DNA from: Bacteroidota bacterium
GTDB lineage: Bacteria; Bacteroidota; Bacteroidia; B-17B0; Aurantibacillaceae
Direction: 5' to 3'
DNA: 34,264 bases
Assembly (NCBI GenBank): GCA_025363015.1
Contig: JANYEQ010000010.1
Location: 1 to 34,264 of the forward strand
The first letter of the stretch is position 1; each line of letters starts with the position of its first letter. Positions 1 through 34,264 of this stretch are shown one piece after another. The position numbers and the translations under genes are program-made. The notes beneath the pieces were generated by a model. The model made no database searches, was not told the origin of the DNA, and saw only the letters and a list, made by a program, of their open reading frames with translations.

Positions 1-87
1 TATAACAGCAACTACGCTCCATTTTTTGCGTGTTAACGCCTAAATGTGTAAATTGGACAAGCAAAAAATAGTGCAAGTCCGCAAAAC

Positions 88-772
88 GTTAGTGGCAATT
101 TTAAGTGCGACATACCGCTGACAGTAGAGTTCATTCAAAAGTTATAGAAATATGCAAACAGACAATTTGTTAAAACAAGTAAGTTTTATAAAAGAGATAG
201 ACAAGTTGAAATACATTCAACGCAAAACTAAATTATTCAATAGTGATAGACACGAAAATGACGCAGAACATAGTTGGCATTTAGCGATGATGACAATTGT
301 ATTAGCAGAACATTCGAACAAACCGATAGACGTTCTTAAAGTCTTAAAAATGGTTTTAATTCACGACATAGTAGAAATTGATGCAGGCGACACTTTTATT
401 TACGATTCTATAAAAAATCATACAAATACAGACGAAGAACGTATTGCCGCAAAACGAATATTTGGACTTTTACCAGCAGAACAAGCCAAAGAATTTATAG
501 CGATTTGGGAAGAATTTGAAGAAGGAATTACGGATGAAGCCAAATTTGCAAAATCAATGGACAGATTTGAACCACTACTACAAAATGCTTCAAATAATGG
601 TGGAACTTGGACGGAATTTAATGTGTCGTATCAAAAAGTTTATAACAAGAAAATAGCAATTAAAGACGGTTCTAAAGCGATTTGGAACTATGCCAAGAAT
701 TTAATAAACGAATGTGTGGACAAAGGACTTTTAAAAAAAACTGACTGACCGAGAAGGAAAACTGCCACTAAC
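88..772. repeat. Inverted repeat arms flanking the HD-domain gene
   Basis: The arms are 88-102 (GTTAGTGGCAATTTT) and 758-772 (AAAACTGCCACTAAC). They are reverse complements at 14 of 15 positions and enclose a single open reading frame with short flanks. Related ACTGCC-type sequences recur at 1005-1014 and, inverted, at 1040-1049. The arrangement resembles a mobile one-gene cassette, but the arms do not match the integron attC core consensus well and no integrase is visible, so the element type is not assigned. Confidence 0.45.
152..748 (+). CDS. HD-domain metal-dependent phosphohydrolase (HDDC2/YfbR-like)
   Basis: A 198-residue soluble protein of the HD superfamily, closest in pattern to the HDDC2/YfbR group, whose characterised members remove phosphate from deoxynucleoside 5'-monophosphates. 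The metal-binding set is visible: H40 in AEHSWH, H71-D72 in the HDIVEIDAGD block, and D137 in KSMDRFEPLL. Length is normal for the family and there is no signal peptide or membrane segment, so it should be cytoplasmic. The gene stands alone between two inverted arms and its neighbours give no pathway clue. It uses GAC for 11 of 15 Asp codons, whereas genes such as corA downstream use almost only GAT, which suggests acquisition from elsewhere. The family is secure; the exact substrate is not known. Confidence 0.88.
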   Translation: MQTDNLLKQVSFIKEIDKLKYIQRKTKLFNSDRHENDAEHSWHLAMMTIVLAEHSNKPIDVLKVLKMVLIHDIVEIDAGDTFIYDSIKNHTNTDEERIAAKRIFGLLPAEQAKEFIAIWEEFEEGITDEAKFAKSMDRFEPLLQNASNNGGTWTEFNVSYQKVYNKKIAIKDGSKAIWNYAKNLINECVDKGLLKKTD

Positions 773-1290
773 ACAACCTAAATCCCATTTGGGCATTGTG
801 CTTAGGCACTTGCAAAAGCGGTCGCTCCAACGAAAGAAGTTTATTTGTGCTTTGCAAATGGCAACAAACATAGTATCTTTGTCAGTAATATTTCGGTAAG
901 AAAATGTTTCAAACCGCACTAGGCAAAGCTCCAAACCGTTATATACTCTCTAATTATTTACAAAAACTATCCTGCTAACAGACAAACACTGTGCACATAA
1001 ACACAAACACTGCCGTTAAGCTCAAAATGTTAAAAATTAGGCAGTTTTTGTTATAAAAGTGGCATACTTGTTAAAACCTGTAAAGGCTTGCAATTTCTGC
1101 ATAATAGTTGCGTTAAAGTATTTAAATGCTCCGTAATACGTTATTAAGGTAAGAAAAAATGGGGCAGGGATAATGGAAAACGTGTTACTCCCCTCATCCA
1201 TTTTAGATTTTCCATTTCACATAAATAAAATGTATAATTCGCTTTTGCCAGCTTGCGGCTTGGCTTGCACTCTGCTATACTCTCCTTCGC
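749..1290. other. Non-coding region between the HD gene and the large phosphatase
   Basis: About 540 bp without a convincing gene on either strand. It holds the right arm of the cassette-like repeat (758-772), a short potential hairpin around 778-816, and the stem-loop at 1005-1049. Near 1239-1290, just beyond the stop of the minus-strand phosphatase gene, there is an imperfect GCCA/TGGC hairpin that could act as its terminator, but the stem is short and bulged. No protein remnant was recognised. Confidence 0.5.
1005..1049. repeat. Stem-loop with ACTGCC/GGCAGT arms
   Basis: Arms at 1005-1014 (AAACACTGCC) and 1040-1049 (GGCAGTTTTT) pair at 9 of 10 positions around a 25-nt loop. The right arm runs into a T-rich stretch. 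It could be a terminator for plus-strand transcription from the HD gene, or another copy of the recombination-site-like motif seen at 88-102 and 758-772. The sequence alone does not decide between these. Confidence 0.35.
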
Positions 1291-4200
1291 TTAAATTTTA
1301 ATTCCAATTACGCATACATCATCTACTTGTTCAAGGCTACCTTTCCAACTTTCGAAGGTATTATCTAAAATTAGTTTTTGTTGTTGTAAGGGCTTGGTAT
1401 AGTTATCTAAAATTAATTGCTTTAGATTTTTAAATTTAAATTTTTTGCCTTTGTTGCCTCCAAATTGGTCGGCATAGCCATCGGTAAGTAAATAAATTAA
1501 ATCGCCTTGTTGCACATCAATGGTATTTAATTCAAATATTTTTGCTTCGGCAGCATGCCCGCCAATAGATAGTTTAGTAGGTTTATAATCTATTAACTCT
1601 CCGTTTCTTATTAACAATAAGGGGCGTTGTGCACCTGAAAAATGCATTTTGTTATCGTTTTTATAGTAGGCACACAGGGCAATATCCATCCCATCGTTAG
1701 CCGAGCTTTCAGAACTTTTTTTAATGAGTTGTATTAATTTTTCATCAATTAAATTTAATGCCGTGGCCGTATCAGTTACATTAGGGTCGTTTAACACACG
1801 GTACATAATATCGCTACAAATAAGGCTCATAAAAGCACCCGGCACACCATGCCCTGTACAATCGGCAGCGGCAAAAACGGTAATGTTGTTTTTAAAATGT
1901 TGAAACCAATAAAAATCGCCACTTACAATATCTTTTGGTTTGTATAAAATAAAGCTTTCAGTAAAATTTTTATTAAACTCTTCAGCATTGGGTGCTACTG
2001 CTTGCTGTATTTTTTTAGCGTATTTAATACTATCGGTAATGTCTTTATTTTTTTCTTCAATTATGGCTTTTTGTTTGGTAACCTCTAAGGTACGTTCGTT
2101 TACTTTTTCTTCGAGGTTTTGGTATAAGTAAGCATTATCTAAAGCAATGGCTATGGATAGGGCAATATTTTTTAAAATGTTTACGTGATAATCGCTGTAC
2201 GCATTTTTTGTAAAGCTTTGTACGGTAAGTACACCTATTTTTTTATCTTTAGTAAATAGGGGTAAATACACTAACGATTCGGGCGATTTACCTGCTATTG
2301 GTGCTTTATGAACTTGTATGTATTTTTTATATTCGTTTTTATTATCGTTAATTATTATTTCTTTTTCGTTTTCAAAACACCAAACGGCGTAGCGGTTTTT
2401 ATCGTTTATGGCAAATTCAATAAAATCTATTTTTTCGTTTCGTTCAATAAAGCCCGAAAACTCAATGGTTTGTTTATCCGTGTTATAAATACCAATACCA
2501 AATGATTCGGCCGACATTAATTTATTTACATTTTGATACACTTTATCTACAATTGTTTCTACAGATAGTGAAGAGGTAATATCTTTTGTAATTTGTGCGG
2601 CTAATTTAGTATCGTTAAAGTTTTTTTCGAGTTGTTCTTTTTGAGTAATAACTTCGGAAGTACGCTCCACTACTCTATCTTCCATGTTTTTATACAACTC
2701 GGCATTATCAATAGCTATGGCTACATAAACAGCTAAATTTTTTAATATTTGAACATGATAATCTGAATAAGCGTTTTTAGAAAAACTTTGTACGGTAATT
2801 ACGCCTATTACTTTTTCTTTAAACCTAAGGGGTAAATATAAAATAGATTCGACTTTTTTACCTTGTAATGGTGCTTGAATGTAACCAATATGTTGTTCTA
2901 TTTCGGCATCAAAATTATTAATTATTATTTCTTTTTCTTGTGTATAGCAAACACTAGTTAATCGGTTAATATCTGCAGGGTTATATTCTATGTTTTCAAA
3001 TTTATCGGTATCTTCAATGTATAGTGGGAAAACAATTTTATTAATATCTTTTTTATACACACCAATACCAAAACCTGTGGCATCCATAAGGCCATTTACG
3101 TTTGAGTAAACTTTTTCAATAATTTCTTCTACCGAAAAGGTAGAGGTAATATCGTTACCTATTTTACTTAATAAGCTTGTGTTTTGGTAGCTTTTTTCAA
3201 CTTCTTCTTTCTGTTTGGTTACTTCAAGGGTACGTAGGTTTACTTTTTCTTCAAGGTTTTGGTATAGATTAGCGTTATCAATTGCAATACCAATAGATAC
3301 AGCCATGTTACGCAATAAATTTAAGTGATAATCGGTATAAACATGTTTTTCAAAACTTTGTACGGTAAATACGCCTATACAATTTGCTTTTGAAAAAATG
3401 GGTAAGTAGATGATAGACGCGGAATCGTTTCCAGCAATAGGAGGAGGAATTTTGCTATACTTTTTGTACTCGGTAAAATAATCACTAATAAAAATTTCTT
3501 CATTGGTTATAAAACAATCTACGGCCAAACGATTGGTTTGTTTTAAACTAATACTTACATCGGGTAAGGTAATGTTATTTTCAATAAACCCTTTAAACTC
3601 TAAACTATTGCTTTGTGTGTTAATAATGCCAATACCAAAAGCTTCGGCTTTCATTAGTTTATTTATGTATTTATAAACTATACTATTAATGGTTTCTACA
3701 GATAAGGAGGCGCTAATATCTTCGGCTATTTGGCTTAATAGGCGGGTGTTATCGTAAGCTATTTTAATTTCTTTGGTACGTTCTTTTACGCGGTTATCTA
3801 AATTATTATAAAGCGAGGCGTTATCAATAGCAATGGCGGTGTATATTGCTAAGTTTTTTAATAATTGTAAATGATAATCGGTATAGGCATTGGCTTTAAA
3901 ACTTTGTACCGTAATTACACCTATTTTTTTATCGTTAATGGTAACGGGTACGTAAATAATAGATTCGGTATTTTGTCCTGGTAATGAGTGTCTAGAGAGG
4001 TTTGTTTTTTTTACGTACTCTTCGGTAAAGTTTAAAATTACGTGCTCTTTTTGAGAAGTAAAACATTGTATAGCAGGCCGTTCAATATTTGTTAAGTCGT
4101 AAAAATAGTCTTCTAATATTTCGCCATTTTCAATGGCTCCATTAAAGTTTATTTGTTGTGTGTCGGGGTTGTAAATACCAATGCCAAACATGGTGGCATC

Positions 4201-6516
4201 CATTAATTTATTAATACTATTGTAAACTTTACTAATAATATCTTTAATTGAAAATGTACTCGAAATTTCTTTTCCAATTTCGCTTACTAAACGAGTATTT
4301 TCAAAGGTTTGTTCAATTTCCTCTTTTTGTTTTGTTACTTCTTTAGTGCGTTCTTTAACCTTATCTTCCATGTATTGATATAGGTACGCATTTTCTAAGG
4401 CCGTAGCAGTATAGGTGGCAAGGGTTTTTAAAATATCTAAATGAATGGGGTTGTAGGCAAATTTTGTAAAGCTTTGTACGGTAATAACGCCAATTAATTT
4501 TTCGCCTAAAATCATGGGGGTAAATAGCAATGAGTTTGGCATTTCGCCACTTACTACTCTAATTTGCTTTACATAGTTTTGGTATTCGTTAAGGTTATCG
4601 TTTAAAAAAATATCCTTTCTGTTTTTAATACACCAAACCGTATAATTGTCATCATCGGTTAAGGGTACAATTGCTTCGTTTGTATAAACAATACCTTTTT
4701 CTATTTCGTATTTATATTCTACGGTATTTGTTTCGGGTTGATAAATACGCACACCAAAACAATCGGCGGACATAATTTCGCTGATGGATTTATGTAATTT
4801 TTTAAATATTTTACCAAGGTTTAGGCTCGATGTAATTTCTCTTCCAATTTCGCTTACTTTTTTATTTACATCGTAAGTGTATTGTAACTCGGCGGTACGC
4901 TGCTGTACAATGGCTTCTTGCCCTTGGTACAGTTTTGCATTTTCTAATGCAATAGCTGTATAGGTGGCAATATTTTTAAATATATTTAAATGAAAGTTAG
5001 TGTAAGCATTTTTAGCAAAGCTTTGTACTGTTATAACACCAAGGGTTTCACCTTTATAGGTAAGTGGCAAGTACATTATAGATGACACTTGCTGCCCAGC
5101 TATTGGAGCAACATCTATTGTTATATATTTTTGAATTTCGGTATCGTAATCGTTTATAACTATTGTTTTGTTTTGATTAAAACAAATTGTTGTTAGCCTA
5201 TTGGTATCGTTAATTTGGTATTTAAGGTTTGTAAAGGTTTCATCGCCTTCAATATAAATTGGAAAAACAATAGTATTGTCTTCGGGTTTAAATAAGCCAA
5301 TACCAAAGCCTACCGCATCCATTAAGCCATTTACATTTTTATAAACCGTATTTACAATGGTTTCAACAGATAAACTTGAAATAATTTGTTGGCCCACTTG
5401 GCTCATTAACACAAGGCTATCCGAAAAATTTTCTAATTCTTTGGCACGTTCTTCTAAAATGGCTTTTTCGGCCTGAGAATGTAATAGCTTATTTTGAGCT
5501 TCAACACTTTTTACTACTTGATTACTTTTTTCGCTTATTACCTCGTCTTTATACTTGGTATATTCTTTGTGATATTCAATGGCGTTTTTAAAGTCATTTT
5601 TGGCTTCATATACTAACGATAATTGTTCGCAGACTTTGTAGGCTCCTTCTTTACTATTTATTTGTAATGATATTTGTAACGATTTATCAAGACTTTCAAT
5701 CGCCTTATCGTATTGTTTATTTTGTAAATAAAATATGCCTACATTTAATAGAGATATAGCCTGCCCGGGTTTAAAGCCTATATCAACACGTAATTGCAAA
5801 CTTTTATTAAAATTTAAAATGGCCTCGGTGGGATTATTTAGGGCAGCGTAGGTTCGTCCTAAACCGTCAACGGCAAAAGCTTCAACCTGTTTGTTTCCTA
5901 ATTCGTTACTAATTTTTGCCGATTTTAGATAATATTCTAATGCTAAATTATTTTCGCCTTTATTGTAATAGGCTTCGCCTAAGCCATCTAATACTTTTAT
6001 ATAAATATCTAAATTTTGATGTTTTTCGCAAAGCGCACTACTTTCGTGTAATACTTCAAGCGCTTTATCGTTTTCGTTAATGCGGTAGTATATAGTACCC
6101 ATGCCGTTTAAGCCATCGGCCATGCCTAACTCATCGTTAATTTCTTTACTTAAATTATAGCATTTATTGTAGTATTTTATTGCTGAATCAAAATCGGAAA
6201 TATAACTGAAGTTTGCCCCTAAGTTATAGTTTACGGCCGCTTGGTTTTTTATATCCTGTAAATCTTTATACAGTTGAAGGGCTTCAAAACTGTGGTTTAA
6301 AGCATCGTTATTGTTAGAAATCCACACATTGGCAGCGCCTAAGGTTTTTAGGGCATCTGCAATACCTTTTTTGTAATTAGAGGTTTGCGATTGTTGCAGG
6401 GCAGTAGTACTTAACTCAATTGCTTTTTTAGGATCTTTACGGTTTATAGCCCAAGCATTTGTATTTAAATCATCAATTGTACTGGTGTTAATATTTATTA
6501 CATTTAAGTTAGCCAT
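1291..6516 (-). CDS. Giant cytosolic TPR / six-GAF / SpoIIE-type PP2C phosphatase
   Basis: A 1741-residue protein. Residues about 15-325 are tetratricopeptide repeats and 326-365 a coiled coil. Six GAF-type sensor domains follow at about 370-530, 553-713, 742-903, 925-1085, 1113-1275 and 1303-1465, joined by coiled-coil linkers carrying an ERT.EVTKQK-like motif. The C-terminus (about 1515-1741) is a SpoIIE/RsbU-type PP2C serine phosphatase. Its acidic motifs are intact: GDFYW (D1534), ADCTGHG (D1552), LTDGYAD (D1679) and QVDD (D1732/D1733). There is no signal peptide or membrane segment, so it should be cytosolic. Such phosphatases usually act on STAS anti-anti-sigma proteins; none is encoded here. 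It is transcribed divergently from the ECF sigma gene. Ligands are unknown. The catalytic domain is paralogous to that of the phosphatase at 11799-13874. Confidence 0.93.
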   Translation of the reverse strand: MANLNVININTSTIDDLNTNAWAINRKDPKKAIELSTTALQQSQTSNYKKGIADALKTLGAANVWISNNNDALNHSFEALQLYKDLQDIKNQAAVNYNLGANFSYISDFDSAIKYYNKCYNLSKEINDELGMADGLNGMGTIYYRINENDKALEVLHESSALCEKHQNLDIYIKVLDGLGEAYYNKGENNLALEYYLKSAKISNELGNKQVEAFAVDGLGRTYAALNNPTEAILNFNKSLQLRVDIGFKPGQAISLLNVGIFYLQNKQYDKAIESLDKSLQISLQINSKEGAYKVCEQLSLVYEAKNDFKNAIEYHKEYTKYKDEVISEKSNQVVKSVEAQNKLLHSQAEKAILEERAKELENFSDSLVLMSQVGQQIISSLSVETIVNTVYKNVNGLMDAVGFGIGLFKPEDNTIVFPIYIEGDETFTNLKYQINDTNRLTTICFNQNKTIVINDYDTEIQKYITIDVAPIAGQQVSSIMYLPLTYKGETLGVITVQSFAKNAYTNFHLNIFKNIATYTAIALENAKLYQGQEAIVQQRTAELQYTYDVNKKVSEIGREITSSLNLGKIFKKLHKSISEIMSADCFGVRIYQPETNTVEYKYEIEKGIVYTNEAIVPLTDDDNYTVWCIKNRKDIFLNDNLNEYQNYVKQIRVVSGEMPNSLLFTPMILGEKLIGVITVQSFTKFAYNPIHLDILKTLATYTATALENAYLYQYMEDKVKERTKEVTKQKEEIEQTFENTRLVSEIGKEISSTFSIKDIISKVYNSINKLMDATMFGIGIYNPDTQQINFNGAIENGEILEDYFYDLTNIERPAIQCFTSQKEHVILNFTEEYVKKTNLSRHSLPGQNTESIIYVPVTINDKKIGVITVQSFKANAYTDYHLQLLKNLAIYTAIAIDNASLYNNLDNRVKERTKEIKIAYDNTRLLSQIAEDISASLSVETINSIVYKYINKLMKAEAFGIGIINTQSNSLEFKGFIENNITLPDVSISLKQTNRLAVDCFITNEEIFISDYFTEYKKYSKIPPPIAGNDSASIIYLPIFSKANCIGVFTVQSFEKHVYTDYHLNLLRNMAVSIGIAIDNANLYQNLEEKVNLRTLEVTKQKEEVEKSYQNTSLLSKIGNDITSTFSVEEIIEKVYSNVNGLMDATGFGIGVYKKDINKIVFPLYIEDTDKFENIEYNPADINRLTSVCYTQEKEIIINNFDAEIEQHIGYIQAPLQGKKVESILYLPLRFKEKVIGVITVQSFSKNAYSDYHVQILKNLAVYVAIAIDNAELYKNMEDRVVERTSEVITQKEQLEKNFNDTKLAAQITKDITSSLSVETIVDKVYQNVNKLMSAESFGIGIYNTDKQTIEFSGFIERNEKIDFIEFAINDKNRYAVWCFENEKEIIINDNKNEYKKYIQVHKAPIAGKSPESLVYLPLFTKDKKIGVLTVQSFTKNAYSDYHVNILKNIALSIAIALDNAYLYQNLEEKVNERTLEVTKQKAIIEEKNKDITDSIKYAKKIQQAVAPNAEEFNKNFTESFILYKPKDIVSGDFYWFQHFKNNITVFAAADCTGHGVPGAFMSLICSDIMYRVLNDPNVTDTATALNLIDEKLIQLIKKSSESSANDGMDIALCAYYKNDNKMHFSGAQRPLLLIRNGELIDYKPTKLSIGGHAAEAKIFELNTIDVQQGDLIYLLTDGYADQFGGNKGKKFKFKNLKQLILDNYTKPLQQQKLILDNTFESWKGSLEQVDDVCVIGIKI

Positions 6517-6563
6517 TTTATAAGCCCTAAATATAGTTTTTTATAATTAAAATGGCAATACTT

Positions 6564-6594
6564 TTTGAATAACAAATTATTATTTATATATTTG
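6564..6594 (+). promoter_or_regulatory. Bacteroidota-type housekeeping promoter for the ECF sigma gene
   Basis: TTTG at 6564-6567 is followed by exactly 19 nt and then TATATTTG at 6587-6594. This matches the Bacteroidota primary-sigma consensus TTTG-N19-TAnnTTTG at every defined position. A start a few bases after 6594 would give a leader of roughly 60 nt before the ATG at 6666. It lies in the 149-bp gap shared with the divergent phosphatase gene. Confidence 0.7.
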
Positions 6595-6665
6595 GTTATC
6601 AAACAAATACATTTTTAAAAAGACCCAACTATAATTGGTTTTAAAACGTATTAGTAGTATAGAAA

Positions 6666-7217
6666 ATGACTATTGAGCCAAAACTTATACAATTGTGCAT
6701 TGAACACAACCGTAAGGCTGAGTACGACCTATACAAAAAAATTTACAGTTATTTAATGAGTATTTGCATGCGTTACAGTAAAGATAACGATACTGCTAAC
6801 CAATCGCTTAACATGGGTTACTTAAAAATTTTAACTCACCTACACACCTATAAGCCCGAAGTGCCTTTTAAAGCTTGGATTAGACGTGTAATGGTAAATA
6901 CTTTAATTGACGAATACCGTAAAAACAAAAAACAAAGCCAACATATTAGCTACGTTGAAGAGTATTATGATAACAGCGATTACTCTGAAGTAAACGAAGC
7001 ACTTAGTAAAATTAGTTGCGAACAAATACATAAATTAATAAACCAATTACCAAATGCAACTAAAGAAGTATTTAACTTATACGTTATTGATGGCTATAAC
7101 CATAAAGAAATTAGCGGACTATTAGGCATTAGCGAAGGTACCAGTAAATGGCATTTGAGCGATGCGAGACAAAAATTAAAACAAAAAATAGAACTACAAA
7201 CATTATCAACTATTTAA
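6666..7217 (+). CDS. ECF-family RNA polymerase sigma factor
   Basis: A 183-residue sigma-70-like protein with region 2 (about residues 20-92, ending FKAWIRRVMVNTLIDEYR) and region 4 (about 125-178, with the helix-turn-helix GYNHKEISGLLGISEGTSKW). There is no region 1 or 3, as expected of an extracytoplasmic-function sigma factor. It would redirect RNA polymerase to an envelope-response regulon. The next gene, 11 bp downstream, encodes a probable membrane-anchored anti-sigma protein, the usual partner arrangement. An exact housekeeping promoter lies upstream, so basal expression is probably constitutive and activity is controlled by the partner. The ECF subgroup and target promoters cannot be read from the sequence. 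Confidence 0.93.
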   Translation: MTIEPKLIQLCIEHNRKAEYDLYKKIYSYLMSICMRYSKDNDTANQSLNMGYLKILTHLHTYKPEVPFKAWIRRVMVNTLIDEYRKNKKQSQHISYVEEYYDNSDYSEVNEALSKISCEQIHKLINQLPNATKEVFNLYVIDGYNHKEISGLLGISEGTSKWHLSDARQKLKQKIELQTLSTI

Positions 7218-7228
7218 AAATAAGTATC

Positions 7229-8794
7229 ATGAGTTTTGAAGAACAGTTTGACAAAATTATAAATAACAAAATTAACGAATCTGCTTTTCCGTTTGATGAA
7301 AAAAATTGGGAAAAAGCAAGCGCTTTAATTGATGCAAATAGGCTTGCCCCTATTGCAAAAAATAAAAGTAAAAACCTTTTGTTATTAAGCTTAGCATTAT
7401 TAACCGTAAGTACAATTGCTGTATTTACCTATGTGCAATTAAATACCAAAGCCGTTGTTGTAGCAAATACTACTAAAAATAAAATTTCAAGTACTAATAC
7501 TGAAAATTTAATCTCGCAAGCAAATAATAATAATAATACTCCTATTAATAACGAATTCAACTCAAGCACTAGCAATACTTTAAAAAATTTAAATACACAA
7601 ACTGACAGTAAAGAAACTGTAAAGAATTATATAGATAATGAAAAAACACATAAAAGCACAACTATAATAAATACGAATACAAACCTTACCAAAAAAGATA
7701 AGCACCTTGCAAGCCAAACCAATACTAACAGCCAAGAAAATATAAATACAAGCCCTGCATATAAAACCAATGAAAATGAGGTGGCAACAATGGCATTAAC
7801 TAAAACCGAAGAAAATGAGGCAATAGCAACCAACAAATTAATTGCTACTAAAAATTATGATAGTAATACGGCAACTAAAATAGCCAATGCTAATGTAACT
7901 ACTAAAAAATTGTTGCAAAAAAATAGCGTTACTATTTTTAGTAAAATAAATCCTATTATTGTTTCTACTAAAGATAATACCCCTGTTAATAATAAAGTAA
8001 ATAGCATACCTGAAGTAACTAAAAGAGAAATTATAGAAAATTCTAAACTAAGTTTTGAACCACTTAGCACTATAACTTTAAATGTACAACAAGATTTAAC
8101 AAACTACGAATGTAAAAATACCAATGTAAATTTTTTACAAGCTTATGATAATGATTATTTTAAAAACACAAAACCTAAATTTAATCACCTAAACCTTGAA
8201 GCCGGTACAGCCTACCTATTAGGCTTTAATACCATAAATACAAAAGATGCTGTAGGCCTAAATTATTACGCAGGGTTAAATTATGGCATTTATATAAGTA
8301 AAAAAATAAGTGTGAGTGCTGGAGCTCAATTTTATAACGTTAGCAATATTAAACAAAACTTTTACACAGCCTCAAAAACGGTTTACGAATTTGGCTCAAC
8401 AGGTAGTTACACAAACATTACTACTAACTCCTTATACTATGTTTCTGTTCCTATAAAATTAAATTATGCCTTATCGCCAATAAGTAAAATAGGTTTAGGC
8501 TTAAATACAGGCTTTTTAGTGGGCGGAAAAAACACCGTTGAAACCTATAATTTATTTGATGGTGTAAAAGCAAATGTTACAACAACTACTAACAAAGGCT
8601 ACTATGAAGGAGTAAATACAAAAAACGTTGTACTAAGTGCATTTTACAGCCATAAACTAAACAAACGTTTTAATGTTAATTGCGAGTTTATGTATGGTAT
8701 TAGCGATGTTTATATAAATACAAAAACAAATACTACAAAACAAAATACAATAGGTTTTAAATTAGGGTTAACGTTTACCCTATTAGACAAATAA
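7229..8794 (+). CDS. Probable dual-membrane-spanning anti-sigma protein (cytosolic domain, TM, long linker, outer-membrane barrel)
   Basis: A 521-residue protein starting at ATG 7229 (MSFEEQFDKI). An in-frame start at 7148 would overlap the sigma gene by 70 bp and is less likely. A short acidic cytosolic segment (1-48) precedes one membrane helix (about 49-69). Then come about 250 residues of Asn/Thr/Lys-rich, probably disordered linker. The last roughly 200 residues (about 323-521) consist of alternating beta strands with the look of an outer-membrane beta-barrel (AGLNYGIYISKKISVSAGA, later GLGLNTGFLVGG). This layout directly after an ECF sigma gene matches the dual membrane-spanning anti-sigma (Dma) proteins described in Bacteroides thetaiotaomicron, linked there to outer-membrane vesiculation. 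Sigma binding by residues 1-48 is inferred. Confidence 0.75.
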   Translation: MSFEEQFDKIINNKINESAFPFDEKNWEKASALIDANRLAPIAKNKSKNLLLLSLALLTVSTIAVFTYVQLNTKAVVVANTTKNKISSTNTENLISQANNNNNTPINNEFNSSTSNTLKNLNTQTDSKETVKNYIDNEKTHKSTTIINTNTNLTKKDKHLASQTNTNSQENINTSPAYKTNENEVATMALTKTEENEAIATNKLIATKNYDSNTATKIANANVTTKKLLQKNSVTIFSKINPIIVSTKDNTPVNNKVNSIPEVTKREIIENSKLSFEPLSTITLNVQQDLTNYECKNTNVNFLQAYDNDYFKNTKPKFNHLNLEAGTAYLLGFNTINTKDAVGLNYYAGLNYGIYISKKISVSAGAQFYNVSNIKQNFYTASKTVYEFGSTGSYTNITTNSLYYVSVPIKLNYALSPISKIGLGLNTGFLVGGKNTVETYNLFDGVKANVTTTTNKGYYEGVNTKNVVLSAFYSHKLNKRFNVNCEFMYGISDVYINTKTNTTKQNTIGFKLGLTFTLLDK

Positions 8795-8845
8795 CCAAGC
8801 AAACAACTACATAATTATTTACTACAATTCATCATACAACATAAC

Positions 8846-9970
8846 ATGAAAAAAAACTTACTCTATATAATCTTCACTTTTTGCATTTGTTTTTTATCCT
8901 GCAAAAAAAATACTTTGCCGCCAGAAGACGATGCTGTCGCACCCGATTTTTATTTTAAATGCGATGTAAATGGCTTACCTATTAATATACAAGCGGGAGT
9001 TAATAATTATTATATGTACTCTTTACATGAGCAAAATGCCGATAGCATTTATGTTTACCGTGGTGATTTAAAACAAAAAAATTGTGGTGCAAACTGTAGC
9101 TATGGAATATCTGTGCAAATTAACGATTATAAAATATCAGCTCTAAACGCTCCAATGAAACCCGATAGTGGCTTATACACTGGTAATTACCAATTTAACG
9201 ATGGTGTTTTAGCCCCCCTCTATTATTCGGCGTATTTTTCGCCACTAACTACTTCCTCAAACAATACCAATACTTGGCGGTATAGTGATAGCACCAGCCA
9301 AACATCTTTACAAGGCTTTAAAGTGTTCAGAACTAATACTATACAAAATGTAATGTTAGCCGTTAATCAAACTTCTCCAACATGTTCAATCACACACACA
9401 AATACTTTTTATATTGGTAATGCTTTGCAAACAAATATTTCGGCCGTAAGAGATACATCAAATAATTATTCTTTTTTAAGATATACCTTTAGTAGCAACC
9501 CTACTACTAGCATTACGGGTACAACTTACTTTTGGGAGTTTGGCGATGGAGCTACCTCTTCCTTATCAAACCCCACCCATAATTATAGTTCTCAAAATTA
9601 TTATCGCCCTAAATTAACATTAAGCAATGCTACCAATACTTGCGTAACTTATTACCAAGCCCCTTGCTTTAATTATAGCGTGTGTAACGCCAACTACAAC
9701 GCTTATTTTAACAGCCTTGCCAACCCAAAAGCCTTATCAGCTATCACTATAAAAGTAATCGATCCAAGCGGTATAGAATATTCATCAAGTACCTTAAACC
9801 AACCTAGCACCAATAAGTTTGAAATTATTTCGATTGAAAATTATAAATTAAACGAAAAAAATGAGGCGACTAAAAAATTAAAAATAAAATTTAATTGCAC
9901 CTTGCAAAACGGTACAAATACTCTAAACATTACAAATGGTGAGGCTGTGATAGCCGTTTCGTATAAATAA
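8846..9970 (+). CDS. PKD-domain lipoprotein
   Basis: A 374-residue protein with a type II signal peptide; the lipobox is FLSC with the modified Cys at residue 19, followed by KK. The middle region is Ser/Thr/Asn-rich and contains a PKD domain (about residues 215-275) with the signature YFWEFGDGATS. The rest is not assigned. It should be a lipid-anchored envelope protein, probably outer-membrane or surface exposed; PKD folds usually mediate protein or glycan contacts. It lies 51 bp after the anti-sigma-like gene in the same direction, so it may be a third member of the sigma-factor operon or one of its targets. No catalytic motif was seen. Confidence 0.75.
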   Translation: MKKNLLYIIFTFCICFLSCKKNTLPPEDDAVAPDFYFKCDVNGLPINIQAGVNNYYMYSLHEQNADSIYVYRGDLKQKNCGANCSYGISVQINDYKISALNAPMKPDSGLYTGNYQFNDGVLAPLYYSAYFSPLTTSSNNTNTWRYSDSTSQTSLQGFKVFRTNTIQNVMLAVNQTSPTCSITHTNTFYIGNALQTNISAVRDTSNNYSFLRYTFSSNPTTSITGTTYFWEFGDGATSSLSNPTHNYSSQNYYRPKLTLSNATNTCVTYYQAPCFNYSVCNANYNAYFNSLANPKALSAITIKVIDPSGIEYSSSTLNQPSTNKFEIISIENYKLNEKNEATKKLKIKFNCTLQNGTNTLNITNGEAVIAVSYK

Positions 9971-10060
9971 ATTCAACACTAAAATCATTAACATTTAACT
10001 ATCAATAACTATTACCCTTATTAATTAAGTTTAAGTATAAATAGTATACTTTTATTTAAA

Positions 10061-10759
10061 ATGAGCGGACAGTTATTTATTATACCCACCCCCATAGGTA
10101 ATTTGCAGGATATTACCTTAAGAGCAATTAATACACTTAAAACGGTAGATTTAATTTTAGCTGAAGACACGCGCACAACGCTTTTTTTATTAAAACATCT
10201 TCAAATTGAAAAACCTTTAAAATCGTATCACCAACACAACGAACATAAAATTTTAGAAGAATTAATTACACTATTAAACTTAGGCAAAAACATAGCCTTA
10301 GTTTCTGATGCTGGCACACCAGGCATTAGCGACCCTGGCTTTTTATTAATTAGAGAAGTTATAAAAAACAACATCCCTATAATTAGTTTACCTGGCGCAA
10401 CGGCTTTTGTACCCGCTCTTGTAAACAGTGGCTTGCCCTGTAACGAATTTAGTTTTTATGGTTTTTTGCCGCAAAAAAAAGGCAGGCAAACTAAATTAAA
10501 ACAGTTAGCCTTAGAAGAAAAAACATTTATTGTTTACGAATCGCCGTTTAGATTAGTAAAATTATTGCAAGAATTAAAAGACCATTTGGGTGCCGATAGA
10601 TTAGCCACTGTATCGCGTGAAATAACAAAATTATTTGAAGAAACAAAGCGAGGAACCGTAACCGAATTAATAACTTATTTTTCGGCCAAAACCGTTAAAG
10701 GAGAAATTGTAGTATGCGTACAAGGAAACAAAAATATAGAAACTGAAATAGATGAGTAA
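10061..10759 (+). CDS. rsmI: 16S rRNA (cytidine(1402)-2'-O)-methyltransferase RsmI
   Basis: A 232-residue tetrapyrrole-methylase-fold protein carrying the RsmI signatures: IPTPIGNLQDITLRA at the N-terminus, AEDTRTT near residue 36, SDAGTPGISDPG near residue 85 and SLPGATAFVPALVNSGLP further on. RsmI methylates the 2'-oxygen of C1402 in the decoding centre of 16S rRNA using S-adenosylmethionine. Its stop overlaps the corA start by 8 bp, so the two are probably cotranscribed. A second, more divergent protein of the same family is encoded at 20087-20800. The protein is shorter than E. coli RsmI, as is common in Bacteroidota. Confidence 0.93.
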   Translation: MSGQLFIIPTPIGNLQDITLRAINTLKTVDLILAEDTRTTLFLLKHLQIEKPLKSYHQHNEHKILEELITLLNLGKNIALVSDAGTPGISDPGFLLIREVIKNNIPIISLPGATAFVPALVNSGLPCNEFSFYGFLPQKKGRQTKLKQLALEEKTFIVYESPFRLVKLLQELKDHLGADRLATVSREITKLFEETKRGTVTELITYFSAKTVKGEIVVCVQGNKNIETEIDE

Positions 10760-11795
10760 AAATCATAACATAGGCGCACCTCCTGGAGCTTTGTTTTATA
10801 ACGGCGAAGAAACCGATCAAAAAGTAAAAATTACGTTAATAGAATTTAACGAAACTGAATATTTTGAGCAAGATTTTTATGATTTAGAAGATTGTATTAT
10901 GCACGTAAAACCAAATATGGTAAAGTGGATAAACATAGAAGGAGTGCATAATACCAGTTTAATTGAAAAAATTGGCAAACTATACAATATACATCCATTA
11001 ACATTAGAAGATATTGTACATATAGATCAACGTCCAAAATTTGAAGAGTTTGATAATTACATTTTAGCCATAATGCGAATGATTAATTACGATGCCGAAG
11101 TGATATCAGAACAACTATCCATTGTTTTGTTAGAAAACACGGTTATTTCTTTTCAAGAACCACATGGCGGCGATGCCTTTGATATTATTCGTAACAGGCT
11201 TAGGCAGTGCAAAGGAAGGGTAAGAAGATTAGGGGCTGATTATTTATTTTATGCATTAATAGATGCCGTAGTAGATTGTTATTTTACTGCAATTGAAAAA
11301 ATAGGCGATAGAGTAGAAGAAATTGAAGAAGAGATAATGAACGAGCCTAAAAAAGAAAGCTTAAAACAATTGTACCGTTTAAAACGCGAAGTTATTTTTT
11401 TAAGAAAGCAAGTGTGGCCCTTACGCGATTTAATTGCAAATTTAATACGTAGCGAAACGGTTTTAATTACACCAAGTACCGATTTATTTTTAAGAGATAT
11501 ACAAGACCATAGTACTCGAATTATTGATACTGTAGAAACCTACCGAGATTTATTAAGTGGTATTATGGATATTTATTTAAGTACCAATGCCAATAAAATG
11601 AACGAGGTGATGAAAGTATTAACCATTATGAGTAGTATTTTTATACCCGTAACCTTTATTGCAGGTGTGTATGGTATGAATTTTGAATATATGCCCGAAT
11701 TAAAATCGCCAATAGGCTACGCCTGTGTTTGGGCAGTAATGCTTACCGTAATTATAGGTTTAGTAATTTATTTTAAAAGAAAAAAATGGATGTAG
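10752..11795 (+). CDS. corA: CorA-type magnesium/cobalt transporter
   Basis: A 347-residue protein with the CorA plan: a large N-terminal cytoplasmic domain, a long acidic and basic helical stalk (about residues 180-285), and two C-terminal membrane helices. The GMN selectivity motif sits at about 308-310 (VYGMNFEYMP), between the two helices, and the C-terminus is positively charged (FKRKKWM). CorA forms a pentameric inner-membrane channel for Mg2+, and often Co2+. Its start overlaps the rsmI stop, suggesting translational coupling. It converges with the phosphatase gene at 11799, with only 3 bp between the stops. Confidence 0.95.
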   Translation: MSKNHNIGAPPGALFYNGEETDQKVKITLIEFNETEYFEQDFYDLEDCIMHVKPNMVKWINIEGVHNTSLIEKIGKLYNIHPLTLEDIVHIDQRPKFEEFDNYILAIMRMINYDAEVISEQLSIVLLENTVISFQEPHGGDAFDIIRNRLRQCKGRVRRLGADYLFYALIDAVVDCYFTAIEKIGDRVEEIEEEIMNEPKKESLKQLYRLKREVIFLRKQVWPLRDLIANLIRSETVLITPSTDLFLRDIQDHSTRIIDTVETYRDLLSGIMDIYLSTNANKMNEVMKVLTIMSSIFIPVTFIAGVYGMNFEYMPELKSPIGYACVWAVMLTVIIGLVIYFKRKKWM

Positions 11796-11798
11796 GGT

Positions 11799-13874
11799 TT
11801 ATATTTTAATTCCAATTACGCAAATATCGTCAACCTGCTCCAAATCACCTTTCCACTCCATAAATTTTTGATTTAAAATTTTACATTGCTCATTTAAAGG
11901 CATTGTACAATTATTTAGTAATAGTTCGGTAAACTGTTTGTATTTAAATTTTTTACCTTTTGGGCCACCAAACTGGTCGGCAAAGCCATCAGTAAACAAA
12001 TAAATTACATCGCCAGGTTTTACATCTAATTTTATACTCGTAAAATTTTGAATATTATCTTCAATAAATGCGCCTACCGGAAATTTATTTGATTTTATTT
12101 CCAGCAACACACCATTACTAATAATATAAATAGGGTTATTAGCCCCTGCATAATAAACTTCTTTTGTTTTTTTATTCATCGCTAAAAGCGAAATGTCCAT
12201 TCCATCTTTTATAGATGATTCGTTAAAACTTTGATGAAGCGAATGGGTAAGGTAATAATTTACAGAATCTAAAATTTCGCCAGGACTTGTTAGATTTTTT
12301 TCGAGGGTTGATTTGTTTAATAAATTATAATTAACAATACTCATTAATGCCCCTGGTACCCCATGGCCTGTACAATCTGCCGCCGCAACAAAAATATAAT
12401 CATCGGTTTGTTCTAACCAATAAAAATCACCACTTAAAATATCTTTTGGGTTATATAATACAAACGAATTAGGTAAAATATCAAACCACATTTTATTAGG
12501 TGGTAAAATGGCTTCTTGTATGCGTTTGGCATAGCGTATACTATCACCTATATCTTTATTTTTTTCTTCTACAATGTGTTTTTGTTCTTCAATAATTATA
12601 TTTTTTTCTTCTAATAAGGTATTGGCTTTTCGCTGTTTTGTTAAACCTCTAAAAATAAAAAATAAACCTCCTAATAATAATACACAACCACCTAGTGCAG
12701 CATAAATAATAAGTTGTTTGTTATTAGCTTCTAATTCTTTTTTATCTAATTCTAATTTTGTTTTAGTGGTTTCGTATTTAGTTTGCATATCATTTAATGA
12801 CTTTATAGATTCGTGGCTATAAATACTATCTTTAATGGTAATACAACTATCTTGGTATTTAAAGGCTTTATCGTAATTTTTTAAGCTAAAATTTACTTCT
12901 CCCAAATTATAAAATAAACTTTCTTTTATCGTTAAATCATTTTCATCAACATACTTTAAAGCTTGAGCATAGTTTACTTCAGCATCTTTAAAATTATTTT
13001 GATTATAAGCCACATTACCTATATTTATATAACAATTTGCTGTACTATTACTTCTTTTAAATTTTAAATATAATTGCAAAGCCTGTTTGTAATAATTTTG
13101 AGCTTCAGTTAATTGATTTTTTGCTGAAAAAATAGTACCAATGTTTGACAAAATTTTAGCTAGTTCTAAATCATATTTTTGTTGTTTATATATTTTTAAA
13201 GCACGATTGTAGTATTCAATAGCAATATCATTATTGTTTTGATTAGAGAAGATGTTACCCAATGAGGAGTATGCGCTGGCAATCTGCTTTTTTAAATCAT
13301 TTTTAGTAGCAATCTCTAATGATTTTTTAAAAAATTCAATTGCTTTAGTAATATTTTTTAACCTATAATTTACTATCCCTATTTGAATGTACGTTAATGA
13401 AACAAAATAGTCATCCCCTAGTTCTTCAAACATTTTTAAAACAGTAAAAAACAAGTCGGTTGACGTTTTATAATCGTTATTTAAAATATAATATCTAGCT
13501 AATCCATAATTTGCTCTGGCCAAATAGGATTTATTAGCTGTTTTAAGTCCATTTAATTTTAGTTCAGAAAAAATTGTGTACGCTTTATTTAAATTATTAA
13601 AATTTAAACAATAAATAGCATAATAATATTGGGCATTTAAATAGTTTAAAGTATCTGAGGAGTTTACACTCAAAAATAATTTTTCAGAAATTTTTTTACC
13701 TTCTTCTTCATCTACAAAGTATAATTCTTCTGCTAATAATAACTCTATTTTAGTTCTACAAGCATCTGTTTTACAAGCGTTTAATTTACTATACAATGTA
13801 TCTACTAAAGCTTGGGGAGTAAGCTTAAGAGATATAAATAAGGCAAAAAATAAAATCGTAATTTTTAATTTCAC
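11799..13874 (-). CDS. Membrane-bound TPR / SpoIIE-type PP2C phosphatase
   Basis: Starting at GTG 13874 this encodes 691 residues beginning MKLKITILFFALF, a signal peptide. The frame is open to an ATG at 13928, but that extension would read through the hairpin at 13883-13907, so the GTG start is preferred. A periplasmic TPR region (about residues 30-370) is followed by a membrane helix (about 387-409), a cytosolic coiled coil (EEKNIIIEEQKHIVEEKNKD) and a C-terminal SpoIIE/RsbU-like PP2C domain (about 469-691). Motifs GDFYW, AADCTGHGVPGA, LFTDGFADQFGG and QVDDICVIG are intact. The catalytic half is closely similar to that of the 1741-residue protein. Probable role: relaying a periplasmic TPR signal to cytosolic Ser/Thr dephosphorylation. 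Substrate unknown. Confidence 0.9.
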   Translation of the reverse strand: MKLKITILFFALFISLKLTPQALVDTLYSKLNACKTDACRTKIELLLAEELYFVDEEEGKKISEKLFLSVNSSDTLNYLNAQYYYAIYCLNFNNLNKAYTIFSELKLNGLKTANKSYLARANYGLARYYILNNDYKTSTDLFFTVLKMFEELGDDYFVSLTYIQIGIVNYRLKNITKAIEFFKKSLEIATKNDLKKQIASAYSSLGNIFSNQNNNDIAIEYYNRALKIYKQQKYDLELAKILSNIGTIFSAKNQLTEAQNYYKQALQLYLKFKRSNSTANCYINIGNVAYNQNNFKDAEVNYAQALKYVDENDLTIKESLFYNLGEVNFSLKNYDKAFKYQDSCITIKDSIYSHESIKSLNDMQTKYETTKTKLELDKKELEANNKQLIIYAALGGCVLLLGGLFFIFRGLTKQRKANTLLEEKNIIIEEQKHIVEEKNKDIGDSIRYAKRIQEAILPPNKMWFDILPNSFVLYNPKDILSGDFYWLEQTDDYIFVAAADCTGHGVPGALMSIVNYNLLNKSTLEKNLTSPGEILDSVNYYLTHSLHQSFNESSIKDGMDISLLAMNKKTKEVYYAGANNPIYIISNGVLLEIKSNKFPVGAFIEDNIQNFTSIKLDVKPGDVIYLFTDGFADQFGGPKGKKFKYKQFTELLLNNCTMPLNEQCKILNQKFMEWKGDLEQVDDICVIGIKI

Positions 13875-13882
13875 AAAATAAG

Positions 13883-13907
13883 GGGTCGGTTTTTTAATAC
13901 CCGACCC
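13883..13907 (-). terminator. Hairpin terminator after the two-repeat protein gene
   Basis: Arms GGGTCGG (13883-13889) and CCGACCC (13901-13907) pair perfectly around an 11-nt loop. On the minus strand the stem is followed by CTTATTTTGTG, a moderate U-tract. It lies 23 bp beyond the stop of the minus-strand gene at 13930-14328 and just upstream of the preferred GTG start of the phosphatase gene. Such a GC stem stands out in this AT-rich region. Confidence 0.6.
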
Positions 13908-13929
13908 TAATTTAATATAGTTACACAAA

Positions 13930-14328
13930 TTATTTAACTAATTTTAATGAAGTGGCAAGCGGTTTTCCATTATAATTAACTAGCAAGTATTTAACAATAC
14001 TTCCACTAATTATACCTATTTCCTTTAAATAAACTTGATCAAAATCTACAGTATTACCTAATCTATCTGTTAAAGTACCTGTTCCAAGATCATAATTAAC
14101 ACTAGTAATTGTACCTTTTTCAACGGGATCTAATGCTACGCCATAATTTGTAGTACCAACCATAACGGTATCAAACTGAACGATGGTATTTACTTGAATT
14201 CCTAATTCAGTACAACACGATTGTGTAAAAGGATAGTCAATTTTTGTAGCCGTATCTGTTACAGTTCCACTCGAACGCATTGTTCCTGGTTCAGTTTTAA
14301 CATCTTTTACTTTACCTCTAATTGCCAT
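13930..14328 (-). CDS. Small cytosolic protein with two tandem OB/cold-shock-like repeats
   Basis: A 132-residue protein not matched to a named family. Two halves align: residues about 3-69 and 71-131 share the pattern [RK]G-x-[VI]-x-x-V, then GT[VL]TD...D(Y/F), then ELGI or KEIGI, N/G-x-IV-x-(F/Y). Short beta strands with Gly-rich turns suggest a small barrel such as a cold-shock/OB or SH3-like fold, but no RNP motif of true cold-shock proteins is present. There is no signal peptide. The first repeat has a Cys-Cys pair (QSCCTEL) absent from the second. A terminator separates it from the phosphatase gene downstream. Function unknown. Confidence 0.6.
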   Translation of the reverse strand: MAIRGKVKDVKTEPGTMRSSGTVTDTATKIDYPFTQSCCTELGIQVNTIVQFDTVMVGTTNYGVALDPVEKGTITSVNYDLGTGTLTDRLGNTVDFDQVYLKEIGIISGSIVKYLLVNYNGKPLATSLKLVK

Positions 14329-14480
14329 ATTTTTTGTTTTAATGGGTTAATAATGTTACTAATTTAAAAAGTAATTTTATAAAAACAAGTGTTAAGAGGT
14401 TATTTATTTTTAAATTTATAAAAAACATCTTTTTTCACACTATTTTGCATAAATAAACGTTATAAGGCATAACATTTATT

Positions 14481-14488
14481 TATCTTTG
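14481..14488 (+). promoter_or_regulatory. Candidate -7 promoter element near the plug-protein start
   Basis: TATCTTTG matches the Bacteroidota -7 consensus TAnnTTTG and ends 6 nt before the ATG at 14495. No TTTG lies at the expected 19-nt upstream spacing. If used, transcription would begin almost at the start codon, giving a leaderless or nearly leaderless message. The match could also be chance in AT-rich DNA. Confidence 0.3.
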
Positions 14489-14494
14489 ATTATT

Positions 14495-15811
14495 ATGCTT
14501 ATAAAACTTGCTTTTAGTTTTTTTATTAGTTTATTAATTCCTCTCTCTATTTTTTCGCAAAAAAGTAGTACAACTGATGAGGATTACGTAAACGATAATG
14601 TTTTAAAATACGATGATTACGTTTACAAACCCACCATTAAAACCGTGCAATGTTACGAAGCTACTTGGGAGTACGCCGCACCAATTATAGATTTAAATAC
14701 GACCGAACAAATTCAATTAAATTTTGATGATTTAGATGGCGATAAAAAACAATACTCCTTAACCTTTGTACATTGCAATGCCGATTGGACTCCCAGCGAT
14801 TTAATGATTAGCGAGTACCTTACGGGTTTTTTTGATTTAAATATTATAAATTTTAATTATTCGGTAAATACCTTTCAAAAGTACACCCATTACAGTATTA
14901 ACTTTCCGCAAGAAAACATAAAATTTACTAAAAGTGGTAACTATGTAATGTATGTTTACCTTAATGGCGATAAAAAAGATATAGTACTTAGCCGCCGATT
15001 TTTAGTGTACGATAATAAAGTTACCGTTGCTACTACCTTTAGGCAACCCATTGGGGGCGAAGACCAATACGATAAACAGCATTTAGATTTTTCTATTTAC
15101 AACTCAAGTTACGATATTACCAACCCCTATGCCGATTTAAAAGTGGTAATAACTCAAAATAACCGTTGGGATAATGCCGTTACCAACATTAAACCCACCT
15201 TTATGGGTAATAATACACTTACCTATTCGTTAGATGATGCTAGTACCTTTAATGGCGGCAACGAGTTTAGGTATTTTGATATTAGAAGTTTACGCTTTTT
15301 AACCGAGCGAGTAAAAGAAAATTATAGAGATGATGATTTAAAAAATCACAGCGTTTTGTACCCCGAAGAATTACGTACCACAAAACCTTATACTTTTTAT
15401 AACGATATTAATGGCAGTTATTTAATTAAAAATACTAATGCCATTGGTAATGTGGATGTAGAGGCGGATTATGTTTATGTGGAGTTTTTTTTACCTTATG
15501 TAAACCCCGAACCTACTGGTAATTTTTACATTTTAGGAAAACTAACCGATTGGCGAATGAATAAATTAAGCAAACTTAGTTATAACCCAAAACGCTTTGG
15601 TTACGAAGCAAAACTATATTTAAAACAGGGTTACTATAATTACATTTATGTTTTAAGCAACGATAATAATAAAAGTGGCGACGAAACAATTACTGAAGGC
15701 AACCATTGGGATACTGAAAATAATTATAACATTTTTGTATATCATCGTAAAATTGGCACTTATTACGACCAACTCATTGGCTATCGTAAACTAAATTCGT
15801 TAAAACGCTAA
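14495..15811 (+). CDS. Type IX secretion system plug-domain protein (DUF5103 family)
   Basis: Starting at ATG 14495 the product is 438 residues, with an N-terminal signal peptide (LIKLAFSFFISLLIPLSIFS, then QK). An in-frame TTG at 14486 is less likely. The body fits the DUF5103 family, known from the SprA translocon structure as the Plug protein that blocks the outer-membrane channel in its resting state: an early TVQCYEATWEYAAPIIDL segment, SLTFVHCNADWTPSDL, a first domain ending in SRRFLVYDN, and a C-terminal carbohydrate-binding-like beta domain (NFYILGKLTDWRMNK). It would act in the periplasm at the outer membrane. The gldKLMN cluster is 15 kb away in this window. sprA itself is not here. 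Confidence 0.8.
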   Translation: MLIKLAFSFFISLLIPLSIFSQKSSTTDEDYVNDNVLKYDDYVYKPTIKTVQCYEATWEYAAPIIDLNTTEQIQLNFDDLDGDKKQYSLTFVHCNADWTPSDLMISEYLTGFFDLNIINFNYSVNTFQKYTHYSINFPQENIKFTKSGNYVMYVYLNGDKKDIVLSRRFLVYDNKVTVATTFRQPIGGEDQYDKQHLDFSIYNSSYDITNPYADLKVVITQNNRWDNAVTNIKPTFMGNNTLTYSLDDASTFNGGNEFRYFDIRSLRFLTERVKENYRDDDLKNHSVLYPEELRTTKPYTFYNDINGSYLIKNTNAIGNVDVEADYVYVEFFLPYVNPEPTGNFYILGKLTDWRMNKLSKLSYNPKRFGYEAKLYLKQGYYNYIYVLSNDNNKSGDETITEGNHWDTENNYNIFVYHRKIGTYYDQLIGYRKLNSLKR

Positions 15812-15894
15812 TAGTTATTGTTGATACTTAATTTTTAATTTTTTATGATTTCACTCAAAAACACTATTTATAAAATTTGTATTTTTAAACTCTT

Positions 15895-17235
15895 ATGATT
15901 AAACTAAAATTATTACTTTTTGCAATTTTGTTTTCGCTAACAACCTTTGCCCAACAGCAAGTTATTGATAAAGTAGTGGGAGTAATTGGTAAATACCCTA
16001 TTTTATTAAGCGATATACAAAACACCATGTTAGAGCAAGAAAAACGCGAACAACCTTTAAATAAATGCAAAGCGTTTGAATTATTGGTGTTTCAAAAACT
16101 ATTATTAGCCCAAGCCGATAGAGATAGCGTAGTTGTTAACGATAACGAAGTAGAGCAAGAATTAGGGCGTCGTATGAATTATTACATACAACAATTTGGT
16201 AGCGAAGAAAAATTAGAAGCCTTTTACGGAAAACGCACCAACGTTATTAAAGATGATTTACGCCCAGATATTAAAGAACAATTAATTGCACAAAAAATGC
16301 AAGGCAAAATTAGTGGCGATTCTAAATTAACCCCTGCCGAAGTACGCATATTTTTTAAATCTATCCCTCAAGATAGTTTACCACTAATAAATTCAGAAGT
16401 TGAACTACAACAAATTGTAAAAAAGCCAAGTTTTAGTCCCGAAGAAAAATTAGAAGCCAAACAAAAATTAGAAGAATACCGCCAACAAGTACTTAGTGGT
16501 AAAAAAGAAATGAAAATACTAGCACGTTTGTATAGCGAAGACCCGGGCTCGGCTAAAGATGGTGGTTTTTTAACCTTTGGTAGAGGGCAAATGGTACCTG
16601 AATTTGAAGCCATTGCCTTTAAATTAAAAGAGGGCGAGGTTTCTACTGTTTTTGAAACCGCTTATGGTTACCATTTTATACAATTGGTAAAACGTAAAGG
16701 CGAGTTGTTAGATGCGCGCCATATTTTAGTAATTCCTAAAATGACGAATAGCGATTTTTATGCCTGTAAACAAAAATTAGACTCGATACAAAACGATATT
16801 AAAGAAGGTAAATATACCTTTGAAGAAGCTGCAAAACGCTATAGCGATGATAAAGACACCAAACAAAATGGTGGTTTAATGGTAAACCCACAAACGGCCA
16901 GTACCAAATTTGATAATGAAACGCTTAGTGAAATGGACCAAAATTTAATTGTAACACTTAACAGTATGCAAATTGGCGAAATAAGTAAACCCATGCAATT
17001 TGTAAGTCAAGCAGATGGTAAGCCCGGTTTTAGATTATTAAAACTAAAAAACAGAATAGATCCTCATAAAACAAATATTAAAGACGATTACCAAAAGTTA
17101 GCCATAATGGCAACTGCCGATCATAATAAAAAAATGATAAAAGATTGGATTAAAAAACGTTCAAAAATTACTTACATAAAATTAGACCCCGAGTTTAATT
17201 GCAAATTTGATAACGAATGGTTTATTTCTAATTAG
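15895..17235 (+). CDS. SurA-like periplasmic peptidyl-prolyl isomerase/chaperone
   Basis: A 446-residue protein with a signal peptide (cleavage near LTTFA-QQQ), a SurA-type N-terminal region (VVGVIGKYPILLSDIQ) and two parvulin PPIase domains. The first is at about residues 170-270 (LARLYSEDPGSAKDGGFLTF, YGYHFIQLVKRKG). The second is at about 275-380, beginning DARHILVIPK and containing AAKRYSDDKDTKQNGG. The role is folding of outer-membrane proteins in the periplasm, by analogy with SurA. Upstream lies a 17-bp sequence shared exactly with the comF-like gene. Its TAG stop overlaps the stop of the convergent helicase gene by 4 bp. The second parvulin domain is less regular and may be non-catalytic. 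Confidence 0.88.
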   Translation: MIKLKLLLFAILFSLTTFAQQQVIDKVVGVIGKYPILLSDIQNTMLEQEKREQPLNKCKAFELLVFQKLLLAQADRDSVVVNDNEVEQELGRRMNYYIQQFGSEEKLEAFYGKRTNVIKDDLRPDIKEQLIAQKMQGKISGDSKLTPAEVRIFFKSIPQDSLPLINSEVELQQIVKKPSFSPEEKLEAKQKLEEYRQQVLSGKKEMKILARLYSEDPGSAKDGGFLTFGRGQMVPEFEAIAFKLKEGEVSTVFETAYGYHFIQLVKRKGELLDARHILVIPKMTNSDFYACKQKLDSIQNDIKEGKYTFEEAAKRYSDDKDTKQNGGLMVNPQTASTKFDNETLSEMDQNLIVTLNSMQIGEISKPMQFVSQADGKPGFRLLKLKNRIDPHKTNIKDDYQKLAIMATADHNKKMIKDWIKKRSKITYIKLDPEFNCKFDNEWFISN

Positions 17236-19772
17236 GAATTTATCTTATTAGTATCCTCTTTTTTATTATGCAAAGCCACCATATAACGTATATCGGTATA
17301 GGTTATCGTTTGCGGTAAGCTACTTTTTATAGAGGTAATACCTAATTCTTGTTTAAAATTTATTAAGGCTTTGGCTATTAGTTCTTGTTTTTTAGGTTCT
17401 ACAAGGGTATTAATATCAATATCGCCACTGGCTACAAATGGCGTTAAATGTCCTTCAATAGTACTTAATGCCATGTTGCGTTGTTTTGCAATTTCGGCTA
17501 AGGAAATGCCCTGTTTATATAATAAATATGTTTGTTGTTTTGTATCTGGTTTACTTTCTTTCGTTTTTTTACTATCAGTATCTACACTTTCAGCTTTTGT
17601 TTTTTTTACTTTTTTATTCGTTTCAATTAAAGCCTCTATATTACTTGTTAAATTATGTTGTAACATATACTCTATAATAATTGCTAAAAACTGATTACCA
17701 TAAGCCTTTACTTTATTTTCGCCAAAGCCTGATATTTTTAATAAATGCTCTTTATTGGTGGGTAAATAATTGGCTAACTCAGTAAGTGTTTTATTACTCG
17801 CCACTATAAAAATTGGTTTTTGTTCCGCGTTACAAATTTCGTCGCGTAGCAATAATAGTTCTCGGTATAAATTTGGATGGTTTACATCTGCCGAAACTCT
17901 AGTATTTTTAGCACTTGCGTACACATTTACTTTTGTATCGGTATATGTAATGGCTAATTTTGTTTTTATAAATTCTCTAAAAACAAAACCTTTAGTGCAA
18001 TTATGTGTTAATACTTTTTTAGTATAAATAGCATCTATTAAAGGCTGTAAACTGCCATTTAAATCATCGGCAGCTTCTTTACTTTCGGTAACTAAGGGCG
18101 TGTTTTTTATAAGTGCAAACAGGGTTTGTAATTCGGCTTCAAAATAAATACTTGCCTGTTTTAATCTGTTGTTAAAGGCTTCGTCTTGCTCAATATTAAG
18201 TGCGTTATCAATTAAATTACTTAACTGGTGTTTAAATTTATTACCTACATAATGTAAATTATCAAGCTTAGTAAATACCTGTAGTGCCCATTCGTTACCA
18301 TCTTTATTAATATGTTTTTGATGTAAGGATAATAAACCAGCAACATCTTTACGTAATTCTATCACCTCAGTAAAATCTAATAAATTAATTAGTAATAGTT
18401 TAGTATAGTTTTTTTGCGATGTTGTAAATAATGTATTTACTAGTTCTTGTGGCTGTTTAGTGTTTGCAAAATTTACAATTTTAGCATCGTTTAATAAACT
18501 GCTTTTATCTATTTTACTACTTAAGGTTAAGCCATTTAGGTTACTACAACGGCTTAAGGCCACATATACTTGTCCTGCACTAAAGGCTTCAGCGGCATCA
18601 ATAATTAATTTACTGAAGGTTAAGCCTTGGCTTTTATGTATAGTTATAGCCCAAGCCAAACGCAAAGGATATTGGGTAAAGGTACCCACTATTTCTTCGT
18701 TAATATGTTTAGTGGTTTTATCTACCTGAAAGGTAACATTTGTCCATACTTCTTTTATTACTTCAATTTCGGCAAAATCATCTTCGCATTTTACTTTTAT
18801 TTTTTCGTCGTTTATAAAGGTAACAATGCCAATTTTACCGTTGTAATAATTTTTTTCGGTATTGTTTTTTAAAAACATTACGCGCGTGCCTTTTTTTAAA
18901 ATAAGTGTTTCGTCGGCCGGATAGTTTTTCTCATTAAAACTCCCATCTACTTTACATATAAACTTGTAGGCTTTATCTGGCAAGGCATTTAAAGCAGCAG
19001 CGTTTATTTCGTCGGCTTTTTTATTATGGGTTGTTAAGGTAATATTAGTTTGGTAATCGTGTTGGGTAATGTTAGCATTGTAATGTGAGTTAAGTAATTC
19101 TAAACTCTCTGCATCTAAATTATTGTTACGTACCTTATTTAATAAATCAACAAAGCTTTGTTCTTTTTGTCTATAAATTTTATCTAATTCAATATAAACA
19201 GGGTAATTATGTTTAATAACAAGGCTATCAAAAAAATAAGGACTTTTATATACTTCGCTTAAAAGTTTCCACTCTTCGTTTTGCACCACTGGCGGAAGTT
19301 GATACATATCGCCAATTAATAAAACTTGTACGCCACCAAAAGGCAAATGTGTTTTTTTGCGTACTTGGCGTAAGGTAATATCAATTTGGTCTAACATATC
19401 CGCACGCACCATGCTAATTTCGTCAATTACTAATAGTTCTAAATTTCTAAAAATAGCAAGGCGTTGACCATTATATTTTAAGCTGGGTAAATTGGATTGA
19501 TTAAAATTTATTTCTCCAGTTTCTTTTATAGAAGGTAAAAAAGGAGTAAAGGGAAATTGAAAAAACGAATGAATAGTGCTACCTCCTGCATTAATGGCCG
19601 CAACACCTGTAGGAGCTACAATGGCTAATTGCTTAAAGGTATTTTGTTTAATATATTTTAGTAAAGTAGTTTTACCTGTACCCGCTTTACCAGTTAAAAA
19701 AATACTTTGGTTGGTTTGGTTTACAAAATTTAAAACCTGTTCAAATTGTACGTTTATTTCAATATCATTCAT
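17232..19772 (-). CDS. Pif1/RecD-like superfamily 1 helicase with HRDC and C-terminal HTH domains
   Basis: An 846-residue protein. The N-terminal helicase carries Walker A GKAGTGKT (28-35), Walker B VIDEIS (D117-E118), the GDMYQLPPV motif (154-162), a WAITIHKSQGLTF motif (374-386) and motif VI YVALSRCSNLNGL (403-415), typical of Pif1/RecD-type DNA helicases. Residues about 420-625 are less conserved. An HRDC nucleic-acid-binding domain spans about 634-705 (LLKISGFGENKVKAYG). After a Lys/Ser-rich linker a winged-helix-like domain lies at about 743-830 (GISLAEIAKQRNMALSTIEGH), similar to that in RecQ-associated proteins. It should unwind DNA during repair or replication. Cytoplasmic; probably transcribed alone. 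Confidence 0.9.
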   Translation of the reverse strand: MNDIEINVQFEQVLNFVNQTNQSIFLTGKAGTGKTTLLKYIKQNTFKQLAIVAPTGVAAINAGGSTIHSFFQFPFTPFLPSIKETGEINFNQSNLPSLKYNGQRLAIFRNLELLVIDEISMVRADMLDQIDITLRQVRKKTHLPFGGVQVLLIGDMYQLPPVVQNEEWKLLSEVYKSPYFFDSLVIKHNYPVYIELDKIYRQKEQSFVDLLNKVRNNNLDAESLELLNSHYNANITQHDYQTNITLTTHNKKADEINAAALNALPDKAYKFICKVDGSFNEKNYPADETLILKKGTRVMFLKNNTEKNYYNGKIGIVTFINDEKIKVKCEDDFAEIEVIKEVWTNVTFQVDKTTKHINEEIVGTFTQYPLRLAWAITIHKSQGLTFSKLIIDAAEAFSAGQVYVALSRCSNLNGLTLSSKIDKSSLLNDAKIVNFANTKQPQELVNTLFTTSQKNYTKLLLINLLDFTEVIELRKDVAGLLSLHQKHINKDGNEWALQVFTKLDNLHYVGNKFKHQLSNLIDNALNIEQDEAFNNRLKQASIYFEAELQTLFALIKNTPLVTESKEAADDLNGSLQPLIDAIYTKKVLTHNCTKGFVFREFIKTKLAITYTDTKVNVYASAKNTRVSADVNHPNLYRELLLLRDEICNAEQKPIFIVASNKTLTELANYLPTNKEHLLKISGFGENKVKAYGNQFLAIIIEYMLQHNLTSNIEALIETNKKVKKTKAESVDTDSKKTKESKPDTKQQTYLLYKQGISLAEIAKQRNMALSTIEGHLTPFVASGDIDINTLVEPKKQELIAKALINFKQELGITSIKSSLPQTITYTDIRYMVALHNKKEDTNKINS

Positions 19773-19846
19773 TTAATTGCAAAGTAACAAAAGTATTTTA
19801 TTATTATTTTTTATTTTTTTCATGAAATCGTTTTGCCTTTCACTTA

Positions 19847-20038
19847 TCAAAGTTTACAAACAGACATTCGTTTTTGGCTAAGGCTATTAAATAGGGTGCC
19901 TTTACCTATTTCAGATTCTACATTAATTTTACCACCTAAACTTTATACCATTTTTTTTACAGTGGCTAGTCCAATTCCGTTAGCGTTTAAGGCAAATCTA
20001 TCTTTGCGCCAAAGGGTTTCAAATATTTGAAAGATTTT
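19847..20038 (-). pseudogene. Remnant of a sensor histidine kinase ATPase domain
   Basis: Read on the minus strand, one frame gives KIFQIFETLWRKDRF, then NGIGLATVKKMV, a TAA stop (19943-19945), then SLGGKINVESEIGKGTLF and a terminal TGA. These are the F, G1 and G2 boxes at the end of a HATPase_c domain, in correct order and spacing. The internal stop sits where family members usually have Glu, one base change away from GAA. The N and D boxes, the dimerisation domain and any sensor are absent, because the frame closes at a TAA just upstream. It is the eroded 3' end of a two-component kinase gene. Confidence 0.85.
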
Positions 20039-20086
20039 AGTTTGTTGTTATTTTAAAATTATACCAAGCATTTTAGTATTCTGCGT

Positions 20087-20800
20087 TTATTTATAAATGC
20101 CAAATACAGCAGGTATTTTATTTAAATCGAGCGTGGGAGTTTTTCGCCAATCGGCAATGGTTTTTGTTATAAGTAGTTGGTTTGGTGAGGTAATGTTTAC
20201 GCCCATAAATAACATAGTTTGTGGCGATAGAGAATGGAGAAGCATTTCAAAAAAATGCACATTACGGTATGGTGTTTCAATAAAAAATTGTGCTTGGTTA
20301 GTTTTTAAAACCAATTGTTCTAATTCTTTTAAGCGTTTTAATTTAGCCTCTTTTTCAATAGGTAAATAGCCTACAAAGGCAAAGTTTTGCCCTGTAAAGC
20401 CACTAGCCATTATACTTAATACAATAGAGCTTGGCCCCACTAAAGGCACTACTATAATATTTTTTTGATGTGCAAGTTGTACTACTTCGGCGCCAGGGTC
20501 GGCAATGGCTGGGCAACCAGCGTCGCTCATTAAGCCTACATCATAGCCATTTAATAAGGGTGTAATTAATTCTGCAATGGCAAATTGCTTGGTATGCTGG
20601 TTTAACTCTACAATTTGAGCATTTTCAATTTTAGGATACGAAAAGTATTTTAAAAATCGACGCGCTGTTTTAGCATCTTCGGCAATAAAATGAGTTAAGT
20701 TTTTTACAATTTCGAAATTATAATTGGGTATAAATTTATTTTCGTTGCCTTCGGTAATTGGTACTGGCAATAGGTATAACTTTCCGAAAGTAGAGGGCAT
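20087..20800 (-). CDS. RsmI-family SAM-dependent methyltransferase (divergent paralogue)
   Basis: A 237-residue tetrapyrrole-methylase-fold protein. It keeps family landmarks in altered form: LLPVPITEGNENKFIP instead of the RsmI IPTPIGNLQDIT, AEDAKTARRFLK instead of AEDTR, and SDAGCPAIADPGAEVV instead of SDAGTPGISDPG, followed by PLVGPSSIVLSIMASGFTGQ. Because rsmI proper is at 10061-10759, this is probably the second RsmI-like protein often found in Bacteroidota, whose substrate I do not know; 16S rRNA is only one option. It lies between the histidine kinase remnant and a pspC-like gene on the same strand. Confidence 0.85.
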   Translation of the reverse strand: MPSTFGKLYLLPVPITEGNENKFIPNYNFEIVKNLTHFIAEDAKTARRFLKYFSYPKIENAQIVELNQHTKQFAIAELITPLLNGYDVGLMSDAGCPAIADPGAEVVQLAHQKNIIVVPLVGPSSIVLSIMASGFTGQNFAFVGYLPIEKEAKLKRLKELEQLVLKTNQAQFFIETPYRNVHFFEMLLHSLSPQTMLFMGVNITSPNQLLITKTIADWRKTPTLDLNKIPAVFGIYK

Positions 20801-20824
20801 TTAATTTAGTAAAATTTATAGTGT

Positions 20825-21061
20825 TTAATCAATGTCCCAAACACTTGGGCGTTTTTTGGTATAAAAAGGTTTAAAGTAATTTTTATGCTCTAAAATAAAA
20901 GCCATAATAAAGTAAATAATTACAGGGCTACCAAAGGTAAAAAACGATAAATAAATAAAATACATACGCACTTTGGTAGTATTTATACCTAATTTTTTAC
21001 CCCACCATTCGCATACCCCAAAGGCCTTATGCTCAAACCAGTTTGCAATTTTTTTAATCAC
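20825..21061 (-). CDS. PspC-domain small membrane protein
   Basis: A 78-residue protein matching the PspC domain: an N-terminal amphipathic part (HKAFGVCEWWGKKLGI), then NTTKVRMYFIYLSFFTFGS leading into one hydrophobic helix (about residues 34-58) and a basic tail. PspC proteins are inner-membrane components or regulators of the phage-shock response in enterobacteria. In Bacteroidota the domain often occurs as a small stand-alone protein of unclear role. It is 24 bp downstream of the methyltransferase gene start, on the same strand, so these two may be cotranscribed with PspC first. No other psp gene is visible. Confidence 0.8.
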   Translation of the reverse strand: MIKKIANWFEHKAFGVCEWWGKKLGINTTKVRMYFIYLSFFTFGSPVIIYFIMAFILEHKNYFKPFYTKKRPSVWDID

Positions 21062-21171
21062 CGTTTAAAGGTATAAAATTTATTAAGAAATGTGAGCGTT
21101 GAAGCCTTAAAAAAAGTTATATATTCTATAAATTTAAATATAGAACCTAAAGTAATTTGTTTTTGTAAATT

Positions 21172-21384
21172 TTACTCAATTGTGTTATTGCGTTGGGCTT
21201 CTTTTTTATATTTTAAAATGCGCATACACCAAAACGTTAACATTCCAATTACGAATATTGAAATAAATACATTTGGTCCCTGTCCTAAAACACGCATGCC
21301 TTTAAAACACCATTGAAAAAAATTACCAATACTTTCAAAAACATCTGTCCAAGTTACCATTAAGGTTATAAATAAAGCGCTCAT
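21172..21384 (-). CDS. Small membrane protein, DUF6341-like
   Basis: A 70-residue protein: a short aromatic N-terminal segment (FESIGNFFQWCFKGMRVLG), one strongly hydrophobic helix (about 39-57, FISIFVIGMLTFWCMRIL) and a charged tail. In flavobacteria a small protein of this kind (DUF6341) is often encoded beside a DUF6427 protein, and the divergent neighbour at 21447 looks like DUF6427, which supports the call. The opposite strand also has a 74-codon frame here, but it lacks protein-like features. Function unknown. Confidence 0.6.
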   Translation of the reverse strand: MSALFITLMVTWTDVFESIGNFFQWCFKGMRVLGQGPNVFISIFVIGMLTFWCMRILKYKKEAQRNNTIE

Positions 21385-21446
21385 AATTTGTATTAATTTG
21401 TATGTTTACAGTACAAAAATAACCAAATGTTTTAAATAAAAAAATT

Positions 21447-22433
21447 GTGTTTGCAACTGTATTAAATAAGGGGATTAGAAGTGGGTTGGTATTAGCATTA
21501 AGTTGCTTTTTAATTTTTGGTATTTTGTCATTTTTTTCAGTAATACCAATAGAAAGCAATAACTATCCTAATTTATTTTATAATTATTTTACGACTAAAA
21601 TAAATAGTAAAATTTTAATTGTGTTCATTAATTATGTATTTATTTTTATAGGCACTTTTTTAGTACACCGCATTTCCATTAATCAAGAAATTGTAGATAA
21701 ATCTAATTTTTTTCCAGTATTTATTTATTTAGTGTTAACAAGTGTTTCGGTAAATGCGTTTCAAATAACACCGCAGGTTTTTACTAATATATTTGTTATG
21801 TTTTCAATTTATAAATTATTAGATACGTATAGAAAGCAAAATGTTTTAAATAATTTATTTGAAGCCGCATTTTGGCTCAGTTTTTCGGCATTTATAACCA
21901 TTTCAAGCATTCTCAGTTTTCCGTTATTTTTTATTATTTTACTGGTATTACGCCCCTTTTATTGGCGCGATTGGGTAATTTCTATTTTAGGTTTTGTGGC
22001 TCCTATTTTTATTTTTGAATGTATTGCCTATTTAAGTGATTTTAATCAGTGGTACTTTATGAGTGCTACACGTTTATACTTTAAGAGCTTACAAATGCCC
22101 TCGTTTAGCGAATATTATATGCCATTAGGCGTATTTTTATTTATTTTATTATTATTATCTGTACTTAATAATTTATTAAAAGGCTTTGGCAACACTGTAA
22201 AAAAGCAACGCACTAAAGTTATATTGTTATGGCTTTTATTTTTCTCGATGTTTGGTTTTTTCTCAGGTGGCGCCAATAGCAGCAGTATTATTTTAATCTA
22301 CGCTTTTCCGCTTTCGTTTTTTATTGGCGATTTTTTATTTAGCTTAAAAGATGATAAAATAATTAATACGATTTTAACGCTCTTGTTAGTGTGTGTTGCA
22401 CTGATATTTGCTGCTCAATATAATTTTGTATAA
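21447..22433 (+). CDS. Multi-pass membrane protein, DUF6427-like
   Basis: A 328-residue integral membrane protein starting at GTG 21447 (MFATVLNKGIRSG). About eight or nine hydrophobic segments span the length, with a characteristic middle part (QVFTNIFVMFSIYKLLDTYRKQN, quoted here only to LLDTYRKQN) followed by FWLSFSAFITISSILSFP and a LRPFYWRDWVISILGF segment. The R-P-F-x-W-R-x-W motif and overall plan match DUF6427 proteins of Bacteroidota, which have no known function. It is divergent from the small DUF6341-like gene, with 62 bp between the starts, an arrangement implying shared regulation. Confidence 0.7.
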   Translation: MFATVLNKGIRSGLVLALSCFLIFGILSFFSVIPIESNNYPNLFYNYFTTKINSKILIVFINYVFIFIGTFLVHRISINQEIVDKSNFFPVFIYLVLTSVSVNAFQITPQVFTNIFVMFSIYKLLDTYRKQNVLNNLFEAAFWLSFSAFITISSILSFPLFFIILLVLRPFYWRDWVISILGFVAPIFIFECIAYLSDFNQWYFMSATRLYFKSLQMPSFSEYYMPLGVFLFILLLLSVLNNLLKGFGNTVKKQRTKVILLWLLFFSMFGFFSGGANSSSIILIYAFPLSFFIGDFLFSLKDDKIINTILTLLLVCVALIFAAQYNFV

Positions 22434-22489
22434 TTTGTTTACTAATTTATGTATGCACTAAATCTTTATAATTTTAATACATTTGTTGT

Positions 22490-22984
22490 ATGAACTCTCT
22501 ATTTAAAACTTTAATGGCGCTTAGTTTTTGTTTAACAACAGTAGCTGTTTACGCTCAAAAAAAAATAATTACACTACCCATCACGTTTATGCAACCCTAT
22601 TGCGGTGGCGCTAGACCAAGTAAGGAGATAGAAGCCGATGCTTTAATACCAAAAGTTTATGCTAATAAAGTGGTTATTATTATATCAAGCACTGGTAAAG
22701 TAGATTCTGTAAAAACAAACGAATTAGGCATTTTAACAATAAAATTAAACATAGGTACTTATAAAGTAGTTGAAACTTGGCGGTATTATAAAAAAACGCC
22801 TCAGCATTTTTTTATAAGCGATTTTGATAAAGCCTGTTTAAAAGCAGAATGGAAAAAAGAAATTGCTGAAATTAGCATTACTAAAACCAAAACAAAAATT
22901 GTACAAAAAAACACTATTATTTATACTTGTGGTTGGCAATTGCCTTGTATATTAGAAAACAAAAAGCCACCCATGCCTGAGTAA
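22490..22984 (+). CDS. Secreted protein of unknown function
   Basis: A 164-residue protein with a clear signal peptide (LMALSFCLTTVAVYA, cleaved before QKK). The mature part begins with a Cys-containing PYCGGARPSKE motif and continues as a short beta-rich domain (VVIIISSTGKVDSVKTNELG, then IGTYKVVETWRYY). This resembles a carboxypeptidase-regulatory or transthyretin-like fold, where a small domain is decorated with G-x-Y turns. It carries three Cys in the mature region. A TACATTTG element (22478-22485) lies 4 nt before the ATG. It converges with the serine hydrolase gene, with 2 bp between the stops. No named family recognised. Confidence 0.6.
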   Translation: MNSLFKTLMALSFCLTTVAVYAQKKIITLPITFMQPYCGGARPSKEIEADALIPKVYANKVVIIISSTGKVDSVKTNELGILTIKLNIGTYKVVETWRYYKKTPQHFFISDFDKACLKAEWKKEIAEISITKTKTKIVQKNTIIYTCGWQLPCILENKKPPMPE

Positions 22985-22986
22985 GA

Positions 22987-24150
22987 TTATTCTTCTTCTT
23001 GATCTGTCGTATTACCTACAGTATTATCTAATATTTGATACACTTTATAAGTTTGGTAAGCGGCTTTGTTTAATTGATTACTTAAAATAACAACCGTTAA
23101 GGTATCCTTTAATCGGCGGTGAAAAGAGGAGCGATAACCATGCCACCAGCCATTATGAAATACTTCTTTTGTTAAGCTATCGTTAAAATTTTTTATACGC
23201 CAGCCTAAACCATAATTACTTAATTTTTTTTCGCTGCTGTAAGCTGTATAAGCTAATTGTTGCGTTTCGGGTTTTATTAATTTGTTTTGGTACAAGGCTT
23301 CGCTAAACAAAAACAAATCGTAGGGGGTGCTGTAAATACTTTTATCGCCCAATACATAATCGCTGGCATCAAACTCAATGGGTTTCCATTTTAAATTATA
23401 AGGTTTTGTAATGTTGGTTGCGTTTAAGTCAATATCTTTAATACTATTTGTGTGGTTCATTCCTAAAGGTTTAAATATTTCTTGGTTTACAAATTGATTA
23501 AATGGTTTACCCGAAATTTTTTCAACTAATAAGGCTAGTAATGCATAATTGGTATTGCAGTAATTAAAACGGGTGTTAGGTTTTAAATAGGCCTTTGGTA
23601 GTTTTGCTAAAATGTAGGCATACAACTCCTCGTTATTCATTTTATAATTTGGCTGAGCAATTTCAGAATTTAAAAAATAAATATAATTTGGTAAACCTGA
23701 GCGGTGATTTAATAATTGTTTTACTGTAATTCCTTCGTATGGAAAATCGTTAAAATAAAATTGAAAGGGTTTATTAATATCTACTTGTTCGCGTTCAAAA
23801 AGCATTAAAACGGAAGTGGCGGTAATTACTTTACTAACCGATGCTAATTGAAACATACTACTATCATTTAGCATACAATTTTTTTCTTTGTTGCAATACC
23901 CAAATGCTTTTTTATACAGTACAGTGCCGCCTTTTGCAACAATAACGCTACCGTTAAAGCCACCACTGGTATACATTTTTGTAAATAAAGTATCTAATTG
24001 ATACGCTATTGCTTTTTTATAAGGCGTTAGTTGTGCATTAATAGTAGCTTTTTTAGGCTTTAATGCGGTTTTTACATTATAATTAGTGGTAGAATTGCCA
24101 CAACTTAAAAACATTATTATAAATATGGTAAGGGCAAAAATTCGGTTCAT
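22987..24150 (-). CDS. Serine hydrolase lipoprotein (class C beta-lactamase/PBP fold)
   Basis: A 387-residue protein with a lipoprotein signal (MFLSC, Cys17). The catalytic set of the beta-lactamase/transpeptidase-like family is visible: S104-V-S-K107 (QLASVSKVITA), Y197-C-N199 (FNYCNTNYALLALLVEKISG) and an HNGWWHGY block near the C-terminus in place of the K-T-G motif. These proteins act as D-aminopeptidases, esterases or peptidoglycan hydrolases rather than as true beta-lactamases in most cases, so resistance should not be assumed. It would be anchored in the outer or inner membrane facing the periplasm or surface. The mtgA gene lies 22 bp upstream on the same strand, so a peptidoglycan-related two-gene unit is plausible. 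Confidence 0.85.
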   Translation of the reverse strand: MNRIFALTIFIIMFLSCGNSTTNYNVKTALKPKKATINAQLTPYKKAIAYQLDTLFTKMYTSGGFNGSVIVAKGGTVLYKKAFGYCNKEKNCMLNDSSMFQLASVSKVITATSVLMLFEREQVDINKPFQFYFNDFPYEGITVKQLLNHRSGLPNYIYFLNSEIAQPNYKMNNEELYAYILAKLPKAYLKPNTRFNYCNTNYALLALLVEKISGKPFNQFVNQEIFKPLGMNHTNSIKDIDLNATNITKPYNLKWKPIEFDASDYVLGDKSIYSTPYDLFLFSEALYQNKLIKPETQQLAYTAYSSEKKLSNYGLGWRIKNFNDSLTKEVFHNGWWHGYRSSFHRRLKDTLTVVILSNQLNKAAYQTYKVYQILDNTVGNTTDQEEE

Positions 24151-24172
24151 TTTGTTTTGGGTATTATAGTTA

Positions 24173-24919
24173 CTATTTTTTCTTTTTTAGTTTAGTTGGC
24201 GCTTCATTTCCTTCATCATCGTTATACTTATCGTAATCTAACTGGTTTCCCCAATAACTCATTTGTTGCTTTACCCAAACTTTTCGTTTTGCAATGTAGG
24301 CACTTGGTGGGTTAGCCACATATTTTAAAGGGTTTGGTAAAATAGCGGTAATGGCAGCACTTTCATCTTTATTTAATTTTAAAGCAGTTTTTTTAAACCA
24401 AAACTGTGCAGCGGCTTCGGCACCATACACGCCATTGCCCATTTCAATACTATTTAAATACACTTCCATAATGCGTTCTTTGCTCCAAAAAATTTCAATT
24501 AATAAGGTAAAGTAAGCTTCTAAGCCTTTACGCAAATAGCTTCTGCTACTCCATAAAAACACATTTTTAGCGGTTTGTTGGCTTATGGTACTTCCGCCCC
24601 GTAATTTTTTACCTTCTTCGTTTGCTTTAATTGCTTTTTGAATAGCGCCCCAATCAAAACCAAAGTGTTTTAAGTAATTTTGGTCTTCGCTACACACTAC
24701 GGCTAACTGTAGTTTGGGCGATATTTTATCTAAACTTACCCAATTGTGTTTTAAGGTTAGTGATTTGCCATCGCTTTTTTGTTCTACACAACGTATTAAC
24801 ATAAGCGGTGTTATAGGCACTGGCACCCATTTAAACAAAATTACCGATGCAATAGATATAATTAAAAACCCTACCAGTAGTTTTAATAAAAATTTAAATA
24901 TTTTAAAAAGTAAAAGCAT
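24173..24919 (-). CDS. mtgA: Monofunctional peptidoglycan glycosyltransferase
   Basis: A 248-residue protein with one N-terminal membrane anchor (about residues 5-30) and a GT51 domain. Landmarks are AVVCSEDQNYLKHFGFDW (catalytic Glu in SEDQ), RGGSTISQQTAKNVFLW and KERIMEVYLNSIEMGNGVYG, followed by ILPNPLKY. It polymerises lipid II into glycan strands in the periplasm but lacks the transpeptidase domain of bifunctional penicillin-binding proteins, hence MtgA. A TAGATTTG element lies about 12 nt upstream of the ATG on the minus strand. It is followed by the serine hydrolase gene. Confidence 0.93.
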   Translation of the reverse strand: MLLLFKIFKFLLKLLVGFLIISIASVILFKWVPVPITPLMLIRCVEQKSDGKSLTLKHNWVSLDKISPKLQLAVVCSEDQNYLKHFGFDWGAIQKAIKANEEGKKLRGGSTISQQTAKNVFLWSSRSYLRKGLEAYFTLLIEIFWSKERIMEVYLNSIEMGNGVYGAEAAAQFWFKKTALKLNKDESAAITAILPNPLKYVANPPSAYIAKRKVWVKQQMSYWGNQLDYDKYNDDEGNEAPTKLKKKK

Positions 24920-25006
24920 TATTAATACCTACAAATCTATTCGTATTTTTGAGCTAAATTAATTTGATTTATTTTTTAATTAACTTTTTACTTTTAATTA
25001 CTTTAT

Positions 25007-25498
25007 ATGAACAGAAAATATATTTTTATACTTGTTTTAATTATTGCCTCGCTAATTGGTTATTATTTTTACAAAAAATACAATGTGCCGCCTAGTATTA
25101 ATTTTGCGGGTTTAGAGTTGTATAACCTTCAATCGCAAAAAATTAATTTTAACGATTTTAAAGGTAAAAAAATGTTAGTAAGCTTTGGTGCTAGCTGGTG
25201 TGGTAATTGTATTGATGAGCTAAATTCGCTTAAAAAAATAAAAGAAAAAAGTTTAAGCGATGTGGAAATTATTTGTATTAGCGACGAAGATATTGAAACC
25301 ATAGCTGCTTGGAAGGAAAGAAAGCAATACCCTTTTACGTTTTTAAAATTAAATACAAATTTTAATGCAATACATATTTTTTCTATACCAACCTCATACA
25401 TTGTAAATACAAAACTAGAAGTAACCAACGAAACCGTTGGCTTTATTGACTGGGAAGACGAATCGACCCGAGAGCATTTAAAAAAATTGATGGAGTAA
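25007..25498 (+). CDS. TlpA/ResA-like membrane-anchored thioredoxin-fold protein
   Basis: A 163-residue protein with an N-terminal membrane anchor (IFILVLIIASLIGYYFY) and a thioredoxin-like domain facing the periplasm. The redox motif is intact: SFGASWCGNCIDELNSL, a CxxC with Gly-Asn between the cysteines, and the cis-proline region appears as FSIPTSYIV. Such proteins reduce or isomerise disulfides of envelope proteins or deliver electrons in cytochrome maturation. It is divergent from mtgA and converges on the coiled-coil gene with 13 bp between the stops. The partner cannot be named. Confidence 0.85.
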   Translation: MNRKYIFILVLIIASLIGYYFYKKYNVPPSINFAGLELYNLQSQKINFNDFKGKKMLVSFGASWCGNCIDELNSLKKIKEKSLSDVEIICISDEDIETIAAWKERKQYPFTFLKLNTNFNAIHIFSIPTSYIVNTKLEVTNETVGFIDWEDESTREHLKKLME

Positions 25499-25511
25499 TT
25501 TATAAAGCGTG

Positions 25512-26432
25512 CTAATCTAACTTTAAACCGCCACTACCAATAATAACGCCATCGCACACTATTTCAATAATATAATTACCGGGTACAAATTCGCCTTGCC
25601 CCTCGCAATAGGTAACACCACTAATTTCGGTATTGGCATAGTTTAAGGTTTCTTTACCTGCAAAGTAGCCATTACTTTTATTAAATGTAAAACGATTACC
25701 CTCGTCGTAACTCTTTGCCATTTCTTTACCATCAGGCGTAGATATGCGAACATACACTGTTTTTTCGCCCGCTTTTGCAATTTTATTTTCGCCTAAACTA
25801 AAGCTTACTTTTATTTTTTCGGTTTTTCGAGCTTTGCTTGTTTCAATTTCTTTTTTACCACCTCGCTTATATAATACGGCTTTTGCACTTACATTAAAAC
25901 AGGTTAATATACTGCCTTTGGCAATAGTTGTTTTTAATTCTTCTTTTTCTTTTACCAAGGTATTTTCTTTTTCTTTTTCCTCGTCTAATTGTTTTAAAAC
26001 CGTTTTCTTTTCGGCCACTAAAGTTTGGTTTAAAGTGTTTAACGAATCTATCGTATGCACATAACCTCTCATAATATCGCGCAGGGTTTCAGTTTCTTTT
26101 CTAAGCTTGGCAATAATATAAGCATCGCCTTTGTGTTTTTCTGCTTCTTTTATTAATTCTTCAATACGTGCTTTTTTCTCTTCAATATCTTTTTGCATTG
26201 ACGTATTATTTGTTTTTAACGATTCAAAATCGGTTTTTAAAGCCAATAAATCGGTTTTAACATTATCGCGTTCAATAATAATTTTTTCAGTAATTATTTT
26301 TTGTTCTACAATTTCGGTTTTTTTGTTTAGCAACAGCCAAATAGTAAAACCATTCGTAACAAGTAATAAACCTATTACAAACCATAAGATTATACCTGCT
26401 TTCTTTTTTTTATTTTGTTGATCTTCGTTCAT
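25512..26432 (-). CDS. Single-pass membrane protein with a long coiled coil
   Basis: Starting at ATG 26432 the product is 306 residues (MNEDQQNKKKKAG); a TTG 15 bp upstream is also in frame but is less likely. A short Lys-rich cytosolic tail precedes one membrane helix (about residues 13-34, ILWFVIGLLLVTNGF). A periplasmic coiled coil follows (about 35-170, rich in Glu and Lys heptads). The C-terminal globular domain (about 175-306) is beta-rich, with ARKTEKIKVSFSLGENKIA and VYVRISTPDGKEMAKS. The last region resembles a small Ig-like domain seen in other uncharacterised Bacteroidota coiled-coil proteins. Function unknown. Confidence 0.65.
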   Translation of the reverse strand: MNEDQQNKKKKAGIILWFVIGLLLVTNGFTIWLLLNKKTEIVEQKIITEKIIIERDNVKTDLLALKTDFESLKTNNTSMQKDIEEKKARIEELIKEAEKHKGDAYIIAKLRKETETLRDIMRGYVHTIDSLNTLNQTLVAEKKTVLKQLDEEKEKENTLVKEKEELKTTIAKGSILTCFNVSAKAVLYKRGGKKEIETSKARKTEKIKVSFSLGENKIAKAGEKTVYVRISTPDGKEMAKSYDEGNRFTFNKSNGYFAGKETLNYANTEISGVTYCEGQGEFVPGNYIIEIVCDGVIIGSGGLKLD

Positions 26433-26437
26433 AATAC

Positions 26438-26465
26438 AAAAATACAATGTAAAATTTGTATTTTT
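26438..26465. promoter_or_regulatory. Palindrome in the divergent coiled-coil/comF promoter region
   Basis: AAAAATACAA (26438-26447) and TTGTATTTTT (26456-26465) are perfect reverse complements separated by 8 nt, in the 44-bp gap between divergent start codons. The left arm read on the minus strand contains TATTTTTG, a match to the -7 consensus, and the right arm read forward gives the near match TATTTTTA. It could be two back-to-back promoters or an operator; which one is not determined. Confidence 0.35.
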
Positions 26466-26476
26466 AAGGTAATTTT

Positions 26477-27169
26477 ATGGCACTTATTAACGATTTCATG
26501 TCATTAATTTATCCTAGGCATTGTGAGGCTTGCAGCACAAATTTGCTTAAACATGAACAATTTATTTGTAATTTATGCCAAATAAACTTGCCAAAAAGTA
26601 ATTATCACCATCAATTAAACCACGAGCTAAGTTTTGTTTTTGCAGGAAGAATACCTTTTGAAAATGCCTTGAGTTTTTATGTGTTTGAAAAAAGTGGCAG
26701 AGTTCAAAAATTACTATATGCTATAAAATATCAAAACCAAAAAGAGTTGGCGCAGTTTATTGGAAACTTATACGCTAAAGATTTAATAGAAAATAATAGT
26801 TTAAAAACAGTAGATATTATTTTACCAATACCGCTACACGCCAAAAAATTAAAACAACGGGGCTATAACCAAAGCGAGTGGTTTGCTAAAGGTATTGCCC
26901 AGCAATTAAACATTAGTTTAAACGCAATTGCCTTACAAAAAATAAATGCCACCAATACCCAAACTAACAAAAAAAAGTTTGAACGTTGGCAAAATGTAGA
27001 AGGAGTTTTTAAATTACAAACCCCCGAGGTTTTAAAAAATAAACATATTTTAATTGTGGACGATGTAATTACAACTGGCGCTACTATTGAAGCAGCTTGG
27101 CAAGCCTTAAAAAATATAGAGGGAATAAGAGTATCTATACTCAGTATTGCCTTTGCCACAAAAAGTTAA
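26477..27169 (+). CDS. ComF-family phosphoribosyltransferase-like protein
   Basis: A 230-residue protein with an N-terminal zinc-ribbon-like region (CEAC near residue 15 and CNLC near residue 34) and a C-terminal phosphoribosyltransferase fold. The fold is marked by the PIPLHAKKLKQRGYNQSEW segment and the PRPP loop ILIVDDVITTGATIEAAW. ComF proteins are needed for DNA uptake in naturally competent bacteria and have also been tied to recombination of incoming single-stranded DNA; the biochemical reaction is not settled. The gene is single, divergent from the coiled-coil gene, and carries a 17-bp upstream sequence identical to that of the SurA-like gene. No other competence gene is present here. 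Confidence 0.88.
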   Translation: MALINDFMSLIYPRHCEACSTNLLKHEQFICNLCQINLPKSNYHHQLNHELSFVFAGRIPFENALSFYVFEKSGRVQKLLYAIKYQNQKELAQFIGNLYAKDLIENNSLKTVDIILPIPLHAKKLKQRGYNQSEWFAKGIAQQLNISLNAIALQKINATNTQTNKKKFERWQNVEGVFKLQTPEVLKNKHILIVDDVITTGATIEAAWQALKNIEGIRVSILSIAFATKS

Positions 27170-27217
27170 ATGTTTACCTAAAAAATATAATTATCTTTAT
27201 CCTTAAATTAACTAAAC

Positions 27218-27952
27218 TTGAAACTTTTTTTTTATAATTTATTAATAATAACATTACTGCCGTTGCTATCATTTTCGCAAGTAAAAAATGATAGTTTGAA
27301 AACTACTAATACTGAACAAAAAAATAAAACTAAAAACGAATTTGATTTAAAAAATTATAAATCAGACCCACATGATAGATGTATTTTAGAAATTAACCAC
27401 ACTGGCTTTTTAAATTTGCCCGCTGGTATTACTCAAAGTTATTATAAAAGTATTGGTGTAAATTTTAGCCTTTTATTTGATAAGCCCATTAAAAATAGTG
27501 CCTTTAGTTTTGGCTATGGCATTGGTATTTATAGCCATAATTTTCATAGTAATGCCAACGTTATTTACACTAGAGATAGTAGCACAAACGCCTTTATTAC
27601 AAGCTACCAACCTTTTAATCGCCCTTATACACTAAATAGGTTTGCGCAAAAAATAATTGAAGTGCCCTTAGAACTTAGGTTTAGAACCAAAACAGATAGG
27701 CAATTTAAAATACACTTAGGTGTAAAAATTGGTTATGTGGTAAGTAATTTTAGAAGCATAACCGATAATGATGGTAAAATAAGAGTGTATAATATAAAAA
27801 ACATAAACCCTTTACGGTATGGTATTAATTTTAGAATTGGTTGGGAACATATAGCCTTAACGGCCAGTTACTATTTAAGCGAAGTGTTTACAAATAATGG
27901 TGTTAGGGGTTTAAATCCTTATTCGGTGGGTATTGCAATTATTCCGTATTAA
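27218..27952 (+). CDS. Outer-membrane beta-barrel protein with a TTG start
   Basis: A 244-residue protein with a signal peptide (MKLFFYNLLIITLLPLLSFS, then Q). The start is TTG at 27218, and no in-frame ATG lies near enough to encode the signal peptide. The mature part is built of amphipathic beta strands (FSFGYGIGIYSHNF, EVPLELRFRTK, HLGVKIGYVVSNF, INFRIGWEHIALTASYYLSE), the usual look of an 8- to 10-stranded barrel of the Bacteroidota porin/PorT-like superfamily. It follows comF by 48 bp in the same direction and converges on the PorE-like gene. Role unknown; a specific T9SS function is not supported by the sequence. Confidence 0.72.
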   Translation: MKLFFYNLLIITLLPLLSFSQVKNDSLKTTNTEQKNKTKNEFDLKNYKSDPHDRCILEINHTGFLNLPAGITQSYYKSIGVNFSLLFDKPIKNSAFSFGYGIGIYSHNFHSNANVIYTRDSSTNAFITSYQPFNRPYTLNRFAQKIIEVPLELRFRTKTDRQFKIHLGVKIGYVVSNFRSITDNDGKIRVYNIKNINPLRYGINFRIGWEHIALTASYYLSEVFTNNGVRGLNPYSVGIAIIPY

Positions 27953-27975
27953 AAATTAACACCAATTTTAAATTA

Positions 27976-28005
27976 ATTAATAAAATTAATGCTCATTTTA
28001 TTAAT
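27976..28005. terminator. AT-only inverted repeat between convergent genes
   Basis: ATTAATAAAAT (27976-27986) and ATTTTATTAAT (27995-28005) are perfect complements around an 8-nt loop, placed between the stops of the beta-barrel gene (plus) and the PorE-like gene (minus). Position suits a bidirectional terminator, but an 11-bp stem of A-T pairs is weak. Confidence 0.35.
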
Positions 28006-28011
28006 GGTTTA

Positions 28012-29988
28012 TTATTTACCAATTACTTTAAATTCTGTTCGTCTGTTTTTTGCTTTATTTTCGGGGCTATCGTTTTTTACTTTTGGTTTAGTATCGGCAT
28101 AACCTTTGTAAGTTAAGCGCCCTGCACCAATTTTACCATTGGTAATTAAATAATCTACCACCGCTTTAGCTCGGTTGGTTGATAATGTAAAGTTAGATTT
28201 TTTATCGCCATCGCTATCCGTATGTCCACCAAACTCAATTTTTAAACTTGGGTTTTTTGTAATAAAGGTGATTAGCTTATCCAGCTCTACTTTACTTTCG
28301 GGTTTTAAATCCCATTTGGCTACATCAAAAAATACATTTTTAAGTTCTATTACACTGCCTGTATCTATTGGCTGTAAAGGTATATCTAATATATATGGTT
28401 TATTAAAATCAGTTTCTTTACCTTTTAAACTAAAATTATCGCTGTAGAAAGAAAAGCCTTCTTTATTTACATTTACCATGTAATTTTTATTGGCGGTAAG
28501 GGTTACAAAAAAATCGCCACTTTTTTGCGAAAACGATTGCGTAACCTGTTGTTGGGTTTCTAAATCAAACAGTTCAAAAGTAGCTTCTAAGGGCTCTTTA
28601 GTTTTTGCATTATAAATTTTGCCTTTAGTAAAGGTAATTTTTTCAGGTCTAAGCTCTTCTGGTAATTCAAATTGGTATATATCTAAATCGCCAAAGCCAC
28701 CCTCTCTACTACTTGCAAAATAGGCTAATTTACCAGCAGGATCTACCAACAAACTATTTTCATCTTGGGCTGTATTTATGGGATATCCTAAATTAACAGC
28801 TGGGCCCCAATCGCCATTTACTTGGCGACGGCTTACAAACAAATCAGTACCACCAAGGCCAGGATGCCCGTCGCTAGCAAAATACAAGGTCATATTATCG
28901 GGGTGAATAAAAACAGATTCTTCGTTACCTTTTGAATTTACATTTGCATTTAGTTTTACTGCGGGGCTAAATTTTCCACCCTCGTCAATTACACTCATAT
29001 AAATATCAATATCTTTTGCCGACGCGCCTCTACCTCTATACCCTTTAATAAAATATAGCGTTTTACCATCGCTACTAAAACTGGGTTGAGTTTCCCAATT
29101 AACCGAGTTTATGGCGGCTCCAGCATTACGTGGTTTGCTCCATTTACCATTTACTTTTTGCGAATAAAAAATATCACAACTTCCAGCCCCTTTTCTATCG
29201 GGCGCCCCATAATCACCAAATTCATCGGCGCAAGATGCAAAAAACATAATATTTCCATCAGCCGAAAGGGTTGGTGCACCCTCGTTACCATTACTATTAA
29301 TATTAGATAGTGGGGTGGCTGTTTGCCAAACCGTATTTGTTTTAGTACTAATATAAAAATCTTCGTTAAAGGCACCCTTTACTTCGGGGCGAGGTAATGC
29401 ACGGGTAAACATAAATTGTTTGCCATCGGCTGTTATTGCAGGAAAATATTCTCCATCTTGGGTATTTATACCCGCACCTACATTAATAGGTTTAAAGGGT
29501 TTGGGGTTTTTAATGAGGGTAATGGCAAAGTCGCTATTTTTTATAAGTCGTTCGGCTTCCTCTTTTAAATTTGGATTTATTCGCTCAAATTTTATAAAGT
29601 TTTGAAACGCTAATTTTGCATTTTCGTAATCAGAAATAGTTATATATGCTTTACCTAAATAAAAATTATTATCGGTCATAAATTTTGGCGCCGATTCAAT
29701 TGCTTTTTTGTAATAGCTAATTGCTTCTTTTGGACGGTTTTTAAGCATTAAATAATCGGCATAAGCCGAGTTGGCTTCCGCAAAATTTGGATCTTCTTTT
29801 AGTGCTGCTTGTATTTTTTTTTCGGCATCGTCATCTTTTCTATACCCAAAAAGTTGTTTACTTTCTTCAAAATATTTTATTGCTTTTTTATTAGTGCTTG
29901 TGTAAGCACCAGGGGGCATTTGTTGCTGTGCAACGGTAGTTTTTATTACAAAAAACAGTAAAATAAATGGGAGTAGTTTATTTATCAC
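28012..29988 (-). CDS. PorE-like TPR / PD40 propeller / OmpA envelope protein
   Basis: A 658-residue protein with a signal peptide (LPFILLFFVIKTTVA, then QQQ) and four parts. TPRs lie at about 35-145 and WD40-like PD40 propeller repeats at about 170-450 (GEYFPAITADGKQFMFTR, EGAPTLSADGNIMFFASC, TQPSFSSDGKTLYFIKG). A carboxypeptidase-regulatory domain follows at about 455-530, then an OmpA/Pal peptidoglycan-binding domain at about 545-656 (EFGGHTDSDGDKKSN, RRTEFKVIG). This order is that of PorE, which anchors the Porphyromonas T9SS to peptidoglycan. PorE is a lipoprotein; here no lipobox Cys is present. Many Bacteroidota have several such paralogues, so the T9SS role is inferred from architecture and nearby gldKLMN. 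Confidence 0.8.
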   Translation of the reverse strand: MINKLLPFILLFFVIKTTVAQQQMPPGAYTSTNKKAIKYFEESKQLFGYRKDDDAEKKIQAALKEDPNFAEANSAYADYLMLKNRPKEAISYYKKAIESAPKFMTDNNFYLGKAYITISDYENAKLAFQNFIKFERINPNLKEEAERLIKNSDFAITLIKNPKPFKPINVGAGINTQDGEYFPAITADGKQFMFTRALPRPEVKGAFNEDFYISTKTNTVWQTATPLSNINSNGNEGAPTLSADGNIMFFASCADEFGDYGAPDRKGAGSCDIFYSQKVNGKWSKPRNAGAAINSVNWETQPSFSSDGKTLYFIKGYRGRGASAKDIDIYMSVIDEGGKFSPAVKLNANVNSKGNEESVFIHPDNMTLYFASDGHPGLGGTDLFVSRRQVNGDWGPAVNLGYPINTAQDENSLLVDPAGKLAYFASSREGGFGDLDIYQFELPEELRPEKITFTKGKIYNAKTKEPLEATFELFDLETQQQVTQSFSQKSGDFFVTLTANKNYMVNVNKEGFSFYSDNFSLKGKETDFNKPYILDIPLQPIDTGSVIELKNVFFDVAKWDLKPESKVELDKLITFITKNPSLKIEFGGHTDSDGDKKSNFTLSTNRAKAVVDYLITNGKIGAGRLTYKGYADTKPKVKNDSPENKAKNRRTEFKVIGK

Positions 29989-30048
29989 AAGTGGGTTTTT
30001 ATTTATAATACAGTTATATCAAATACTTACTTTATTCATCCAATTTTT

Positions 30049-30183
30049 AAACACATAGTTACATAGGTTTTTGTTTATTAAACAGTAAGATAGAAGTTAA
30101 CATAGTAAACTGAAGCTTTGCTTCGGTTTTATGGGTATCTAAATAATTTACTATTTTTTTTAAATCTATGTGCCTATGTGTTT
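30049..30183. repeat. 135-bp intergenic element with inverted CATAG arms and an internal hairpin
   Basis: Outer arms 30049-30070 and 30162-30183 are reverse complements at 19 of 22 positions; each carries AAACACATAG and a second ACATAG. Inside, 30107-30116 (AAACTGAAGC) and 30120-30129 (GCTTCGGTTT) form a tight hairpin with a TTT loop, allowing one G-U pair, and further short complementary segments (30102-30109 with 30147-30154) extend the fold. The whole could collapse into one long structure. It codes for nothing. It resembles REP- or MITE-like intergenic repeats reported in Bacteroidota, but the copy number cannot be known from one window. Confidence 0.6.
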
Positions 30184-30272
30184 AGTTTTTTTGTTTCAAT
30201 AATTGAATTATCTAATAAATATAATACCGTTTATTTACAAAGATACAAAAAAGACACAAAAATTTTTACATA

Positions 30273-30309
30273 AAAAAAAGCGTTTTAGTTTATCTAAAAC
30301 GCTTTTTTT
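30273..30309. terminator. Strong bidirectional terminator after gldN
   Basis: A perfect 16-bp stem (30273-30288 with 30294-30309) with a 5-nt loop. The core is AGCGTTTTAG/CTAAAACGCT and the arms begin and end in A7/T7, so both strands have a U-tract. It lies 16 bp beyond the gldN stop and should end the gldKLMN transcript. Confidence 0.85.
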
Positions 30310-30325
30310 ATGTATTGAGACTTTT

Positions 30326-31186
30326 TTAAAAATGCCACAAATCGTGTTCCCATTTAAAAATATCCATTTTAATGCGATCACTTTCTAATAAGGCTTCAAT
30401 TCCTTTTGAGTAATTTTCAATTTGTCTATCAAACACATTTGTTTCTTTATAAACAGTACTTGCAAACTGACGTTTCCAAAATATATCTTCAAAGGTACGG
30501 CGTTCGCTATCATTTTTAGTGTTATACACTTCGTGCTTTGCAAAATAAGGACGGCAAGCAGGGAAGTACACCCAAAATTGATTAACGGGACCTAAATCTT
30601 CTTTACCTTTTAAGGTGGCATTAACACCTAAACCAATGATACGTACTTCTAAAACTGACTTTTGTTTATCAAAAAACCAATCTTCTTTTACATCAATGGT
30701 GGCAAAGTTTTGATACATCCAAGTTGAATCTATTGCTCCAGCAACTTTTAAAAAGAAGGAGTTACCATCTTTATCAAATTGTTCCTGCTCTGCAGAATCG
30801 GCTTTAATAACCATTTTATCTCTAATTACCGATTTTTCAAATGGCACTTGAAATTCTTCGTCACTAAATGCTATAATTTGGCCTGATAAAATATATTTTG
30901 TCATTAATTGTAAAAATGAAATACGGCTTACAACAATATCAGTAGGGTAATATAAAGTTTGATTTGTTTTTTCGCGCATATCTATTCTACGCCATGTTCT
31001 TTTTTCCCAAGCCACATCAGCTTCACGCAAATGCGTATAAGGTATAAAGCGACGGTTAGTGGCATTTTCTTTATCATAAATGCCATCTTTATAATCGCCC
31101 GGTTGAAAAACACCTACTTGCGCTTTAATATTGTTAGATATTAAAACTACAATTAAAGCTAAAATAATATGTGATATACGTTTCAT
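30326..31186 (-). CDS. gldN: T9SS ring/motor component GldN (PorN)
   Basis: A 286-residue protein with a signal peptide (ending IKA-QVGVF). The mature part has GldN landmarks: YTHLREADVAWEKRTWRRID near residue 50, YYPTDIVVSRISF, a middle ISFLQLMTKYILSGQIIAFS region and WVYFPACRPYFAKHEVYN near residue 206. GldN/PorN is periplasmic and works with GldK to form the large ring beneath the outer membrane that couples the GldLM motor to secretion. It is the last gene of the cluster, 48 bp after gldM, and is followed by a strong terminator. Length is slightly below that of characterised homologues. Confidence 0.93.
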   Translation of the reverse strand: MKRISHIILALIVVLISNNIKAQVGVFQPGDYKDGIYDKENATNRRFIPYTHLREADVAWEKRTWRRIDMREKTNQTLYYPTDIVVSRISFLQLMTKYILSGQIIAFSDEEFQVPFEKSVIRDKMVIKADSAEQEQFDKDGNSFFLKVAGAIDSTWMYQNFATIDVKEDWFFDKQKSVLEVRIIGLGVNATLKGKEDLGPVNQFWVYFPACRPYFAKHEVYNTKNDSERRTFEDIFWKRQFASTVYKETNVFDRQIENYSKGIEALLESDRIKMDIFKWEHDLWHF

Positions 31187-31234
31187 ATTTTTATTGTTTA
31201 AAATTATAACAACAATTTTAAGTTTGGTTACAAA

Positions 31235-32902
31235 TTATCGTGCAACTTTAATACCTACCGTTGTTGAATTTACTTTTCCATCTGGACCTTTAACTTTAGC
31301 ATCAACATATACTTTTGAACCTACATCGGCACCTTTAAATATAGTTAAAGCCTCGCCAGCTAAGCTGCTACCATTACCTGGAGCAATAATAACTTTACCT
31401 TTTACTTTACCAATTACCTCGTAAGAAATTACAACATAATTTGCAGCAAAATCAAAGCCATTAGCACCAGCACCTAAACCACCAACAATACTCATTTCGC
31501 CTTTTTTCATTTCTGAAGGGGCAAATTTACCACCAATTTTAAGTTCGGGTTTTGGTAATGGCTTTACACGAAATTTAATAGGAGGACCTTGCGATTTAGA
31601 GCCATCTTTTGTTTTAGCACTAACACTTACCATACATTCGCCAGTACCAGAAAAATTAAATTCGTATTTACCAGCACCTTTAGGGCTAACACGCACACCT
31701 GCACCACTTGCTGATACCGAAATATCAGATGGAGAAATACCTGCAGCACTTGCCGAAACTGGATTTGGAACACCTGCATAAAATACATTCATTTGATCGG
31801 CACTAACCGTTGCAGCTGCTTTTGCTACTTTGTATGCCCCGTTAAATGGATAATATTTGAAAGTACCATCAGGGTTTTTATATTTAATAACACCTTTATA
31901 TTCTTTATCTCCTTCAGCACCAGTAGATACTTTGTAAGCACCTTCGCCATTTAATAATGGTACTAATTCTCCTTTACCACCAGCGGCAGCACCAGCAGAA
32001 TCAATTCCCATAATAATTTCCATATCGCCTTGACCTAATTTAGAAGACGAGGCTGCTAAAAACACAGCCGCTTCATAAGGTTGGCCAGCTTGAATGTATG
32101 ATGATGGCGCTACAACGCGAGCCACAATATGGTCAAACTTAATGGCTAATTTACCACTAGCACTACTAAATACACCTAACATCTCCGCTTCTAAACTTTT
32201 TAAGTCGGCGGCAGTTTTGTTTAAGTTACAAACTACAGCACCTTCGGGTAAGTGATAAAAATTTTCAGATTCCCAACCCATTTTAATACCATCTTCTTCT
32301 TCGCCACTACTTTCGGGTTTCATACTTAAAACCTTTTTCTTTAATTGCTCATAATCAGCTGGGTATAATTTAGTTTTAGGGTCGGTTTGCATTTTATCCA
32401 TCATAGATATCATACTAGAACATAAACCTTCTAATTTACCTTTTAACTCGGTAGCTGTACCTTCACCACTAATTGGCGTACTTGGTTCAGGCCCAATTAA
32501 AATACGAGTAGGTTCATCGTAACCATCAATTTTACCATTTTTTAAAGCCCATTTTAAAGTGGTAGTATCGGGAGTTGTCTCTAGTAAACCTTCGTTTACT
32601 TTAATAACTTTACCTTTTAACTTATCAATGTACTCAATAGTTGCTTTTATTAACTTTTGAGCCTCTAAGGCCTTTTCGTAATAAGGTTGAGCACCTGGAT
32701 TGCCACCAATAGCTTGTTGGAAAGCTTCGGTTACACGTTTGTTATTGTCATCTAAGTTTTTACGACTTCTTTCAATACTTTCGTTTACTGTTACATAACC
32801 TTTTAGTACTTGTTTTGATACGTTCATGGCTAAAAGTGCTGTAAGTACTAAGTACATCATACCAATCATCTTTTGCCTAGGTGTTTCTTTTCCGCCTCCC
32901 AT
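31235..32902 (-). CDS. gldM: T9SS/gliding motor protein GldM (PorM)
   Basis: A 555-residue protein beginning MGGGKETPRQKMIGMMYLVL, with the single N-terminal membrane helix (about residues 12-32) typical of GldM. A long periplasmic stretch follows, with an early helical region (NESIERSRKNLDDNN) and then successive beta-rich domains (for example VVAPSSYIQAGQPYEAAVF near 265 and MNVFYAGVPNPVSASAAGI near 370), as in the PorM structures. GldM pairs with GldL to form the proton-driven motor and reaches across the periplasm towards the GldKN ring. It sits between gldL and gldN with gaps of 71 and 48 bp. Confidence 0.95.
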   Translation of the reverse strand: MGGGKETPRQKMIGMMYLVLTALLAMNVSKQVLKGYVTVNESIERSRKNLDDNNKRVTEAFQQAIGGNPGAQPYYEKALEAQKLIKATIEYIDKLKGKVIKVNEGLLETTPDTTTLKWALKNGKIDGYDEPTRILIGPEPSTPISGEGTATELKGKLEGLCSSMISMMDKMQTDPKTKLYPADYEQLKKKVLSMKPESSGEEEDGIKMGWESENFYHLPEGAVVCNLNKTAADLKSLEAEMLGVFSSASGKLAIKFDHIVARVVAPSSYIQAGQPYEAAVFLAASSSKLGQGDMEIIMGIDSAGAAAGGKGELVPLLNGEGAYKVSTGAEGDKEYKGVIKYKNPDGTFKYYPFNGAYKVAKAAATVSADQMNVFYAGVPNPVSASAAGISPSDISVSASGAGVRVSPKGAGKYEFNFSGTGECMVSVSAKTKDGSKSQGPPIKFRVKPLPKPELKIGGKFAPSEMKKGEMSIVGGLGAGANGFDFAANYVVISYEVIGKVKGKVIIAPGNGSSLAGEALTIFKGADVGSKVYVDAKVKGPDGKVNSTTVGIKVAR

Positions 32903-32973
32903 TTTTTATAAGAATTTTGTTTTTTAAAGTTAAAAAATTAATTTATTGCACTAAGTTATATTAAAACTTAAAA

Positions 32974-33771
32974 TTAAGCTTTGTTATAATTCATTGCGCT
33001 TAACATGTTACCATAAATAGAATTTAAGGCCGTTAAGTTAGTTGATAAGGTTGACATTTCTTGACGATATTTTTTAGTATCATCTACCGAATCGTGTAAA
33101 TTTTGCATTAAATCGTGTAAACCATCATAAAACTTAGTAGTTGCATCTAAATGTGTTTTGCTACCTTGTAATTGTAATTCGTAAGTAGCATTTAAAGCAG
33201 ATAAATTTTTAGAAACTTTATTTAACGAATCGCCAATTGAATGACCTGCATCATTACTATCAGCTAAACTTTGAATTGAGTTTGCAGCACTTTTGTATGT
33301 ATCAGCTAATGTAGATACTGAACTTGATGCTTTTTTAACGTTATCAACGTATTCATTAGTAGCTACAGTTGCATTGCTAATATCTGCTAATTTACTAGCA
33401 TTATCGCCAATGGCACGCATACCAGTACCTAAACTTTCAATTAATTCAGGTCCAATTTTTGCTTCAGCTAATAAAGTGTCTAATTGTTGAGTTATTGGTA
33501 AATTACTTTTTGCTTCTTCCTCTTCTTCTTCATGCCCCATACCTGCTAATTCAGGGTAAGCTAATGTCCAATCAACTTCTTCGTGTGGAATATCAATGGC
33601 GAAAAGACAGAATAATAATGCTTCAGTACCTAAACCACCAATAAGGGCGGCAGATGCTCCAGGCCAGTGCATAATCTTAAATAATGCTCCTACAATTACT
33701 ACTGCTGCTCCAACGCATGATGCAATATGCAAATATCTTTTAAATCCTTGTACTTTTCCTAATTTACTCAT
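32974..33771 (-). CDS. gldL: T9SS/gliding motor protein GldL (PorL)
   Basis: A 265-residue inner-membrane protein with two N-terminal helices (about residues 13-32 and 40-59) joined by the conserved KIMHWPGA turn. Glu50 (GGLGTEALLF) lies within the second helix and is the equivalent of the buried acidic residue proposed to carry protons in the GldLM motor. The cytoplasmic remainder begins with an acidic run (EEEEEEAK) and is mostly helical. GldL and GldM convert proton flow to mechanical work for secretion and gliding. It follows gldK after 79 bp. Confidence 0.95.
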   Translation of the reverse strand: MSKLGKVQGFKRYLHIASCVGAAVVIVGALFKIMHWPGASAALIGGLGTEALLFCLFAIDIPHEEVDWTLAYPELAGMGHEEEEEEAKSNLPITQQLDTLLAEAKIGPELIESLGTGMRAIGDNASKLADISNATVATNEYVDNVKKASSSVSTLADTYKSAANSIQSLADSNDAGHSIGDSLNKVSKNLSALNATYELQLQGSKTHLDATTKFYDGLHDLMQNLHDSVDDTKKYRQEMSTLSTNLTALNSIYGNMLSAMNYNKA

Positions 33772-33850
33772 AGCTGTTTTGTGTTTTTTTGTTTAGTTAG
33801 TTAATTGGTTAGTTGTGTTTGTTATTTGTGTTTGTTTTTGTGTTTTAATT

Positions 33851-34264
33851 TTAAATATTATCGTATTTTGAACGTCCTAAGAAGGTCATAACGTTTCGGA
33901 AACCTAAGTAACATTTTGCAGTATCTTGGTATTCGTAAGTACGAGCGCTAGTTTGTAAGTAGTAACCTACATCTTTCCAACTTCCACCACGTATTACTTT
34001 ACGCTTTAGTACGTTTGCGTCTTTTTCTTGTGCTTCGTAAACGTAATCAGGGTTTAAATCGTGTTGAAAATCGTAAGCTGATTCGTCAAAAGCATTACTT
34101 GTCCATTCGCTAACGTTACCAGCCATACAATACAAGCCAAAATCGTTAGGGTTATAGGAGTAAACATATACTGAATGGAAACCTCCATCATCAATGTAAG
34201 ATCCTCTTAATGGTTTAAAATTACCTAAGAAACAACCACGAGAGTTACGAATGTAAGGACCACC
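33851..34264 (-). CDS. gldK: T9SS lipoprotein GldK (PorK), C-terminal part only
   Basis: The reading frame is open from the window edge (34264) to the stop at 33851, giving the last 137 residues; the start lies outside. It shows a formylglycine-generating-enzyme-like (FGE-sulfatase) fold: GGPYIRNSRGCFLGNFK, YSYNPNDFGLYCMAGNVSEW, KVIRGGSWKDVGYYLQTSAR and a final CYLGFRNVMTFLG. GldK keeps this fold but is structural, forming the ring with GldN under the outer membrane. An internal start near 34135 would cut the domain, so it is treated as partial at the window edge, not as a short gene. Confidence 0.93.
   Translation of the reverse strand, partial: GGPYIRNSRGCFLGNFKPLRGSYIDDGGFHSVYVYSYNPNDFGLYCMAGNVSEWTSNAFDESAYDFQHDLNPDYVYEAQEKDANVLKRKVIRGGSWKDVGYYLQTSARTYEYQDTAKCYLGFRNVMTFLGRSKYDNI

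Follow-up and report, generated by a model that had tools for sequence, protein, structure and literature searches.

A probable autoregulated sigma factor operon with a Dma-type trans-envelope anti-sigma candidate and a PKD lipoprotein in Bacteroidota

We use the definition of Dma proteins given in PMC13088901 (Pardue 2026). In its accessible portion, this study of Bacteroides thetaiotaomicron reports that Dma1 and Dma2 regulate outer-membrane vesiculation and that loss of Dma2 induces its own operon. According to the accessible portions of two further studies, a sigma/anti-sigma pair from Phocaeicola vulgatus responds to envelope-active toxins (PMC9308784, PMC13114119). Here we describe a related locus on a 34,264-nt stretch of DNA ("the window": contig JANYEQ010000010.1, our contig C71) from the genome of a Bacteroidota bacterium of the family Aurantibacillaceae (GCA_025363015.1; 3.33 Mb in 143 contigs). 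This locus probably represents an autoregulated three-gene operon for envelope signaling, composed of a sigma factor, a Dma-type anti-sigma and a PKD lipoprotein as partner.

The first gene (6666–7217, forward strand) encodes a 183-residue ECF sigma factor that matches Sigma70_r2 (4.4e-10), Sigma70_r4_2 (3e-14) and, beyond the cut-off of the model, TIGR02937 (3.2e-26). Dma proteins are accompanied by sigma factors of the ECF21 group; the three models identify the sigma factor in the window at the level of ECF sigma factors. Divergent from the operon lies a gene (1291–6516, reverse strand) for a 1741-residue protein with TPRs, six GAF-domain matches and a SpoIIE phosphatase domain, and a second TPR-SpoIIE protein is encoded at 11799–13928. 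The window also contains genes for a T9SS plug protein, GldN and GldM (14486–15811 and 30326–32902). One T9SS plug gene was also found among 42 genes that adjoin other Dma loci.

The second gene was listed as an open reading frame starting at position 7148. This start would create a 70-nt overlap with the sigma gene in another frame and is not conserved, and hence was rejected. The conserved start is ATG 7229, from which the relatives align (59 sequences), and the encoded anti-sigma candidate spans 521 residues (7229–8794, forward strand). This protein has no match in Pfam, no match above cut-off in NCBIfam, and no match in sequence searches of the PDB. From ATG 7229 the relatives share the N-terminal pattern M..E..FD......K....FpFDE.NWEKa...DA.R. 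By this 45-residue conserved motif with its FpFDE.NWEKa core and invariant Trp27, residues 1–50 (7229–7378) are a candidate cytosolic counterpart of the N-terminal sigma-binding domain of Dma proteins. As in the Dma family, a single inner-membrane helix follows (residues 51–69, 7379–7435; hydropathy 2.17 over 19 residues). One anti-sigma in our collection (L068:3625–5181, reverse strand) carries the F.F.E..W motif twice before the helix (in the aligned copy, Trp is residue 65) and possibly contains two sigma-binding segments in tandem.

The helix is connected to the C-terminal domain by 246 residues of low complexity (7436–8173; 19% N, 16% T, 11% K), which by composition and divergence correspond to the long disordered periplasmic tether of Dma proteins. 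Across the 59 aligned sequences this linker is 130–287 residues long (mean 220, sd 32), whereas the C-terminal domain keeps to 203–211 (mean 207, sd 1.6), which is the pattern expected of a tether that joins two functional ends. An O-glycosylation-like motif was only weakly enriched in the linkers (53 versus 42.8, sd 5.8) and was dropped from further consideration.

The C-terminal domain (residues 316–521, 8174–8791) was modeled with AlphaFold2 from two sequences, those of the window protein and one relative (pLDDT 65.7, pTM 0.59). The strands of this model are confident, the loops are poor, and its ten strand elements are best read as eight transmembrane strands. The model superimposes on NspA with a Z score of 16.9 (155 residues, 2.8 Å) and on OmpA, OprF and OmpW with Z scores of about 15 to 17 (Foldseek, VIA-align). 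In addition, 19 of 59 relatives match the Pfam family OMP_b-brl_2 (best 1.7e-8). An OmpA/NspA-like, eight-stranded outer-membrane β-barrel, another Dma trait, is thus predicted rather than a periplasmic non-barrel domain. When used alone, the barrel profile matched 13 of 296 genomes of the phylum at 1e-8, mainly in open frames of 197–270 codons that represent free-standing barrels. The initial annotation had described a cytosolic segment, one helix, a linker of about 250 residues and an outer-membrane barrel in one chain beside an ECF sigma factor. Alignment, hydropathy and the model bear this description out, with 50 residues before the helix and 206 in the C-terminal domain.

The search for loci related to the window returned one relative. 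For the family we retrieved the best 60 of the places listed. A sigma gene lies upstream of Dma at 57 of 61 family loci, and at the other four the contig ends at that point; recurrence at 61 loci places this arrangement beyond chance. Among 68 loci from the class, drawn with a profile rich in window relatives, sigma and Dma are adjacent at 67, and the 68th (L147) carries a sigma gene too. Three of these 68 (L240, L243, L251) were included for carrying the lipoprotein domain discussed below, and L146 and L147 because of DUF4943. Sets A1 and A2 exclude L054 (on the same contig as L031) and the truncated L079 and L085; set A4 additionally omits L042 and L060, and set A3 omits sigma factors lost at contig ends. 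These data bear on the idea that an ordinary sigma factor merely neighbors an unrelated outer-membrane protein which has an inner-membrane helix and exerts no control over it. That the PDB search found no solved relative, and that contact with sigma is a prediction, would suit this idea. Against it stand the conservation of the motif with its invariant Trp before the helix, the frequencies of adjacency in family and class (L147 included), and the genetics of Dma2 and the P. vulgatus homologue, as published in the accessible portions of PMC13088901 and PMC9308784. We consider such a coincidence highly improbable.

Assignment of the window protein to the Dma type follows from the common layout together with profile comparisons. 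A profile of the window family matches the Dma protein of L146 (4.1e-10 in a scan of the loci), a locus with the gene order of the published dma2 operon, and does not tag a second Dma2-type gene (L147) at E 0.1 or E 10. Alignment by hhalign of the window family with the Dma2-type proteins gave a probability of 76 for the barrel (E 2.2e-5), 72 for two Dma2-type N-termini (E 3.3e-5) and 32 over the whole length. These similarities are modest, yet they agree at both ends of the protein. The published gene order of the dma2 operon (sigma, Dma, DUF4943, DUF4858, nitronate monooxygenase) is found at both L146 and L147. In B. thetaiotaomicron, dma2 has a DUF4943 gene as its neighbor; this family was detected in 3 of 296 genomes of the phylum, and at the third locus it is present without Dma. 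The genome of the window has no match to DUF4943 (PF16301), and the gene directly downstream of the anti-sigma candidate has PKD matches instead.

The lineage of the window belongs to the Bacteroidota, as do the known Dma systems. A mixed Dma profile matched 144 of 247 Bacteroidia genomes (E ≤ 1e-4), although linker-like sequence or free-standing barrels may account for some of the weak ones. The window protein itself is matched in 47 of 87 genomes of its family, often at several places, and at one place in its own genome. The initial annotation was right to relate this protein to the Dma family, which layout and profile support; its suggestion that the protein extends Dma to an environmental, T9SS-carrying lineage does not hold, since Dma is already widespread in the Bacteroidia. 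Furthermore, that annotation ended one gene before a conserved lipoprotein, and also missed the promoter of the operon and the link of sister systems to T9SS cargo.

This third gene (8846–9970, forward strand) encodes a lipoprotein of 374 residues with a lipobox cysteine (Cys19, LSC-KK), an N-terminal domain, a PKD domain (residues 216–265) and a conserved C-terminal domain (9695–9967). The protein matches PKD families, and the matches in a PDB sequence search were PKD chains. Structure prediction of the lipoprotein reached a pLDDT of 39.7, and we claim no fold. A homologue lies directly downstream of Dma at 61 of 61 family loci. With a mean column identity of 37%, the lipoprotein is conserved more strongly than the anti-sigma (24%). 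At the 68 class loci outside the family, the lipoprotein is present in 45, another lipobox gene in 4 and neither in 19; by the same home-made lipobox rule, 49 of 545 other open reading frames at these loci carry a lipobox. The 23 loci that lack the partner-type lipoprotein indicate that a Dma system can in principle work without it.

PKD domains dominated the matches to a profile of the whole lipoprotein (116 of 296 phylum genomes). We therefore rejected this profile for mapping distribution and used the C-terminal domain instead, which gave 62 matches in 54 of 247 Bacteroidia genomes, family genomes included. Forty-eight of these matches reach E ≤ 2e-8. Two of them could not be judged (one locus not retrieved, one contig start), and 44 of the remaining 46 lie directly behind a sigma-Dma pair; the two exceptions are the second copy of a tandem and one orphan. 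The 14 weaker matches, mostly shorter lipoproteins (210–276 residues) away from Dma, were excluded from the partner counts: 5 lie behind sigma-Dma, 8 elsewhere, and one has no open reading frame. At seven loci (L239, L241, L242, L245, L246, L248, L249) the C-terminal domain of the partner occurs in free-standing lipoproteins of 210–221 residues, distant from Dma. Two loci (L158, L192) carry a tandem pair of partner-type lipoprotein genes behind one Dma; the second copy at L192 was read from the sequence.

The lipoprotein could also be only an output of the regulon with no role in sensing; a protective surface protein comparable to the NigD lipoproteins of EcfO-Reo would be one example. This alternative falls somewhat short of an even chance, and is nearly as likely as the partner model. 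It would fit the position of the lipoprotein as the last gene of an autoregulated operon, its absence from 23 of 68 class loci, and the surface lipoproteins made by the EcfO regulon of P. vulgatus (PMC13114119, accessible portion). However, the association described above, in which only one tandem copy and one orphan of 46 judged strong matches occur away from sigma-Dma, is tighter than that expected for mere output. Because strong matches hardly occur without sigma-Dma, we prefer the model in which the lipoprotein acts as a partner.

A predicted autoregulatory ECF promoter precedes the sigma gene (6623–6653, forward strand). It consists of ACCCAAC (6623–6629) and CGTATTA (6647–6653), with 17 nt between CCAAC and CGTA; the entire sequence, ACCCAACTATAATTGGTTTTAAAACGTATTA, ends 12 nt before the sigma ATG. 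The window has a single CCCAAC-N17-CGTA, where 0.05 would be expected by chance. Upstream of family sigma genes, CCCAAC was found in 47 of 57 cases (2.0 expected), and CCAAC-17-CGTA in 38 of 57 compared to 3 of 416 controls. For the class, 13 of 62 sigma upstreams contain CCAAC followed by CGTA (11 at 17 nt), against the same 3 of 416 controls. Recurrence of this motif before the sigma genes of relatives argues for autoregulation of the sigma-Dma operon, which as a sequence-based prediction is well supported. In 40 genomes of the genus a strict form of the promoter, not independent since it was read off the same promoters, occurs at 22 sites, 19 of them at sigma-Dma operons (reversed control: 0).

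The wider regulon of the sigma factor is at present a lead. A looser form of the promoter matched 39 sites in the 40 genus genomes, 19 at operons (reversed control: 2). Sixteen of the 20 off-operon matches were inspected: three lie within open reading frames and 13 before gene starts. These 13 genes comprise two rpoD-like genes (sigma-70 regions 1.2 to 4), three LON-domain genes, two similar small lipoproteins, one 161-residue gene and five with a hydrophobic N-terminus. Two of these five, among them a gene on contig C107 of the window's own genome, have a T9SS sorting domain at their end. Since 20 of 39 looser matches lie away from sigma operons, some before rpoD-like or LON-domain genes, another ECF sigma factor may share the motif. 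In the window's own genome CCCAAC-N17-CGTA shows no enrichment, with 6 matches compared to 5 for the reversed control; there were 2 matches to a longer form, one before a T9SS metalloprotease, which was retained as a lead. The element CCCAACCTTT-N14-CGTAT has 1 match in 40 genomes. Two genomes carry ACCCAACT-N16-CGTAT before an rpoD-like gene and three before a LON-domain gene (L284, L302, L307, L292, L306); this element may be the signature of an ECF stress regulon to which the primary sigma factor belongs. The same promoter element precedes the small lipoproteins of L309 and L310 (150 and 149 residues, two genomes), which have no Pfam match.

We also inspected the next gene behind the lipoprotein, or behind Dma where the lipoprotein is absent, and obtained 42 complete genes of at least 240 codons on the same strand from 129 Dma loci. 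A T9SS type A sorting domain is present in 29 of the 42 and PKD domains in 23. The sorting domain was found in 20 of 286 other open reading frames of the same size class at the same loci; the model used had been derived from 21 of the 42 next genes. A promoter of the sigma type precedes 17 of 28 tested T9SS next genes (L198 was excluded) versus 9 of 416 controls; this comparison is conservative because the controls include some cargo genes. At all 11 loci that allow the comparison, the promoters of cargo and local sigma gene have identical −10 tetramers (44 of 44 letters), namely CGTA six times, CGTG three times, and CGTT and TGTA once each. Permutation gave a mean of 36.6 letters and no value as high as 44 in 20,000 trials, a statistic weakened by related loci among the 11 pairs. 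At L083 and L163 the cargo sites match with a spacing of 16 nt, and for L086 the sigma start taken is internal to the gene. In a tree of the sigma factors the clade of the window has no member labeled with adjacent cargo and all labeled members lie outside, so the cargo link holds for sister systems; some family genes labeled in this way are truncated where their stretch ends, before any sorting domain comes into view. For the window itself, a distant cargo candidate on C107 encodes an M43 peptidase with PKD and sorting domains and has a site 53 nt before its ATG.

Based on these data we propose the following mechanism. The ECF sigma factor would be kept at the inner membrane by contact with residues 1–50 of the anti-sigma, and the same chain would cross the periplasm on its disordered tether and be anchored in the outer membrane by the eight-stranded barrel. 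The PKD lipoprotein most likely sits at the outer membrane as a dedicated partner of this barrel. A change at the outer membrane, such as barrel assembly, binding or loss of the lipoprotein, or an outside ligand, would free the sigma factor. Sequestration by the N-terminal segment and release upon an outer-membrane event are proposed by analogy to the published Dma and Reo genetics. Freed sigma could then transcribe its own operon from the ACCCAAC-N17-CGTA promoter, which would supply more lipoprotein, and in sister systems it may also fire the adjacent gene for a type-IX-secreted protein.

The release step can be imagined without any ligand. When the BAM machinery is impaired, unfolded Dma barrel in the periplasm might be degraded and sigma released. 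Exposure of P. vulgatus to either of the toxins BcpT and Bd-A upregulates ecfO-reo more than any other genes (PMC13114119), and bacteroidetocin A binds and inhibits BamA (PMC9308784; both from accessible portions). However, one genome (G018) carries paralogous systems with different barrels at five distinct places. Several such systems suggest different inputs, whereas a general assembly sensor would need only one. We regard this ligand-free reading as less likely than not. To return to the partner model, a more speculative version of it, which we put forward tentatively and with less than even confidence, is a three-part surface sensor in which the Dma barrel would have the PKD lipoprotein as an integral subunit, and the pathway would work as a private feedback loop reporting surface display. 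The displayed object in sister systems would be the type-IX-secreted, often PKD-containing protein that is switched on by the same sigma factor, so that the output gauged by the anti-sigma at the surface would be its own.

The pairing of a sigma factor with a trans-envelope anti-sigma is the published layout of Dma and Reo systems, and the recurring lipoprotein partner is a feature that we did not find described. In a literature search that covered few subscription papers, we found no account of a lipoprotein of this kind with an anti-sigma, or of an anti-sigma tied to type IX secretion. The accessible portion of PMC13088901 leaves the input of Dma systems open; a widely conserved candidate partner can now be offered, together with a precise promoter and, for sister systems, a gene that may be a direct target, its promoter being a copy of the one before the local sigma gene. 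In these sister systems a trans-envelope anti-sigma would be tied to type IX secretion cargo. Both input and output of Dma systems thereby become testable outside Bacteroides.

Three described systems can be compared with this operon, in each case as far as the accessible portions of the sources go. Dma1 and Dma2 with Das1 and Das2 from B. thetaiotaomicron (PMC13088901) share with it the adjoining sigma gene, the N-terminal segment (sigma-binding in Dma, a candidate here), the helix, the long disordered tether and the C-terminal barrel. The Dma2 operon is induced in a dma2 mutant, and for the window operon we predict an autoregulatory promoter; the third gene differs, encoding DUF4943 in the former and a 374-residue PKD lipoprotein in the latter. 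EcfO-Reo from Bacteroides fragilis and P. vulgatus (PMC9308784, PMC13114119) likewise combines an ECF sigma factor with an anti-sigma that is predicted to cross the periplasm and to have an outer-membrane barrel, in a stress response that makes surface lipoproteins, and the window operon also encodes a lipoprotein. EcfO-Reo is described as a pair of sigma and anti-sigma genes whose regulon includes NigD genes, whereas the window contains a dedicated PKD lipoprotein inside the operon. Finally, SigP-PorXY from Porphyromonas gingivalis and the SM6 promoters of Flavobacterium psychrophilum are examples of ECF control over T9SS genes (PMC7712824, PMC9723704). Those systems act on the secretion machinery, whereas the sister systems described here adjoin T9SS cargo and include a Dma-type anti-sigma.
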